Assembly: GCF_001696715.1 (NCBI RefSeq)
Contig: NZ_MBFM01000002.1
Span: 1-64,000, forward strand
Length of the DNA: 64,000 nt
Reading direction: 5' to 3'
Source of the DNA: Thauera phenolivorans
GTDB lineage: Bacteria; Pseudomonadota; Gammaproteobacteria; Burkholderiales; Rhodocyclaceae
The notes under the pieces: generated by a model
What the model was told of the DNA's origin: nothing
What the model saw: the letters and a program-made list of their open reading frames with translations, nothing else
Database searches by the model: none
Made by a program: the position numbers and the translations under genes
In this document: positions 1 through 64,000 of the stretch, one piece after another
Layout of the letters: every line of letters begins with the position of its first letter
How positions within the stretch are numbered: the first letter of the stretch is position 1

Positions 1-28
1 ATCGTCAGACTAACCCCATCCCTCCCGC

Positions 29-57
29 GCCCGATCCATCTCATCAATGGATCGGGC
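29..57. repeat. Hairpin upstream of the DUF2760 gene
   Basis: Perfect 11-bp inverted repeat (GCCCGATCCAT / ATGGATCGGGC) around a 7-nt loop. No T-tract follows on the + strand. It may end a transcript from a gene left of the window. I see no other feature in positions 1-263 apart from an AAGGAAG ribosome-binding site just before the first gene. Confidence 0.4.
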
Positions 58-263
58 GTCGGCCGTCTACGCGATCCGTCGAACTGAGGTATATTGCAAC
101 GCAGCAAAGCCGCCTTGCCGCTCTCTGCAGCACCCGATGGCTTGCGGTGTTCAACCGCCCGCTCCGGCGAATCGAGGTGCTGCGTAGATTGCATCGTGGT
201 GGGGTCCGCTCGCGTGAGCGCGAGATACCCGGGAATAAACCGACTAGTTAAAGGAAGCTCTCT

Positions 264-833
264 ATGACCCAAGGCAATCCTTCGTTCCTGCGCAGGATCG
301 GCATCGCTTTCGGCGGCTTTTTTGCGTTGCTCGGAAATGCGGAAGTCGCGGGGCGGTATCAACGCATGCGCGCCGGCGAAGAGACGCTTGCGCAGGCGGG
401 GACCGGAGTGTCGCCGGCCCACAGACCTGCAGCCGCGGCAGCGCTCCACGAAGCACCGCATGAGGCCGCGCTGCAGCTTCTGGGGATGCTCCAGCGCGAT
501 GCGCGGTTCATCGATTTCGTGGAAGAGGAGGTGACGGCCTATTCGGACGCCGACATCGGTGCGGCGGCACGCATCGTGCATGAGGGATGTCGCAAGGTAC
601 TGCGGGAGCATTTCACTATCGAACCCGTGTACAGCGAGCCGGAAGGTAGCCGCATCACCGTGGCCGACGGTTTCAACGCCGCTGCGGTCCGCCTGACGGG
701 AAGAGTGGTGGGCGATCCCCCATTCAGCGGCACGCTCGCGCATCGCGGCTGGCGGGTCACCGAGACGCGGCTTCCGATGCTCGCGAACGGGCATGACGTT
801 TCCATCGTCGCGCAGGCGGAGGTGGAGCTGTGA
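264..833 (+). CDS. DUF2760 domain-containing protein
   Basis: A 189-residue protein of unknown function. The first ~25 residues are moderately hydrophobic (FGGFFALLG) and an Ala-rich linker follows. The C-terminal ~130 residues match the DUF2760 family as I recall it, with AAARIVHEGCRKVL and REHFTIEPV followed by a beta-rich region. The ATG is preceded by AAGGAAG. The stop codon overlaps the GTG start of the next gene, so the two are probably translationally coupled. DUF2760 genes are typically found beside divergent Hsp70 genes, as here, which suggests a partner or substrate role for those chaperones. No biochemical function can be read from the sequence. Confidence 0.8.
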   Translation: MTQGNPSFLRRIGIAFGGFFALLGNAEVAGRYQRMRAGEETLAQAGTGVSPAHRPAAAAALHEAPHEAALQLLGMLQRDARFIDFVEEEVTAYSDADIGAAARIVHEGCRKVLREHFTIEPVYSEPEGSRITVADGFNAAAVRLTGRVVGDPPFSGTLAHRGWRVTETRLPMLANGHDVSIVAQAEVEL

Positions 834-2701
834 GCGCGGCCCGGTACGCGATCGGGATCGACCTGGGAACGACGCATTGCGCCCTGTCGTATGTCGACAT
901 CGAGGCGAGCGACGGTGAGGCGGTGCGCCAGGAGGTGCTGCCGATCGCGCAACTCAGCGGTCCTGGTGCGGTCGAGGAACTCTCGCTACTGCCATCCTTC
1001 CTCTATCTGCCGCACGAGAGCGAATTCGTCGCTACCGATCTCGCTCTGCCGTGGTCCGCTGCGACGGATGCGATCGTTGGCGAACTGGCGCGCAGTCGCG
1101 GTGCAGCGACGCCGATCCGGCTGGTGTCGAGTGCCAAGAGCTGGCTCTGCCATGCGGGTCTTGATCGGCGCTCGGCGCTGTTGCCGGTGGATGCGCCGCC
1201 GGAGCTCGAACGGCTCTCTCCGCTCGATGCCTCGGTGCGCTACCTGTCGCACCTGCGCGAGGCATGGAACGCGAAGCATCCCGATGCGCCTTTCGACGAC
1301 CAGGACGTCACCGTCACGATTCCGGCGTCTTTCGACCCGGCTGCACGCGAGCTGACGGCCGAGGCCGCATCCGCCGCAGGCTTCGCGAGCGTGACGCTGC
1401 TCGAGGAGCCCCAGGCTGCGCTCTACAGCTGGATTCAGGCCAGCGACGGGGCCTGGCGCAAGGACGTGCGCCGCGGTGACGTGATCCTCGTGGTAGACGT
1501 TGGGGGCGGCACGACCGACCTCTCGCTGATCGCGGTGCTCGAGCGCGAGGGCAATCTCGAGCTTCACCGGGTGGCCGTCGGTGACCACATCCTGCTCGGC
1601 GGCGACAACATGGACCTCGCCCTCGCCTACGCAGTGGTGCGCAAGCTCGCCGCCCAGGGGACTCGGCTTGACGCCTGGCAGGTGAGGGCGCTCGCCCACG
1701 GCTGCCGGGCGGCGAAGGAGGCGCTACTCGGCGACGCCGATCTCGCGAGCTTCCCGGTGGTGGTGCCGAGCCGCGGGTCGAAGCTGGTGGGCGGCTCGAT
1801 CCGCACCGAGATTACGCGGGATGAACTGACACAAACGCTGGTCGACGGCTTCTTTCCCGAAGTCGATGCTGCGGAACGCCCACAGACGCGCGCGCGCGCC
1901 GGCCTGAGCCAGGTGGGCCTGCCTTATGCGCAGGATGCGGCGGTAACCCGTCACCTGGCGGCCTTCCTCGGCCGGCAGCTCGGCGCGACAGCCGAACTGG
2001 AAGGTTTCTCGGATGCTATTCCGGACGGTGCCAGCTTCCTGCACCCGACCGCGGTGCTGTTCAACGGCGGCGTCCTGAAGTCGGAGCTGATCGCCGAGCG
2101 GATGATGAAGGTGCTCAATGGCTGGCTCGAAGCGGAGCGCGGCGAGCCCGCGCGCCTGCTCGAGGGCGCCAATCTCGACCTCGCGGTGGCGCGCGGCGCG
2201 GCCTACTACGGCTACGTCCGTCGCGGCAAGGGTGTGCGCATCCGCGGCGGAACGGCGCGTGCGCACTACGTGGCGGTGGAGTCGGCGATGCCCGCAGTAC
2301 CCGGCATGGAGCCGCCGATCGAGGCCTTGTGCGTGGCGCCGTTCGGCATGGAGGAGGGCAGCGAGGCGGCGCTGCCGGAACAGGAGTTCGGTCTGGTGGT
2401 GGGCGAGCCGGTCCGTTTTCGTTTCTTTGGCTCCAGCGTGCGCAGGCAGGACGAGGTCGGCACCCGGCTGGACTTCTGGGACGAGGACGAGCTCCAGGAG
2501 CTCGAGGAGATCGAGGTCAACCTCCCCGCCGAAGAGCGGACGCCCGGCGCGATCGTCCGGGTCAAGCTGCACGCCAGGGTCACCGAGACGGGCACGCTCG
2601 AGCTCGAGGCTCTGCCGGTCGATGGCAGCGAGCGCTGGAAGGTCGAGTTCGATGTGCGTGGGGACGGGCGCGACGATCACCCGGCGCGGGCCGACGCCTG
2701 A
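830..2701 (+). CDS. Hsp70 family protein (DnaK-like, first of two)
   Basis: A 623-residue ATP-dependent chaperone of the Hsp70/actin-like ATPase superfamily. Phosphate-1 motif GIDLGTTHC lies near residues 9-17, phosphate-2 VDVGGGTTDLSL near 222-233, and the adenosine-binding NGGVLKSELI motif near 410. The last ~150 residues are a short beta-type substrate-binding region; the EEVD-like tail and long helical lid of true DnaK are absent. It starts with GTG inside the stop codon of the DUF2760 gene. It resembles the next gene over the whole nucleotide-binding domain, for example SAKSWL and LLEEPQAA, so the two look like an old tandem duplication. No DnaJ or GrpE lies nearby, so this is not the housekeeping dnaK locus. 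The client is unknown. Confidence 0.88.
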   Translation: MSAARYAIGIDLGTTHCALSYVDIEASDGEAVRQEVLPIAQLSGPGAVEELSLLPSFLYLPHESEFVATDLALPWSAATDAIVGELARSRGAATPIRLVSSAKSWLCHAGLDRRSALLPVDAPPELERLSPLDASVRYLSHLREAWNAKHPDAPFDDQDVTVTIPASFDPAARELTAEAASAAGFASVTLLEEPQAALYSWIQASDGAWRKDVRRGDVILVVDVGGGTTDLSLIAVLEREGNLELHRVAVGDHILLGGDNMDLALAYAVVRKLAAQGTRLDAWQVRALAHGCRAAKEALLGDADLASFPVVVPSRGSKLVGGSIRTEITRDELTQTLVDGFFPEVDAAERPQTRARAGLSQVGLPYAQDAAVTRHLAAFLGRQLGATAELEGFSDAIPDGASFLHPTAVLFNGGVLKSELIAERMMKVLNGWLEAERGEPARLLEGANLDLAVARGAAYYGYVRRGKGVRIRGGTARAHYVAVESAMPAVPGMEPPIEALCVAPFGMEEGSEAALPEQEFGLVVGEPVRFRFFGSSVRRQDEVGTRLDFWDEDELQELEEIEVNLPAEERTPGAIVRVKLHARVTETGTLELEALPVDGSERWKVEFDVRGDGRDDHPARADA

Positions 2702-2724
2702 AAGACGGGAGATTGTCAGAGGGC

Positions 2725-5472
2725 ATGGATTATCTCGTCGGCATCGACCTCGGTACCAGTAACACGGTGCTCGCGTTCGCCCGGTGCGGAAGCCAAGAGA
2801 TCCGGATCCTGCCGGTGGATCAACTGGTGGCGGCGGGCGAGGTGGATGCGCGCGCGCAGTTGCCTTCGGTGCGCTATCACCCGGCGCCGGGCGAGCTTCC
2901 GGCGGACGACCTGCGCCTGCCCTGGCAGGCCGGGGATCCGGGGGGGCTGGCCGATGTGGTGGTGGGCGACTTCGCGCGCGAGCTCGGCACTCAGGTTCCT
3001 GGGCGCCAGGTCGCCAGCGCCAAGAGCTGGCTGTCGCATCCCGGAGTGGACCGCACCGCACCGATCCTGCCCTGGGGGGCGGAGCCGGGTGTCCCCAAAG
3101 TGTCGCCGCTGCACGCGAGCGCGAGCTATCTCGCTCACCTGCGCGCGGGCTGGAATGTCCGCTTTCCCGATGCGCCGCTCGAGCGCCAGTGGATCGTGCT
3201 CACCGTGCCCGCTTCCTTCGACGAAGGCGCGCGCGCACTCACCGTCGAGGCTGCACGGCTTGCCGGGCTGCCGCAGGTCCATCTGCTCGAGGAGCCTCAG
3301 GCCGCGTTCCATGACTGGCTCTTCCTGCATCGCGCGCAGCTCGCGGCCGCGCTCACCGATGCGGGCCTGATCCTGGTGTGCGACGTCGGCGGCGGCACCA
3401 CCGACTTCACCCTGATCCGGGTCGAGCCGGGAGCGGGTGGGCCGTTGCTGACCCGGATCGGGGTCGGCGACCACCTGATGCTGGGCGGCGACAACATGGA
3501 CCTGACACTCGCGCACGCGGTCGAACGGCGAATGGGCGAGGGCACCAGGCTTTCTGCGGGCCGATTCTCCCAGCTCGTACAGCGCTGCCGGGTGGCGAAG
3601 GAGCAACTGCTCGCGGCCGATGCGCCCGAGCGGGTGGCGGTCACTTTGGTCGGCGCGGGCGCCAGGCTGGTCGGCGGTGCGCGCACGGTCGAGCTCGAGC
3701 GCGAGGAGGTCGAACGCCTCATCGTGGATGGCTTCTTCCCCCGCGTTGCGGCCGACGCCTCGCCGCAGCGCCGGCGCAGCGCGATCGTCGAGTTCGGCCT
3801 GCCCCATCCGGCGGATCCTGCGATCACCCGCCATCTGGCGGAATTCCTGCGGCGTCAGGCCGAGGAGCGGGGCGAGGTGGAGGGCGATACGGGCGCAGGC
3901 GCGCTGCCCGATACCATCCTCCTCAACGGCGGGGTCTTCCATGCGCACGCCCTGATCGAACGCCTGGTCGACACGATCGGCGGATGGCGGGGGGGGCCGC
4001 CGCGGGTGCTCAACAATGCGGAGCCCGATCTGGCCGTCGCCCGCGGCGCGGTCGCCCACGCGCTCGCGCGCAGCGGGGTCGGCGCGGGCGTCGGCGGCGG
4101 CTCTGCGCGCAGCTACTTTCTCGTGCTGGAGGACGAGGCCGGCGGGCGGCGCGGCATATGCGTGCTCCCGCGCGGCACCGAAGAGGGCCGCGAGGTGCCC
4201 CTGCCCGCACGCAGCTTCGCACTGCGCCTCGGACAGGCGGTGAGCTTTCACCTTGCCTCGACCGCCTCGAGCCACGCTTATCGGGCAGGCGAACTGATCA
4301 ATCTGGACGATCCCGGTTTCATCCGCCTGCCGCCCCTGGTCGCCGCGCTGCCAGCCCCCGCGGGCGGGCGCGGTCGGGAGGTCGCGGTCAGGCTCACCGC
4401 CGCGCTCGACGAGGTCGGCACGCTCGGGGTGCATTGCGTGAGCTGTGCCGACGAGGGCCAGCGCTGGCGGCTGAGCTTCGCGTTGCGCGGTGAGCCGGCG
4501 ACGGCGGCAAGCGACGAAACGGGCGGGCTGCCGCCGCGCTTCGACGATGCGATTGCCGCAATCGAGTCGGTATTCGGTTCCCAGTCGAAGGAGGTCGACG
4601 CCAAGGCGGTTCGTCAGTTGCGCGCCCGTCTCGAACGTCTGCTCGGCAAGCGCGAGCGCTGGGACCTGAACCTGTTGCGCGCGTTGTTCGACGCCCTGTG
4701 GGAGCGCGTCAGACGCCGTCGGCGCTCCGCCGAACACGAACGGGTGTGGCTCAACCTGGCGGGGTACTGCCTGCGCCCGGGCCAGGGCGCACCGCTCGAC
4801 GAATGGCGCGTCGAGCAGCTGTGGTCGCTTTTCGCGCAGGGTATCCAGTATGTCAACGAGAGCCGAAACTGGGCCGAGTGGTGGACCCTGTGGCGGCGGG
4901 CGGCGGGCGGGCTCGACGCGGCAGCGCAGCTGCAGCTGCTCGAGACTCTCGCTGAGCATCTCGAGGCGATGGAGGCGGGTCGCAGCGGGCCGCTCTACGC
5001 GAGCTACGACGACATGGTGCGGCTCACCGCCTCGCTCGAGCAGGTGCCCGTGATGCACCGGATCGAGGTGGGCCGCTGGCTGCTCGAGCGCCTGCGCCGC
5101 CCTGCGGAGAAGCCGCACACCTGGTGGGCGCTCGGCCGTGTGGGCGCGCGCGAGCTGCTCTACGGCAGCGCCCACAACGTGGTGCCACCCGCGATCGCAG
5201 CCGAGTGGCTCGAGGCAGTGTGCGCGCTCGACTGGAAGGCGGTGGAGCCGGCCGCCTTCGCCGCAGCCCAGCTCGCCCGCCGGAGCGGCGACCGCGCGCG
5301 CGACCTGCCGTCCGCGCTGCGCGAGGAGGTCGCCACCCGGCTCGAGGCGGCGAAGGTGCCGCCGAGCTGGGTCACGATGGTGCGCGAGGGCGGGATGCTC
5401 GACGAGGAGGACCGGCGGCGCAGCTTCGGCGAGTCGCTCCCGCCGGGGCTGAAGTTGCTTCGAGAGGCTTGA
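2725..5472 (+). CDS. Hsp70 family protein with long C-terminal extension
   Basis: A 915-residue Hsp70-like protein. The nucleotide-binding domain carries GIDLGTSNT (residues 6-14), DVGGGTTDFTL (~220) and LNGGVFHAHALI (~400). A substrate-binding-like region reaches to about residue 600. The last ~300 residues are mostly helical and rich in Arg, Trp and Leu; I recall this extension as DUF3731, found on Hsp70-like proteins next to DUF2760. The ATG at 2725 was chosen because the glycine-rich N-terminus of the family begins right there; the open frame upstream is a shadow of the previous gene. A 23-nt gap separates it from the first Hsp70 gene, so the three genes form one operon. It is about 280 residues longer than DnaK. 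Confidence 0.87.
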   Translation: MDYLVGIDLGTSNTVLAFARCGSQEIRILPVDQLVAAGEVDARAQLPSVRYHPAPGELPADDLRLPWQAGDPGGLADVVVGDFARELGTQVPGRQVASAKSWLSHPGVDRTAPILPWGAEPGVPKVSPLHASASYLAHLRAGWNVRFPDAPLERQWIVLTVPASFDEGARALTVEAARLAGLPQVHLLEEPQAAFHDWLFLHRAQLAAALTDAGLILVCDVGGGTTDFTLIRVEPGAGGPLLTRIGVGDHLMLGGDNMDLTLAHAVERRMGEGTRLSAGRFSQLVQRCRVAKEQLLAADAPERVAVTLVGAGARLVGGARTVELEREEVERLIVDGFFPRVAADASPQRRRSAIVEFGLPHPADPAITRHLAEFLRRQAEERGEVEGDTGAGALPDTILLNGGVFHAHALIERLVDTIGGWRGGPPRVLNNAEPDLAVARGAVAHALARSGVGAGVGGGSARSYFLVLEDEAGGRRGICVLPRGTEEGREVPLPARSFALRLGQAVSFHLASTASSHAYRAGELINLDDPGFIRLPPLVAALPAPAGGRGREVAVRLTAALDEVGTLGVHCVSCADEGQRWRLSFALRGEPATAASDETGGLPPRFDDAIAAIESVFGSQSKEVDAKAVRQLRARLERLLGKRERWDLNLLRALFDALWERVRRRRRSAEHERVWLNLAGYCLRPGQGAPLDEWRVEQLWSLFAQGIQYVNESRNWAEWWTLWRRAAGGLDAAAQLQLLETLAEHLEAMEAGRSGPLYASYDDMVRLTASLEQVPVMHRIEVGRWLLERLRRPAEKPHTWWALGRVGARELLYGSAHNVVPPAIAAEWLEAVCALDWKAVEPAAFAAAQLARRSGDRARDLPSALREEVATRLEAAKVPPSWVTMVREGGMLDEEDRRRSFGESLPPGLKLLREA

Positions 5473-5511
5473 GCCGGGACGTTCCGCGTGACGGGACCGA
5501 TCAAATCCTGC

Positions 5512-5540
5512 TTGACCTACTTTGAGTGATCTCCTAAAAT
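5512..5540 (+). promoter_or_regulatory. Sigma70-type promoter of the tRNA-Val pair
   Basis: TTGACC (5512-5517), a 17-bp spacer and TAAAAT (5535-5540), ending 13 nt before the first tRNA base. Spacing and hexamers are near consensus, as usual for stable-RNA promoters. Confidence 0.8.
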
Positions 5541-5553
5541 GCGCGGCTTCGTA

Positions 5554-5628
5554 GGGCGGTTAGCTCAGCGGTAGAGCACTGCCTTCACACGGCAGGGGTC
5601 ACTGGTTCGATCCCAGTACCGCCCACCA
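5554..5628 (+). tRNA. tRNA-Val (anticodon CAC), copy 1
   Basis: A 75-nt tRNA with encoded CCA. The 7-bp acceptor stem is GGGCGGT/ACCGCCC, the anticodon stem CTGCC/GGCAG with loop TTCACAC giving anticodon CAC, and the T-arm loop is TTCGATC. It reads GUG, a very common valine codon in this high-GC genome. It is identical to the second copy 68 nt downstream. Confidence 0.96.
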
Positions 5629-5696
5629 CTGTCTTTACGGTGGTCCTACGAAAAATCCGCTTCGCAGGATCCGGCCTTCTGGCCCGATCGCGAACC

Positions 5697-5771
5697 GGGC
5701 GGTTAGCTCAGCGGTAGAGCACTGCCTTCACACGGCAGGGGTCACTGGTTCGATCCCAGTACCGCCCACCA
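5697..5771 (+). tRNA. tRNA-Val (anticodon CAC), copy 2
   Basis: An exact 75-nt duplicate of the preceding tRNA-Val, including CCA. The spacer between the copies is unrelated to the tRNA and holds no promoter of similar quality, so both are probably processed from one transcript. Confidence 0.96.
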
Positions 5772-5780
5772 CGAATACTG

Positions 5781-5806
5781 AAAAGCCGGCCTCGCGCCGG
5801 CTTTTT
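5781..5806 (+). terminator. Rho-independent terminator after tRNA-Val genes
   Basis: AAAAGCCGGC, a short CTCGC loop, and GCCGGCTTTTT: a GC-rich stem flanked by A- and T-tracts directly after the second tRNA. Confidence 0.9.
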
Positions 5807-5831
5807 GCTATCTGTCCGCCGGAGCAACGCC

Positions 5832-7637
5832 ATGCATCAGCCGCCGATCCGCTACCGCGTCGAGCCCCACCGTCCCGAGGCCCACCTGTTCCGGGTTCGC
5901 TGCACGGTGGCCGATCCCGATCCGGCGGGGCAGGTCTTCACGCTTCCGGCCTGGATTCCGGGCAGCTACATGATCCGCGAGTTTGCGCGCAACATCGTCA
6001 GCCTGTGTGCGGCGGACGAGGGCGGCGCGGCGCTCGCGGTGGAAAAGCGCGACAAGCACAGCTGGCGCGTGGCATCGCCTGCCGGGGGCGGGGCGATCGT
6101 GGTCGATTACGAGGTCTATGCCTGGGACCTGTCGGTGCGCGCTGCGCATCTCGACCGCACCCACGGGTTCTTCAACGGCACGAGCGTGTTCCTCGCCGCC
6201 GAAGGCCGGCGCGAGCGCGAGTGCCTGGTCGATATCGTCGCGCCGCGCGGGGTCGAGGGCGAACCGTGGCGCGTGATCACCGCCTTGCCGCGCGCCGAGG
6301 GCGTGGCCGGTGCGGCGCCGATGCATGGCTTCGGCCTTTATCGCGCGGCCGATTATGACGAGCTGATCGACCATCCGGTCGAGATGGGCAGCTTCAGCCT
6401 CGCCGCCTTCGAGGCAGGCGGGGTCCGCCACGAGATCGCGCTCACCGGTCGTCACGACTGCGACACCGCGCGCCTGTGCGACGATCTCGCGCGCATCTGT
6501 GCCTGGCAGATCGCGCTCTTCGGCGCGCCTGCGCCGGTCGATTACTACGCCTTCCTCACCATGGTGGTGGGCGACGGCTACGGTGGGCTCGAGCATCGCG
6601 CCTCGACGGCCTTGCTCGCCAGCCGCGCCGATCTGCCGTGGAAGGGCATGGTGGGCATGCCCGATGGCTACAAGAATTTCCTCGGCCTGTGCAGCCATGA
6701 GTATTTCCACACCTGGAATGTCAAGCGCATCAAGCCCGCGGCCTTCGTGCCCTACGACCTCGCGGTGGAGAACTACACGCGTCTGCTGTGGGCCTTCGAG
6801 GGCTTTACCTCCTACTACGACGATCTCGCCCTGGTGCGCTCGGGCGTGATTGACGCGGACGATTATCTCGGCCTGCTCGGCAAGACCGTCTCCAACGTGC
6901 TGCGCTCCCCGGGTCGCTTCCGCCAGAGCGTCGCTGAGTCCTCCTTCGACGCGTGGACCAAGTTCTACCGCCAGGACGAGAACGCGCCTAACGCGATCGT
7001 CAGCTACTACGCCAAGGGCGCGCTGATCGCGCTCGCACTCGACCTCCGGCTGCGCGCGGGCAGTCGCGGCGAGAAGAGCCTGGACGATGTGATGCGCCTG
7101 CTGTGGCAGCGCCACGGGGCGAGCGGCGAGGGCGTCGCCGAGGACGGCATCTTCGCGGTCGTGGCGGAGGTCGGCGGCCCCCGCCTCGGCAGGCGTCTGT
7201 CGGACTGGCTGCGCGAGGCGGTCGAGGGCACCGATGACCTGCCGCTTGCCGAGCTGCTCGCGCGATTCGGCGTCGAGTGGAAGGCCGAAGCGGCCAGCAA
7301 GGGCCCGGTGATCGGCGCCAAGCTCGCCGAGAGCGGCGGCGAAGTGCGGCTGGCGAGCGTGTTCGACGGCGGGCCGGCCGAGCGCGCCGGTCTTTCGGCG
7401 GGCGACGTGCTGGTCGCGGCAGATGGCCTGCGGATCGGCACGATCGCCGGTCTCGAGGCGATGCTCGCCCGCCGCGCCGCCCGAGCGCCGCTCGAACTTC
7501 ATGCCTTCCGTCGTGACGAGTTGATGACGTTCGAGCTCGAACTCGCGGCCGCGCCGGCCGAGCGGATCACACTCAGGCTCGCCCCGCGCGCCGGCGCCGG
7601 CGCGCGTACCCTGCGCGACGGCTGGCTCGGCAGCTGA
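5832..7637 (+). CDS. M61 family metallopeptidase with PDZ domain
   Basis: A 601-residue zinc peptidase of the M61 (glycyl aminopeptidase-like) family. The zinc site HEYFH lies at residues 289-293 and is followed by the family's TWNVKRIKP block; a downstream Glu in the FEGFTSYYDD segment fits the third ligand. A PDZ domain occupies roughly residues 500-590 (GGPAERAGLSAGDVL). No signal peptide is visible, so it is probably cytoplasmic. The ATG at 5832 starts the conserved beta-rich N-terminal domain; an in-frame upstream start at 5805 would lie inside the tRNA terminator and is less likely. The gene stands alone and converges on the MATE gene with only a 2-nt gap. Confidence 0.9.
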   Translation: MHQPPIRYRVEPHRPEAHLFRVRCTVADPDPAGQVFTLPAWIPGSYMIREFARNIVSLCAADEGGAALAVEKRDKHSWRVASPAGGGAIVVDYEVYAWDLSVRAAHLDRTHGFFNGTSVFLAAEGRRERECLVDIVAPRGVEGEPWRVITALPRAEGVAGAAPMHGFGLYRAADYDELIDHPVEMGSFSLAAFEAGGVRHEIALTGRHDCDTARLCDDLARICAWQIALFGAPAPVDYYAFLTMVVGDGYGGLEHRASTALLASRADLPWKGMVGMPDGYKNFLGLCSHEYFHTWNVKRIKPAAFVPYDLAVENYTRLLWAFEGFTSYYDDLALVRSGVIDADDYLGLLGKTVSNVLRSPGRFRQSVAESSFDAWTKFYRQDENAPNAIVSYYAKGALIALALDLRLRAGSRGEKSLDDVMRLLWQRHGASGEGVAEDGIFAVVAEVGGPRLGRRLSDWLREAVEGTDDLPLAELLARFGVEWKAEAASKGPVIGAKLAESGGEVRLASVFDGGPAERAGLSAGDVLVAADGLRIGTIAGLEAMLARRAARAPLELHAFRRDELMTFELELAAAPAERITLRLAPRAGAGARTLRDGWLGS

Positions 7638-7639
7638 GT

Positions 7640-9031
7640 TTAGCCGCCCGCGAGGGTGCCATGACGGCGTATCACGCTGCGCAGCAGGACGCCGAACAGC
7701 ACGGTGGCGAGCACCGTCGCCAGCACACTCGCTTCCCAGAATCCGGCCACGCTCGGCGCCTCGACGCGCGTGCCGGCGTGGTAGCTCAGCCAGTAGCCGC
7801 CCCCCAGGCCCACGCCCCAGAAGCACAGGGTGTGCAGGAACATCGGCAGCAGGGTCACCTTGTAGCCGCGCAGCGCATGCGCAGCCACCGTCTGCAGCGC
7901 GTCGCTGAGCTGGTAAACGCAGACGTAGAACACCAGCGCGAGGGCGACCGCGCGCACGGCCGGGTCGCCGGTCGACAGCGCGATCACCGGCTCGCGCACG
8001 ACCCACAAGCCCACCCCCAGCACGACCGCGAAGGAGGTGGTCAGCCACAGGCTCACCTTCACCGCCATCCGCGCCCGCACCCAGTCGTGCGCGCCGGCGG
8101 CCTGGCCCACCATCACCAGGGTGGCGATCGACATCGACAGCGGCAGCATGTAGGTCAGCGCGGCGAAGTTGGCCACCACCCGGTGGCCCGCCACGGCCTC
8201 GGCGCCGAGCCGGGCGACGAAGAGCGCGACCAGGGTGAAGGAGGTGATCTCGATGAAGGTGGAAAAGCCCATCGGCACGCCGAGCCGCAGCAGCGCGGCG
8301 AGCTCACGCGGCCGCGGCGCCTGCCAGTCGGAGAAGATGCGGTAGGCGCGATAGGCCGGGTTGCGCAGCAGGTATCCCAGCCCGCAGGCGAGCGCGAGCC
8401 AGCTGACGAGCGCGGTCGACACCCCGCAGCCGGTGCCGCCGAGCGGCGCGAGGCCGAGCCTGCCGTTGGTCAGCGCCCATGCCAGCGGAATGTGGGCGGC
8501 GGCGGCGATGAAGCTGATCACCATCAGCGCGCGCGGCCGGCCGAGCGCGTTGTTGAATGCGTAGAAGGTGCGGTACAGCAGTACTGCAGGCAGGCCGATC
8601 GCGGTTGCCTGCAGGTAGCTCGCGGTCTTGTCCGCCACCTCCGGCGGCACCCGCGCGAGCTCGAGCAGCGGCGCCGGCCAGGCGAGCACGAGGGTGCCCG
8701 GCACCGCCAGCATCAGCGCGAGCCAGAACCCCTGTTGCAGCGCCGGGCCGATCGCCTCGCTACGTCCGCCGCCGTATAGGTGGGCGACGGTCGGCGCCAC
8801 CGCCTGCAGGATGCCCACCAGCAGCATCACGACCGAGATGTAGAGGCCGCTGCCGACCGCGACCGCTGCCAGGTCGGCGGTGCCGTAGCGACCGGCGATC
8901 AGAGTGTCGGCCACCATCATCGACATCGACAGCAGCTGTGCGATCAGCACCGGCCAGGCGTGGTGCAGCAGCTGGTGGGCGACGGTGGCGGCGCTGGCGT
9001 CCGCTGTGCCCGCGCCGGGCGGAGGGTTCAA
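7640..9031 (-). CDS. MATE family multidrug efflux transporter
   Basis: A 463-residue polytopic membrane protein with about 12 hydrophobic segments in two homologous halves. It matches the multi-antimicrobial extrusion family of cation-coupled drug exporters, for example SMSMMVADTLIAGRYGTADL in TM1-2 and GVSTALVSWLALACG further on. The family expels cationic drugs in exchange for Na+ or H+. I chose the TTG start at 9031, which overlaps the stop of the upstream small membrane protein gene (TTGA overlap), because the open frame further upstream is non-hydrophobic shadow sequence. A GTG 14 codons later is possible. The two genes are probably cotranscribed. Confidence 0.86.
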   Translation of the reverse strand: MNPPPGAGTADASAATVAHQLLHHAWPVLIAQLLSMSMMVADTLIAGRYGTADLAAVAVGSGLYISVVMLLVGILQAVAPTVAHLYGGGRSEAIGPALQQGFWLALMLAVPGTLVLAWPAPLLELARVPPEVADKTASYLQATAIGLPAVLLYRTFYAFNNALGRPRALMVISFIAAAAHIPLAWALTNGRLGLAPLGGTGCGVSTALVSWLALACGLGYLLRNPAYRAYRIFSDWQAPRPRELAALLRLGVPMGFSTFIEITSFTLVALFVARLGAEAVAGHRVVANFAALTYMLPLSMSIATLVMVGQAAGAHDWVRARMAVKVSLWLTTSFAVVLGVGLWVVREPVIALSTGDPAVRAVALALVFYVCVYQLSDALQTVAAHALRGYKVTLLPMFLHTLCFWGVGLGGGYWLSYHAGTRVEAPSVAGFWEASVLATVLATVLFGVLLRSVIRRHGTLAGG

Positions 9032-9588
9032 GAGCGCTCCGTGGCGGCGTCCGCGGCGAGCTTGCCGCGCCAGTAGCGCCACGCCATGAGGGCGAACAAC
9101 GCGCCCATGATGAGGAAGAAGCCGATGCTCTGCCAGAAGGCGTGCGGGTCGGTGGCGAGCAGGTAGTCGCGCGGCGGGCGAACGAAATGCACCTTGCCTT
9201 CGATCAGGCCGCGGATCGCCGCGGCGAGCAGCGCAAGCGCAGGGGAAAACCACACCAGCAGTCCGCCGGCGACGATGCCGCGGTCGAGCAGGGGGCTCGG
9301 CCGGCTGCGCGGCAGGTAGACGCTCTCGACGCCGTGCCAGACTGCGAGCAGGAAGCCGATCGCCGCCGCCAGCGGGGTGAGCGCGAGCACCGCGCCGAGC
9401 AGGGTGGCAGCGAGCATGAACACGGCACCTTCGAGCGGCAGGATCCGGGCCCAGATGGGTTCGAGACGGCTGAAGAGCAGGTAGGAGAGCGGCAGCGCGA
9501 CGAGGAAAATGACGAAGGCGCGGGCAGCGCGGCGACGGGCGGCGTCACCGGCGGTGCCGACGAGCGGCGCGGGAGCGGAAGCGGACAT
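9028..9588 (-). CDS. Hypothetical four-TM membrane protein
   Basis: About 186 residues with four clear hydrophobic segments: FVIFLVALPLSYLLF, a long AVFMLAATLLGAVLAL stretch, GIVAGGLLVWFSPALALLA and FFLIMGALFALMAW. I do not recognise the family. Its stop overlaps the MATE start, so it is translated just upstream of that exporter. An alternative ATG at 9606 would add six residues. The start at 9588 gives the Ser/Ala-rich N-terminus MSASAPAPL. No catalytic motif is seen; it may be an accessory membrane protein of unknown role. Confidence 0.7.
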   Translation of the reverse strand: MSASAPAPLVGTAGDAARRRAARAFVIFLVALPLSYLLFSRLEPIWARILPLEGAVFMLAATLLGAVLALTPLAAAIGFLLAVWHGVESVYLPRSRPSPLLDRGIVAGGLLVWFSPALALLAAAIRGLIEGKVHFVRPPRDYLLATDPHAFWQSIGFFLIMGALFALMAWRYWRGKLAADAATERS

Positions 9589-9752
9589 GGTTCTCGATGC
9601 GGCCACGCGGGCCAGCCGGCAGCGGGCTGCCGTGCCGCGGGCGGAAAACGGAAGGGGCGGTTGCGGTGCAGCAGTGTACTACGTCCGGTCCGCGGCGGCG
9701 GTGCGCGCGGCCCCGACGCGGTGGTCGCTGCTGCTACCCGGGCACTGCGCGA

Positions 9753-11189
9753 TCAGCCGAAATAACCATGGAGGTACCAGCCGCCGGGTGGGTCGAGCTC
9801 GCGGAACACCCACCACATGGCATCGCCCGGGCCGCGGGCGAGGTAGTAGTCGCGCCGGATCTCGGCCTCGTCCCACCAGCCACTCTCGATGCGTTCCGGT
9901 CCGCTGAGCAGGGCGACAGACGACGGCCGCAAGGCCTTCGGCTGCGGCAGCAGCCATAGGGGGCGGCAGCGCGGGCCGGACGGCGCGAGGCGGTCCGCCG
10001 CCTTGGCCGCGGGTGATTCGAGCAGCGGATGGACGCCGGCGGCGGGGCGATGATCGGCATGGGCCGACAGCCGGGCCAGCGCCGTGCTGCCGAGGCGGGC
10101 GCGCAGGCGGGCAAGCAGGTGCAGCGCGTTCTCTGCGGCCTCGCCGGGACGCTCGAAGAGCTCGCCGGCGCGGGCGTCGAAGGCGAGCGGCGCGGCCGCC
10201 GACAGCCGCAGTTCGCACACCGCGGCGGGCAGCGCGAGAGCCGCAAGGTGTTCGCGCGCGAGCAGGGTGAGTCGTGCCTCGTCGCGGCAGGGCGTGCCGG
10301 TGACGATCTCGAGCACCGTCGGCGGCCGGTGCTCGTGAAGGAGTTCCAGCCGGCAGTGGTCGATGCCGGCGTGGCGGGCGGTAAGCCAGCCGGCGAGGCC
10401 GGCGAACAGGCGGCGGCAGGCGAACAGCAGCGGCTCGACGCTGTCGGTCGCAAAGCTCAACGGCAGGCGCTGCAGGTAGGTGGGCGGCGCCTCGAACCAG
10501 GGCCTGGGGTCGGGGCGTTCGCCGCGGGCGCGGGCGAGCACGGCGCCGACCGCCTGGGCCTGGCGGCGGGCGAGGCCGGCGGCGGGAAGGCGGCGCACCT
10601 CGCCGATCCGGCCCAGGCCGACGCCCTCGAGCAGATCCAGGGTCGCGCTGTCGACCTCGCCACAGGTGCCGAGCACGCGCAACGGCAGGCGGTCGAGCGC
10701 CGCCCGCCAGTCGTCGCTGCCCGCGGGCACGGCCTCGGCGCAGCGCGCGAACCAGCTCGCCGCGAGCGGGGTGGGGGCGAGCGCGGCATGGGCGCTCAGG
10801 CCGAGGGCCACGAGGCCGTCGTCGACCTCGCGGCGGATCGCTTCCGCGCCACCGAACAGGCGCAGGCTGCCGCCGATCTCCAGCAGCAGGCCGTCATCGC
10901 CGGCGAGGCTGACGCGCGGGGTGAAGGCCCCCGCCCAGGCGGCGAGCTCGGCGAGGGTGCCGGCCTCGAGGCGGGCGTCGCGCATCCGCGCCTGCAGACC
11001 GGGGGCGATCGCACGTGCAGCCGCCACGCTCATGCCGGGGGTGATGCCGGCGGCGCGGGCCTCGCGACCGACCGCGATCAGTCGCGGGCGGACAGGCGAG
11101 TCGGCGAGCGCGAGCAGGCCGGGCGTGGCGTTGCCGCGGGTGAAGACCTGCAGCCCGAGATCGGGGAGGAAGAGGGCCAGCCACAACAT
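9753..11189 (-). CDS. imuB: ImuB, Y-family polymerase-like mutagenesis protein
   Basis: A 478-residue DNA polymerase Y-family-like protein. The N-terminus MLWLALFLPDLGLQVF and the palm/finger region are typical of ImuB, which lacks the acidic catalytic residues of DinB/UmuC and acts as a hub binding the beta clamp, ImuA and DnaE2 in error-prone repair. ATG 11189 starts exactly at the conserved block. It is the third gene of a lexA-imuA-imuB operon, 25 nt after imuA. The usual partner dnaE2 (imuC) does not follow; the next gene is an unrelated membrane protein. Regulation is expected through the LexA box before lexA. Confidence 0.88.
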   Translation of the reverse strand: MLWLALFLPDLGLQVFTRGNATPGLLALADSPVRPRLIAVGREARAAGITPGMSVAAARAIAPGLQARMRDARLEAGTLAELAAWAGAFTPRVSLAGDDGLLLEIGGSLRLFGGAEAIRREVDDGLVALGLSAHAALAPTPLAASWFARCAEAVPAGSDDWRAALDRLPLRVLGTCGEVDSATLDLLEGVGLGRIGEVRRLPAAGLARRQAQAVGAVLARARGERPDPRPWFEAPPTYLQRLPLSFATDSVEPLLFACRRLFAGLAGWLTARHAGIDHCRLELLHEHRPPTVLEIVTGTPCRDEARLTLLAREHLAALALPAAVCELRLSAAAPLAFDARAGELFERPGEAAENALHLLARLRARLGSTALARLSAHADHRPAAGVHPLLESPAAKAADRLAPSGPRCRPLWLLPQPKALRPSSVALLSGPERIESGWWDEAEIRRDYYLARGPGDAMWWVFRELDPPGGWYLHGYFG

Positions 11190-11214
11190 GGCGAGTGAGG
11201 CGCAAGTGGGGGCG

Positions 11215-11934
11215 TCAGCCCGCCTGCAGGCTGGGGGCGACGGCGGTGGGGGCGGGGTGGAAGGGCTGCACGGCGGCGGAGGGCTCCGCCGCCGCGACCA
11301 GGCCGTCATGCACCGGCAGGCGCAGCGGCGCGGTCAGCGGCGGACCGCGCCGCTTGAGGATGTGGATCTCGAGTGCGCCGGGGGCGGCCGACAGCAGCAG
11401 GCGCAGCGGTGCGGGCGAGGCCTGGCGGGCGGCCGCCGGGGGCCGGAACAGGAACAGCGGGGTCGCACCGTCCTCGGCGGCGAGCTGCAGGCGGCGCAGG
11501 CCGGCGCCGTCGATGCGTTGCGGCCAGGCGAGCACCGCGCTGCAGCTGCCGGAGGCGAGGGCCTGGCGGGTCGCCCACAGCGCCTGTTCGGGTCGCGGGG
11601 GATCGAGCAGCAGCAGCCGCTCGAGCGGCACGCCGGCGGCTTCGAGCGCCGCTGCATGGGGCAGCAGCGGGGGGGCGATCCAGGCCAGCCATCGCCCCGC
11701 GCCGATGACGCGCATCAGCGGCAGCAGCAGCGAGAGTTCGCCGATGCCGGGGCGCTCGGCGAGCAGCTCGACGAGCGCGTTCGCAGGCCAGCCGCCGCCG
11801 GGCAGCACGGCGTCGAGGGCGGCGAAGCCGGTCGGCAGCACCGGCCCGCTGCCGGTGGCGAGGCGGTCGCCCCGCCATACCAGACCGGCGTGCAGGACGC
11901 CGTCGGTCGACGCGTGAGAGGCCAGGCTTGACAT
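11215..11934 (-). CDS. imuA: ImuA, SOS mutagenesis protein (RecA/SulA-like)
   Basis: A 239-residue protein of the ImuA (SulA/RecA-like) family, which helps target ImuB/DnaE2 to damaged DNA. The opening LPTGFAALDAVLPGGGWP followed by LVELLAERPGIGEL resembles a degenerate RecA core in the Walker A area; a canonical GxxxxGK(T/S) is not present. It sits 31 nt after lexA and 25 nt before imuB on the same strand, so it should be SOS-induced as part of the lexA transcript. Its Ala/Pro-rich tail is low complexity. Confidence 0.87.
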   Translation of the reverse strand: MSSLASHASTDGVLHAGLVWRGDRLATGSGPVLPTGFAALDAVLPGGGWPANALVELLAERPGIGELSLLLPLMRVIGAGRWLAWIAPPLLPHAAALEAAGVPLERLLLLDPPRPEQALWATRQALASGSCSAVLAWPQRIDGAGLRRLQLAAEDGATPLFLFRPPAAARQASPAPLRLLLSAAPGALEIHILKRRGPPLTAPLRLPVHDGLVAAAEPSAAVQPFHPAPTAVAPSLQAG

Positions 11935-11965
11935 CGGTTCGCTTCCGGCAGGAGAGAGGCCCGGC

Positions 11966-12574
11966 TCAGTGGTCCTTGCGGATCAGGCCGACCATGACGC
12001 CCTCGATCGCCAGCGCCCGTTCGCGGGTGTCGACCACGATTGGCTCGAAGTCGGGATTGGCCGGCTGCAGCTCCACGATCGGGCCCTTGCGCTGGAAGGT
12101 CTTGACGGTGACGTCGTCGTCCACCCGGGCGATGACGATCTGGCCGTTGCGTGCTTCGGCGGCGCGGTGCACCGCGATCAGGTCGCCGTCGAGAATGCCG
12201 GCGTCGCGCATGCTCAGGCCCCGCACTCGCAGCAGGTAGTCGGCGCGCGGCGAGAACAGCGCGGGATCGAGCTGGTAGCGCGCCTCGACATGCTCGGCGG
12301 CGAGGATCGGGCTGCCGGCGGCGACCCTGCCGACCAGCGGCAGGCCGAGCGCTTCGGCGAGGCGGATACCGCGCGCACGACCTTCCTCGAGCATGATCGC
12401 GCCCTTGGCGGCGAGCGCGCGCAGATGGGTTTCGGCCGCATTGGGCGAGCGGAAGCCGAACGCGGTGCACACTTCGGCGCGGGTCGGCGGGCGGCCTTCG
12501 CGCTCGACGGTGACGCGGATGAAATCGAGGATTTCCTGCTGGCGGGCGGTGAGGTGTTCGCTGCGGCTGCTCAT
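11966..12574 (-). CDS. lexA: LexA repressor
   Basis: A 202-residue SOS repressor and self-cleaving protease. An N-terminal winged helix ([26 protein letters not shown]) is followed by the S24 peptidase domain. The autocleavage site is Ala86-Gly87 (GRVAAGSP), with catalytic Ser121 (RGLSMRDAG) and Lys158 (TVKTF). The start has a GGAG ribosome-binding site 6 nt upstream. A perfect LexA box overlaps its promoter, showing autoregulation. imuA and imuB follow in the same direction, giving a damage-inducible mutagenesis cassette. Confidence 0.96.
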
Positions 12575-12593
12575 GTCGGGCTCCGGATATATG

Positions 12594-12609
12594 CTGTAAT
12601 TTTAAACAG
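12594..12609 (-). promoter_or_regulatory. LexA (SOS) box of the lexA-imuAB operon
   Basis: CTGT-N8-ACAG with a TTAAAATT core: a perfect match to the LexA operator of gamma- and betaproteobacteria. It covers the -10 element TAAAAT (12599-12604); a TTGCGC -35 lies at 12621-12626 with a 16-bp spacer, so LexA binding would block RNA polymerase. Confidence 0.93.
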
Positions 12610-12641
12610 CTTTCCGGGATGCGCAAGGCGCGCGAGAAAAA

Positions 12642-13649
12642 TCACGGCACCAGCACCGCCGCCCCCTGCAGCTGGCCGCGGCGCAGGCGCTCGAGTGCGG
12701 CGTTGGCCTCGGCGAGGGGGAAGCGCGTGACCTCGGTGCGCACCGGCACGCGAGGTGCGAGCGCGAGGAAGGCCTCGCCGTCGTGGCGGGTGAGGTTGGC
12801 GACCGAGCGGATCTGGCGCTCGCCCCACAGGATCGCGTACGGGAAGGACGGGATGTCGCTCATGTGGATGCCACCGCAGACGACGATGCCGCCCTTGCTT
12901 ACCGCGCGCAGGGCCGCCGGCACGTGTTCGCCGGCGGGGGCGAAGAGCAGCGCGGCGTCGAGCGCGGCGGGCGGCGTCTCGTCGGCGGCGCCCGCCCAGC
13001 GGGCGCCGAGCCGGCGCGCGAAGTCCTGGCTGTCGCGGTCGCCGGGCCGGGTGAAGGCGAACACCTCGCGCCCCTGCCAGGTGGCGACCTGGGCGACGAT
13101 GTGGGCGGCGGCGCCGAAGCCGTAGATGCCGATGCGCTGCGCGTCGCCGGCCATCGACAGGGTGCGGTAGCCGATCAGGCCGGCGCACAGCAGCGGGGCG
13201 GCCGCGGCGGCGTCGGCGGCCTCATCGACCGGAAAGCAGTAGCGCGCATCGGCCACCGTGTATTCGGCGTAACCGCCGTGGATCTGGTAGCCGGTGAAGC
13301 GCGCCTGGTCGCACAGGTTCTCGCGCCCGCTGCTGCAGTAGCGGCAGTGGCCGCAGGTCCAGCCCAGCCAGGGCACCCCGAGCCGCGCGCCGACGGCGAT
13401 GCCTTTCACGCCCTCACCGCAGGCCACCGCGCGGCCGACGATCTCGTGACCGGGAATCACCGGCAGCAGCGGATCGGGCAGCTCGCCGTCGATCAGGTGC
13501 AGGTCGGTGCGGCACACGCCGCAGGCCTCGACCTCGAGGAGTACCTGGCCCGGGCCGGGGCGGGGCACCGGCAGCTCGGCGGCACGCAGCGGCTGGCCGA
13601 CGCGCTCGAACAGCATAGCGTGCATGCGTTCGGGAAGGGATGCGGACAT
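12642..13649 (-). CDS. Zinc-dependent alcohol dehydrogenase
   Basis: A 335-residue medium-chain dehydrogenase (GroES-like plus Rossmann fold) that oxidises alcohols or reduces aldehydes with NAD(P). Catalytic zinc ligands are in CGVCRTDLH and GHEIVG; the structural zinc lobe is CGHCRYCSSGRENLC with four Cys. The nucleotide-binding glycine motif is in GIYGFGAAAH. A strong AGGAGG site lies 7 nt upstream of ATG 13649. It most resembles the AdhA/AdhP subgroup. It is encoded on the same strand upstream of lexA but lies outside the SOS promoter. Substrate not determinable. Confidence 0.9.
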   Translation of the reverse strand: MSASLPERMHAMLFERVGQPLRAAELPVPRPGPGQVLLEVEACGVCRTDLHLIDGELPDPLLPVIPGHEIVGRAVACGEGVKGIAVGARLGVPWLGWTCGHCRYCSSGRENLCDQARFTGYQIHGGYAEYTVADARYCFPVDEAADAAAAAPLLCAGLIGYRTLSMAGDAQRIGIYGFGAAAHIVAQVATWQGREVFAFTRPGDRDSQDFARRLGARWAGAADETPPAALDAALLFAPAGEHVPAALRAVSKGGIVVCGGIHMSDIPSFPYAILWGERQIRSVANLTRHDGEAFLALAPRVPVRTEVTRFPLAEANAALERLRRGQLQGAAVLVP

Positions 13650-13859
13650 GGCGACCTCCTTTGTTCTCGGCGGATCGATGATGCGCTGCGACTTGAGCCC
13701 CGGGCGCATCTGGGCTATTGATGCGGCTGCTTTGCAAATCCATGCGGATCATGCGCCCCGCGAGCGGCGACGGGGCGACGGGGCGACGGGCCGGCGGGAC
13801 GATCCCGGTAGAGTTCGCCCGGCCTCTCGGCTAGAATCCGCCCACGTCAGGGAGAACCC

Positions 13860-14351
13860 ATGCTTCAGAGCGGAGACATCGCCCCCGTATTTTCACTGCC
13901 GGACGCCGACATGGAGATTTTCGATCTCGCGTCCGCCCTCGGCAAGCAACATGTGGTCCTCTATTTCTACCCGCGGGACAAGACGCCGGGATGCACGCTT
14001 CAGGCCGCCGACTTCAGCGACCATGAAGACGATTTCGCCCGTCATGACTGCATCGTCGTCGGGGTCAGCCCGGACGACTGCCTGACCCATGCCGAATTCC
14101 GTGACCAGGAAGGCCTTTCGGTCCGCCTGCTGTCGGACAGCGACACCGATGTGTGCAAGCTGTACCAGGTCTGGCGCGAGAAGGAGGTCGATGGGGTGAA
14201 GAAGATGGGCGTGCGGCGGTCGACTTTCGTCATCGACAAGGACGGCGTCATCCGCCACGCACTCTACGACGTCGCGCCCCGCGGTCACGTGGCCGCGGTA
14301 TTCGAACTGGTCAAGGAACTTGGAAAGAAGCCATGCAAAATGAAATCGTGA
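13860..14351 (+). CDS. bcp: Thioredoxin-dependent peroxiredoxin, Bcp/PrxQ type
   Basis: A 163-residue thiol peroxidase that reduces H2O2 and organic hydroperoxides with thioredoxin. The peroxidatic Cys is Cys45 in PRDKTPGCTLQAADF. The resolving Cys that E. coli-type Bcp carries at position 50 is Ala here; Cys64 or Cys74 could take that role, or the enzyme may work as a 1-Cys type. The 3' end overlaps the start of slyD by 19 nt, so the two are likely cotranscribed. Confidence 0.92.
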   Translation: MLQSGDIAPVFSLPDADMEIFDLASALGKQHVVLYFYPRDKTPGCTLQAADFSDHEDDFARHDCIVVGVSPDDCLTHAEFRDQEGLSVRLLSDSDTDVCKLYQVWREKEVDGVKKMGVRRSTFVIDKDGVIRHALYDVAPRGHVAAVFELVKELGKKPCKMKS

Positions 14352-14818
14352 AGAACACCGTGGTCACGCTCAACTACACCGTGCGCGACCCCGATGGCGC
14401 GATCATCGACGACGGCCACCACCCGCTGGTCTACCTGCACGGCGGCTACGATGGCATCTTCCCGCTCATCGAGGAGACGCTGCACGGCAAGAAGCTGGGC
14501 GAGCAGCTCACCGTCAAGCTGCAGCCCGAAGACGCCTTCGGCGACTACGATGAGGAGCTGGTGCTGGTCGAGGACGCCAAGCTGTTCCCGGAGAACATCG
14601 AGGTCGGCATGTCCTTCGAGCGCGTCTCCGACGACGGCGAGGAGGAGATGATCTACCGCATCACCGACATCGCCGACGGCAAGGTCGTGGTCGATGGCAA
14701 CCACCCGCTCGCGGGCGTCGCCCTGGTGTTCGACCTCACCGTCGCCGAGATCCGCCCGGCCACCGCCGAGGAGATCGGCCACGGCCACGTGCATGGCGAG
14801 GGCGGCCACCACCACTGA
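14333..14818 (+). CDS. slyD: FKBP-type peptidyl-prolyl isomerase, SlyD-like
   Basis: A 161-residue prolyl isomerase/chaperone. The FKBP core (VTLNYTVRDPDGAIID, PEDAFGDYDEELV) is interrupted by the insert-in-flap chaperone domain. The C-terminus is histidine-rich (GHGHVHGEGGHHH), the metal-binding tail that lets SlyD deliver nickel to hydrogenase or urease in other bacteria. ATG 14333 lies within the end of bcp. A hairpin terminator follows directly. Confidence 0.92.
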   Translation: MQNEIVKNTVVTLNYTVRDPDGAIIDDGHHPLVYLHGGYDGIFPLIEETLHGKKLGEQLTVKLQPEDAFGDYDEELVLVEDAKLFPENIEVGMSFERVSDDGEEEMIYRITDIADGKVVVDGNHPLAGVALVFDLTVAEIRPATAEEIGHGHVHGEGGHHH

Positions 14819-14826
14819 TCCCGACG

Positions 14827-14848
14827 GGGCCGCATCGCGGCCCTTTCT
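14827..14848 (+). terminator. Terminator after slyD
   Basis: GGGCCGC-ATC-GCGGCCC followed by TTTCT. A second, larger GC hairpin (9-bp arms at 14855-14863 and 14878-14886) follows just downstream. Confidence 0.75.
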
Positions 14849-14947
14849 CCTGACGGGCCGGGCACCCTCCCGGGGGCGCCCGGCCCGGCTTCGTTTCTCC
14901 GGCTTCGTTCTTTTTCACTCCGCGCTTCCACCGACTCCCACTTCGCC

Positions 14948-17047
14948 ATGACCGCCTCCCAGCCCCCGGCGCCGCCCCCTGTTGGAGCGCCCCTGCTCGA
15001 GGTCTCCCGCCTGAGCGTCAGCATCGACACCGCCGCCGGGGAGGTGCGTCCGGTCGAGGGCGTCGGCTTCAGCATCGCCGCGGGGGAGACCTTCGCCCTG
15101 CTCGGCGAGTCGGGCTGCGGCAAGTCGATGACCGCGCTGGCGGTGACGCGCCTGCTGCCCGACGGCGGCCGTATCGCCGCGGGCGAGGTCCGGCTCGGCG
15201 GCGAGGATCTGCTGCGCCTGCCCGAGGCGGCGATGCGCGGCGTGCGCGGCGGGCGCATCGGCATGATCTTCCAGGAGCCGTCGACCAGCCTCAACCCGGT
15301 GATGACGGTCGGCGCACAGATCGGCGAGGTGCTCGCTCTCCACGGCGGCGACGACGCCTCGATCGCGGCGCGCTCGCTCGCGCTACTCGAGGCGGTCGGC
15401 ATTCCCGACCCGGCGCGCCGTCTCGGCGAGTATCCCTTCCAGTTTTCCGGCGGCATGAAGCAGCGGGTGATGATCGCGATCGCGCTCGCGGGTTCGCCCG
15501 AACTGCTGGTGGCCGACGAACCGACCACCGCGCTCGACGTCACCATCCAGGCCCAGGTCCTCGACCTGCTGGCGCGGCTGCAGGCCGAGCATGGGATGGG
15601 CATGCTGCTGATCACGCACGACCTCGGCGTGGTCGCGCGCATGGCGCACCGCGTCGGCGTCATGTATGCCGGTGAGCTGGTCGAGACCGGCCCGCGCGAG
15701 GCCTTCTTCGCCGCGCCGCTCCATCCCTATTCGCGCAAGCTGTTCGACGCGCTGCCGACCGCGGCCCAGCGCGGCTCGCCACTCGATGCGCCGATCGGCA
15801 GCGTGCCGCCACTCGATCGGCACTTCCACGGCTGCCGCTTCGTCGAACGCTGCCCCTCGGCCTTCGACCGCTGCGACGACGAGGCGCCGACCTGGCGTCA
15901 GCTCGGCGCGCAGCGGGTGCGCTGCCATCTCTACGACGAGGTCGCGGTGCCGCGCCCGCTCGGTCGCCGCGCCGCCGGCGCCGGCGAGGCGAGTTCTTCG
16001 CGGCGCGCCAAGCCGGTGATCGAGGTGCGCGACCTGGCGGTGCATTTCCCGGTGCGAAAGGGCCTGCTCAAGCGGGTGGAGGGCATGGTGAAGGCGGTCG
16101 ATGGCGTCAGCCTCGAACTGCTGCCGGGCCGCACCCTCGCCCTCGTCGGCGAGTCGGGCTGCGGCAAGACCACGGTGGGCAAGGCCATCCTGCGCCTGAT
16201 CGAGCCGAACGACGGCGAGGTCGTGGTCGACGGCGAGGACGTGCTCGCGCTGCCGCAGTCGGCGCTGCGGCCGATGCGGCGCGCGGTGCAGATGGTGTTC
16301 CAGGACCCGTTCGCCTCGCTCAATCCGCGCATGCGGGTCGGCGAGATCCTCGCCGAGGGCATGGCCAGCCTCGGCGTGGGCGCGGACGAGGCCGAGCGTC
16401 AGCGCATCATCGAGACCCTGCTCGAACGGGTCGGGCTGGCGCCGGCGATGCGCTGGCGCTATCCGCACGAGTTCTCGGGGGGACAGCGCCAGCGCATCGC
16501 GATCGCACGCGCGCTGGCGGTGTCGCCGCGGGTCATCATCTGCGACGAGCCGACCAGCGCGCTCGACGTCTCGGTGCAGGCGCAGCTGCTGAACCTGATG
16601 CGCGAGCTGCAGCACGAACGCGGCCTCGCCTACCTGTTCATCACCCACAACCTGGCAGTGGTGGATTACCTCGCCGACGACGTCGCGGTGATGTACCTCG
16701 GCCGTATCGTCGAGCGCGGCCCGGCCGCGCGCGTGCTGCGCTCGCCCGCCCATCCCTATACCCGCGCGCTGCTCGCGGCGGTGCCGCGGATCGAGGTCGG
16801 GGAGCGGGAGACCGAGCCCGCCCTGGTTGGCGAGGAGGCTGAAGCGCTGCCGGTGCGCGACGCCGCGCTGTCGCTGGCGGGTAGCGCGAACGAGCTGCCC
16901 TCACCGCTCAAGCCCCCTCCGGGGTGCCACTTCCATCCGCGCTGTCCGCGCGCGAGCGACATCTGCCGCATCCGCTATCCGGCCGAGGACTCGCTCGGCG
17001 GCGGTCACGCGGTGCGCTGCCACTGGCCGCACGAGCACGCCTACTAG
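14948..17047 (+). CDS. Fused dipeptide/oligopeptide ABC transporter ATPase (two ATPase domains)
   Basis: A 699-residue protein with two complete ABC ATPase modules, equivalent to a DppD-DppF fusion (YejF/GsiA-like). Walker A motifs GESGCGKSMTAL (near residue 57) and GESGCGKTTVGK (near 400) are each followed by a signature motif (FSGGMKQR; FSGGQRQR) and a Walker B LLVADEPTTALD or IICDEPTSALD. Each half ends in the Cys-rich oligo_HPY-type segment (CRFVERCPSAFDRC; CHFHPRCPRASDIC). No permease or binding protein gene is adjacent, so its partners are encoded elsewhere or it serves several systems. Confidence 0.93.
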   Translation: MTASQPPAPPPVGAPLLEVSRLSVSIDTAAGEVRPVEGVGFSIAAGETFALLGESGCGKSMTALAVTRLLPDGGRIAAGEVRLGGEDLLRLPEAAMRGVRGGRIGMIFQEPSTSLNPVMTVGAQIGEVLALHGGDDASIAARSLALLEAVGIPDPARRLGEYPFQFSGGMKQRVMIAIALAGSPELLVADEPTTALDVTIQAQVLDLLARLQAEHGMGMLLITHDLGVVARMAHRVGVMYAGELVETGPREAFFAAPLHPYSRKLFDALPTAAQRGSPLDAPIGSVPPLDRHFHGCRFVERCPSAFDRCDDEAPTWRQLGAQRVRCHLYDEVAVPRPLGRRAAGAGEASSSRRAKPVIEVRDLAVHFPVRKGLLKRVEGMVKAVDGVSLELLPGRTLALVGESGCGKTTVGKAILRLIEPNDGEVVVDGEDVLALPQSALRPMRRAVQMVFQDPFASLNPRMRVGEILAEGMASLGVGADEAERQRIIETLLERVGLAPAMRWRYPHEFSGGQRQRIAIARALAVSPRVIICDEPTSALDVSVQAQLLNLMRELQHERGLAYLFITHNLAVVDYLADDVAVMYLGRIVERGPAARVLRSPAHPYTRALLAAVPRIEVGERETEPALVGEEAEALPVRDAALSLAGSANELPSPLKPPPGCHFHPRCPRASDICRIRYPAEDSLGGGHAVRCHWPHEHAY

Positions 17048-17072
17048 GCACGCAGGCGCGGTTCTTTGCCGC

Positions 17073-18302
17073 TCAGTTCTTCGCCCGCCTCGCGCCGGAG
17101 GCGCGCACGCCGGTGCCGCCGCCCGCCCGCAAGCCCTGGCGGCTGCCGGCGGAAGTGGCGAAGGGCAGCAGCCGGCTGGCCTCGAGCGCGTGGCTGGGAT
17201 CGATCCCGTCGGGCACGAGCAGGCTGTAGCCCGGCCCCGGATTGCTGTTCGCCGCGAGCGCGTTGAGCTGGCGCAGATCGGGCGAGCTCAGGCCGTAGCG
17301 CGCCGCCACCGCCTCCAGGGTCTCGCCCGCCTGCAGCGTGTGCGTCTGCCAGCCCTGGCCACTCTTTTCCAGTTCCGCGAGGCCGTCCTCGAAGCGTTGC
17401 GCCCGGTCCGCGGGCACGACGAAGGTGCGACCGGCGGCGGCCGCGGGGCGGTTGAAGCCCGGGTTGAGCGCGATGAACTCCTCCAGCGGCAGCCCGGCGA
17501 GGCGGGCCGCGGTGCCGAGGTCGACCGCGGTGGGCGCTTCCACGGTGACGAAGTGCAGCTCGTTGGCGACGTAGGGCAGCTCGAAGGCGAATAGCTCGGG
17601 CTGGGCGACGATGTTCTTGATCGCCTGCAGCTTGGGAACGTACTTGCGCGTCTCCTCCGGCATGCGCAGCCGGCTGTATTCGGCGGGCAGGCCTTGCGCC
17701 CGGTTGCGCTCGATCGCGCGCTTGACCGAGCCTTCGCCCCAGTTGTAGGAGGCGAGCGCGAGATGCCAGTCGCCGTGCATCTCGTAGATGCGCTGCAGGT
17801 AGTCGAGGGCGGCGTTGGTGGAGGCGATCACGTCGCGCCGCTCGTCCACCCAGCGGTCCTGGGTCAGGTTGAAGTACTTCCCGGTGGAGGGGATGAACTG
17901 CCACAGTCCGGAAGCATGGGCAGCCGAGTAGGCGAGCGGGTTGTAGTTGCTCTCGACCATCGGCAGCAGGGCGAGCTCAGTGGGCATGCCGCGCCGCTCG
18001 AGCTCGTCGACGATGTAGTAGAGGTAGCGTCCGCCGCGCGCGAAGACCTGTTTCAGGTAGCCCGGGTGGTTGAGGTAGAAGGCCTGCTGCTCGGCGACCT
18101 GCGGGCTGTCGAGGTCGGCCATGCCGTAGCCGCGGCGGATGCGGTCCCAGATGTCGTTGGCGTCGCGGGTGAGGTCGAGCGTCAGTACGCGCGCGGGTGC
18201 GGCGAGGGGCGCATCGGCACCTGCTTCGAGCTGGGCACGAGCGGCGGCGGGCGCGAGCACGGCGAGCAGGATCAGCAGAGCGGTGAGGAGGGGGTGTGCC
18301 AT
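17073..18302 (-). CDS. mltD: Membrane-bound lytic murein transglycosylase D with LysM
   Basis: A 409-residue peptidoglycan-cleaving enzyme. An N-terminal signal peptide (LLTALLILLAVLAPAAARA) targets the periplasm; no lipobox Cys is seen. The SLT goose-lysozyme-like domain (about residues 95-220) has the catalytic Glu in LLPMVESNYNP and the GLWQFIPSTG block. One LysM domain (TLQAGETLEAVAARYGLSS, near 340-385) binds peptidoglycan; the E. coli enzyme has two or more. It lies 99 nt downstream of gloB on the same strand, with a hairpin between them. Confidence 0.92.
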   Translation of the reverse strand: MAHPLLTALLILLAVLAPAAARAQLEAGADAPLAAPARVLTLDLTRDANDIWDRIRRGYGMADLDSPQVAEQQAFYLNHPGYLKQVFARGGRYLYYIVDELERRGMPTELALLPMVESNYNPLAYSAAHASGLWQFIPSTGKYFNLTQDRWVDERRDVIASTNAALDYLQRIYEMHGDWHLALASYNWGEGSVKRAIERNRAQGLPAEYSRLRMPEETRKYVPKLQAIKNIVAQPELFAFELPYVANELHFVTVEAPTAVDLGTAARLAGLPLEEFIALNPGFNRPAAAAGRTFVVPADRAQRFEDGLAELEKSGQGWQTHTLQAGETLEAVAARYGLSSPDLRQLNALAANSNPGPGYSLLVPDGIDPSHALEASRLLPFATSAGSRQGLRAGGGTGVRASGARRAKN

Positions 18303-18372
18303 GGGCGCGAAGCGGCCTCGGCCGGCGGAAAACCCGGCAGTCTACGAGTCGCGCCGAGGGGCGTCAATTTGA

Positions 18373-18392
18373 ATCCGGCCCAGGGGCCGGAT
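18373..18392 (-). terminator. Probable terminator after gloB
   Basis: ATCCGGCC-CAGG-GGCCGGAT hairpin between gloB and mltD. On the minus strand it is followed by TCAAATTG, a weak T-tract. Confidence 0.45.
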
Positions 18393-18401
18393 CATGGCGT
18401 C

Positions 18402-19166
18402 TCAGAAGACGTCCTTCCAGGCCCGCAGCGCCGCGAGGCAGGCGACGCGGTCCGCCGGACGTTCGCCGGTGCGGGCACGCACCGTCTCGATCACCCCCGG
18501 CTGCTCGCAGCGCAGGAAGGGGTTGACGACCTTCTCCCGTCCGATCGTGCTCGGCAGGGTGGGCTCGCCAGCGGCCCGCTGCGCCTCGCAGTGCGCCGCG
18601 TAGGCGTCGCGCGCCGGGTTGACGGGCTCGGCCGCGCGCGCGAAGGCGAGGTTGGACAGGGTGTACTCGTGGGTGCAGTAGACCCGGGTGTCGTCGGGGA
18701 GAGCGGCGAGACGCTCGAGCGAACCGGCCATCTGTACCGGCGTGCCCTCGAACAGGCGGCCGCAGCCGGCGGAGAACAGGGTGTCGCCGCAGAACAGGAT
18801 GCCGGGGGCATGGTAGGCGATGTGGCCGGCGGTGTGGCCCGGAATCGCCATCACCTCGAACGCGATCGGCGGCGCGGAAAGGTGCACCGTGTCGCCGTCG
18901 GCGAGCGGGTCGCTGACGGCGGCGATGTTCTCGGCCGCCGGGCCGTACACCGGCACCGGGTGGCGCGCGAGCAGGGCGGGGATGCCGCCCACGTGGTCGG
19001 GGTGGTGGTGGGTGACGAGGATGGCCGACAGACGGATCGAGGTATGGGCGGCGAGCCAGGCTTCGACCGGGGCGGCGTCGCCCGGGTCGACCACGATCGC
19101 ATGGGCGTCGTCATGTACCAGCCAGATGTAGTTATCGCGGAAGGCGGGAAGAGGGATAATGTGCAT
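18402..19166 (-). CDS. gloB: Hydroxyacylglutathione hydrolase (glyoxalase II)
   Basis: A 254-residue metallo-beta-lactamase-fold enzyme that hydrolyses S-lactoylglutathione in methylglyoxal detoxification. The metal motif THHHPDH is at residues 52-58; other ligands are His in PGHTAGHIAY, Asp in LFCGDTLFSAGCGR and His in YCTHEYTLSN. The C-terminal helical glutathione-binding domain ends with KDVF. It is divergent from the methyltransferase gene with only 27 nt between the starts. Confidence 0.94.
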   Translation of the reverse strand: MHIIPLPAFRDNYIWLVHDDAHAIVVDPGDAAPVEAWLAAHTSIRLSAILVTHHHPDHVGGIPALLARHPVPVYGPAAENIAAVSDPLADGDTVHLSAPPIAFEVMAIPGHTAGHIAYHAPGILFCGDTLFSAGCGRLFEGTPVQMAGSLERLAALPDDTRVYCTHEYTLSNLAFARAAEPVNPARDAYAAHCEAQRAAGEPTLPSTIGREKVVNPFLRCEQPGVIETVRARTGERPADRVACLAALRAWKDVF

Positions 19167-19193
19167 CCGCGAATTTTGGGAGCTCCAGCGCCG

Positions 19194-19925
19194 ATGTCAA
19201 TCCTCGGTTTCGCGGACTGGCTGGAAACGCCGCAGGGACGCTACCTGCTCGAGGCCGAGCAGGTAGCGATCGACGGCGTGGTCGCCGACGTGTTCGGCTA
19301 CCACGCTCTGCAGCTCGGGCTGTCGGGCGTCGACTTCCTGCGCGCCAACCGCATGCCCTTCCGCTTCCGCTGCGATCCGCGGGGCGCAGGCGTTTCCGCG
19401 TACGCCGAAGTGGACGCCTTGCCTTTCGCCAGCGCCAGCCTCGACCTGGTGGCGCTGCCGCACGTGCTCGAGTTCGCCCCGCGTCCGCATCACGTGCTGC
19501 GCGAGGTCGATCGTGTGCTGGTGCCCGACGGCAGCGTGGTGTTGAGCGGCTTCAACCCGTTCAGCCTCTGGGGGGTGCGGCGGCTGCTCGCGCGCGAAGG
19601 CAGCGCGATGCCGTGGCAGGGCCACTATCGCACGCTGATGCGGATCAAGGACTGGCTGGCCCTGCTCGGCATCGAGGTGCAGGCGGCGAGCTGCGTGGCC
19701 TGGGCGCCGCCGGTGCGTTCGCCGCAATGGCTGGCGCGCTGGCGCATCGTCGACCGCGCCGGGGCGCGCTGGTGGCCGATCTGCGGCGCGGTGTATGTAG
19801 TTCACGGGATCAAGCGGGTGCATGGCATGCGGCTGATCACGCCGCAATGGCGTGAGCGCGGCGCGCGTGCCGGACGACTCTCAGCGCTCACGCAGCGCAG
19901 CGGCGGAACAAGGAAAAGCGAGTAA
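19194..19925 (+). CDS. Class I SAM-dependent methyltransferase
   Basis: A 243-residue methyltransferase-like protein with a type 11 fold. VDALPFASASLDLVALPHVLEF corresponds to the acidic/post-I region, and LREVDRVLVPDGSVVLSGFNP is the typical methyltransferase strand. The glycine-rich motif I is weak, as in many members of this gammaproteobacterial/betaproteobacterial rnhA-neighbour family. It abuts rnhA with zero spacing (TAA-ATG), so these genes with dnaQ form one operon. Substrate unknown. Confidence 0.82.
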   Translation: MSILGFADWLETPQGRYLLEAEQVAIDGVVADVFGYHALQLGLSGVDFLRANRMPFRFRCDPRGAGVSAYAEVDALPFASASLDLVALPHVLEFAPRPHHVLREVDRVLVPDGSVVLSGFNPFSLWGVRRLLAREGSAMPWQGHYRTLMRIKDWLALLGIEVQAASCVAWAPPVRSPQWLARWRIVDRAGARWWPICGAVYVVHGIKRVHGMRLITPQWRERGARAGRLSALTQRSGGTRKSE

Positions 19926-20387
19926 ATGGAAGAAGTGGTGGATATCTATACCGATGGCGCCTGCAGCGGTAACCCGGGACCCGGCGGCTGGGGCGCGATC
20001 CTGCGCGCGAACGGGCACGAGAAGGAACTGTGGGGCGGCGAACCCGAGACGACCAACAACCGCATGGAGATGATGGCGGTGATCCGTGCGCTGGGCGCGC
20101 TCAAGCGGCCGGTGGCGGTGCGGGTGCATACCGACAGCCAGTACGTGCAGAAGGGCATCTCCGAATGGATCCACGGTTGGAAGGCGCGCGGCTGGAAGAC
20201 CGCCTCGAAGGCGCCGGTGAAGAACGCCGACCTGTGGCGCGCCCTCGACGAGGCGGCCTCGCGTCACAAGGTGCAGTGGCTCTGGGTGAGGGGCCATTCG
20301 GGCCACCCCGAGAACGAGCGCGCCGACGAACTGGCCCGACGCGGCGCCGAAGCGAGCCGCAAGGCGCGCGCGACGGTGGAAGGCTGA
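19926..20387 (+). CDS. rnhA: Ribonuclease HI
   Basis: A 153-residue endonuclease degrading RNA in RNA-DNA hybrids. Catalytic residues are Asp10 ([14 protein letters not shown]), Glu48 (NNRMEMMAV) and Asp70 (HTDSQYV), with the fourth Asp in [12 protein letters not shown]. Length and order match the E. coli enzyme. It is followed 10 nt later by dnaQ, the common rnhA-dnaQ arrangement. Confidence 0.97.
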
Positions 20388-20397
20388 GGGGGCGGAG

Positions 20398-21117
20398 ATG
20401 CGACAGATCGTGCTCGACACCGAGACCACCGGCCTCGACTGGCGCAACGGCGATCGCGTCATCGAGATCGGCTGCGTCGAACTGCTCAACCGCAAGCTGA
20501 GCGGGCGCCACTACCACGTCTTCATCAACCCGGGCCGCAGCATCGACGCCGAGGCGGTGGCGGTGCACGGCATCACCGAGGAGTTCCTCGCCGACAAGCC
20601 GAAGTTCGCCGAGGTCGCTGCGGGTTTCGAGGAGTTCGTTCGCGATGCCGAGCTGATCATCCACAACGCAAGCTTCGACGTCGGTTTCCTCGACTGCGAG
20701 CTCGATCTGCTCGGCCGCGGCAGGATCGACAGCCTGTGCGCGGGGGTGATCGACACCCTGCGCATGGCCAAGGAACAGAACCCGGGCAAGAAGGCCTCGC
20801 TCGACGCCCTGTGCGAGCGCTACGCGATCGACAACGCGCACCGCACGCTGCACGGCGCGCTGCTCGACGCGGAACTGCTCGCCGAGGTCTATCTGGCGAT
20901 GACGCGCGGCCAGGAGAGCCTGATCATGTCGCTCGAGGAGGAGCCGGGGGGGGGCGCGCTCGAAGTCGACGGCACGCCGGCCATTCGTCCGCCGCTGAAG
21001 GTCCTGCGTGCGAGCTCTGCGGAACTCGATGCCCACGCCGACGTGCTGGCGCAGATCGCGAAGGCGAACAGGGGTAACTGCCTGTGGCTGCCGCCACAGG
21101 CAGCGCCGGAGGGCTGA
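20398..21117 (+). CDS. dnaQ: DNA polymerase III epsilon subunit (proofreading exonuclease)
   Basis: A 239-residue 3'-5' exonuclease of the DEDDh class. Exo I is VLDTETTGLDW (Asp7, Glu9), Exo II is HNASFDVGFLD and Exo III AHRTLHGALLDAELL with the catalytic His. The C-terminal ~50 residues contact the alpha subunit. It is the third gene of the methyltransferase-rnhA-dnaQ operon. Confidence 0.96.
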   Translation: MRQIVLDTETTGLDWRNGDRVIEIGCVELLNRKLSGRHYHVFINPGRSIDAEAVAVHGITEEFLADKPKFAEVAAGFEEFVRDAELIIHNASFDVGFLDCELDLLGRGRIDSLCAGVIDTLRMAKEQNPGKKASLDALCERYAIDNAHRTLHGALLDAELLAEVYLAMTRGQESLIMSLEEEPGGGALEVDGTPAIRPPLKVLRASSAELDAHADVLAQIAKANRGNCLWLPPQAAPEG

Positions 21118-21124
21118 AGCCGGC

Positions 21125-21526
21125 TCAGCGCCGGCGCAGCGTCTCGAGCGCCTTCAGCATGTCGTGGCGCGACAGCTGGCCGACCAGCCGTTCGCCCTCG
21201 ACTACGGGCAGGCAGCGGTAGGCGCGGGTGATGAAAAGCTGGATCGCCTCGATCATGCTGCTCTCGCCCGAGAGGGTGACCACCTCGCGCGTCATGTGCT
21301 CCGCGACCGTTCCCGCCTGGCCGTCGAAGTAGGTGGAGCTGAGCGCCACCTTGAGGCAGTCCTTTTCCGACAGGAAGCCGATCAGGCGGCCCTCCGAGTC
21401 GGCCACCGGGGCGCCGCTGAGCCGGTGTTTTAGCAGCAGATGAACTGCCTGCAGCACGTCCGTTTCTGGCCGGAAGGCGAGCTGATCGCCCACCATGTGA
21501 TCTTTCACGAGCAGTGATTTGAGCAT
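21125..21526 (-). CDS. CBS domain pair protein
   Basis: A 133-residue protein made of two CBS domains: residues ~8-60 (VLQAVHLLLKHRLSGAPVADSEGRLIG) and ~75-130 (EAIQLFITRAYRCLPVVEGERLVG). Such stand-alone pairs usually bind adenine nucleotides and act as energy or redox sensors. No effector domain is attached and the partner is not evident. It converges on dnaQ with a 7-nt gap. Confidence 0.88.
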   Translation of the reverse strand: MLKSLLVKDHMVGDQLAFRPETDVLQAVHLLLKHRLSGAPVADSEGRLIGFLSEKDCLKVALSSTYFDGQAGTVAEHMTREVVTLSGESSMIEAIQLFITRAYRCLPVVEGERLVGQLSRHDMLKALETLRRR

Positions 21527-21551
21527 GGCGACTCCGTCGTCACTTCGATGT

Positions 21552-21758
21552 TCAGTGCTGGCGTGCTTCTTCGGCTTCGGCCTTCATGCGCGCGAGCCGG
21601 TCGGGGCAGGGCTTCGCGCAGCCGCCGTCGCAACTCAGGCCGACCGCCCCAAGGCCACCGCAGCTGCCCGCGATCGGCTTGCGGCCGAAAATGACGCCGA
21701 TCGCCATGGCGGCGATGACGACGCCGACGATGACCAGGGTCAGCAGGAAAGTATTCAT
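21552..21758 (-). CDS. nqrM: NqrM, Na+-translocating NADH:quinone reductase maturation factor
   Basis: A 68-residue protein with one N-terminal membrane helix (FLLTLVIVGVVIAAMAIGVIF) followed by the family signature IAGSCGGLGAVG and a Cys-rich tail (CDGGCAKPCPDR). NqrM inserts iron into the Cys4 centre of the NqrD/NqrE subunits. ATG 21758 was chosen over an upstream start because it has a GGAG site 9 nt before it and begins directly at the membrane helix. No nqrABCDEF genes lie in this window, although the gene normally sits beside them. Confidence 0.85.
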   Translation of the reverse strand: MNTFLLTLVIVGVVIAAMAIGVIFGRKPIAGSCGGLGAVGLSCDGGCAKPCPDRLARMKAEAEEARQH

Positions 21759-21819
21759 GACCGTCAGCTCCGTGATGATTCGTTTCAGAGTGGACATTAA
21801 CCCGGACCAGCGTGTTCCG

Positions 21820-21850
21820 GTAGGAGCGTTGCCCCCAGCGCGATCGACGG
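21820..21850 (+). repeat. REP half-element upstream of nqrM
   Basis: GTAGGAGCG...CCCCAGCGCGAT: the left arm of the GTAG-headed REP family described at 54.8-61.6 kb, without the right arm. It lies between nqrM and the spermidine synthase-like gene. Confidence 0.75.
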
Positions 21851-21867
21851 CGCCGCTTCGCCGGCGG

Positions 21868-22641
21868 TCACAGGTGCAGGATGCCGCCCGGCAGGCTGCC
21901 GGCCTGCTCCAGCCGGGTCACCGTGGGGAGCAGGTCGAGCGCGGTGGCCGCCTTCAGCGCCACGGCGCGTGCGCGCAGCTCGGCCACCGGCAGCACGATC
22001 GGTTCGCCGACCGCGGCGAAGGCGACCACGTTGCCGCTGTCGCAGGAGGGGAACGCGAGCGCGCGGTCGTCGAAGGCGCGGAAGATCCGCTCGAGGCTGG
22101 CCTTGTAGCCGCGCGAGCGGCCGAAGAGGTTCGCTGCGACCAGGCCGTTCTCCGTCAGCCGCTCGCGCAGCGCCCGGTGGAAGGGCTCGGTGTCGAGGGC
22201 GCCGGCGCGGGCCTTGGGGTCGAAGCCGTCGACCAGCACGAAATCGTAGCGACGGTCCGCCTCGCGCACCCAGTCGGCGCCGTCGCCGATGTGGATCGCG
22301 AAGCGCGCGTCCTGCGGCGGCAGACGGAAGAACTGGCGTGCCGCCGCCACCACCTGGGGCGCGATCTCGACGACGTCGATGCGGGCGTGCGGGCAGTGAT
22401 GGTGCAGGAACTTCGCCACCGAGGCGGCGCCCAGGCCGATCACCAGCGCGCGCTTCGGCCACTGGCCAGCCTCGAGTGGCAGGGCCTCGCGCAGCAGCAG
22501 GCCGGCCATCATCTCGCGGGTGTAGGCGAGCTCGAGCGCATAGGGCTTGCGGATGCGCATCGCGCCCTGCACCCACTCCGAACCGAAGTGCAGGTAGCGC
22601 ACGCCGGCTTCCTCTGAGATGTCGATCGGGATGTCGTTCAT
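21868..22641 (-). CDS. Spermidine synthase-like protein
   Basis: A 257-residue protein with the Rossmann fold of polyamine aminopropyltransferases (GLGAASVAKFLHHHCP as motif I, DVVEIAPQVVAAARQFF as the nucleotide-binding Asp/Glu strand, FVLVDGFDP as the post-motif). It is shorter than SpeE and lacks the N-terminal beta hairpin domain, so it belongs to the SpeE-like group whose activity is often unproven. It follows mutS by 10 nt and is probably cotranscribed with it. No adenosylmethionine decarboxylase gene is nearby. Confidence 0.8.
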   Translation of the reverse strand: MNDIPIDISEEAGVRYLHFGSEWVQGAMRIRKPYALELAYTREMMAGLLLREALPLEAGQWPKRALVIGLGAASVAKFLHHHCPHARIDVVEIAPQVVAAARQFFRLPPQDARFAIHIGDGADWVREADRRYDFVLVDGFDPKARAGALDTEPFHRALRERLTENGLVAANLFGRSRGYKASLERIFRAFDDRALAFPSCDSGNVVAFAAVGEPIVLPVAELRARAVALKAATALDLLPTVTRLEQAGSLPGGILHL

Positions 22642-22651
22642 GCGGGCCTCC

Positions 22652-25222
22652 TCAGCTCGCCATGCGCTTGAGCGCGTACAACTTTTCCAGCGCCTCGCGC
22701 GGGCTCAGGCTGTCGGGGTCGAGCTCGGCGAGCTCGGTCAGCACCGGGTGCGACAGCGGCTCGGCCTCGGCTTCGGGCAGCATCGCGAACAGGTCGGCCT
22801 GCGGGCCGGCACCGATCTCGCGGTTCTCGAGCGCGCGCAGGCGGCGCTTGGCGTCGCGGATGACCCCCGGCGGGATGCCGGCGAGCGCGGCGACCTCGAT
22901 GCCGTAGCTCTGGCTCGCCGGCCCCTCCTCGAGCGCGTGCAGGAAGACGATGCGATGGCCGTGCTCGACCGCATCCAGATGCACGTTGGCGCACTCGGGG
23001 TAGTCGGCGTTGAGCCGGGTGAGCTCGAAGTAGTGGGTGGCGAACAGGGTCAGGCTGCGGTTCTTTTCCAGCAGGTGGCGCGCGATCGCGAAGGCGAGCG
23101 CGAGGCCGTCGAAGGTCGAGGTGCCGCGGCCGATCTCGTCCATCAGCACCAGGCTGTGCTCGGTGGCGCCGTGCAGGATCGCCGAGGCCTCGGTCATCTC
23201 GACCATGAAGGTCGAGCGTCCCGAGGCGAGATCGTCCGAGGCGCCGATGCGGGTGAAGATCGCGTCCAGCGGGCCGAGGCGGGCGGCCTCGGCGGGCACG
23301 AAGCTGCCCACGTGCGCGAGCAGGCAGATCAGCGCCACCTGACGCATGAAGGTCGATTTGCCGCCCATGTTGGGGCCGGTGATCATCAGCATGCGGCGGG
23401 TGGCCGACAGCCGCGCATCGTTGCGGATGAACTCCTCCACCTGGCGCTCGACCACCGGGTGGCGGCCGCCCTCGATCGCAATGCCGGGCTGGTCGACGAA
23501 CAGCGGGCGCACGTAGTCGTAGCGCAGCGCGGCCTCGGCGAAGGCGGCCACGCCGTCGAGGGTGGCGAGCGCGCGGGCGACCCGCTGCAGGCTGGGGATG
23601 TGGGCCGCGAGCCGGTCGAGGATGTCGTCGTAGAGCGCCTTCTCGCGCGCCAGCGCGCGCTCCTGGGCCGACAGCGCCTTGTCCTCGAAGGTCTTCAGCT
23701 CGGGGGTGATGTAGCGCTCGGCGTTCTTCAACGTCTGCCGGCGGCGGTAGTCGTCGGGCACCTTGTCGGCATTGGCGCGGCTGACCTCGATGTAGAAGCC
23801 GTGCACCTTGTTGAACTCGACCTTCAGCCCGGGGATGCCGCTGCGCTCGCGCTCGCGCGCCTCGAGCGCCATCAGGAACTCGCCGCAGTTGGTCTGGATG
23901 TCGCGAAGCTCGTCGAGCTCGACGTCGAAGCCGGGCGCGATCACGCCGCCGTCGCGGATCATCGCCGCCGGCTCCGCGGCGATCGCCGCCTGCAGCAGGG
24001 CGAGCGCCTCGGGAGCGATCGCGAGCGCCGCGCGCAGCTCGGCGAGCAGGCCGTCGGCGCCGGGTTCGAGTGCGGCGGCGAGCGCGGGCAGGCGGGCGAG
24101 GCTGTCGCGCAACGCCGAGAGGTCGCGCGGACGCGCACTGCGCAGTGCGATGCGGGCGGTAATGCGGTCGACGTCGGCCACGCCGCGCAGCGCGCCGCGC
24201 ACCGCCGCCGCGCTGCGGCCGTCGCCGTCGCCCACGAGCTCGGCCACCGCCGCCTGGCGCGCCGCAGGCACCGCGCGCTCGCGCAAGGGGTGGTGCAGGG
24301 CGTGCCGCAGCCAGCGCGAGCCCATGCTGGTGACGCAGGTGTCGAGCAGGGAGAGCAGGGTGGGTGCGGTTTCGCCGCGCAGGGTCTCGGTGATCTCGAG
24401 GTTGCGCCGGGTCGCGGCGTCGAGGCGGATGAACTCCGATTCGCGCTCGACCACGACCCCGGTGAGGTGCTCGAGGCTCTGGCGCTGGGTCGCCTTGGCA
24501 TAGTCGTAGAGTGCCGCCGCGGCGCCGAGCGCCACCGGCAGCGCCTCGACGCCGAAGCCCGCGAGGTCGCGGGTGCCGAAGTGGGCGGTCAACAGCCGGG
24601 TGCCGGTGTCGGCGTCGAACTGCCAGTCGGCGAGCCGGCGCAGCGCGGGCGCGAGCGCTTCGAGCAGCGGCAGTGACAGGCCGTCGGGGATCAGTACTTC
24701 GGCCGGGCGCAGGCGCTCGAACTGCGCCTGTAGCGATTCGGCAGCGCATTCGAGCAGGCGCAGGTCGCCGTTGGCGAGGTTGAGCCAGGCCAGGCCGAGG
24801 GTGCCGCGATGCAGGCTGGCGGCGAGCAGCAGTGAATCGCGGCGATCGTCGAGCAGCGCTGCGTCGGTGAGGGTGCCGGGGGTGACGATGCGGCTCACCG
24901 CGCGCTCCATCGGTCCCTTGCTCGCGCCCGGCTCGCCGACCTGCTCGGCGATCACCACCGATTCGCCGAGCTTCACGAGGCGGGCGAGGTACTGCTCGAG
25001 GGCGTGGAAGGGCACGCCCGCCATCCTGATCGGCGCGCCGTTGGACTGGCCGCGGGTGGTCAGCGTGATGTCGAGCAGGCGGGCGGCCTTCTCCGCGTCA
25101 TCGAAGAAGAGCTCGTAGAAGTCGCCCATGCGGTAGAAAAGCAGGGTGTCGGGGTGTTCGGCCTTGATGCGCAGGTACTGCTGCATCATCGGCGTGTGCG
25201 ACGATAAATCCAGGGTATTCAT
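22652..25222 (-). CDS. mutS: DNA mismatch repair protein MutS
   Basis: An 856-residue mismatch-recognition ATPase. The mismatch-wedge motif is in [10 protein letters not shown] near residue 35; connector, core and clamp domains follow. Walker [16 protein letters not shown], the Walker B region [16 protein letters not shown] and ATHYFELT close the ATPase domain. Full length compared with ~850 for the family. ATG 25222 was chosen; a TTG one codon earlier is also open. A helical C-terminal tail is present. No mutL in the window. Confidence 0.97.
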
Positions 25223-25322
25223 CAAAACCAGCCGCTGTTGCTCGAGGGCGCCATTTTACGGGGCAAACCGGGCCAATTCCTCCCGGCGTGCCCACCCTAG
25301 CGGGCAGGCAGCGGTCATGAGA

Positions 25323-25354
25323 GAGACATCCTCCCGCTCGGGGGAGGATGTCTC
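25323..25354. repeat. 13-bp perfect inverted repeat between hemerythrin gene and mutS
   Basis: GAGACATCCTCCC / GGGAGGATGTCTC with a 6-nt loop. It lies 7 nt beyond the hemerythrin stop on the minus strand. There is no clear T-tract on either side, so it may be a terminator or an mRNA 3'-stabilising hairpin. Confidence 0.6.
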
Positions 25355-25360
25355 CTCCGG

Positions 25361-25819
25361 TCAGGACGCGGCGAGCACCTTCTTCATGCGCTCGTAGTCC
25401 GTCTCGTACTGGCTGGCCAGTTCCGTTTTCTGCGCCTCCGTCAGGATCTTGCCCGAGACCTGGAAGAACTTGCGTTCCTCCTCGCGCAGATGGTGGTGCA
25501 CCTCGTGCGAGAGCTGCTTCGCCTTGGCATGCCAGCTGCCGCCCTCGTAGTCGGCGCCGGAAAGATCCTCCACGCACTCGTCGATCTTGTGATGCTCGGC
25601 AAGCGCGTGGCGAGAGGAGTTCAGGCCCATGTCGTGCATCAGGATGGGCGCATACAGAAAGCGCTCCTCCGCCGCCGCATGGGCGGCCAGTTCGATCCGC
25701 AGCTCACGAAGCACCTCTTCCCGGCGACCGCTGTCGGGCTTCACCCTGAGCAAGCGCCGGCAGAGCGAGCGCTGGATCTCATGGCTCTCGCGCAGCGCTT
25801 CATAGATGTTTCTTGCCAT
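25361..25819 (-). CDS. Hemerythrin HHE domain protein
   Basis: A 152-residue four-helix protein with the metal-binding histidine pattern of HHE hemerythrins: His13 (RESHEIQ), HAAAEERFLY, ALAEHHKIDE and VHHHLREEERKFF. Such proteins bind a di-iron centre and sense or bind O2, NO or peroxide. A GGAGGG site precedes the ATG. It sits just downstream of the catalase remnant on the same strand, so it may have shared an oxidative-stress transcript before that gene was broken. Confidence 0.9.
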   Translation of the reverse strand: MARNIYEALRESHEIQRSLCRRLLRVKPDSGRREEVLRELRIELAAHAAAEERFLYAPILMHDMGLNSSRHALAEHHKIDECVEDLSGADYEGGSWHAKAKQLSHEVHHHLREEERKFFQVSGKILTEAQKTELASQYETDYERMKKVLAAS

Positions 25820-25867
25820 GAATACCCTCCAAAACGGTGATCGGGTTGCCGTGCCTGCTTCCCTGGA

Positions 25868-26986
25868 CTAGACCACCGGCGGGTCGGTTTCACGCTCGGG
25901 ATGGCGGTGCTGCTCGAGCGCCTTGATGAAGGCCTGCGTGCCGTCGCCACTCGCGCCGTCGGCGATCACCAGCCCCTTGTCCTTGCCATCGATGGGGATG
26001 CCGGCTTCCTCCAGCAGGCGACGCCCTTCCGCGATGGCCATCATCGCCTTGCCGTGCCTGAACTGGTCGCGCACGAACTCCAGCGCCTGGCCGTCCTTGC
26101 ACAAGGCTTCGATCGCGGACTCGCCACTCGGGACGACCACCGCATCGAACAGCGGCGAGGGATTGTTCGAGAACGAGGCGTCGACGTCGATCCGCCCTCC
26201 CGCTGCGCTGGGCATCAGGCCGATGCGTGGCCCTACCAGTCGAACGACGGCACCCTCTGCGATCAGCGCGTCGGCGATCTTGTCGACGCTCGCCCCATCC
26301 ACGCCCGGGGCCACCATCACCGCCACCTTGCGGGTGCGGATGCCGACCTCGCCGGGGCGCGCCGTCAACGACAGGTATTCCGAACGCTCGAGCTCGGGCG
26401 CCATCGGCGCTTCATTCGCCTTCGGCAGCGGGTCGGGCAGCTCCTCCATGCCGAGCTTGTCCGCCACCGCCTTGGCCAGCGGCTCGGAGACGTTGCGCAG
26501 CATCGCCACGGTGCGCTTGCGGATGCCGGGTACGGTCACCTTGCTCAGCTCGAACGCGAAGGCGTCGATGATGTGGCGCTGCTCGAACTCGGTCTGGCTC
26601 TCGTAGAAGAGGGCGGCCTGGTTGTAGTGCTCGGCGAACTTCTCGGGTTTGCCCCTCAGCTCGACCTCCGACACCGGCTCCGGGAAGGGCATGAAGCCGG
26701 CCGTGCCCGCCTGGAATGGACAACCGCCTGCCAGCGAATTGGGCTCGTAGGCGACGCGGCCGCGATGAACGGCCTGGCGATGCATGCCGTCGCGCTGGTT
26801 GTTGTGGACGGGTGCGAGCGGCGCGTTGATCGGGATCTCGTGGAAATTGGGACCGCCGAGGCGGGAGATCTGGGTGTCGACGTAGGAGTGGATGCGGCCG
26901 GCGAGCAGCGGATCGTTGGTGAAATCGATGCCTGGCACCACATGTGCGGTGCAGAAGGCGACCTGTTCCGTTTCGGCGAAGAAATT
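25868..26986 (-). pseudogene. katE: KatE-type catalase, 3' half only (truncated by IS)
   Basis: About 372 C-terminal residues of a large-subunit (HPII-like) catalase. The fragment opens at [12 protein letters not shown], keeps the heme-tyrosine region [15 protein letters not shown] and the NNQRDGMHR block, and then the C-terminal GATase/DJ-1-like domain (KVAVMVAPGVDGASVDKIADAL). The N-terminal half, with the distal catalytic His and Asn, is absent; a full protein would be roughly 700 residues. The break coincides with the left end of an ISL3-family element. The frame stays open into the IS to an ATG at 27031, but a catalytically active catalase cannot result. Confidence 0.93.
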
Positions 26987-27035
26987 GGGCTCTATGCCGT
27001 TTCCAGTGGAAATTGACTTCTCAACAAACATGACG
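26987..27035. repeat. IS left inverted repeat
   Basis: Reads GGGCTCTATGCCG at its outer end, with an internal TTTCCAGTGGAAA palindrome. It pairs with 28388-28436 with one mismatch. Confidence 0.9.
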
Positions 27036-28352
27036 GTAGCGCCCGTAGTCGCGGGCGACGGCCGGCACCAGGGGGTTCTGCGGTAGATGCTTGAGCTTGG
27101 ACATGCGCAGGTAGGCCATGGCGATGAAGTTCTCGATGTTGCGGAAGCCTCGGGCGGCGGTCTTCGTCTGTTGGAGCAGGCCGTTCATCGCTTCGACGTA
27201 GGCGTTGCTGCGTCCGTCGAGCATGCCGCGCACGACGCCGCCGAGGTGCGCCTTCAGGGTGAGGGCCAGCCGCTTGAAGGGCTCGAGGCGGCTGCGGCGC
27301 GCCCAGCTCAGCCATTTGTTCATGGCACCTTGTGCGATCTCCTCGCTGTTGCTCGCGGCTGCATCGCGATAGACCAGCCGCAGTGCCTGCTTCAGGCGCC
27401 AGGCGCGCGCGCTCTTCAGATTCGAGCGTTGCAGCCAGTGCATCGCCTCGAACTGGGCACGGGTCCAGCTCACCGGGTTCTTGCGCATCCCCCACAGCAG
27501 CTGACGCAGCGTCTTCTTGCTCTGTGCGCCGACCGCTTCGCGCACCGCTGCCGCCGAGCTACGCACCTCTTCGCGACGCACCTCGTCCATCGCCGCGTTG
27601 GCCAGCGCCACGACATGAAAGCGGTCGTAGCTGATCCGGGCATGGGGCAGCGACTGGCCGATTCCCTTGGCGTAGGCCGCGCTCATGTCGATACAGGCGT
27701 GCTCAATGGCCAGCGGATCGCCGCCGTGCGCACGCATGTCCTGGGCAAAGGCCTGCAACGTGCCGTGATCGCGGCCGGGAGTGGCAAACAGCAGGCGCTT
27801 GGCTTCAAGGTCATGCACGACGGTGATGTACGCGTGCCCGCGCTTGACGCTGGTCTCGTCGATGCCAACGTAACGGACGCCCGACATGTCGTCCTTGGCG
27901 CGGGCCACCTCGACGTAATGGCGCACGCGGCGCCACAGGCGCTTCGGGGCAACCCGCAACTGGTTGGCTGCCTGGCGCACCGGCATCTCTTGGCACAGCG
28001 ACAGGCTCAGCGCCTCGAACAGCAGGGTAAAGCCGCTCCCCTCACGCGCCCACGGCACCGGCAGCTGCGTGGTCTTGCCGCAGCCGTTGCACTGCACGCG
28101 CGGGATCTCGGCATGCAGCCACGCTTCGAACTGAAAGAAATCCAGGTGACGCCAGCTGCGCCGCACCCGATCGTGGATCAGCTGGTGCTCGGCCCCACAC
28201 GCCGGACACGTTGCACGGCCGCCGGTGTGCTCGACCTCGAAGTCGATCCGCCGCTTGGCTATGTTGAGCTCGACCTTGGCGACGTGCCAGGGCGGCTGCA
28301 GGCCAAGTGCGGTGGTGAAGAGGGCTTCGATCTGGGTGTTCATCGGGCGCAA
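27021..28352 (-). CDS. ISL3 family transposase
   Basis: A 443-residue transposase. An N-terminal zinc-finger-like region (CPACGAEH ... VQCNGCGKT) binds DNA; a helix-turn-helix region follows; the DDE_Tnp_ISL3 catalytic domain begins at [14 protein letters not shown] (first Asp) with the later Asp in [13 protein letters not shown] and the terminal Glu in [13 protein letters not shown]. All key acidic residues are present, so it looks intact. An in-frame ATG at 28343 is an alternative start. The C-terminus RYRHVC is encoded inside the left inverted repeat. Confidence 0.93.
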
Positions 28353-28387
28353 GGTCGGCGTCAGGTTCGGGCGGTTGTACCACCGAT

Positions 28388-28436
28388 CGTCATGTTTGTT
28401 GAGAAGTCAATTTCCACTGGAAACGGCACAGAGCCC
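28388..28436. repeat. IS right inverted repeat
   Basis: The reverse complement reads GGGCTCTGTGCCG at the outer end; it matches the left repeat over 49 bp with one mismatch. Confidence 0.9.
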
Positions 28437-28799
28437 ATCGAGCTCGATGGCGAGACGCTCGCCTTCGACGTGTTCATCGACGCGCGCGGGCAGAGACCGC
28501 TGGCGACCAAGGATCTGCCCTTCCCCCGGCTGCGCAGGCAGCTTCAGGCCGTGGGCGACGACATCCCCGACGTTGGCGACGATTACACCCTGCTCGCACC
28601 CGAGCTCGCGCGCGGCCGTATCGCCTTCGGCGCGCTGCCGTATCTGATGCACGATCGACCCTTCGTGCAGGGGATCACCGCCAGCGCGGAGATTGGGGCC
28701 GCGATCGCGAGGGCGGTGACGCAGAAGTCGTCGAGAGCCCGCCGGCGCCTCGCGTACATCGAGATGGCTCAGAGCGAGTCGCGAACCCCCTTCACATAG
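28437..28799 (+). pseudogene. FAD/NAD(P)-binding protein, C-terminal remnant
   Basis: A fragment of 120 residues starting IELDGETLAFDVFIDARGQ, continuing with DLPFPRLRRQL, DDYTLLAPELARGRIAFGALPY and FVQGITASAEIGAAIARA. I recall this as the C-terminal part of a FAD-NAD(P)-binding (HI0933/NAD_binding_9-like) protein. The dinucleotide-binding N-terminus is missing; the break is exactly the right end of the IS. The frame is open into the IS up to an ATG at 28392. Its 3' end overlaps the phosphate acyltransferase gene on the other strand by 31 bp. Confidence 0.75.
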
Positions 28800-29707
28800 G
28801 CCTTCGCAAGCAGGCAGGAGGCTACCCGCGCGGACTCGGAGTCGGCGCGCGAGGTCAGGATCACCGGTACCTTGGCGCCGATCACCAGGCCGGCGGTGTG
28901 GGCGCCACCGAGCAGTTCCATCTCCTTCGCCAGCATGTTGCCGGCCTCGTAGTTGGGCACCACGAGGATGTCGGCGTCGCCGGCGACCTCGCTGTCGATG
29001 CCCTTGATGCGGGCGGCCTCGGCAGACAGCGCATTGTCGAGCGCGAGCGGACCGTCCAGCAGGCCGCCGCGGATCTGTTTGCGGTCGGCCATCTTGCACA
29101 GCGCGGCGGCGTGCACCGTGGCCTCGACGTTGTCCTCGACGGTCTCCACCGCCGCCAGCAGCGCCACCTTGGGCAGCGCGATGCCGAGGCGGTGGGCGAG
29201 GTCGATCGCGTTCTGCACGATGTCGCGCTTCTCGCGCAAGGTCGGCGTCATGTTGATCGCGGCGTCGGTCACCAGCAGCAACTTATGATAGCCGGGGTGG
29301 TCGACCGCGAACACGTGGCTCATCCGCTGCGAGGTGCGCAGGCCGGCCTCGCGCGAGACGATCGCGCGCATCAACACATCGGTGTGCAGCGAGCCCTTCA
29401 TGATCGCGGCGACTTCGCCGCTGCGGGCCATGCGGGCGGCGACCTCGGCGGCTTCGAAGTCGTACTCGACGTCATGGATGTCGATGTCCTCGATGTCGAG
29501 GCCGCCGACGCCGGCGAGCTCGTTGATGCGCTCCTCGGGGCCGATCAGCAGGGGGCGGATCGCACCGCCGCGGGCGGCGAGCACGGCGCCGCGCAGGCTG
29601 ACGCCGTCGCAGGGATAGACGACGGCGACGTCGAGGGGTTTGGAGCCCTGATACTGGCGGGCGAGAATTTCGCTGAAATTGGGGCGTCCGTTACGTTCGA
29701 TATGCAT
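28769..29707 (-). CDS. Phosphate acetyl/butyryltransferase
   Basis: A 312-residue enzyme of the PTA/PTB family, which exchanges acyl groups between CoA and phosphate (acyl-CoA + Pi to acyl phosphate). Typical blocks are AVVYPCDGVSLRGAV, AAIMKGSLHTDVLMRA, LLVTDAAINMTPTLREK and GGLLDGPLALDNALS. Length fits the phosphate butyryltransferase-like group rather than the longer Pta. The start at 29707 has an AGGAG site 6 nt upstream. No acetate or butyrate kinase gene is adjacent; acyl preference is unknown. Confidence 0.87.
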   Translation of the reverse strand: MHIERNGRPNFSEILARQYQGSKPLDVAVVYPCDGVSLRGAVLAARGGAIRPLLIGPEERINELAGVGGLDIEDIDIHDVEYDFEAAEVAARMARSGEVAAIMKGSLHTDVLMRAIVSREAGLRTSQRMSHVFAVDHPGYHKLLLVTDAAINMTPTLREKRDIVQNAIDLAHRLGIALPKVALLAAVETVEDNVEATVHAAALCKMADRKQIRGGLLDGPLALDNALSAEAARIKGIDSEVAGDADILVVPNYEAGNMLAKEMELLGGAHTAGLVIGAKVPVILTSRADSESARVASCLLAKAYVKGVRDSL

Positions 29708-29788
29708 GAGTTTCTCCTTCAGCCGCGATGTTAACCGGCCGCAGGAGAATTCGCATACCGTCAGCGCATTCACCGCACCGCCGCCCCG

Positions 29789-29840
29789 GTAGCAGCGGCG
29801 ACCGCCGCGTCATGGGCGATCCGCGGCGTTCGCCGCTGCC
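29789..29840. repeat. Second-type GTAG-headed palindromic repeat
   Basis: GTAGCAGCGGCGACCGCCGCG, a short centre, then CGCGGCGTTCGCCGCTGCC: two arms forming a long imperfect hairpin. The first 22 nt after G (TAGCAGCGGCGACCGCCGCGTC) recur at 37289-37310. It is distinct in arm sequence from the REP family at 54.8-61.6 kb but shares the GTAG head. Confidence 0.6.
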
Positions 29841-29850
29841 GCCATGCCGC

Positions 29851-30957
29851 TCAGCGGTTCGTGAGCTTGAGCTCGATGCGGCGGTTGCGCGCGTGCGCGG
29901 CGTCGGTGCTGCCGGGGTCGAGCGGGTGGTATTCGCCGTAGCCGGTGGCCGCCAGGCGCGCGGCGGGCACGCCCTGATCGCGCAGGAACTTGACGATCGC
30001 CACCGCGCGCGCGGTGCTCAGCTCCCAGTTCGACGGGTAGCGCGCGGTCGCGATCGGGCGGCGGTCGGTGTGGCCATCGACCTGCAGCACCCAGGGCAGA
30101 TCGGACGGAATGTCGCGCGCGATGTCCTTCAGCGTCTCGCCGAGTCGGGTGAGCTGGCGCAGGCCGTCCTCACTGACGTCGGCCGAGCCGCTCGGGAACA
30201 GCACCTCGCTCGGAAACACGAAGCGGTCGCCGACGATCGCCACCCCCTCGCGCTCGCCCAGCGCGGCGCGCAGACGGCCGAAGAACTCCGAACGGTAGCG
30301 GGCCAGCTCCTGCACCCGGGCGGCGAGGGCGAGATTGAGCTCGCGGCCGAGCTCCTCGAGCTTCAGCTCCTTCGCGGCGCTCTCGTTGCGCGCCGTCTCG
30401 AGCGCCTTGTTGAGCTCGTCGAGCTGGCCGCGCACCGCGGCGAGCTGGCGGTTGAGCAGCTCGACCTGGGCGAGCGCGCGGTCGGAGACCTCCGCCAGCT
30501 CGCCGCGGGTTTTCTCGGAGGTGTCGAGCGCGCCGGCGAGGCGGGCCACCTCCGCCTCGAGCTCGGCCTTCAGTCGCTGCAGCGCGGCGACGTCGGCGCC
30601 GAGGCGCGCGGCCGCTTCAGTCTGCGCCTCGAGCGCGGCGCGCGCCCGGCCGAGATCGACCTCGAGCGCGCCACGTGTCTCGGCTTCGCGTGCGAGCGAG
30701 GCGCGCAGCTCGTCGGCCTGGCCCGCAAGACTGGCGCGCGCGCTCTGTTCCAGGCTCAGGGTCTGTGCGAGTGCGGCGAGCTCGGCGTTGAGGCGGGCGA
30801 GCGCCTTGTCGCGACCGCTGACCGCGTCGGTCAGCGCGAACTGGCCGAGGGTGAAGATCAGGATCACGAAGATCATCACCATCAGCAGTGAGGCCAGCGC
30901 GTCGACGAAGCCCGGCCAGTAGTCCACCCCGCGGCGGCTGCGCGTGCGGCTGCCCAT
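29851..30957 (-). CDS. MotB/OmpA-like stator protein with coiled coil
   Basis: A 368-residue inner-membrane protein. One N-terminal membrane helix (DALASLLMVMIFVILIFTLGQFAL, near 18-42) contains an Asp just before it, as in MotB-type proton channels. A long heptad-rich coiled coil spans about residues 50-225. The C-terminal OmpA/MotB peptidoglycan-binding domain has VDGHTDRRPI and ARNRRIELKL. It lies 4 nt after the ExbB/MotA-like gene, so both form a proton-driven motor unit. It is not flanked by flagellar or Tol genes. Confidence 0.87.
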   Translation of the reverse strand: MGSRTRSRRGVDYWPGFVDALASLLMVMIFVILIFTLGQFALTDAVSGRDKALARLNAELAALAQTLSLEQSARASLAGQADELRASLAREAETRGALEVDLGRARAALEAQTEAAARLGADVAALQRLKAELEAEVARLAGALDTSEKTRGELAEVSDRALAQVELLNRQLAAVRGQLDELNKALETARNESAAKELKLEELGRELNLALAARVQELARYRSEFFGRLRAALGEREGVAIVGDRFVFPSEVLFPSGSADVSEDGLRQLTRLGETLKDIARDIPSDLPWVLQVDGHTDRRPIATARYPSNWELSTARAVAIVKFLRDQGVPAARLAATGYGEYHPLDPGSTDAAHARNRRIELKLTNR

Positions 30958-30961
30958 CGCC

Positions 30962-32032
30962 TCAATCCGCCTTGTGACCGCCGAGCGCGGCGGCGATCGT
31001 GCGCGACATCAGCCTCAGCTCGGCGCGCAGCTCGTCGCTGAAGGCATTCGTGTCCTGCGGCCGGGCGGCGAGCTGGCGCACCAGGGCGCGCAGGTCCTCC
31101 TGGGTCTCGGTCACCGAGGACAGCCCGCGCGACTCGCGGCTGATCAGCTCGGCGAGCCGGTTGAGCTGGTGGCCGAGCTCGGCGAGCTGGTCGGTGGTGG
31201 CGCGCCGCTCGCGCTCGCTGTCGACCACCGAGCGCTGCATGCGCTCCAGGCTCTCCGCGGTCTGCTCGAGCAGGGCCTGCACATAGGCGGGGACGCCGGC
31301 CTCGACTTCGGTCTCGAGGCCGGACACGGGGATGCGCGTCTTCGCCGACAGCCATTCCTCAAGCTCGTTGTAGAAGCGGTTCTGCGCGTGGCCCGCCTGC
31401 AGGTCGAGGAAGCCCACCACCAGCGAACCGGCGAGGCCGAACAGCGAGGTGGAGAAGCTGGTCGCCATGCCGCCGAGGGGCGCATCGAGCTTGACCTTGA
31501 GCGCCTCGAACATCGCCACCGCGTCACTGCCGCCGCTCATGCTGCCGATGATGTCGCCGACCGCGCGGATCGTCGTGAGCAGGCCCCAGAAGGTGCCGAG
31601 CAGACCGAGGAAGACGAGCAGGCCGATCAGGTAGCGGCTGAGGTCGCGCTGCTCCTCGAGGCGGATGTGCACGCTGTCGAGCAAGGAGCGCATCGATGCC
31701 GGCGACAGCCGCAGCGGGCCGTGCTCGCGCTGGCGCAGCAACTGGGCCATCGGTGCGAGCAGCACCGGTCGAATCGTCCCGACCGCGCCCGCGGGCATGC
31801 GCTCGAAGCTCTCGATCCACAGCACCTCGCGTTGCAGTCGCCATACCTGGCGCAGGTTCACCGCGATCGCGATTGCGAGCACGAAGACGATGACGCCGTT
31901 GAAGGCGATGTTGGCGAGGAAGGCATGCTTGAGCTGGGGTAGCAGGAGCGCCGCCACGGTGGCGACGAGGGCGAGGAATACCGCCATCCAGGTGGTGACG
32001 TGGATCGGGCGGGTGAAATCGGTGCGCTCCAT
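30962..32032 (-). CDS. MotA/TolQ/ExbB-like proton channel protein
   Basis: A 356-residue membrane protein. Two N-terminal helices (MAVFLALVATVAALLL, GVIVFVLAIAIAVNL) are followed by a cytoplasmic part, two further helices (LIGLLVFLGLLGTFWGLLTTI; FSTSLFGLAGSLVVGFLDL) typical of the MotA/TolQ/ExbB domain, and a ~100-residue C-terminal helical tail (SLERMQRSVVDSERERR). Together with the downstream OmpA-type gene it resembles a stator pair. The layout is like ZorA/ZorB of Zorya defence, but no nuclease or helicase genes follow. Function is unknown. Confidence 0.85.
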   Translation of the reverse strand: MERTDFTRPIHVTTWMAVFLALVATVAALLLPQLKHAFLANIAFNGVIVFVLAIAIAVNLRQVWRLQREVLWIESFERMPAGAVGTIRPVLLAPMAQLLRQREHGPLRLSPASMRSLLDSVHIRLEEQRDLSRYLIGLLVFLGLLGTFWGLLTTIRAVGDIIGSMSGGSDAVAMFEALKVKLDAPLGGMATSFSTSLFGLAGSLVVGFLDLQAGHAQNRFYNELEEWLSAKTRIPVSGLETEVEAGVPAYVQALLEQTAESLERMQRSVVDSERERRATTDQLAELGHQLNRLAELISRESRGLSSVTETQEDLRALVRQLAARPQDTNAFSDELRAELRLMSRTIAAALGGHKAD

Positions 32033-32182
32033 CGGTGGGCATCCTCGGCGTGCAAGAAGAAATCAGGGCGACTGTACCCCCTTCGGGCTTTCCTTGTCGT
32101 TACGGCGTGTGGGGTGAGCGACGCGTCCTTCTCCGCTGCTGCGGGGCGTGGCGTATCGATCTTGCGCGCTCCGCTCGCGGCC

Positions 32183-32647
32183 TTAGGCGCGGCCGGGTGC
32201 GGGGTAGCGCAGGGTCTCGAGCGGGATGAAGCTGATCACCTGCTCGGCATTGCCGATCACGTCGGCAAGGGTCTTGGCGTCGAGCACGCGGAAGAAGGCC
32301 TCGAGCGCCTCGCGGAAGGCCGCCTGCAGCTTGCACGCCGGCGACAGCACGCAGCGGTTGTTCACCCGGTCGAAGCATTCGACGATGCTGAAGTCCTGCT
32401 CGGCGGCGCGCACCACCGCGCCGATGTTGATTTCCTCCGGCGGGCGGGCGAGCCGGACGCCGCCACTGCGCCCGCGCACCGTCTCGACGACGCCGTCGAG
32501 CCCGAGGCGGTGGATGATCTTCATCAGATGGTTCTTGGAGATGTCGTAGCTGTCGGCGATCTGCTGGATGGTGACGAGGCCGTCGCGGTGCAGGCCCAGG
32601 AAGATCAGGGTCCGCAGGGTGTAGTCGGTATAGTCGGTGAGTTTCAT
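32183..32647 (-). CDS. nsrR: Rrf2 family regulator, NsrR-like
   Basis: A 154-residue winged-helix repressor. The N-terminus MKLTDYTDYTLRTLIFL and recognition region YDISKNHLMKIIHRL match NsrR, the nitric oxide-sensing Fe-S repressor. Three cysteines at 91, 99 and 105 (VECFDRVNNRCVLSPACKL) are placed as cluster ligands; E. coli NsrR has 91, 96 and 102, so the spacing is slightly different. A palindrome upstream may be its operator. NO-detoxification targets are not adjacent in this window. Confidence 0.85.
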   Translation of the reverse strand: MKLTDYTDYTLRTLIFLGLHRDGLVTIQQIADSYDISKNHLMKIIHRLGLDGVVETVRGRSGGVRLARPPEEINIGAVVRAAEQDFSIVECFDRVNNRCVLSPACKLQAAFREALEAFFRVLDAKTLADVIGNAEQVISFIPLETLRYPAPGRA

Positions 32648-32712
32648 CGGGTGAGCCCTCCAGTTGGGCCGGTGTCGCCGTCGCTAAGGTCGACCTGCGT
32701 CGCAAGATAACA

Positions 32713-32727
32713 TTCATCGGCGATGAA
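32713..32727. promoter_or_regulatory. Palindrome upstream of nsrR (possible operator)
   Basis: TTCATC-GGC-GATGAA, a perfect 6+6 inverted repeat 66 nt upstream of the nsrR start and 48 nt past the HD-GYP stop. Size and symmetry suit an Rrf2-type dimer; the match to the E. coli NsrR consensus is only partial. Confidence 0.4.
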
Positions 32728-32774
32728 GTTTTTGACCGAGATCGCCTCCGCACCCGCTTTGCTGCGTCGACGGC

Positions 32775-33605
32775 TCAGTTCCGCCACCAGCCTTCGCCCC
32801 ATTCCTCCATCCGTTCGGGCGCGGTGGCATTGACAAGGTCGCGCAGCGCGATCAGGCGGTCGATGATCGACAGCGCGGCGTCTACGATCTGCGGGTCGAA
32901 ACTGCCGCCGCGCTGCGCACGTAGCATCGCGATCGCATCCTCGTCCGAATAAGCCTTGCGATAGCAGCGATCCATCGTGAGCGCGTCGAAGTAGTCGACC
33001 ACCGCGACGATGCGTGCCGCGAGCGGGATCCCTTCGCCGGCGAGGCCGTGGGGGTAGCCGGAACCGTCCCAGCACTCGTGGTGGGCGAGCGCGATCTCGC
33101 GCGCCATGCCGAGCAGCGGCACGTCGGCATCGCCCAGGATGCGGGCGCCGAGCTCGGGGTGGGTGTTGATGATCGCGCGCTCGGCCTCGTCGAGGTCTCC
33201 CGGCTTGCGCAGGATGTGGTCGGGGATGCCGATCTTGCCGACGTCGTGCATCGGCGCGGCGAACAGGATCATCTCGCACCACGCCGGCGGATGGCCGAGC
33301 GCGGCGGCCAGGCGTGCCGACATCGCGCCGATTCGCAGGATATGGACCCAGGTGTCCTCGTCCTTGAATTCGGCGGCGCGCGCGAGGCTCATCAGGGCCT
33401 GGCGATGCGCTTTCTCGAGGGCGCGGAACGCGGCCTCGCGCTCGCTTCGCAGGGTGTGGAGATCGTCGACCATGCGGTACATCTGGCGGAAGGCGGCTTC
33501 ACAGGCGGCGGGGCTCGGCGTTGCGCCACAGTCGGTAGTGCAGGGCGGCACGTCCTTGTCGGTGAGGAGGATCTCGGTCAGTTCAGGCAGGTCGTGGTTG
33601 TTCAT
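32775..33605 (-). CDS. HD-GYP domain phosphodiesterase
   Basis: A 276-residue protein. Residues ~75-265 form an HD-GYP domain, which hydrolyses cyclic di-GMP: HD in MHDVGKIGIPDHILRKPG, and the GYP region as HHECWDGSGYPHGLAGEGIPL, followed by VVDYFDALTMDR. Both HD and GYP residues are intact, so it should be active. The N-terminal ~70 residues have no recognised sensor. Its start overlaps the end of the PAS histidine kinase gene by 23 nt, placing it in a three-gene signalling operon. Confidence 0.92.
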   Translation of the reverse strand: MNNHDLPELTEILLTDKDVPPCTTDCGATPSPAACEAAFRQMYRMVDDLHTLRSEREAAFRALEKAHRQALMSLARAAEFKDEDTWVHILRIGAMSARLAAALGHPPAWCEMILFAAPMHDVGKIGIPDHILRKPGDLDEAERAIINTHPELGARILGDADVPLLGMAREIALAHHECWDGSGYPHGLAGEGIPLAARIVAVVDYFDALTMDRCYRKAYSDEDAIAMLRAQRGGSFDPQIVDAALSIIDRLIALRDLVNATAPERMEEWGEGWWRN

Positions 33606-36600
33606 CGTGGCGCTCCGTGTACGGTTGTGATCGGGGTGGCGCGGGCGGCGCTTCGGCCGCCAGCCAGAGGGTCGCGGTGGTGCCCACGCCGGGCGCGCTG
33701 TCGATGTCGACGCGGCCGCCGTGGATCTTCATGATTTCCTTCACCAGCGCCAGGCCTAGCCCGGTGCCGGCAATGTTTCCGTCGCCGTTGGCGCGGTAGA
33801 AACGCTCGCAGCAGTGCGCGAGCTGCTCGGGCGTCATGCCGATGCCGTGGTCGCGGATACGGATGCCGACCCAGGGCTGGCCCTGCTCGACGCGCTCGAG
33901 CGCATCGATGCGCACCTCACCGCCCGCAGGTGAGTACTTGAACGCGTTGTCGATCAGGTTGATCAGCGCCTGCAGCAGCTTGGCGCGGTCGGCGCGCACC
34001 GCGGGCAGGGCGGCGGGCAGCGCGAGGGTCAGCGTGTGGCGCTCGCCCGGCACCGCCACCGAGGCGGCGCTCTCGCGCACCAGCGCTGCCGGCTCGAGCG
34101 GCGCGAACACGAAGCTCTCGCCGCGCCGCTCCTCGATGCGCGCGAGATCGAGCAGATCGGCCACCAGCGTCGACAGGCGGCGGGCCTGGCGGTTGATCGT
34201 CTCGAGCACGTCGCGGGTGCGTTCCTCGTCGAACTTGCGCGCCAGCAGCAGTTCGGAGAAGCCGTAGATGCTCGCCATCGGCGAGCGCAGCTCGTGGGCC
34301 GCGGTCGACAGGAACTGCGACTTCATATGATCGAGCTCGCGCTCGCGGGTGACGTCGCGCAGGTAGAAGGTGAGCGCGGCGGTGTCGCTGTCGGAGCGGC
34401 GCAGGCTGCGCTTGAAGGCGCGCGGCTCGGGCAGCCGAAGATGAAGGATCTCGGCGTCGGCCGGCGCGTCGCCTTCGATGGCCGGCGAGGGCGCGAGCGC
34501 CGCCGGCAGCGCGGGCCAGGGCAGGGCGGGGTCGCGCCGCGCGTGGATCAGGGCCTCGAAGCGTTCGAACGGCATGCCGATCAGCGCCTGAATGGGGCGC
34601 CCGGCGAGCGCCTCGATGGCCGGGTTGGCGTAGCTCAGGCGGCGGCGGCCGTCGAAGCAGACCATCGCGTCCGGGCTCTGGGTGAAGATCAGGTCGAGCC
34701 GCGCGAGCGACTGGCGCAGCATCTCCTCGGCCTGGCGCTGTGCGGTGATGTCGCTCTGGATGCCGATGTAGTGGCGCACGCGGCCGGTGAGGGGATCGGG
34801 CACCGGCGAGATCGTGAGTCGCGTCCAGTAGGGCGAGCCGTCCTTGCGGTAGTCGCGCAGCACCACCTGGCAGGGGCGGCGGTCGGCGATCGCGCCGCGC
34901 AGCTCCTCGAGCGCCGGCTGGTCGTGCTCCTGGCCGTGGAGAAAGCGCGGATTCTGGCCCAGCACCTCGTGTGCCGGATAGCCGGTGATCGCCTGGAAAG
35001 CGGCATTGGCGTAGATGATCGGGTTGTCGGGCTGCTCGAGGTCGGTGATCACCACGCCTTCGGCGGCCGCCTGCAGGGCGCGCTCGCGCAGTGCGATCGC
35101 GGCCTTCGCCGCGTGACTGCCGGTGACGTCCGCAAGGGTGCCGGTCAGGCGCGCCACCTTGCCGTCGGGTCCGCGCTCGGCACGCAGGGACACCGCCATC
35201 CAGCAGTAGTCGCCGCTGCGGGTGCGGAAGCGGGCCTCGTATTCGAGCCGCTCTTCCTTGCCCGCGACCACCAGCTCGAACCTGCGGCGGCGCCAGCTGA
35301 TTTCCTCCGGGTGGGCGAAGCGGAAGACGTTCTCGCCCACGCATTCCCCGGAAGGGATGCCGGTGATGCGTTCCCAGGCGCGGCTCACGAAGAGCACGCG
35401 GCCGTCGGGGGCGAGCTGGTAGATCACCTCGCGGATCTCGTCGACCAGCGAGCGGTACTTGTCCTCGCTGGCGACGAGGGCCGAGACGTCGCGCATCACC
35501 ACCAGGCGGTAGCGCTGGCCGCCCTCGTCGATAAAGGGCGTCAGCTTGAGCTCGACCCAGGCGAGGGCGCCGTCGCGCCGTCGCAGGCAGAGCGTCGAGG
35601 GCCCGGTCTCGGCGGCCGCGATCGCGTCCGCGGCCGATGCGGGATTGCAGGCGAGCGACTGCAGCACCCCGGGCCAGGGCGCCAGGTCGGCCGCTGCGGG
35701 GTCGAGCCCGGTGACGCGGCCGAATGCAGCATTGGCATGCACCAGGCCGCCATCCTCGGCCACGATCAGGATCGCATTGTGGCTCGCGGCGAGGGCCGCG
35801 TTCCAAAGACGCAGATCGTCCTGGGTCAGCCGGCTGCGAACCTCGGCCCGGCGGCGCTGGATTGCGATGTAGTAAAGGACGAGTAGCAGCAGGCTGGCGA
35901 GGGCGAAGCCGAGGTCGATCAGGTCGTGGGTCGCGCCGGTGCCGCGATGGCTGTGCATCGTGAGCGCGAGGCGGCGGTCGCCGACCGTGAGCGCGAGCGG
36001 ATCGAGCAGCATCAACGCCTCGGTGGTGTCGGAGACGCCGTGTTCGGCCGGCGCACCGGCGGGCATCCAGACCAGGCCGGGCGTGTGCCGCTCCTCCGGC
36101 GCAAACTCGGCGGCGTGGCCGTGGTGAATGTCGGCGAGCAGCGCGCGCAGGTTGAATTCGAGCTCGAGCGCGCCGGCCGCGCCCGGCAATGGGAGCGCGA
36201 CATGAAGCCAGCTGGCGGCCACGACTTCGTCGGCCGCAAGTTCGCCGAGCGAGAGAACCTCGGTGCCGCGGCGCAACGCTTCGGCCGCCAGCCGTTTGCC
36301 GGCGGCTTCGTCCGCATGGCGCGAGGGGCAGGCGCCGAACAGCACCGTGCCGTCGGCGCCGCGCAGCTTGAGGCCGCTGATCAGCCCGCTCGCACAGCGC
36401 TGGGCGAACATCGGCCCGACGTAGGCGACCATCCCGGGGTCGATGGTGAAGCGCGCGAGCAGCGGGTTGTTCGCCAGGGCGTGGAGGCGACCGCGCTCCA
36501 TCTGCAGGTGGGCGTCAACGCTGCCGGCCGCCACGTCGGCGAAGATTCGCGCCTCGTGGCGCAGCTCGGCGTCGACCGCGCGGTGCGCATAGATCATCGC

Positions 36601-36699
36601 GAGGCCGACCAGCACGAGTCCGAGCACCAGCCACAGGGTGGGCCCGAGCAGGAACCGGCGACGGTAGCGGCGCAGGCGGGACGGAATCGAATGGGGCAT
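33583..36699 (-). CDS. Membrane-bound multi-PAS sensor histidine kinase
   Basis: A 1038-residue sensor kinase. N-terminal helix (LLGPTLWLVLGLVLVGLAMIY) and a second helix near residue 260 (GFALASLLLLVLYYI) flank a periplasmic sensor domain. Four PAS modules follow (first near 300, then one with KYRSLVDEIREVIYQLAPDG, one with VITDLEQPDNPIIYANAAF, one with MVCFDGRRRLSYANPAIEAL); the third has the NPRFLHG block of LOV-like/PAS_9 domains but no photoactive Cys pattern. HisKA H-box is STAAHELRSPM and the ATPase has DNAFKYSPAGG and GTGLGLALV. Upstream response regulator gene and downstream HD-GYP gene share the operon. Confidence 0.92.
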   Translation of the reverse strand: MPHSIPSRLRRYRRRFLLGPTLWLVLGLVLVGLAMIYAHRAVDAELRHEARIFADVAAGSVDAHLQMERGRLHALANNPLLARFTIDPGMVAYVGPMFAQRCASGLISGLKLRGADGTVLFGACPSRHADEAAGKRLAAEALRRGTEVLSLGELAADEVVAASWLHVALPLPGAAGALELEFNLRALLADIHHGHAAEFAPEERHTPGLVWMPAGAPAEHGVSDTTEALMLLDPLALTVGDRRLALTMHSHRGTGATHDLIDLGFALASLLLLVLYYIAIQRRRAEVRSRLTQDDLRLWNAALAASHNAILIVAEDGGLVHANAAFGRVTGLDPAAADLAPWPGVLQSLACNPASAADAIAAAETGPSTLCLRRRDGALAWVELKLTPFIDEGGQRYRLVVMRDVSALVASEDKYRSLVDEIREVIYQLAPDGRVLFVSRAWERITGIPSGECVGENVFRFAHPEEISWRRRRFELVVAGKEERLEYEARFRTRSGDYCWMAVSLRAERGPDGKVARLTGTLADVTGSHAAKAAIALRERALQAAAEGVVITDLEQPDNPIIYANAAFQAITGYPAHEVLGQNPRFLHGQEHDQPALEELRGAIADRRPCQVVLRDYRKDGSPYWTRLTISPVPDPLTGRVRHYIGIQSDITAQRQAEEMLRQSLARLDLIFTQSPDAMVCFDGRRRLSYANPAIEALAGRPIQALIGMPFERFEALIHARRDPALPWPALPAALAPSPAIEGDAPADAEILHLRLPEPRAFKRSLRRSDSDTAALTFYLRDVTRERELDHMKSQFLSTAAHELRSPMASIYGFSELLLARKFDEERTRDVLETINRQARRLSTLVADLLDLARIEERRGESFVFAPLEPAALVRESAASVAVPGERHTLTLALPAALPAVRADRAKLLQALINLIDNAFKYSPAGGEVRIDALERVEQGQPWVGIRIRDHGIGMTPEQLAHCCERFYRANGDGNIAGTGLGLALVKEIMKIHGGRVDIDSAPGVGTTATLWLAAEAPPAPPRSQPYTERHDEQPRPA

Positions 36700-36740
36700 G
36701 CGCGGCGGCTCGCGGCGCTAGGGGTGCCGGCGAGCGCGGA

Positions 36741-37115
36741 TCATTGGCGCTGAAGCAGCGCTTCGACGGTGTCGATCAGCTCCAGCGGGCTGAAGGGCTT
36801 GGTCAGATAGGCGTCGCAGCCGGCGTGGCTGCCGGCGGCGAGGTCCTCGGCCTGGCCGCGGGCGGTCAGCAGCACGACACCGGTGCCGGCGAACTCGGGG
36901 TCGGCCTTGATGCGGGCGCAGCATTCGAGGCCGTCGAACTCGCCCGGCATCATCACGTCGAGCAGGACCACGTCGGGCTTGAGTGCACGCGCCATGCGCA
37001 GTCCGCTCGCGCCGTTGTCCGCCTCGTGCACCTCGTAGTCGTCGAACTCCATGGTCATGCGCACCAGCTTGCGGATGTCGGGCTGGTCCTCGACGACCAG
37101 GACGATTTTGCTCAT
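36741..37115 (-). CDS. CheY-like single-domain response regulator
   Basis: A 124-residue receiver domain. Acidic pocket in VVEDQPDIR, phospho-acceptor Asp in VVLLDVMMPG, Thr in VVLLTARGQ and Lys in AYLTKPFSP. It has no output domain. It is the first gene of the operon with the PAS kinase (41-nt gap) and HD-GYP protein, which suggests a phosphorelay that ends in control of cyclic di-GMP or of a protein partner. Confidence 0.92.
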   Translation of the reverse strand: MSKIVLVVEDQPDIRKLVRMTMEFDDYEVHEADNGASGLRMARALKPDVVLLDVMMPGEFDGLECCARIKADPEFAGTGVVLLTARGQAEDLAAGSHAGCDAYLTKPFSPLELIDTVEALLQRQ

Positions 37116-37288
37116 TGCCTTGCTTCTCCTGTTCGGTCCGGTTCGCGTCTGGGGAGGGCGGTCATGCCTCGTTCGCCGGGGCCTTGGACGCGGACGTTAA
37201 CACAGCGTCGAGGTCGCGGCCGGGCAGAACGGTTGCCGGCGCCAACTGCGTCACGCCCGAGCCCGCCGCATGTGCGGAGCAGCCCGGA

Positions 37289-37310
37289 TAGCAGCGGCGA
37301 CCGCCGCGTC
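37289..37310. repeat. Half copy of the second-type GTAG repeat
   Basis: The 22 nt TAGCAGCGGCGACCGCCGCGTC are identical to the left arm of the repeat at 29789. The partner arm is missing. It lies in the 267-nt divergent interval between the response regulator and MFS genes, where I see no other clear element. Confidence 0.5.
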
Positions 37311-37382
37311 GCACCGCAGACCGCGTCACCTGCGGGGCAGCGGGGTAGGATGGGCGTCTTGTCTCCCCGCCTGCCGTCGCCG

Positions 37383-38825
37383 ATGAAGTTCCTTCCCGGT
37401 CCGCCCCGTCCGCTTTCGCGCGAGCGGCTGCTCGAGATCCACGGCGAGCGCTACAAGTGGCTCGCATTGCTGGTGGTGGGGCTGGGGACGGTGGCGGCGG
37501 TGCTCGCCACCACCAGCTTTGCGGTCGCCGTGCCGGCGATGAGCGCGCATTTCGGCATCGGCCAGGACCGCGTGCAATGGGTGATCACCGGCTACATGGG
37601 CGCACTCACGGTGGCGATGCTGCCCACGCCCTGGCTGCTCGATCGGGTCGGCTTTCGCCGCCTCTTCCTCGGCGCGAGCCTGTTGATGGCGATCACCAGC
37701 GTGCTCGGCGCGCTCGCGAGCGATTTCGGCTTCGTCGTCTTTGTCCGCATCGTCCAGGGCACGGCGGCCGGCCTGCTGCAGCCGCTGGCGACCCTGGTGG
37801 TGATGCGGCTGTTCCCGCGCGGCAGCCAGGGCAGGGCGTCCGGGCTGCTCGGCTTCGGCATCGTGCTCGCGCCGGCGACCGCGCCCGCGCTCGCCGGCGT
37901 GCTCCTGGACCACTTCGGCTGGGCCTCGATCTTCCTGCTCAACCTGCCGTTCTGCCTGCTCGCTGCGGTGCTCGCGCTCTACCTGCTGCCGCAGGCGGGC
38001 GAGGCGGTGCGCCGGCGTTTCGACTGGCTCGGTGTGGTCCTGCTGTGCGTGGCGACCCTGGTTGCGATCGAAGCGGTGGCGGCGCTGCGCGTGCACGGAC
38101 TGCTCTCCGCATGGACGCTGCTGGCGCTGTTCGTCGTCGCGCTGGCGATGGTGCTCTTCCTGCGCCACGCCCGGCGCACCGAGGCGCCGGTGGTGCAGCC
38201 CGAGCTGTTTCGCGAGCGCGGCTTCGCGATGGGCATCCTGGTCACCTTCGCCTACGGCCTCGGCATCTACGCCTCCACCTATCTGATCCCGGTCTTCCTG
38301 CAGAGCGCGCTCGGCTACGCGGCGACACCGGCCGGGCTCGCGCTGCTGCCGGCGGGGATCGTGCTCGCGGTGGTGATCCCGCTCGTCGGCGTGCTCGCCG
38401 ACCGCCACTCGCCGCGCTGGATCACCTTCGCCGGGCTGGGGTTGTTCGCCGCGTCCTTCGCGCTGCTCGCCTGGCGCGGCGGCGGTATCGGCTACGGCGA
38501 GCTGGTGGCGTTCACGATCCTCGGCCGCATCGGTCTGGGCCTGATCATACCGGCGCTCACGCTCGCCACCCTGCGCCACCTCGAGCCGGCGCAGCTCGGC
38601 CAGGGCTCGATGCTGTCGAACTTCAGCCGCCAGTTCGGCGGCGTGCTCGGGGTGGCGGTGGTGGCGGTGTTCGTCGAGTGGCGCGCCGAGGTCCATGGGC
38701 CGGCGGCGCTGCCGAGCGCCTATTCCGAGGCTTTCATGCTGGTGGCGGCCGCCTTCGTGCTGGCGATGATGGCGACGCTGGCGATGCGCAGGAAGAAGGC
38801 CGCGGTGGCGGCAATCAGCCCTTGA
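37383..38825 (+). CDS. DHA2 family MFS drug exporter (14 TM type)
   Basis: A 480-residue major facilitator with about 14 hydrophobic segments, matching the EmrB/QacA (DHA2) group of proton-driven drug exporters. Motif A-like [15 protein letters not shown] follows TM2, and motif C-like [22 protein letters not shown] lies in TM5. The ATG at 37383 starts just before [21 protein letters not shown]; the open frame upstream is non-coding shadow of the divergent regulator. No membrane-fusion partner gene is adjacent. The 3' end overlaps suhB (opposite strand) by 11 bp. Confidence 0.9.
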
Positions 38826-39627
38826 GCGTGGCCGGACGGTAGGACTGGATGATCGGCAGCACCTGGCCGAAGATCTTCGGCGTGCCGGCAACCACGTTGC
38901 CGGTCTGCATCTGCGCCGAGTCGCCGGCGAAGTCCGACACCAGGCCGCCCGCTTCCTGGATCAGCAGGATGCCAGCGGCCATGTCCCACGGCGACAGGCC
39001 CATTTCCCAGAAGGCGTCGAAGCGGCCGCAGGCGACGTAGGCGAGATCGAGCGCGGCCGCGCCGGGGCGCCGGATGCCGGCGCACTTCTGGGTGAGCTCG
39101 CGGAACATCGCCAGGTAGGCGTCGGCGTGGTCGAAGTTGCGGTAGGGGAAGCCGGTGCCGATAAGCGCATCGTTCAGGCGGGTGCGGCGCGAGACGCGGA
39201 TGCGGCGGTCGTTGAGGAAGGCGCCGGCGCCGCGCGAGGCGGTGAACAGCTCGTTGCGGGTGGGATCGTAGACCACTGCGTGCTCGAGCACGCCATTCTT
39301 CGTCTGTGCGATCGAGATCGCGTACTGCGGGAAGCCGTGGATGAAGTTGGTCGTGCCGTCGAGCGGGTCGATGATCCACAGGTATTCGCTGTCCTGGCCG
39401 TCGAGCGGGCCGAGCTCGCCGGCCTCCTCTGCTAGAATCCCGTGCCCCGGGAAGGCCTCGCGCAGCACCTCGACGATGGCCCGTTCGGCCGCGTGGTCGA
39501 CCTCGGTGACGAAGTCGTTGGGCGACTTGGTCTGCACGGTCAGGAGGTCGAGCTGGGTCGAGGCCCGGTTGATGACGCTGGCGGCGCGGCGGGCTGCCTT
39601 GATGGCAATGTTAAGGGTGGGATGCAT
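38815..39627 (-). CDS. suhB: Inositol monophosphatase SuhB
   Basis: A 270-residue Mg-dependent phosphatase of the IMPase family, which in E. coli also works in rRNA antitermination. Metal-binding motifs are [23 protein letters not shown] and [17 protein letters not shown]. Length and motifs match SuhB. It is divergent from trmJ, with 101 nt between the starts. Confidence 0.94.
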
Positions 39628-39728
39628 GCGGCTCGGCCTCGGCTAAAGAAACGGGGCGGAGGGCGCATCGAGCGCGAACTCGACCGCCTGCACCGCCCGC
39701 AGGATTTCGGAAAACACAGAATTTTAAT

Positions 39729-40469
39729 ATGAATCGCGCCCCTGCGCTCGACCGCATCCGTGTCGTCCTCTCCCATCCGAGCCACCCCGGCAACATCGGC
39801 GCCGCCGCGCGCGCGATGAAGACGATGGGCCTGCACCAGCTGTGGCTGGTCGCGCCGCAGCGCTTCCCCGACGAGGTCGCCGAGGCGCGTGCCTCGGGCG
39901 CCACCGACATCCTCGCCAACGCGCGGGTGGTCGGGAGCCTGGAAGAGGCGCTCGCCGGCACCATCCTGTCGGCCGCCGTCACCGCCCGCCGGCGCGAGCT
40001 CGCGCTGCCGCGCCGACTCGCGCGCGAGGCTGCGATCGAGGTGGTCAATCACGTCGCCGACGGCGAGGTGGCGCTGGTCTTCGGCAACGAGACCAGTGGC
40101 CTCAGCAACGAGGAGGTCGGCTTGTGCAGCATGCCGGTGTCGATCCCGGCGAACCCCGATTTCTCCTCGCTCAACCTCGGCGCCGCGGTGCAGCTGCTGT
40201 GCTACGAGGTGCGCATGGCGGCGCTGGCGCCCACCGCGCCGCAGGACCCCCGCCCCGAGTTCGCCACCCACGACGAGCTCGAGCGTTTTCACGCCCACCT
40301 CGAGCGCGCGGTCACCGCCAGCGGCTTCCACGACCCCGCCAACCCCAAGCGCCTGCTGCCGCGCATGCGGCGCCTGTTCAACCGCGTCCGCCTCGAGAAG
40401 GAAGAGGTCGCGATCCTGCGCGGCATGCTCACCGCCTTCGAAAAACACAACCCGGACCGCGGGGAGTGA
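39729..40469 (+). CDS. trmJ: tRNA (cytidine/uridine-2'-O-)-methyltransferase TrmJ
   Basis: A 246-residue SPOUT-class methyltransferase that 2'-O-methylates position 32 of several tRNAs. N-terminal knot domain: VVLSHPSHPGNIGAAARAMKTMGL, ALVFGNETSGLSNEEV and PDFSSLNLGAAVQLLCYE, the last two forming the trefoil-knot SAM site. A helical C-terminal extension (~80 residues) is as in E. coli TrmJ. There is no good ribosome-binding site before the ATG, only an A/T-rich stretch. A REP element follows the gene. Confidence 0.93.
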   Translation: MNRAPALDRIRVVLSHPSHPGNIGAAARAMKTMGLHQLWLVAPQRFPDEVAEARASGATDILANARVVGSLEEALAGTILSAAVTARRRELALPRRLAREAAIEVVNHVADGEVALVFGNETSGLSNEEVGLCSMPVSIPANPDFSSLNLGAAVQLLCYEVRMAALAPTAPQDPRPEFATHDELERFHAHLERAVTASGFHDPANPKRLLPRMRRLFNRVRLEKEEVAILRGMLTAFEKHNPDRGE

Positions 40470-40495
40470 ATCCCGCGGCGGCCGTCGAAGGCACC

Positions 40496-40576
40496 GTAGG
40501 AGCGCACCCCTGTGCGCGATAGCGGCGGTTGTGCCCGCGACGACGGCTGCTATCGCCCTGGGGGCAGGGCTCCTAC
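40496..40576 (+). repeat. REP pair (full element) between trmJ and cysE
   Basis: 81-bp element with outward GTAGGAGC / GCTCCTAC ends, each head followed by a small hairpin (left arm GCGCACC...TGTGCGC; right arm CCCTGGGGGCAGGG). It is a forward-orientation full copy of the family found at 54.8-61.6 kb. Confidence 0.9.
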
Positions 40577-40655
40577 ACGGCGGCGATTGTCGGCTTTGAG
40601 CGGCGACGATAAGTCGATTAAAATGATCGGCTATTCAAACCGGAGACGCACCAGC

Positions 40656-41411
40656 ATGTTCACCCGCCTGCGCGAAGATCTGGCCAGTGTGCGCGAACGC
40701 GACCCCGCCGCCCGTTCGACGTGGGAAGTGCTGACCTGCTATCCGGGCGTGCATGCGCTCATCTTCCATCGCCTCGCCCATACGGCCTGGGCGCGCGGGC
40801 TGCACTGGCCGGCGCGCTTCATCAGTCACATCAGCCGCATGCTCACCGGGATCGAGATCCATCCGGGCGCGGTGATCGGCCGCCGCGTGTTCATCGACCA
40901 CGGCATGGGCGTGGTGATCGGCGAGACCGCCGAGATCGGCGACGACTGCACGATCTACCAGGGCGTCACCCTGGGCGGCACGTCGCTCTATCGCGGTACC
41001 AAGCGCCACCCGACGCTCGGCAAGGGCGTGGTGGTGGGCGGCGGCGCCAAGGTGCTGGGTGGCTTCACCGTCGGCGACGGCGCCAAGATCGGCTCCAACG
41101 CGGTGGTGGTCAAGCCGGTGCCGGCGGGCGCCACCGCGGTCGGCAACCCGGCGCGCGTTCTGGATCGCGACCGCGACGCGGCGCGCGAGCAGAAGGCCGA
41201 GCAGATCGGCTTCACCGCTTACGGCGTCACCCGCGACATGGACGATCCGGTGGCGAAGGCGCTGCACGGCCTGCTCGACCACGCGGTCGAGACCGACCGC
41301 CGCCTCGAGTGCCTGATCAAGCGCATGGAGGCGGCCGGCATGAAGCTCGACGACAGCGTCGAGCCCGCCGACGGCTTCGATCCCTCCAGCCTGTCACGGA
41401 TGGTCGACTGA
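40656..41411 (+). CDS. cysE: Serine O-acetyltransferase
   Basis: A 251-residue enzyme making O-acetylserine from serine and acetyl-CoA, the first step of cysteine synthesis. The N-terminal helical part ([20 protein letters not shown]) leads into a left-handed beta-helix with hexapeptide repeats ([23 protein letters not shown], broken up here as seen at residues ~75-100; [21 protein letters not shown]). ATG 40656 has a GGAG site. It lies directly before iscR, the common cysE-isc order that couples cysteine supply to Fe-S assembly. Confidence 0.94.
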
Positions 41412-41428
41412 GCGCGCCTGCGGTCGCA

Positions 41429-41461
41429 ATACTTGATCGTTTTTGTCGGGTTAAGTATAGT
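41429..41461 (+). promoter_or_regulatory. iscR promoter with IscR-type operator
   Basis: TTGATC (41433-41438), a 17-bp spacer and TATAGT (41456-41461) form a good sigma70 promoter. Over it, 41429-41453 matches about 20 of 25 positions of the E. coli type 1 IscR site (left half ATACTTGAT, right half GTCGGGT). This fits autorepression of the isc operon by [2Fe-2S]-IscR. Confidence 0.7.
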
Positions 41462-41519
41462 TGACCGCATCGCTCGGGTATCGCCGGGCAAGCCCCGTCG
41501 ATGCTGGAAGGAGAATCCG

Positions 41520-42002
41520 ATGAGACTGACAACGAAAGGCCGCTTCGCCGTGACCGCGATGATCGATCTTGCCTCGCGTCAGACCGACGGGCCGGTGACG
41601 CTGGCGGGCATCGCCGAGCGCCAGAAGATTTCCCTGTCCTACCTCGAACAGCTGTTCGGCAAGCTGCGCCGCCACAAGCTGGTCAACAGCGTTCGTGGCC
41701 CGGGCGGCGGCTACCGGCTGGCGCGCGAGATGGGCAAGATCACCGTCGCCGACATCATCGTCGCGGTCGACGAGCCGCTCGACGCCACCCAGTGCGGCGG
41801 CGAGCAGAACTGCCACGACGCCCACCGCTGCATGACCCACGATCTGTGGACCAACCTCAACCGCCGCATGTACGCCTATCTTGATTCGGTGACGCTGCAG
41901 GCCCTGGTCAATCGCGAGGTGCGTCCCGAGGGCGACATGAGCGTGCTGGTCAACGTGCGCCGGCGCGCCGCGGTGGCGCTGCGCGAATCGGCAGCGGCCT
42001 GA
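41520..42002 (+). CDS. iscR: Fe-S cluster assembly regulator IscR
   Basis: A 160-residue Rrf2-type winged-helix regulator. The cluster ligands Cys92, Cys98, Cys104 and His107 are in exactly the E. coli positions (TQCGGEQNCHDAHRCMTHDLW). N-terminus MRLTTKGRFAVTAMIDLA is diagnostic; the ATG at 41520 begins it and is preceded by AAGGAGAA. First gene of the isc operon; it represses the operon when loaded with a [2Fe-2S] cluster. Confidence 0.96.
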   Translation: MRLTTKGRFAVTAMIDLASRQTDGPVTLAGIAERQKISLSYLEQLFGKLRRHKLVNSVRGPGGGYRLAREMGKITVADIIVAVDEPLDATQCGGEQNCHDAHRCMTHDLWTNLNRRMYAYLDSVTLQALVNREVRPEGDMSVLVNVRRRAAVALRESAAA

Positions 42003-42019
42003 GCGGAAGGCGCACGCCG

Positions 42020-43189
42020 ATGGACTTCTTCGCCCCCGTCTACCTCGACTGGAACGCGACCGCGCCGCTCGACGAGGCGGTGCGCGAGGCGATGCTGCCC
42101 TGGCTCGGCGCTGCCGGCGAGGCGAGCCGCTTCGGCAACGCCTCGAGCCGGCACGAGTACGGACGTGGGGCACGCGCGGCGATCGACGAGGCGCGCGGCC
42201 GGGTGGCGGCGGCGGTCAACGCCCACCCCACCGAGGTGATCTTCACCAGCGGCGGCTCGGAGGCGAACAACCTCTTCGTCAAGGGCGCGGCGGCGCTGAT
42301 GAAGCCGGGCCTGATCGCGGTCAGCGGCATCGAGCATCCCTGCGTGCGCGAGCCCGCGCAGCAGCTGCGCCGCGGCGGCTGGATGCTGCGTGAGATCGCG
42401 GTCGACGCGCAAGGGCGGATCGACGCCACCGACTGGGCTGAAGTGTGCGTAGCGCGCCCGGCGCTGCTGTCGGTGATGCTCGCCAACAACGAGACCGGTG
42501 TGCTGCAGGACATCACCCGCCTGGCGCGCGAGGGCAGGGCGGCCGGGGCCTGGTTCCACACCGACGCGGTGCAGGCGCTGGGCAAGATCGAGCTGGATTT
42601 TCGTGCGCTGGGCGTCAATGCGATGACGCTGAGCGCGCACAAGCTGGGCGGTCCGCTGGGTGCGGGCGCGCTGGTGGTGGACAAGCGGGTGGAACTCGCG
42701 CCGCTGATCGCCGGCGGCGGCCAGGAGCGCAACCTGCGCTCGGGCACCGAGAACGTCGCGGCGATCGTCGGTTTCGGCGTCGCCTGCGAGCGCGCCACGG
42801 CCAGGCGCGAGGCGGAGGCGACGCGGCTGGCCGCGCTGCGCGACCGCATCGAGACTGCACTCGCGGCGAAGGGCGCGCTGATCTTCTCGGCGCAGGCGCC
42901 GCGGCTGCCGAACACGCTGTTCTTCGCGGTCGAGCGCATCGACGGCGAGACCCTGGTCGGCAAGCTCGACCGCGCCGGTTTCGCCTGCGCGAGCGGCTCG
43001 GCCTGCTCGAGCGCCAACCCCGAGCCCTCGCACACGCTGCTGGCGATGGGCGTGGCGCCGGAGGTCGCGCGCGGCGCGCTGCGGGTGAGCCTCGGCCGCA
43101 CCACCACCGAGGACGAGGTGACGCGCTTCATCGAAACCTTCGAGCGCATCGTGAACGAACTGAAACAACTGGCGTCGATCTCGGTCTGA
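42020..43189 (+). CDS. Cysteine desulfurase, NifS-like (additional copy in isc operon)
   Basis: A 389-residue class V aminotransferase-fold enzyme using PLP to release sulfur from cysteine. The PLP lysine is in [14 protein letters not shown], the catalytic loop Cys in [16 protein letters not shown], and the substrate Asn/His regions in SGIEHPCVR and [10 protein letters not shown]. It is only distantly similar to the IscS encoded next (NifS-like start [12 protein letters not shown]). It lies between iscR and iscS, a place not occupied in E. coli. All active-site residues are present, so it should be active; whether it feeds IscU is unknown. Confidence 0.9.
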
Positions 43190-43250
43190 CGACGCCAGCC
43201 CCAAGAAACGACCACCGACGACAAGACAGACTCCGCGGAGAAAACGCAAA

Positions 43251-44462
43251 ATGCTGAAGTTCCCCATCTATCTCGACTACTCGGCCACCACCCCGGTTGA
43301 TCCGCGGGTCGCGGCGGCGATGATCCCCTGGCTGACCGAGAAGTTCGGCAACCCGGCGAGTCGCTCGCACGCCTATGGCTGGGAGGCCGAGCAGGCGGTG
43401 GAGTCGGCGCGCGAGCAGGTCGCCGCGCTGGTCGGCGCCGACGCCAAGGAGATCATCTGGACTTCGGGCGCGACCGAGTCGAACAACCTCGCGATCAAGG
43501 GCGCCGCGCACTTCTACAAGTCGAAGGGCAAGCACGTCATCACCGTCAAGACCGAGCACAAGGCGGTCATCGACCCGGTGCGCGAGCTCGAGCGCGAAGG
43601 CTTCGACGCCACCTACCTCGACGTGCAGGAGAATGGCCTCATCGACCTCGAGGTGTTCAAGGCCGCGCTGCGCCCGGACACCATCGTGGTGTCGGTGATG
43701 CTGGTGAACAACGAGATCGGCGTGATCCAGCCGATCGAGCAGCTCGGCGAGATCTGCCGCGAGAAGGGCATCGTCTTCCACGTCGATGCGGCCCAGGCCA
43801 CCGGCAAGGTCGACATCGACCTGTCGAAGCTGCAGGTCGACCTGATGAGCTTCTGCGCGCACAAGACCTACGGCCCCAAGGGCGTGGGCGCGCTCTACGT
43901 GCGCCGCAAGCCGCGCGTGCGCCTCGAGGCGCAGATGCACGGCGGCGGCCATGAGCGCGGCCTGCGCTCGGGCACGCTGCCCACCCACCAGATCGTCGGC
44001 ATGGGCGAGTCCTTCCGCATCGCCCGCGAGGAGATGGCCGAGGAGAACGTGCGCATCCGCCGCCTGCGCGACCGCCTGCTGAGCGGCCTCACCGACATCG
44101 AGGCGACCTACATCAATGGCGACGTCGAGCGGCGCGTGCCGCACAACCTCAACATCTCCTTCGCCTACGTCGAAGGCGAGTCGCTGATCATGGCGGTGAA
44201 GGACATCGCGGTGTCGTCCGGCTCGGCCTGCACCTCGGCGAGCCTGGAGCCGTCCTACGTCCTGCGCGCTCTCGGCCGCAACGACGAGCTCGCGCACAGC
44301 TCGATCCGCTTCAGCATCGGCCGCTTCACCACCGAAGAAGAGATCGACTACACGATCGATCTGCTGCACAAGAAGATCGGCAAGCTGCGCGAACTCTCCC
44401 CGCTGTGGGAGATGGTGCAGGAAGGCGTCGACCTCGACACCGTGCAGTGGGCGGCCCACTAA
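43251..44462 (+). CDS. iscS: Cysteine desulfurase IscS
   Basis: A 403-residue PLP enzyme providing sulfur to IscU, ThiI and TusA pathways. N-terminus [20 protein letters not shown] lysine in [14 protein letters not shown] and active Cys in [15 protein letters not shown] are classic IscS. The C-terminal tail [22 protein letters not shown] is the IscU-docking region. It follows the other desulfurase gene by 61 nt. Confidence 0.97.
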
Positions 44463-44487
44463 ACAAAGAACCCTGGAGAGAAAACAC

Positions 44488-44871
44488 ATGGCTTACAGCG
44501 AAAAACTGCTCGACCATTACGAGAACCCGCGCAACGTCGGCTCCTTCGGCAAGGAAGAGGACGGCATCGCCACCGGCATGGTGGGCGCGCCCGCCTGCGG
44601 CGACGTGATGAAGCTGCAGATCAAGGTCGGCAAGGACGGCGTCATCGAGGACGCGAAGTTCAAGACCTACGGCTGCGGCTCGGCGATCGCCTCGAGCTCG
44701 CTCGTCACCGAGTGGGTCAAGGGCAAGACGATCGATCAGGCGCTCGAGATCAAGAACACGGCCATCGCCGAGGAACTCGCGCTGCCGCCGGTGAAGATCC
44801 ACTGCTCGATCCTCGCCGAGGACGCGATCAAGGCCGCCGTGGCCGACTACAAGAAGAAGCATCAGGACTGA
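44488..44871 (+). CDS. iscU: Fe-S cluster scaffold IscU
   Basis: A 127-residue scaffold on which [2Fe-2S] clusters are built. Ligands Cys37, Asp39 (APACGDV), Cys63 ([11 protein letters not shown]) and the His-Cys pair in KIHCSIL are all present. The HscA-recognition motif LPPVK (LPPVKIHCS) is intact. Located 25 nt after iscS. Confidence 0.98.
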
Positions 44872-44891
44872 ACGCGACAGGAGGTCGAATC

Positions 44892-45215
44892 ATGGGTGTG
44901 TCCCTGTCAGAAAGCGCCGCCCGCCACGTGGCGAACTTCATCACCAAGCGCGGCAAGGGTGTCGGTATTCGCCTCGGCGTGACCACGTCGGGCTGCTCCG
45001 GCATGGCCTACAGGCTCGAGTTCGTAGACGAGACCCAGCCCGAGGACCTGGTCTTCGAGAGTCACGGCGTCAAGGTCGTGATCGATCCGAAGAGCCTGGC
45101 CTACCTCGAGGGGACCGAGCTGGACTTCGTCAAGGACGGGCTCAACGAGGGGTTCAAGTTCAACAACCCGAACGTCAAGGACCAGTGCGGTTGCGGCGAA
45201 AGCTTCAACGTCTGA
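44892..45215 (+). CDS. iscA: Fe-S assembly protein IscA
   Basis: A 107-residue A-type carrier. Conserved Cys35 ([10 protein letters not shown]) and Cys99/Cys101 (QCGCGESF) bind iron or clusters for transfer to apoproteins, especially [4Fe-4S] targets. ATG 44892 begins [13 protein letters not shown], in line with the family. It is part of the isc operon. Confidence 0.97.
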
Positions 45216-45231
45216 GCGGCCCGGCAAGCAC

Positions 45232-45765
45232 ATGAGTGTCGACCTGAGCCAGGACTATTTCGCGCTGTTCGGCTTGCCGCGCCGCTTCTTCATCGACGAT
45301 GCGGCGCTCGAGGCGGCGTGGCACGAGTTGCAGTCGCGCGTCCATCCCGACCGTTACGCCCACCTGCCGGACAGCGAGAAGCGCATGTCGATGCAGTGGG
45401 CGACGCGGGTCAACGAAGGCTTCGCCACTCTGCGCAAGCCGCTCAGCCGCGCCCAGTACCTGCTCGAGCTCGCCGGCGTCGACAGCGGGCTGGAGACCAA
45501 TACGGCGATGTCGCCCGAGTTCCTGATGGAGCAGATGGAGTGGCGCGAGGCGGTCGAGGAGGCGCGCGAGGCGGGCGAGATGGGCGAGCTCGAGCAGCTC
45601 CATCATCGCCTGCGCCAGCATGCGCGCGAGGTGCTCGGCGGACTCGCCCACCAGCTCGACGAGGCGCGCGATTACGCGGCGGCTGCCGACACCGTGCGTC
45701 GGCTGATGTTCGTCGAACGACTTCAACACGATATCGACGAGGCCCTCGAGGCGCTCGAAGAGTGA
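45232..45765 (+). CDS. hscB: Fe-S co-chaperone HscB
   Basis: A 177-residue J-type co-chaperone. The J-domain occupies the first ~75 residues with the HPD motif in SRVHPDRYAHLP; the C-terminal helical domain (MEQMEWREAVEEAREAG onward) binds IscU. It recruits IscU to HscA, encoded next. Confidence 0.96.
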   Translation: MSVDLSQDYFALFGLPRRFFIDDAALEAAWHELQSRVHPDRYAHLPDSEKRMSMQWATRVNEGFATLRKPLSRAQYLLELAGVDSGLETNTAMSPEFLMEQMEWREAVEEAREAGEMGELEQLHHRLRQHAREVLGGLAHQLDEARDYAAAADTVRRLMFVERLQHDIDEALEALEE

Positions 45766-45787
45766 CACACATAGGCACGGATAGCTG

Positions 45788-47656
45788 ATGGCCCTGCTGC
45801 AAATCGCTGAACCCGGAATGTCCGCCGAGCCGCACAAGCAGCGGCTCGCGGTGGGCATCGACCTCGGAACGACCAACTCGCTGGTGGCCACGGTGCGCAA
45901 CGGCATCGCGGTCTGCCTCGCCGACGAAACCGGGCGCAGCATGCTGCCCTCGGTGGTGCGCTACGGCGCCGAAGGCGACATCGAGGTCGGCCTCGCCGCG
46001 CTGCGCACCCAGGCGGTCGATCCGAAGAACACCATCGTGTCGGTCAAGCGCTTCATGGGCCGCGGGCTCAAGGACGTCGCCCACGCCGAAACGATGCCCT
46101 ACGATTTCGAGGACAGCAGCGGCATGGTGCGCCTGCGTACCGTGCAGGGTGTCAAGACCCCGGTGGAGATCTCGGCCGAGATCCTGCGCGTGCTGCGCCA
46201 GCGCGGCGAAGCCAGCCTCGGCGGCCCGCTGGTGGGGGCGGTGATCACCGTGCCGGCCTACTTCGACGACGCCCAGCGCCAGGCGACCAAGGACGCTGCC
46301 CGGCTCGCCGGCCTCGACGTGCTGCGCCTGCTCAACGAGCCCACCGCGGCGGCGGTGGCCTACGGCCTCGACAACGCGGCCGAAGGCGTCTATGCGGTGT
46401 ACGACCTCGGCGGCGGCACCTTCGACCTCTCGGTGCTCAAGCTCTCGCGCGGCGTCTTCGAGGTGCTCTCCACCAACGGTGACGCCGCTCTCGGCGGCGA
46501 CGACTTCGACCATCGCCTTTACTGCTGGGTGCTCGACCAGTCGAGCATCGAACCGCCGTCGGCCTCCGATGCGCGCCGCCTGCACATGAAGGCGCGCGAG
46601 GCGAAGGAGCTGCTCACCTCCAGCGAGGAGGCGCCGATCCACGCCATGCTGTCGAACGGCGAGGAAGTCGATCTCGTCATCACCCGCGACCAGTTCGCCG
46701 AAATCACCCGCCACCTGGTGCAGAAGACGCTGGTGCCGGTGCGCAAGGCGCTGCGCGACGCCGGGCTCGGCCCGGAGGACGTCAAGGGCGTGGTGATGGT
46801 CGGCGGCGCAACCCGCATGCCGCACATTCAGCGCGCGGTGGCGGAGTACTTCGGCCAGGAGCCGCTCACCAACCTCGACCCCGACAAGGTCGTGGCGCTC
46901 GGCGCCGCGACCCAGGCCAACGTGCTCGCCGGCAACCGCAAGGCGGAAGACGACTGGCTGCTGCTCGACGTCATCCCGCTCTCGCTCGGCCTCGAGACCA
47001 TGGGCGGCCTGGTCGAGAAGGTCGTGCCGCGCAACGCCACGCTGCCGATCGCGCGTGCGCAGGAATTCACCACCTTCAAGGACGGCCAGACCGCGATGGC
47101 CTTCCACGTCGTGCAGGGCGAGCGCGAGCTGGTTTCCGACTGCCGCTCGCTGGCACGCTTCGAGCTGCGCGGCATCCCGCCGATGGTCGCCGGCGCGGCC
47201 CGCATCCGCGTCACCTTCCAGGTCGACGCAGACGGTCTGCTGTCGGTGTCGGCGCGCGAGATGGCCTCGGGCGTGGAGGCGAGCGTGCTGGTCAAGCCGT
47301 CCTACGGCCTCTCCGACGACGAGATCGCCGGCATGCTGCAGGCCGGCTTCGAGCACGCCGGCGAGGACAAGGAGCTGCGCGCGCTGCGCGAGCAGCAGGT
47401 CGAGGCCGACCGCAGCATCGAAGCCACCGAGCAGGCGCTCGACAAGGACGGCGCGCTGCTCTCGGCGGAAGAAGTGGCGGCGATCCGCGAATCGATCGAG
47501 GCCCTGCGCAAGGCGCGCGCCGGCAGCGACGGGCGCGCGATCAAGGCCGGGCTGGATGCGCTCGCGCGCGCCACCGACGACTTCGCCGCCCGCCGCATGG
47601 ACAACAGCATTCGTGGCGCGCTCGCGGGCCACAAGGTAGACGAACTCGAAATATGA
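45788..47656 (+). CDS. hscA: Fe-S chaperone HscA
   Basis: A 622-residue Hsp70 specialised for IscU. Motifs: [14 protein letters not shown] (near 20-33), [13 protein letters not shown] and [14 protein letters not shown] in the ATPase domain, then a beta-sandwich substrate domain and helical lid. It recognises the LPPVK loop of IscU and drives cluster release. The end overlaps the fdx start by 4 nt. Confidence 0.97.
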
Positions 47657-47994
47657 CCCAGATCATCGTTCTCCCCCACGTCGAACTCTGCCCCGACGGC
47701 GCCGTCATCGAGGCCGAGCGCGGCACCTCGATATGCGACAGCCTGCTCGCCAACGGCATCGACATCGAACACGCCTGCGAGAAGTCCTGCGCCTGCACCA
47801 CCTGCCACGTGATCGTGCGCGAGGGCTTCGACTCCCTCGGCGAAGCGACCGAGGAAGAGGAAGACCTGCTCGACAAGGCCTGGGGCCTAGAGCCCCAGTC
47901 GCGTCTGTCCTGCCAGGCGCTGGTGGACGCCGCGCCCCTCGTGGTGGAGATCCCGCGCTACACGATCAACATGGCCAGGGAAGGAAAGCACTGA
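47653..47994 (+). CDS. fdx: ISC-type [2Fe-2S] ferredoxin
   Basis: A 113-residue electron carrier for the ISC machinery. Cluster ligands Cys42, Cys48, Cys51 ([13 protein letters not shown]) and a fourth in RLSCQAL. The start overlaps the end of hscA (ATGA), and its stop overlaps the ATG of iscX (TGATG), indicating tight translational coupling. Confidence 0.97.
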
Positions 47995-48188
47995 TGAAGT
48001 GGACCGAAGTGCAGGAGATCGCGATCCAGCTCGCCGACGCGCATCCCGATGTCGATCCCCTGAAGGTGAACTTCGTCGATCTGATGGGCTGGGTCATCGC
48101 TCTGCCGGAGTTCGACGACGATCCCAAGCACTGCGGCGAGCGCATCCTCGAGGGCATCCAGCAGGCGTGGATCGACGAGGTCGCCTGA
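47994..48188 (+). CDS. iscX: Fe-S assembly protein IscX
   Basis: A 64-residue acidic protein ([33 protein letters not shown]). IscX binds IscS and modulates cluster assembly, competing with frataxin. Last gene of the isc operon; a hairpin derived from a REP arm follows. Confidence 0.96.
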   Translation: MKWTEVQEIAIQLADAHPDVDPLKVNFVDLMGWVIALPEFDDDPKHCGERILEGIQQAWIDEVA

Positions 48189-48197
48189 ACGCGGTTG

Positions 48198-48219
48198 ATC
48201 GCCCTGCCCCCAGGGCGAT
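48198..48219 (+). terminator. Hairpin after iscX, REP-derived
   Basis: ATCGCCCTG-CCCC-CAGGGCGAT, a perfect 9-bp stem. The sequence CCCTGCCCCCAGGGCGATA equals the right arm of the REP family in reverse orientation. It lacks a T-tract, so it may act as a 3' stabiliser or weak terminator of the isc transcript. Confidence 0.5.
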
Positions 48220-48276
48220 AATGGGCGCATTGCCGGCACGGCGGCGAACCGCCGCAACCCCACCCAGGAGATCCCC

Positions 48277-48771
48277 ATGCCCGCCACCGTCTTCGACTTC
48301 GAAACGCGCGCCCTCGACGGCGCGGCGATGCCCTTGTCCGCCTTTCGCGGCCAGGTGCTGCTGATCGTCAACACCGCAAGCAAATGCGGTTTCACCCCGC
48401 AGTACGCCGGGCTGGAGGATCTGCAGCGGCGCTTCGCGGGCGAGGGCTTCTCGGTGATCGGCTTCCCCTGCAACCAGTTCGGCGCACAGGAGCCGGGTGG
48501 GGCGGACGAGATCGCCGCCTTCTGCGAACGTAACTACGGCGTGAGTTTTCCGCTGTCGGAGAAGGTCGAGGTCAACGGCGAGGGGGCGCATCCGCTCTTT
48601 CGCCACCTGTGCGAGGCGGAACCCGGCGTACTCGGCACCGAGGCGATCAAATGGAACTTCACCAAGTTCCTGGTCGACCGTGCGGGCAGGGTGGTGAAGC
48701 GCTACGCACCGCTCACCACCCCGGCCACCATTGCCGACGACATCCGCCGACTGCTCGAAGCCGCCGCCTAG
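48277..48771 (+). CDS. Glutathione peroxidase family protein
   Basis: A 164-residue thiol peroxidase. The active Cys is in NTASKCGFTPQY (Cys rather than selenocysteine), with the catalytic Gln/Trp/Asn set in FPCNQFGAQEPG and IKWNFTKFLVDRAG. In bacteria these enzymes usually accept electrons from thioredoxin. AGGAGA precedes the ATG by 7 nt. Confidence 0.93.
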   Translation: MPATVFDFETRALDGAAMPLSAFRGQVLLIVNTASKCGFTPQYAGLEDLQRRFAGEGFSVIGFPCNQFGAQEPGGADEIAAFCERNYGVSFPLSEKVEVNGEGAHPLFRHLCEAEPGVLGTEAIKWNFTKFLVDRAGRVVKRYAPLTTPATIADDIRRLLEAAA

Positions 48772-48777
48772 CGCGCC

Positions 48778-49227
48778 TCAGGCGGCGCGCGGCTCGAGCG
48801 ACTGGTTGAGGTCCAGCCAGTACTCGCCGAGCAGGCCGACGGCCTGCAGGAAGCGCTCGAAGTCGACCGGCTTGCGGATGTAGCTGTTGGCGCCGAGGCG
48901 GTAGGCCTGCTCGATGTCGAGGGTCTCGCCCGAGGTGGTGAGCACCACCACCGGCAGCACTGCGGTGCGGGCATCGGCGCGGATGCGGCGCAGCACCTCC
49001 AGCCCGTCCATGCGCGGCAGTTTCAGGTCGAGCAGCACCACCGCGGGCAGCACGTTGGGATCGCGGTCGCTGAAGGCACCCCGGCAGAGCAGGTAATCGA
49101 TCGCGTCGACACCGTCGCGCGCCACCACCACGGGGTTGGGGATCTTCTTCTTCCCGAAGGCACGCAGGGCGAGCGTCTCGTCGTCGGGGTTGTCTTCCAC
49201 CAGCAGAATCGGGCGTGTGCTGCTCAA
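48778..49227 (-). CDS. Response regulator, Rcp1-like receiver
   Basis: A ~149-residue single receiver domain. Acidic residues in ILLVEDNPDDE, phospho-acceptor in VVLLDLKLPRMDG, Thr/Ser in VVVLTTSGE and Lys in SYIRKPVDFERF. The spacing and the YLLCRGAFSDRD insertion are typical of Rcp1-type regulators that pair with phytochrome-like kinases. I chose TTG 49227, 10 nt after an AGGAGG site; an ATG at 49275 would place the ribosome-binding site inside the gene. No kinase is adjacent. Confidence 0.85.
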   Translation of the reverse strand: MSSTRPILLVEDNPDDETLALRAFGKKKIPNPVVVARDGVDAIDYLLCRGAFSDRDPNVLPAVVLLDLKLPRMDGLEVLRRIRADARTAVLPVVVLTTSGETLDIEQAYRLGANSYIRKPVDFERFLQAVGLLGEYWLDLNQSLEPRAA

Positions 49228-49314
49228 TTTATTTCGTCCTCCTGTTTCGAAAGGGCGCCGCTTGCGTCGAAGCAAGCGGTGGGCGGATCCGCAATCCGTC
49301 TCGGACGATCCGGG

Positions 49315-50256
49315 TCAGGAGAGCTCTTCCCGCCGCAGCATGAAGACCATGTCGTCACCGCCGTGGCAGGACAGCCAGGTGAAGGGCAGGTGCGGGAACG
49401 CCGCCTCGACGATCGAGCGATTATGCCCGATTTCCACCGCGATAATGCCCCTGGGATTGAGATGGTCGGCCGCGCCCGCGAGCAGGCGACGCACCACGTC
49501 GAGGCCGTCCTCGCCCGAGGCCAGCGCCATGCGGGGCTCGTGCAGGTATTCCGGCGGCAGGGCGTCCATCGCCTCGGCGGTGACGTAGGGCGGGTTGCTC
49601 AGGATGAAGTCGAAGCGCCGGCCCTCGAGCGCCGAGAAGACGTCGCTCTTCACCAGCTCGATGCGGTCGTCGAGGCCGTAATCGGCGACATTGTCGTGCG
49701 CGAGCGCGAGCGCATCGTCCGACAGGTCGGCCGCGGTCACCGCCGCGTTGGGGAAGGCGTGCGCCATCAGGATGGCGAGGCAGCCCGAACCGGTGCACAT
49801 GTCGAGCACGCGCTCCACCGCGTCGGGTTCGTCGATCCAGGGCGAGAAGCCGTCCTCGAGCAGCTCGGCGAAGAAGGAGCGCGGCACGATCACCCGCTGA
49901 TCCACCTTGAAGCGGAAGTCGCCCAGCCAGGCCTCGCCGAGCAGGTAGGCGGTGGGGATGCGTTGCTCGACGCGGCGCTCGATGTTGTCGAACAGCGCCT
50001 CGCGCTCGTCCGACGGGATGCAGGCGTCGAGGAAGGGCTCGAGGCGGTCGAGCGGCAGCGACAGCGTGCCGAGCACCAGCCACACCGCCTCGTCGTAGGT
50101 GTCGGCGACGCCATGCCCGCAGAAGATGCCGCCGCGGTTGAAGCGGGTGACCGCGTAGCGCAGCCAGTCGCGCACCGTCACCAGCTCGGCGAGCGGCCCG
50201 TGCTCGTGTTCGTGGTCCTCGTGTTGCAGATCGTCGTGGTGCTGGTGTTCGCTCAT
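49315..50256 (-). CDS. prmB: Ribosomal protein L3 N5-glutamine methyltransferase
   Basis: A 313-residue SAM-dependent methyltransferase modifying a glutamine of ribosomal protein L3. Motif I is VLDMCTGSGCLAILMA and the substrate motif is ILSNPPYVTAEAM. The extra N-terminal domain distinguishes it from PrmC. The N-terminal few residues are His-rich (MSEHQHHDDLQHEDHEHEHG), possibly metal-binding. It follows dapE on the same strand. Confidence 0.93.
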   Translation of the reverse strand: MSEHQHHDDLQHEDHEHEHGPLAELVTVRDWLRYAVTRFNRGGIFCGHGVADTYDEAVWLVLGTLSLPLDRLEPFLDACIPSDEREALFDNIERRVEQRIPTAYLLGEAWLGDFRFKVDQRVIVPRSFFAELLEDGFSPWIDEPDAVERVLDMCTGSGCLAILMAHAFPNAAVTAADLSDDALALAHDNVADYGLDDRIELVKSDVFSALEGRRFDFILSNPPYVTAEAMDALPPEYLHEPRMALASGEDGLDVVRRLLAGAADHLNPRGIIAVEIGHNRSIVEAAFPHLPFTWLSCHGGDDMVFMLRREELS

Positions 50257-50319
50257 CGGCTCTGGCTCTTGGTGTCGGATCGAAAGGGGCGCTTCAGGAA
50301 GGGGAGGCTGCCGGAAGGC

Positions 50320-51468
<1,149 letters not shown>

Positions 51469-52659
51469 CTAGCGCTCGGGCGTCTCGCCGAGGTCGAGTG
51501 CGAACTCGCTGAAGGAGGTGCCGTCGTCGGCGGTCTGCTGGAACTCGAAGGAAGGTGCGCCCGACGGCGGCTGCCCGAGCTGCTCCTCGTCCTTGCCCGC
51601 CTTGGCGTTGTTGATCAGCCAGGACAGGTTGCTCGGCGAATCGGCGTTGGCCATCGCCTCCTCGATGTCGATCGTGCCCTCGGTGTACAGCCGCACCAGG
51701 TCCTGCTCGAAGGTGCGCGAGCCCGGGGTGAGGCTCTGCTCCATGGCCTCCTTGATCTCGCCGAGCTCGCCGCGCTCGATCAGATCGGCCACATGGCGGC
51801 TGTTCATCAGGATCTCGACCGCCGGCGTGCGCATGCCGTCGGGCTTGCGCACGAGGCGCTGGGAGACGATGCACTTGAGCGCCACCGCGAGGTCGAGATA
51901 GAGCAGGGGGCGGTTCTCGAGCGGGAAGAAGTTAACGATGCGGTTGAGCGCGTGGTAGGCGTTGTTCGCGTGCAGGGTGGCGAGGCAGAGGTGGCCGGTC
52001 TGCGAATAGGCCATCGCCGCCTCCATCGTCTCGCGGTCGCGGATCTCGCCGATCAGGATGCAGTCGGGCGCCTGGCGCATCGCGTTGCGCAGCGCCTCGT
52101 GCCAGCTGTGCGTGTCGATGCCGACCTCGCGCTGGTTCACCACCGACTTGCGGTGCTTGAACAGGAACTCGACCGGATCCTCGACGGTGAGGATGTGGCC
52201 CGAGCGGTGACTGCTGCGGTGGTCGAGCATCGAGGCGAGCGTGGTCGACTTGCCCGAGCCGGTCGCGCCCACCACCAGCACCAGGCCACGCTTCTCCATC
52301 ACCACCTCGGACAGCACCGGCGGTAGCGCGAGGCTCTCGAGGGTGGGGATGTCGCCCTGGATGTAGCGGATCACCGCGGCGATCGAGCCGCGCTGCCAGA
52401 ACAGGTTGGTGCGGAAGTTGCCGTACTCGCTGCGGCCGAACGAGACGTTGAGCTCCTTGTCGCGCTCGAAGCGGGCGATCTGCTCGGTGCTGAGCAACTC
52501 GTAGATCATCTGCTTGATCACCGCCGGCAGCATCACCTGCTGGTTGATCGGCAGCGTCTCGCCCTCGATCTTGATCTGGATCGGGGCGCCGGCGGTGATG
52601 TAGATGTCCGAGGCCTTCTTCTCGGCCATCAACTGGAACAGCTTGTCGAGCAATGCCAT
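51469..52659 (-). CDS. pilU: Type IV pilus retraction ATPase PilU
   Basis: A 396-residue PilT/PilU ATPase. Walker A VVGATGSGKSTTLASM, Asp box ILTVEDPVEFLFKH, Walker B DCILIGEIRDRETM and the His box ATLHANNAYHALNR are all present. The N-terminus KASDIYITAGAPIQIKIEG and the long C-terminal tail favour PilU over PilT. It drives twitching and DNA uptake together with PilT, which is not in this window. It lies inside the lysine gene group, between dapD and dapE. Confidence 0.92.
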   Translation of the reverse strand: MALLDKLFQLMAEKKASDIYITAGAPIQIKIEGETLPINQQVMLPAVIKQMIYELLSTEQIARFERDKELNVSFGRSEYGNFRTNLFWQRGSIAAVIRYIQGDIPTLESLALPPVLSEVVMEKRGLVLVVGATGSGKSTTLASMLDHRSSHRSGHILTVEDPVEFLFKHRKSVVNQREVGIDTHSWHEALRNAMRQAPDCILIGEIRDRETMEAAMAYSQTGHLCLATLHANNAYHALNRIVNFFPLENRPLLYLDLAVALKCIVSQRLVRKPDGMRTPAVEILMNSRHVADLIERGELGEIKEAMEQSLTPGSRTFEQDLVRLYTEGTIDIEEAMANADSPSNLSWLINNAKAGKDEEQLGQPPSGAPSFEFQQTADDGTSFSEFALDLGETPER

Positions 52660-52676
52660 GCGAGGGATCTCCGTGC

Positions 52677-53498
<822 letters not shown>

Positions 53499-53533
53499 GG
53501 AAGCTGGGATCCTTGAATCGAAACGGGAAGTTT

Positions 53534-54727
53534 TCAGAGCGACTTGCAGAAAGCCGCGATACGCTCGGCGCCTTCGACGCATTCGTGCGTGTCGGCCACC
53601 AGGGCGATGCGAACGAAGCCGGCGCCCGGATTGACGCCGTCGACCGCGCGCGCGAGGTAGCTTCCCGGCAGAACCGTCACATTATATTCAGCGAGCAGGC
53701 GGCGGGCGAAGTCGGTGTCGGCGATCGGGGTGCGCGCCCACAGATAGAAGCCGGCGTCGGGCACCGCGGTCTCCAGCCAGGGCGTCAGCATCGGCGTCAC
53801 TCTGGCGAACTTGTCGCGATACAGGCGGCGGTTCTCCGCGACATGCTCTTCGTCGTTCCACGCCGCCACCGAGGCCGCCTGCACCGCCGGGTTCATCGCG
53901 CAGCCGTGGTAGGTACGGTAGAGCAGGAATTTCTCCAGGATCCGCGCGTCGCCGGCGACGAAGCCCGAGCGCATGCCGGGCACGTTGGAGCGCTTCGACA
54001 GGCTGGAGAACATCACGATGTTGCGGAAATCGACCCGCCCAAGCCGCCAGGCCGCCTCGAGCGCGCCGATCGGCTTGTCGGCGTCGTCGAAGTAGATCTC
54101 CGAGTAGCACTCGTCGGCGGCGATCACGAAGTCATGGCGGTCGGCGAGCGCGAACAGCGCCTTCCACTCCTCGAGCGAGAGCACGCGCCCGGTGGGGTTG
54201 CCCGGCGAGCACACGTACACCAGCTGCACCTCGCGCCAGGTGTGATCGGGCACCGAGGCGAAGTCCGAGGCGAAGCCGTTCTCCGGCAGGTTGTTGAGGA
54301 ACACCGGCTCGGCGCCGGCGAGCAGGGCCGCGCCCTCGTAGATCTGATAGAAGGGGTTCGGCGCCAGCACCTTGGGGGTCGCCCGGCTGGGGTCGATCAC
54401 GCACTGGGCGAAGGCGAACAGCGCCTCGCGCGAGCCATTCACCGGCAGGATCTGGGTCGCCGGATCCACGTTGGGCAGCTCGTAGCGGCGGTGCAGCCAG
54501 TTCGCGATCGCGCCGCGCAGCGCGTCCGAGCCGATCGTGTTCGGGTAGTTCGCCAGCCCGCCCAGGTTGTCCGCCAGGGTCTGGCGGATGAAGCCCGGCG
54601 TGGCGTGCTGCGGCTCGCCGATCGACAGCCGGATCGGCTTGACCCCCGCCGGCGGCTCCACGCCCTCGAAGAGCGCGCGCAGCTTGGCGAAGGGATAGGG
54701 ATGGAGGCGGTCGAGGTTCGGGTTCAT
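53534..54727 (-). CDS. dapC: Succinyldiaminopimelate transaminase
   Basis: A 397-residue class I/II aminotransferase using PLP. Start [16 protein letters not shown] and the motif [12 protein letters not shown] fit DapC of betaproteobacteria; the PLP Lys is in [16 protein letters not shown] and substrate Arg near GFVRIAL. First gene of the dapC-dapD-pilU-dapE-prmB row. The open frame upstream of the ATG contains a REP element and is not part of the gene. Confidence 0.94.
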
Positions 54728-54788
54728 GGCGCGCCCAGGCAAGCCGAAATGGGCCGAAGAGTTTAGCAGATCCCCCGCCCAAGCCACC

Positions 54789-54870
54789 GTAGCAGCCCCC
54801 GCCCCCAGGGCGATAGCGGCCGTCATCGTGGGCACCACCGCCGTCATCGCGCACAGGGGTGCGCTCCTAC
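54789..54870 (-). repeat. REP pair, reverse orientation, upstream of RAYT
   Basis: 82 bp: begins GTAGCAGCCCCCGCCCCCAGGGCGAT and ends ATCGCGCACAGGGGTGCGCTCCTAC. The right-arm head is mutated (GTAGCAG for GTAGGAG). It flanks the transposase gene on its 5' side. Confidence 0.88.
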
Positions 54871-54972
54871 ACCACCATCGAGCCCAATACATTGGGAGAT
54901 ATTCTTTTAGCATTTTCCCGTTGTCCTGCAATACACTCGCCTGACCCCTCCCGCCCGCTGATCCCGTCTGCC

Positions 54973-55429
54973 ATGGCCCCCATCCACGCCAACCCGTCCC
55001 CACGCCAGCGCGCTGCGTCGCGGGCGCTGGTCGGAGCGCGGGCGGGTCTATCTGATCACCACCGTCACCGACGGCCGCGTGCCCCTTTTCGATGAAATCC
55101 TCTGCGCCCGCGCCGTCGTTCGCGCGCTGATCCGCGCACAGGCGCTCGGCCAGGCGGACACGCTCGCCTACGTGCTGATGCCCGATCACCTGCACTGGCT
55201 GATGTCGCTCGGCGACGCGGCGGAGCTATCGCTGGTGGTGCGCGCGGTGAAATCGCTGAGCACGCGCGAAATCGGCCGGCCGGTGTGGCAGCGCGGCTTC
55301 CACGATCGCGCCCTGCGGCGCGAAGCGGACCTGCGCCAGGCCGCGCGCTACATCGTCGCCAACCCGCTGCACGCCGGAATCGTCAGCAGGGTAGGGGAGT
55401 ATCCGCACTGGGATGCGGTGTGGTTGTAG
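54973..55429 (+). pseudogene. REP-associated tyrosine transposase (RAYT), frameshifted near the start
   Basis: A Y1/IS200-like transposase of the RAYT group, ~150 residues in all. HUH motif in LMPDHLHWLM, catalytic Tyr in ARYIVANPLHAGIV, and the group-typical RGRWSERGRVYLITTVTDGR and GFHDRALRREADL. The only ATG (54973) is one frame off from the conserved body. Removing one C from the CCCC run at 54998-55001 joins MAPIHANPS to HASALRRGRWSERG. Otherwise translation could only begin at GTG 55079, losing a conserved strand. It is flanked by REP elements, its presumed substrates. A sequencing error is possible. Confidence 0.85.
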
Positions 55430-55518
55430 GTCGGTAATGCGCGCCCCCGCGCCCTTTCGATGATTGCCCTCCCTTCGGCCACCGCCATGCCCCTGGCAAC
55501 ACCGTCCGCCGCCCCTGT

Positions 55519-55596
55519 GTAGGAGCGCAGCCCCCTGCGCGATAACGGCGCTCGTGCCCGCGACAACGGCGGCTATCGCCCTGAGGGCAGGGCTCT
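55519..55596 (+). repeat. REP pair, forward orientation, downstream of RAYT
   Basis: Begins GTAGGAGCGCAGCCCCCTGCGCGATAA; the right arm runs GCCCTGAGGGCAGGGCTC but the terminal CTAC is replaced (CTGGCGG). It lies 89 nt after the RAYT stop, so the transposase gene is bracketed by oppositely oriented elements. Confidence 0.85.
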
Positions 55597-55626
55597 GGCG
55601 GCAGCGGAGTCAGGCGTCCATCGTGC

Positions 55627-55654
55627 TTGTATATCCGGAAACGGAGCATACAAT
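55627..55654 (+). promoter_or_regulatory. Promoter and palindromic operator of the toxin-antitoxin operon
   Basis: TTGTAT (55627-55632), a 16-bp spacer and TACAAT (55649-55654). TTGTAT and ATACAA (55648-55653) are inverted repeats, and TCCG-GAAA-CGGA lies between them, giving a nested palindrome over the promoter. This suits autorepression by the antitoxin. AAAGGAG precedes the ATG by 7 nt. Confidence 0.65.
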
Positions 55655-55675
55655 AACCGTTAAAGGAGTATCCCC

Positions 55676-56116
55676 ATGTCCAACCTCGCCTACGCCTACC
55701 CCCAGAGCCGCTTCGAGCCCACCGTCCCGATCGACCTCAACGTCCGCGCCGAGCGCGAGCGCCTCTCCCGCTCGGCCCTGAAAGGCTTCTTCCGACTCGC
55801 CCAGGCCTGGAAGCTGCGCGACGAGGACGCGCGCGAGCTCCTCGGCGGGCTCTCCAGCAGCGCCTTCTACGAATGGAAGAAGCACCCGGATCGCGTGCTC
55901 GAGGTCGATCGCATCACCCGCATCTCCTACCTGCTCGGCATCTACAAGGCGCTCCACATCCTCTACGGCGACGAGCTCGCCGACGAATGGGTGAGCCTGC
56001 CCAACCGCAACCTCATCTTCGGCGGGCGCACGCCGCTCGCCTACATGCTGGGCGGCGGGCTGCTGGCGATGCAGACGGTGCGCAAGCTGCTCGACGCCCG
56101 TCGCGGAGGCTTGTGA
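55676..56116 (+). CDS. Xre/MbcA/ParS-type antitoxin
   Basis: A 146-residue protein. Residues ~35-75 hold an Xre-like helical DNA-binding region (LSRSALKGFFRLAQAWKL, LGGLSSSAFYEWKKHP). The C-terminal part (LHILYGDELADEWVSLPN, GRTPLAYMLGGGLLAM) is the DUF2384 toxin-binding domain found in antitoxins paired with RES toxins. Its stop codon overlaps a GTG start of the next gene. The pair sits among REP elements, consistent with mobile or accessory DNA. Confidence 0.9.
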   Translation: MSNLAYAYPQSRFEPTVPIDLNVRAERERLSRSALKGFFRLAQAWKLRDEDARELLGGLSSSAFYEWKKHPDRVLEVDRITRISYLLGIYKALHILYGDELADEWVSLPNRNLIFGGRTPLAYMLGGGLLAMQTVRKLLDARRGGL

Positions 56117-56118
56117 GG

Positions 56119-56811
56119 ATGCGCCTGCCGCCGGTCACCGCGCTGCGCCGCATCGACACCGTCCGCCTCATCCCCTCGCGCTTCGCCGACCAGGAAGACT
56201 CGGTGCTCGCGCCGCTGGCCGAGGACGACGCCCACCTGCGCGAACTCTTCGAGCTCGACAACGCCACCAACGCCCGCCTGCTCGGCGAACAGGGCCGGCT
56301 CGCCGGCATCGGCATCGACGAGCTCGTCTTCGGCGTGCCCAACTTCCGCATGATCAACGCCGCCTTCTGCTACCCGCGCCCCGAAGGCAGCCGCTTCAAC
56401 GACGGCGAGCGTGGTGCCTGGTACTGCGCCTTCGAGGAAGACACCGCGCTCGCCGAGATCGTCTTCCACAAGACGGTCGAGTACCAGGAAATCGACCGCT
56501 TCGACGACAGCGTCCGCTACCAGGCCCTGCTCGCCGACTTCAGCGCCGGCTTCCACGATCTGCGCGAGGCCCCCGCGTTCGCCGACTGCCTCGACGCGCG
56601 CAGCTACGTCGCCTCGCAACGCCTCGCCCTCGAGCTGCTCGGCGGCGGTTCGCTGGGTGTGATCTACCCCAGCGTGCGCCGCGCCGGCGGCACCAACCTC
56701 GCGTGCTTCCGGCCGGCGCTGGTGAACAACGTGCGGCGGGGGAGCGCCTGGCAGCTCACCTGGGCGGGCGGCCCGACGCCGCGGGTGGAGCAAGTGGCGC
56801 GCGATGTATGA
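56119..56811 (+). CDS. RES domain toxin (NAD+-degrading)
   Basis: A ~230-residue RES-domain protein; characterised members deplete NAD+ by phosphorolysis or hydrolysis and stop growth. The domain is visible as PRPEGSRFNDGERGAWYCAFEEDTALAEIVFHK (cited by parts: the Arg, Tyr and Glu in SRF, AWYCA and LAEIVFH are the usual active-site residues). The longer-than-usual N-terminus contains RIDTVRLIPSRF. Start is ATG 56119, or GTG 56113, which overlaps the antitoxin stop. REP elements follow at once. Confidence 0.88.
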   Translation: MRLPPVTALRRIDTVRLIPSRFADQEDSVLAPLAEDDAHLRELFELDNATNARLLGEQGRLAGIGIDELVFGVPNFRMINAAFCYPRPEGSRFNDGERGAWYCAFEEDTALAEIVFHKTVEYQEIDRFDDSVRYQALLADFSAGFHDLREAPAFADCLDARSYVASQRLALELLGGGSLGVIYPSVRRAGGTNLACFRPALVNNVRRGSAWQLTWAGGPTPRVEQVARDV

Positions 56812-56823
56812 TCGAGCCCCACC

Positions 56824-56903
56824 GCAGGAGCCCTGCCCTCAGGGCGATGGCCGCCGTTATCGCGGCACAGACGCCGTCATCGCGCAGAGGGCTGCGCTCC
56901 TAC
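56824..56903 (-). repeat. REP pair, reverse orientation (array unit 1)
   Basis: 80 bp from GCAGGAGCCCTGCCCTCAGGGCGAT to GCGCAGAGGGCTGCGCTCCTAC. The head is GCAG rather than GTAG. The next unit begins exactly 105 bp later. Together with the next units it fills the 290-nt interval between the RES toxin gene and cysQ. Confidence 0.88.
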
Positions 56904-56928
56904 ACCACCCGCGTCGTTCGCAGGCACC

Positions 56929-57010
56929 GCAGGAGCCCTGCCCTCAGGGCGATAGCCGCCGTTACCGCGGGCACCACCGCCGTTGATCGCGCAGAGGGCT
57001 GCGCTCCTAC
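56929..57010 (-). repeat. REP pair, reverse orientation (array unit 2)
   Basis: 82 bp from GCAGGAGCCCTGCCCTCAGGGCGATA to CGCAGAGGGCTGCGCTCCTAC; 105 bp after the start of unit 1. Confidence 0.88.
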
Positions 57011-57036
57011 ACCCCCCGGGCCCCATCGCAGGTACC

Positions 57037-57062
57037 GTAGAGCCCTGCCCTCAGGGCGATCC
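57037..57062 (-). repeat. REP half-element (array unit 3)
   Basis: GTAGAGCCCTGCCCTCAGGGCGAT: right arm in reverse orientation with two bases lost after GTAG; the left arm is missing. It starts 108 bp after unit 2 and ends just before cysQ. Confidence 0.75.
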
Positions 57063-57101
57063 ACGGCGTTCGTACCATCGACACCGCCCCTACCCAACGA
57101 C

Positions 57102-57881
57102 ATGCACCCCGACGAACTAAAACATCTCCTCGATTCCGTCATCCTCATCGTCCGCGCCGCCGGCGAGCTGGTGATGGCGGTCTACCGCACCGACTTCGAG
57201 GTGCGCAGCAAGGACGACGCCTCGCCGGTGACCGAGGCCGATGCGCGCGCCGAAGCGCTGATCGTCCCTGCGCTGCAGTCCCTGCTGCCGGGCGTGCCGG
57301 TAATCGCCGAGGAGGCGGTGGCAGCGGGCGACGCGGTGCAGACCGGCCCGCGCTTCTGGCTCGTCGATCCGCTCGACGGCACGCGCGAGTTCATCGGCCG
57401 CAACGGCGAATTCACCGTCAATGTCGCGCTGGTGGAGGCGGGCCGGGCGGTGCTCGGCGTGGTGCTCGCGCCGGCGATCGACCGGCTCTTCGCCGGCGCC
57501 GCAGGCCTGGGCGCCTTCGTCGAGGAGGCCGGCGCGCGCCGCCCGATCGCCTGCCGCCCGCCGCCCGCGCAAGGCCTCACCGTCGTCGCCAGCCGTTCGC
57601 ACGCCGACCCCGCCGCGCTCGACGCCTTCCTCGCCGGCCGCCACGTCGCCGAGCTGCGCAGCGCCGGCTCCTCGCTCAAGCTCTGTCTGATCGCCGCTGG
57701 CGAGGCCGACCTCTACCCGCGGCTGGGGAGGACGATGGAATGGGACATCGCCGCCGGCCACGCCATCCTCGCCGCCGCCGGCGGGCGCATCGAGGATGTG
57801 CACGGCAGCACGCTGCACTACGGCAAACCCGGCTTCGAGAATCCGCATTTCGTGGCGATGGGTCGGCGCTCTGGGCGGTAA
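57102..57881 (+). CDS. cysQ: 3'(2'),5'-bisphosphate nucleotidase CysQ
   Basis: A 259-residue Mg-dependent phosphatase of the IMPase superfamily that converts 3'-phosphoadenosine 5'-phosphate to AMP during sulfate assimilation. Motifs: VIAEEAVAAGD, FWLVDPLDGTREFIGRNGEF and MEWDIAAGHAILAAAGG. ATG 57102 begins the family start HPDELKHLLDSVILIVRAAGE; the open frame upstream is translated REP sequence and is excluded. Bracketed by REP elements on both sides. Confidence 0.92.
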   Translation: MHPDELKHLLDSVILIVRAAGELVMAVYRTDFEVRSKDDASPVTEADARAEALIVPALQSLLPGVPVIAEEAVAAGDAVQTGPRFWLVDPLDGTREFIGRNGEFTVNVALVEAGRAVLGVVLAPAIDRLFAGAAGLGAFVEEAGARRPIACRPPPAQGLTVVASRSHADPAALDAFLAGRHVAELRSAGSSLKLCLIAAGEADLYPRLGRTMEWDIAAGHAILAAAGGRIEDVHGSTLHYGKPGFENPHFVAMGRRSGR

Positions 57882-57883
57882 CG

Positions 57884-57934
57884 TCGGTTGTGCCGGCGAC
57901 ACGGCTGTTATCGCCCTGAGGGCAGGGCTCCTGC
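57884..57934 (+). repeat. REP right-arm half-element after cysQ
   Basis: Centre and right arm of the forward element: CGGTTGTGCCGGCGAC then TTATCGCCCTGAGGGCAGGG and CTCCTGC; the left arm is missing. It begins directly after the cysQ stop. Confidence 0.75.
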
Positions 57935-58056
57935 AGGGGGCGGTTGCGCGGCGGGGCGCGGCGCAAACCCATTCCCCACAATGGGTTGCGTCAAAATCGG
58001 TCAGCAAAAATCACGCCAGCCCGTGTTAAATCTTTGTTGCGTGTGCACAATTCACC

Positions 58057-58085
58057 TTGCGGCATGCAACCCTGGCACGTATCAT
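58057..58085 (+). promoter_or_regulatory. Putative promoter of the capsule operon
   Basis: TTGCGG (58057-58062), a 17-bp spacer and TATCAT (58080-58085), about 49 nt before the gfcA-like start. Confidence 0.55.
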
Positions 58086-58133
58086 CGCGCCAAAATTTCC
58101 CCAAACAACACCAAATCAATGCCGGAGCCGGTC

Positions 58134-58481
58134 ATGAAGCGATTCCTCAGCGTGGCGCTTGCCCTCTCAATGACGTTTGCCAGCGCGGCAGTCCACGCGC
58201 AGGCGCCCGCGGCCGGTCGGGACAGCAACCCCGGCGCGAACCCGACGCCTGCCAGCGATGTCGCCCCCGGGCAGGTCGCCGCTGGCGGCAATGCCCCCGC
58301 GGTTGGCGGCTCGCTGAAGGGCGTCGCCGGCGTGACTGGCCTGAGTACCGCTGGGACCGTCGCGGTCGGTGTCGGCCTCGCTGCCGCCGCTGCGGCGGTT
58401 GGCGGTGGTGGCGGCGGCGGCGGTGCCAACGGCGGAACCGGTGGCACCACGGGTACGACTGGCACGACCGGTACTCGATAA
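58134..58481 (+). CDS. GfcA/YjbE-like small exported protein
   Basis: A 115-residue protein with a signal peptide (MKRFLSVALALSMTFASAAVHA) and a low-complexity body: Pro/Ala-rich, then GTVAVGVGLAAAAAAVGGGGGG, and a Thr/Gly tail ending TGTTGTTGTR. This matches the composition of YjbE/GfcA, the first gene of group 4 capsule operons, whose role is unknown. The ATG at 58134 has GGAG 6 nt upstream; an ATG at 58119 would add MPEPV. Strong bias to Gly, Ala and Thr makes similarity searches unreliable; the call rests on position and composition. Confidence 0.75.
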   Translation: MKRFLSVALALSMTFASAAVHAQAPAAGRDSNPGANPTPASDVAPGQVAAGGNAPAVGGSLKGVAGVTGLSTAGTVAVGVGLAAAAAAVGGGGGGGGANGGTGGTTGTTGTTGTR

Positions 58482-58500
58482 ACCCGCCTTTCTCCCCGTC

Positions 58501-58540
58501 CGATCACCCGTCGTGGATCACGACGGGTGATCGTCCTTTT
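58501..58540 (+). terminator. Strong hairpin between gfcA-like and wza-like genes
   Basis: CGATCACCCGTCGTG-GAT-CACGACGGGTGATCG, a perfect 15-bp stem with 3-nt loop, then TCCTTTTG. It can terminate or attenuate transcription between the small exported protein and the export genes, letting the first gene be made in excess. Confidence 0.82.
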
Positions 58541-58565
58541 GCCCACTCATCGGTACCCCGTCCGC

Positions 58566-59672
58566 ATGTTTCGCGCCTCGACCGCCGCCCTCACCCTCGC
58601 GGCCAGTGTTCTCCTGCACGCCTGCGCTTTCGCCCCCGGCCAGCATCTCGACATGGACCGCCTTGCCCGCGAGGAATCGCCGGACAGTGCGCGCTTCGAT
58701 ATGGTGCCGATCACGCCCAAGTTGCTCGCCATCCAGGCGGCGGACTACGCCAGCGAGCGGATCCCGGCCGAGCTGCTCGACTACCAGCCCGAGTCGTACC
58801 GCATCGGCGCGGGCGACATCCTGCACATCACGGTGTGGGACTACCCCGAGATGACCGCGCCCTCGGGCCCGCAGCAGAGCCTCGAGGCCAACGGCCGGGT
58901 GGTGCGCCCGGACGGCACGCTCTACTACCCCTATATCGGCGCGGTCAAGGCCGCGGGCCTCACCGTCGAGGAGTTGCGCGCCTCGATCGCGAAGCGCCTC
59001 ACCAAGGTCATCGCCGACCCGCAGGTCGACGTCGCGGTCATCAAGTACGAAAGCCAGAAGGTGGTCGTCTCCGGCGCCTTCGAGAACGCCGAGCAGCAGT
59101 CGGTCAGCTCGGTGCCGCTGAGCCTGCTCGAAGTCGTCGGCAAGGCGGGCGTCAACACCGCCCAGGCCGACCTCTCGAGCCTGATGCTCACCCGCGACGG
59201 CAAGGAATACCGGCTCGACCTCGACGCGCTCAATCGCGCCGGCTCCAGCCTCGGCCGCGTCTATGTCAAGCATGGCGACCGCATTCACCTCGCCTTCAAC
59301 GACCGCAAGCGGGTCTATGTGCTCGGCGAGGTGCTCAAGCCGGCCGCGCTGCCCTTCAAGACCTCGACGCTCAATCTTTCCGACGTGCTCGGCACGGTCG
59401 GCGGCCTGCGCCAGGAGACCGCCGACGGCAGCCGCGTGTACGTGATCCGCGGCGCCGAAGACCTCAGCCGCGAGCCGGCCACCGTCTACCACCTCGACGC
59501 CAGCTCGCCCACCGCCTTCGTGCTCGCCGAGCGCTTCCACCTGCAGCCGCAGGACGTGGTCTATGTCGGCGCGGCCGATGTCACGCGCTGGAACCGCTTC
59601 ATCAGCCAGGTCTTCCCCACCGCGAACCTGCTGCGCGCCGGCACCGACATCAAGACGGATCTCAACGACTGA
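58566..59672 (+). CDS. gfcE: Polysaccharide export lipoprotein, Wza/GfcE-like
   Basis: A 368-residue outer-membrane polysaccharide export protein. Lipoprotein signal ending LLHAC (Cys20). A Poly_export domain begins near residue 75 (YRIGAGDILHITVWDYPE, NGRVVRPDGTLYYPYIGAV) and two SLBB-type beta-grasp domains follow (VVVSGAFENAEQQSVSSVPL; RVYVLGEVLKPAALPF). The C-terminal segment ends in the amphipathic helix region RFISQVFPTANLL that forms the Wza pore. Gene order here is gfcA-gfcE-gfcB-gfcC-gfcD-etp, with gfcE moved forward relative to E. coli gfcABCDE. Confidence 0.92.
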   Translation: MFRASTAALTLAASVLLHACAFAPGQHLDMDRLAREESPDSARFDMVPITPKLLAIQAADYASERIPAELLDYQPESYRIGAGDILHITVWDYPEMTAPSGPQQSLEANGRVVRPDGTLYYPYIGAVKAAGLTVEELRASIAKRLTKVIADPQVDVAVIKYESQKVVVSGAFENAEQQSVSSVPLSLLEVVGKAGVNTAQADLSSLMLTRDGKEYRLDLDALNRAGSSLGRVYVKHGDRIHLAFNDRKRVYVLGEVLKPAALPFKTSTLNLSDVLGTVGGLRQETADGSRVYVIRGAEDLSREPATVYHLDASSPTAFVLAERFHLQPQDVVYVGAADVTRWNRFISQVFPTANLLRAGTDIKTDLND

Positions 59673-59684
59673 TCGGGTCGGCAC

Positions 59685-60365
59685 GTGATCCTTCTCCGCC
59701 CCCCCTTGATGCGGTCGCTCGCCGCCGTGGCGGCCAGCCTCGCGCTCGCCGGCTGCTCGCCGCTGATGCAGGGCTCGGTCGACACCCTGAGCGCGGCCCT
59801 GTCCGGCCCGCCCGAGCTCGTCGTCACCCGCGACGAGGTCGTCGCGCGGCCGTACTACCAGCTCCGGCTGGACAGCCCCTGGGGTTCTGCGGTGATGGCG
59901 CTCGGCCGGGTCGAGGGCAGCCGCGAATACTGGGCCACCTCCAGCGGCCAGGTGCTGCTGATCGAGCACGGCCTGGTGCGGCGGGCGGTGGGTTTTCCGG
60001 AGACGCTCGAAGCCACCCGCTTCGTTGACGGCAGCGCCGACCCCTTCGCCGCCGGCCTGCACCGCATCGCCGACGGCGCCACCCACGTGCGCGAACTCGA
60101 CTGGATGCCCGGCTATCGGCATGGGGTGAGGCTGCATTCGCGCTTTACGCGCGGCGGGCGCGAAGCGGTGGAGATCCTCGGCGAGCGACGGGAGCTGCTG
60201 CGCGTCGACGAGCGGATCGAGGCGGAGGGCGGCGCGTTCAGGACCCTGCACAGCTACTGGCTCGATCCCGACGACGGCTTCGTCTTCGTCAGCGTGCAGG
60301 AGCCCGTGCCCGGCATGGCATTGCGGATCGCCCAGCTCCGCCCGTATCGGGATGCCGCGCAATGA
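59685..60365 (+). CDS. gfcB: YjbF/GfcB family capsule lipoprotein
   Basis: A ~226-residue lipoprotein of the YjbF (group 4 capsule lipoprotein, DUF2886-like) family. Signal peptide MRSLAAVAASLALAGC with a clear lipobox; Cys is residue 24 from the GTG. Beta-rich mature part with GSAVMALGRVEGSREYW. Start is GTG 59685 or ATG 59709; the latter gives a compact signal peptide. The stop overlaps the ATG of gfcC (ATGA), so the two are coupled. Confidence 0.85.
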   Translation: MILLRPPLMRSLAAVAASLALAGCSPLMQGSVDTLSAALSGPPELVVTRDEVVARPYYQLRLDSPWGSAVMALGRVEGSREYWATSSGQVLLIEHGLVRRAVGFPETLEATRFVDGSADPFAAGLHRIADGATHVRELDWMPGYRHGVRLHSRFTRGGREAVEILGERRELLRVDERIEAEGGAFRTLHSYWLDPDDGFVFVSVQEPVPGMALRIAQLRPYRDAAQ

Positions 60366-61300
60366 CGCCCGCCAATCCGCACCCCCCCTGTAGGAGCGCT
60401 GCCCCCAGCGCGATCAACGGCGGCCGTGCCGGTGACGACGGCTGCTATCGCCCTGAGGGCAGGGCTCCTACATCGCCCTGGGGGCAGGGCTCCTACGGTG
60501 CCTTCGGCACTCGGTTTTGTAGGAGCGCTGCCCTCAGCGCGATCACCGCCGTCCTCTGCCTGACCACCACCCCCGCTGCCGCCCAATCAACGGTCACCGT
60601 CGACGGCCGGGTGGCGAAACCCGGCGCGCACGCGCTGCAACCCGGCGCCCGACTGTTCGACGCCGCCCACGCCGGCGGGGTCAAACCCGACGCCTATCTC
60701 ACCGGCGCCGCCTGGCTGCGGCGCGACGAACTCAAGCCCCAGCGCGCGCTCAAGGTCGGTCTGCTGTTCGACCTGCGCACGCTGGAGCAGGGCGCTTTCG
60801 CCGAGGGCGACGAGGCACTCGCCGCACTCGCCGGCCGCCTCGCCGCCCAGGTGGGCGCGCTGCCGGTCACCGGCCGTCGCCGCAACACCCTCGACCCCGT
60901 CCGCCTCGAGCTCGAGCCGCGCAGCAACCGCCCGCTCGGCGCCGGCGACCGCCTGATCTACCCGCCGCGCCCGACCACCGTCACCATCACCGGCGCGGTC
61001 GAGGCCGACTGCGTGCTGCCCTTCGTCGGCCTGCGTTCGGCTACCGCCTACGCCGCCGACTGCCCGCGCCACGCCGCCGCCGACACCGACTGGCTGTACG
61101 TGATCCAGCCCGATGGCGTGGTGAGCCGCCACGGCGTCGCCGGCTGGAACCGCGACCCCGCCCAGCCGCTCGCCCCGGGCGCGCGGGTCTACGTCCCCCT
61201 GCGCCAAGCGCTGGTGGAGGGCAGGGCGATCGAGCTCAACGACGACTTCGCCGCCTTCCTCGCCACCCAGCCGGTGGCGATCGAGGAGGGCGGACGATGA
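60362..61300 (+). CDS. gfcC: GfcC/YjbG family capsule protein with REP-derived N-terminus
   Basis: A 312-residue periplasmic protein. The body (from QSTVTVDGRVAKPGAHALQPGARLF, read in parts) has the beta-grasp (SLBB-like) domains of GfcC, proposed to aid capsule export. ATG 60362 overlaps the gfcB stop. The first ~65 residues are translated REP sequence: two copies and a half. The last half REP encodes CRSAALSAITAV, which runs straight into LCLTTTPAAAQ and appears to be the hydrophobic core of the signal peptide. No in-frame ATG/GTG/TTG lies close to this core, so initiation must be upstream. Confidence 0.82.
   Translation: MTPANPHPPCRSAAPSAINGGRAGDDGCYRPEGRAPTSPWGQGSYGAFGTRFCRSAALSAITAVLCLTTTPAAAQSTVTVDGRVAKPGAHALQPGARLFDAAHAGGVKPDAYLTGAAWLRRDELKPQRALKVGLLFDLRTLEQGAFAEGDEALAALAGRLAAQVGALPVTGRRRNTLDPVRLELEPRSNRPLGAGDRLIYPPRPTTVTITGAVEADCVLPFVGLRSATAYAADCPRHAAADTDWLYVIQPDGVVSRHGVAGWNRDPAQPLAPGARVYVPLRQALVEGRAIELNDDFAAFLATQPVAIEEGGR
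60390..60471 (+). repeat. REP pair inside gfcC, forward orientation
   Basis: Begins GTAGGAGCGCTGCCCCCAGCGCGAT 28 nt after the gfcC start codon and ends GCCCTGAGGGCAGGGCTCCTAC. Read in the gfcC frame it gives CRSAAPSAINGG at its start. Confidence 0.9.
60472..60496 (+). repeat. REP right-arm copy inside gfcC
   Basis: ATCGCCCTGGGGGCAGGG then CTCCTAC, directly abutting the previous element; a solitary right arm. Confidence 0.88.
60519..60553 (+). repeat. REP left-arm copy inside gfcC signal peptide
   Basis: GTAGGAGCGCTGCCCTCAGCGCGATC, followed by ACCGCCGTCC. It encodes RSAALSAITAV in the gfcC frame, continuous with the signal peptide core. Confidence 0.88.
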
Positions 61301-63753
61301 GCCAAGCCAGGATCGCCCCGCGCCCCCACGGTGCCGCCACCCCCTGTAGGAGCGCAGCCCTCTGCGCGATAGCGGCGGTTGGGCCGAAGATGCGGCCGTT
61401 ATCGCCCTGGGGGCAGGGCTCCTACCACGGGCACGGCGGTGCCGTCCGCTGTAGGAGCGCAGCCCTCTGCGCGATAACGGCGGTTGGGCCGGCGATGCGG
61501 CTGTTATCGCCCTGGGGGCAGGGCTCCTACGACGAGCGCGGCGGTGCCGTCCCCTGTAGGAGCGCAGCCCTCTGCGCGATAGCGGCGGTTGTGCCGGCGG
61601 TGCGGCGGTTATCGCCCTGGGGGCAGGGCTCCTACAGGGGCTGGCTCGCGGCGAGCCTGATCGCGTTCGCGCCGGCGATGCATGCGCAGGACGTGGGCCC
61701 GGCGGGCCCGCGCCCGGTCGCAAGTGACTTCGGCGGTGTCGGCCTGCTGCAGATGCCCACCGCACGCATGGCCGAGGCCGGCGAACTGTCGGTGCATTTC
61801 AGCAAGGTCGACCCCTACACCCGCTTCGGCCTCACCCTGCAGCCCTTCGACTGGCTCGAAGCCACCTTCGCTTACACCGACATCCGCAACCGCCTCTACG
61901 GGCCCGCGATCGCCGGCGATCAGAGCCTCAAGGACAAAGGCTTCGACTTCAAGCTGCGCCTGCTCGAAGAAACCGCCCACCGCCCCCAGCTCGCCCTCGG
62001 CGCCCGCGACATCGGCGGCACCGGCCTCTTCTCCGGTGAATACCTCGTCGCCAGCAAGCGCCACGGCACGCTCGACTTCACCCTCGGCCTCGGCTGGGGC
62101 TATCTCGGCAATGCGGACAACGTCGCCAACCCGCTCGGCTGGCTGGACGACCGCTTCGATCGCCGCCCCGGGCGCGAGTCAGGCGACCAGGGCGGCAACG
62201 TCAACACCGACGCGTGGTTCCGCGGCCCTGCCGCGCTGTTCGGCGGCGTGCAGTGGCAGACCCCGTGGGCGCCGCTGCAGCTCATCGTCGAATACGACGG
62301 CAACGACTATTCCAACGAGCCGCAGAACAACGACCAGGACCACGACTCGCCCTTCAACCTCGGCGCCGTCTATCGGGTCAACGACTGGCTCGACCTGCGC
62401 GCCGGCTGGGAGCGCGGCAACACCGCGATGATCGGCGTCACCCTTCACGCCAACCTCGCCCGCCGCAGCGCGCCGCCCAAGCTCACCGACCCGCCCGCGC
62501 CGCCGCTGCGCACCGGCCCGCGCCCCAGCCGCGCCGCCGAAGCCGGCCAGGACTGGGCCCAGGTCGCGCGCGAGCTCGAAGCCAACGCCGGCTACCGCGT
62601 CAGCCGCATCGCCCGCCGCGAGCGCGAGATCGTCGTCGAAGGCGAGCAGACCCGCTACTTCCACGCCCCCAAGGCGATCGGCCGCAGTGCGCGCATCCTC
62701 GACCACGCCGCCGCCGAGGACGTCGACTGGCTCACCGTGGTCGACCACCGCGCCGGCATGCCGGTCGCCGAGACCAGCCTCAACCGCGAGGCCTTCCGCG
62801 CCGCCGCGGCCGAGGACGGCGACGCGGACGCGCTCGAGACCCTCATCCGCAGCCTCGAGCACAACGACCCCAGCCCGCGCCGCGACACCGAGCTCTTCGC
62901 CCAGACGCCCGCGCCCTTCACCTGGGGCGCCGGCCTCGGCTACCGGCAGAACCTCGGCGGCCCCGACAGCTTCATCCTCTACCAGCTCAGCGCCAACCTC
63001 GACGCCGAGTACCGCTTCGCTCCCGGCACCTGGCTGGCGGGCCGGCTCAGCGGCAACCTCGCCAACAACTTCGACCGCTTCGACTACGACGCCCCCAGCG
63101 GCCTGCCGCGGGTGCGCACCGACCTGCGCTCGTACTGGACCGAATCCGACCTCACCCTGCCGCTGCTGCAGCTCACCCACGCCCGCCGGCTCGGCGGCGA
63201 GCTCTTCGGCATGGTCTACGGCGGCTATCTCGAATCCATGTTCGCCGGCTTCGGCGCCGAGCTGCTGCACCGGCCGATGAACAGCGACTGGGCGCTCGGC
63301 GTCGATTTCAACTGGGTCAAGCAGCGCGACTTCGACCAGGACTTCGGCCTGCGGAACTACGACACGGTCACCGGCCACCTCACCGGCTACTATCGCGGCC
63401 TCGACGACGTGCTCGCCAAGCTCAGCGTCGGCCGCTACCTGGCCGGCGACTACGGCGCCACCCTCGACCTCTCGCGCGAGTTCCACAATGGCGTGCGCTT
63501 CGGCGCCTGGGCCACCGTCACCGACGCCTCCGACGAGGAGTTCGGCGAGGGCAGCTTCGACAAGGGCATCTACGTCTCGATCCCCTTCGACGAGCTCATG
63601 ACCACCTCCACCCTGCGCCGCGCCGAGCTGGTCTTCGCGCCGCTCACCCGCGACGGCGGCGCCCGCCTCGAGCGCGCCTACGGTCTGTTCGGCCTCACCG
63701 AAGGCCGGCACACCAAGCTGTTCCAATCCAACCACGACAAACTCACCGATTGA
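61297..63753 (+). CDS. gfcD: YjbH/GfcD family outer-membrane barrel with REP-coded N-terminal repeats
   Basis: An 818-residue protein of the YjbH/GfcD family, predicted outer-membrane beta-barrels for group 4 capsule or exopolysaccharide export. Body: FGGVGLLQMPTARMAEAGEL at the start, many alternating aromatic strands, and a C-terminal half with SRGLDDVLAKLSVGRYLAGDYG-like repeats. ATG 61297 overlaps the gfcC stop (ATGA). Residues ~15-113 are three tandem 35-residue repeats (CRSAALCAIAAV ... LSPWGQGSY) translated from three REP pairs; only then comes the likely signal peptide GWLAASLIAFAPAMHA. Internal in-frame ATG and GTG codons in the repeats could serve as starts. Confidence 0.85.
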   Translation: MSQARIAPRPHGAATPCRSAALCAIAAVGPKMRPLSPWGQGSYHGHGGAVRCRSAALCAITAVGPAMRLLSPWGQGSYDERGGAVPCRSAALCAIAAVVPAVRRLSPWGQGSYRGWLAASLIAFAPAMHAQDVGPAGPRPVASDFGGVGLLQMPTARMAEAGELSVHFSKVDPYTRFGLTLQPFDWLEATFAYTDIRNRLYGPAIAGDQSLKDKGFDFKLRLLEETAHRPQLALGARDIGGTGLFSGEYLVASKRHGTLDFTLGLGWGYLGNADNVANPLGWLDDRFDRRPGRESGDQGGNVNTDAWFRGPAALFGGVQWQTPWAPLQLIVEYDGNDYSNEPQNNDQDHDSPFNLGAVYRVNDWLDLRAGWERGNTAMIGVTLHANLARRSAPPKLTDPPAPPLRTGPRPSRAAEAGQDWAQVARELEANAGYRVSRIARREREIVVEGEQTRYFHAPKAIGRSARILDHAAAEDVDWLTVVDHRAGMPVAETSLNREAFRAAAAEDGDADALETLIRSLEHNDPSPRRDTELFAQTPAPFTWGAGLGYRQNLGGPDSFILYQLSANLDAEYRFAPGTWLAGRLSGNLANNFDRFDYDAPSGLPRVRTDLRSYWTESDLTLPLLQLTHARRLGGELFGMVYGGYLESMFAGFGAELLHRPMNSDWALGVDFNWVKQRDFDQDFGLRNYDTVTGHLTGYYRGLDDVLAKLSVGRYLAGDYGATLDLSREFHNGVRFGAWATVTDASDEEFGEGSFDKGIYVSIPFDELMTTSTLRRAELVFAPLTRDGGARLERAYGLFGLTEGRHTKLFQSNHDKLTD
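61346..61425 (+). repeat. REP pair in gfcD, array unit 1
   Basis: 80 bp, GTAGGAGCGCAGCCCTCTGCGCGATA ... TTATCGCCCTGGGGGCAGGG-CTCCTAC. First of three forward copies spaced exactly 105 bp apart. Confidence 0.93.
61451..61530 (+). repeat. REP pair in gfcD, array unit 2
   Basis: 80 bp, same structure; separated from unit 1 by a 25-bp spacer containing GGCGGTGCCGTCC, which also follows unit 2. Confidence 0.93.
61556..61635 (+). repeat. REP pair in gfcD, array unit 3
   Basis: 80 bp; the third copy. Directly after its CTCCTAC end comes AGGGGCTGGCTCGCGGCG, the coding sequence of the likely signal peptide. Confidence 0.93.
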
Positions 63754-64000
63754 TGGCGAACGCACCCTTCTTCAAGCGCATCCTCGTCGTGTGCGTCGGC
63801 AACATCTGCCGCAGCCCCACCGCCGAGCACCTGCTGCGCGAGGCGCTCGGCGACTGCGGCGCCACCGTGTCCTCCGCCGGCCTCGGCGCGCTGGCCGGCC
63901 AGCCGATCGAGCCCACCGCGCTCGCGGTGCTCGCGCGCCGCGGCCACGCCCCCCAGCCACACGAGGCGCGCCAGCTCGACGACGCGCTGCTGGCGGACGC
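63753..64000 (+). CDS. etp: Low molecular weight protein-tyrosine phosphatase, Wzb/Etp-like (partial)
   Basis: The first ~82 residues are in the window and the gene runs off the right edge. P-loop CVGNICRSPTAEHLL carries the Cys-X5-Arg signature near residues 14-20. It starts inside the gfcD stop (TGATG). In group 4 capsule operons Etp/Wzb dephosphorylates the tyrosine kinase Etk/Wzc, whose gene is expected just beyond the window. Confidence 0.92.
   Translation, partial: MANAPFFKRILVVCVGNICRSPTAEHLLREALGDCGATVSSAGLGALAGQPIEPTALAVLARRGHAPQPHEARQLDDALLAD

Follow-up and report, generated by a model that had tools for sequence, protein, structure and literature searches.

A REP element may supply most of the signal peptide core of GfcC in Thauera phenolivorans

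The DNA analysed here (the window) is a stretch of 64,000 nucleotides from Thauera phenolivorans (contig NZ_MBFM01000002.1, positions 1 to 64,000). A domain search showed that it ends in a group-4-capsule-like operon comprising a Wza-type export protein, gfcB, gfcC and yjbH. The stop codon of gfcB (59685–60365, forward strand; PF11102, 96.8 bits) overlaps the start of gfcC (60362–61300, forward strand), which confirmed the ATGA-coupled start at ATG 60362 given in the original prediction. The gfcC product of 312 amino acids matched PF06251 (50.3 bits, cut-off 20) and PF20616 (26.3 bits, cut-off 22.1), and the downstream neighbour yjbH (also named gfcD; 61297–63753, forward strand; PF06082, 858.9 bits) is again ATGA-coupled, with an AGGAGG 7 nt upstream of its ATG.

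The first 61 codons of gfcC hold four REPs, all read in frame. REP 1 (60390–60414, forward strand) has no mismatch to the family pattern; its partner REP 2 (60447–60471, reverse strand) has two mismatches to the main pattern and none to the partner pattern; and REP 3 (60472–60496, reverse strand) directly abuts REP 2. REP 4 (60518–60553, forward strand, including a 10-nt tail; core at 60519–60543, no mismatch) is therefore preceded by three whole REPs and not, as first described, by two copies, while its description as a half REP was apt, since the copy at 60519 has no inverted partner. REP 4 and its tail encode CRSAALSAITAV, with the core match reaching as far as the I codon, and the translation runs straight on, as had been claimed, into LCLTTTPAAAQ (60554–60586, forward strand) and the mature GfcC domain. 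The gfcC frame contains no ATG, GTG or TTG between ATG 60362 and GTG 60611, the latter lying inside the mature part, so the claim that no start codon lies nearer also held. A start inside a REP was considered and rejected on the same ground: the REP carries an AGGAG, but no in-frame ATG, GTG or TTG follows until GTG 60611, and start codons other than these three are unlikely.

The yjbH gene reads 16 codons, then three tandem REP pairs (61345–61635, forward strand; 97 codons in frame, period 105), then RGWLAASLIAFAPAMHAQ (61636–61689, forward strand), identified from translation and hydropathy as the native hydrophobic core and signal peptide end, and then the YjbH domain. The REP frame is the same in both genes and gives CRSAALCAIxAV three times in yjbH. 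With the array left out, the native yjbH core is intact (hydropathy 2.04 over 10 residues); the REP-encoded segments ahead of it are more hydrophobic, reaching 2.82 over 10, and about 117 residues separate the start from the signal core. Internal ATG or GTG codons in yjbH (61390, 61495, 61591 and 61600) could be usable as later starts. The two arrays are near-identical repeats within a draft assembly and differ in layout: abutting REPs of the same orientation occur at 60447–60496 in the gfcC array (60434–60556), whereas the yjbH array (61346–61635) alternates.

The REP pattern consists of GTAG, GAGCGCAG, CCCT, CTGCGC and GAT, together with a partner type, and thus has the GTAG head and GC-rich palindrome of such elements. 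Pattern matches in the window numbered 20, compared with 0.00 expected, and the main pattern matched the genome 144 times at ≤3 mismatches, compared with 0 in the reversed-pattern control. With two variant patterns added (three patterns in all), at least 151 REPs in at least 61 clusters were found, in a census that is not exhaustive, as at least two more REP-like places occur (C7:359328 and C7:626453). The REPs form inverted pairs, I1–I3 among them, and in most clusters the orientations alternate. The REPs lie mainly outside genes: among the 61 listed clusters, judged by coding score and by eye with the single-REP cluster C10:129089 left undecided, only the gfcC and yjbH arrays lie between a start and a domain. 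The cysQ reading frame (56703–57881) extends upstream without a stop codon, across an array of four REPs, as far as a GTG, and ATG 57102 lies behind the array, close to the start of the CysQ model; the upstream GTG is likely a wrong start of automatic annotation. At four places (C8:526816, C9:634222, C10:159089 and C10:247382; loci L093, L103, L105 and L108), a well-scoring upstream ORF ends at the TAG of the REP's GTAG, an arrangement already described for GTAG REPs in passages of PMC3733652.

A REP-associated tyrosine transposase (RAYT) open frame is located at 54962–55429 on the forward strand, 5 kb upstream of gfcC (NF047646, 137.1 bits, cut-off 80, model positions 1–146 of 146; PF01797, 24.6 bits); neither it nor the yjbH array formed part of the original prediction. 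It is flanked by REPs at 54846 (reverse) and 55519 (forward), and no Y1_Tnp match besides it was found in the genome. Its conserved part begins ahead of its only ATG, GTG or TTG (GTG 55079), implying that the frame may lack a usual start; the start may be unusual or the gene damaged. Of the 151 listed REPs, 18 lie within the 6.9 kb that begin shortly ahead of the RAYT and end with the yjbH array, a crowding consistent with the local spreading described for Thauera in passages of PMC2817692.

Scanning a genome collection for YjbH gave seven loci, of which one strain accounted for two. In the two closest, from Pseudomonas panipatensis (L043, 61%) and a Dechloromonas MAG (L044, 57%), gfcB, gfcC and yjbH are separate genes whose starts overlap and are immediately followed by ordinary signal peptides, and no REP at ≤3 mismatches was found in either locus (about 12 kb each). 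These results indicate that the gfcC and yjbH ATGs are native and that the arrays lie between a native start and a native signal core. In six more distant homologues of the order (L050, L054, L057, L058, L060 and L066), GfcC and YjbH form one continuous ORF and hence give no information on the gfcC/yjbH junction. Within the genus, YjbH was found in two of 29 genomes, its own included; in the other (G021, 53%), GfcC-like and YjbH sequence share one open frame. GfcC was found in seven of 61 relatives, again with its own counted. In Pseudidiomarina aestuarii (L045, 4719–4892), the yjbH N-terminus is likewise stretched before the hydrophobic core and holds four palindromes like TGTCAAWTGACA; eight of the nine strand matches in this 12-kb locus fall in the yjbH N-terminus, and two of 200 shuffles reach nine. 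These palindromes are perhaps operators, or another repeat at the same position.

The inserts measure 165 nt in gfcC and 291 nt in yjbH, both multiples of three and free of stop codons. Stop-free frames numbered 37 of 150 in 25 other arrays with at least three REPs, and 9 of 60 in the 10 arrays with at least four. Multiplied by one third for length at each junction, these figures give a chance of about 0.0041 or 0.0025 that both junctions are in frame and open. Composition shuffles left a frame open in 35.7% (gfcC) and 17.5% (yjbH) of cases, so that openness in itself is not striking, and gave a joint chance of about 0.007 after the same multiplication. The overall range of about 0.003–0.007 comes from rough nulls and concerns a case that was picked after being seen.

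The gfcC N-terminus is signal-like with the REP codons and not without them, a conclusion supported by hydropathy, the sole measure used to judge signal-likeness: the best 10-residue value was 2.47 as found and 1.18 for the flanks without array and tail, compared with 2.79 in P. panipatensis, 2.06 in Dechloromonas, 2.51 in L050 and 2.46 in L060. Without the REP codons, gfcC has neither a hydrophobic core nor an Arg ahead of one; with them, RFCR is followed by AALSAITAVLCL, whose hydropathy is 2.36–2.71 (windows of 12 to 8 residues). A Sec signal peptide is cut behind small residues at −3 and −1, and inspection of the putative cut site showed A-A-A-Q. However, a Sec signal peptide is short and near the start, and the gfcC core begins at about residue 55 from ATG 60362. 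A lipoprotein signal was rejected, since in both A-V-L-C and A-A-L-C the residue directly before Cys is Leu, contrary to a lipobox.

The 8 nt after the REP 4 core showed a mean identity of 0.57 to the 45 REP-pair spacers, a weak resemblance on a scale where random 8-mers give 0.40 (5% reaching at least 0.57) and spacers among themselves 0.64; pieces beyond those 8 nt resembled spacers at the random level. These results suggest that native gfcC sequence resumes at about LCL, with the origin of TAV left uncertain. A spacer origin of LCLTTTPAAAQ, which is unlike the REP-pair spacers, was accordingly rejected, and its codons were taken as native.

The reading that we favour, by a modest degree of confidence, is that REPs landed behind native overlapping starts and remain read through, and that in gfcC REP 4 now supplies most of the signal core. 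REPs would have spread locally by means of the RAYT 5 kb upstream and reached the gfcC and yjbH junctions; as overlapping starts leave no intergenic space, every insertion there would fall inside an ORF. The arrays now present at both junctions are in frame and stop-free, and ribosomes setting out from the native ATGs would read through them. In yjbH, the array would only lengthen the stretch ahead of an intact native core. In gfcC, an in-frame deletion probably removed the partner of REP 4 and the beginning of the native core, as suggested by the missing partner together with flanks that make no signal peptide; the missing partner by itself proves nothing, because unpaired REPs are common (a recognisable partner within 60 nt was found for 45 of 73 REPs of REP 4's type). 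RSAALSAI(TAV) from the REP would then give the Arg and the greater part of the hydrophobic core, and native LCLTTTPAAAQ would complete the signal. Translation from ATG 60362, the deletion, Sec export and cleavage of GfcC are all inferred from sequence, and a signal core so far from the start (about 55 residues in gfcC, 117 in yjbH) is unusual and speaks against this reading.

The strongest alternative, although we consider it unlikely, is that a recent insertion disabled GfcC export, the hydrophobic REP stretch being accidental and the gene not yet decayed. The gfcC REP copies show no mismatches to the family patterns, and the pattern is nearly confined to this genome (at ≤2 mismatches, 26 of 28 other genus genomes have none and two have one match each), implying that the insert may be young. 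The codon-usage score of 60362–60586 was −0.07 per codon, compared with +0.49 for the domain; such a missing signal is expected of a recent insert. Moreover, two of the six REP frames are clearly hydrophobic anyway (means 1.28 and 2.01), so that a signal-like REP frame is neither rare nor a great surprise. On the other side, frame and openness are kept at two adjacent junctions, the gfcC and yjbH domains are intact, and all four intervals in yjbH keep the period of 105, whereas only 9 of 39 intervals in other arrays are divisible by three, a comparison that is weak because the four intervals overlap. The claim that a REP had been taken over as a Sec signal therefore stood in part: the REP is in frame behind a native ATG and raises hydropathy into the range of the homologues, but "taken over" may be too strong, given the hydrophobic REP frames, the missing codon-usage signal and the near-absence of the pattern from the 28 other genus genomes, which leaves little time to show that the REP is kept by selection.

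A later start of translation, behind the arrays, would make the REPs 5′ untranslated and coding by annotation only. Di Nocera et al., in passages of PMC3733652, suspect misassigned starts for many N-terminal REPs, which would then be extragenic, and in yjbH GTG 61591 and GTG 61600, in the last REP pair, could give a shorter signal peptide. We regard this as quite improbable here: gfcC offers no start codon ahead of GTG 60611, the overlapping ATGs are native by the two orthologues, and the AGGAGG lies 7 nt from the yjbH ATG, whereas nothing comparable was seen by eye at the internal GTGs.

It is likewise quite improbable, though compatible with the favoured reading, that RNA-level effects on differential expression within the operon are what keeps the arrays, with their coding incidental, for although they fold beyond shuffles (z −4.60 in gfcC, −5.92 in yjbH) and passages of PMC3733652 suggest that REP arrays by EPS genes direct or modulate expression in Thauera MZ1T, REPs fold by construction, so that strong folding is no evidence of use, and local spreading (passages of PMC2817692) would lead one to expect crowding near the RAYT.

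The favoured reading of read-through REPs can be extended, as a tentative and rather doubtful proposal, to a general one: a RAYT-driven REP would now function as Sec signal core in a conserved periplasmic protein, the REP frame RSAALxAIxAV being a ready-made core; the stretch between an overlapping start codon and the core would let REPs enter genes and be kept; and REP spread could make secretion signals. REPs are regarded as lying outside genes, and where they seem to code for an N-terminus a misannotation is considered probable. The present operon holds a built-in comparison, with the native core displaced in gfcC and kept in yjbH, and so offers a direct test of whether secretion signals can come from mobile repeats. 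Signal cores at such distances from the start also call for caution in signal-peptide prediction and gene finding.

Related cases have been published (PMC3733652 and PMC2759123). Among the matches listed in the open-access literature, none described a RAYT-type REP as a signal peptide; the passages of PMC4784049 contain none of the capsule terms looked for, and those of PMC3116915 concern extragenic REPs. What is possibly new here is that the hydrophobic core of a conserved exported protein would come from a REP. According to passages of Nunvar et al. 2010 (PMC2817692), Thauera is a betaproteobacterium with Pseudomonas-like REPs, more than one third of them near the rayt gene; these are the same type of element, but that work concerns spread and not coding use. 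The system reviewed in 2008 (passages of PMC2229807) is a MITE-like 168-bp repeat in a putative new protein, whereas gfcC combines a RAYT REP, a conserved protein and an orthologous native signal. Passages of Di Nocera et al. 2013 (PMC3733652) report REPs inside genes, Thauera included, many at the N-terminus, with REP clusters encoding 43–82 amino acids in Thauera and R. conorii. Those intragenic GTAG REPs resemble the present ones in type (GTAG head), in-frame position and neighbourhood of EPS genes; unlike our proposal for gfcC, the passages mention no REP-encoded signal peptides, and they consider that most of the N-terminal cases may be extragenic. The Rickettsia palindromic elements (Ogata et al. 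2000; 19 reading frames, as reviewed in passages of PMC2229807) are likewise palindromic, in frame and tolerated in conserved genes, whereas the gfcC and yjbH arrays occupy only two adjacent N-termini and are proposed to have a signal-peptide role.
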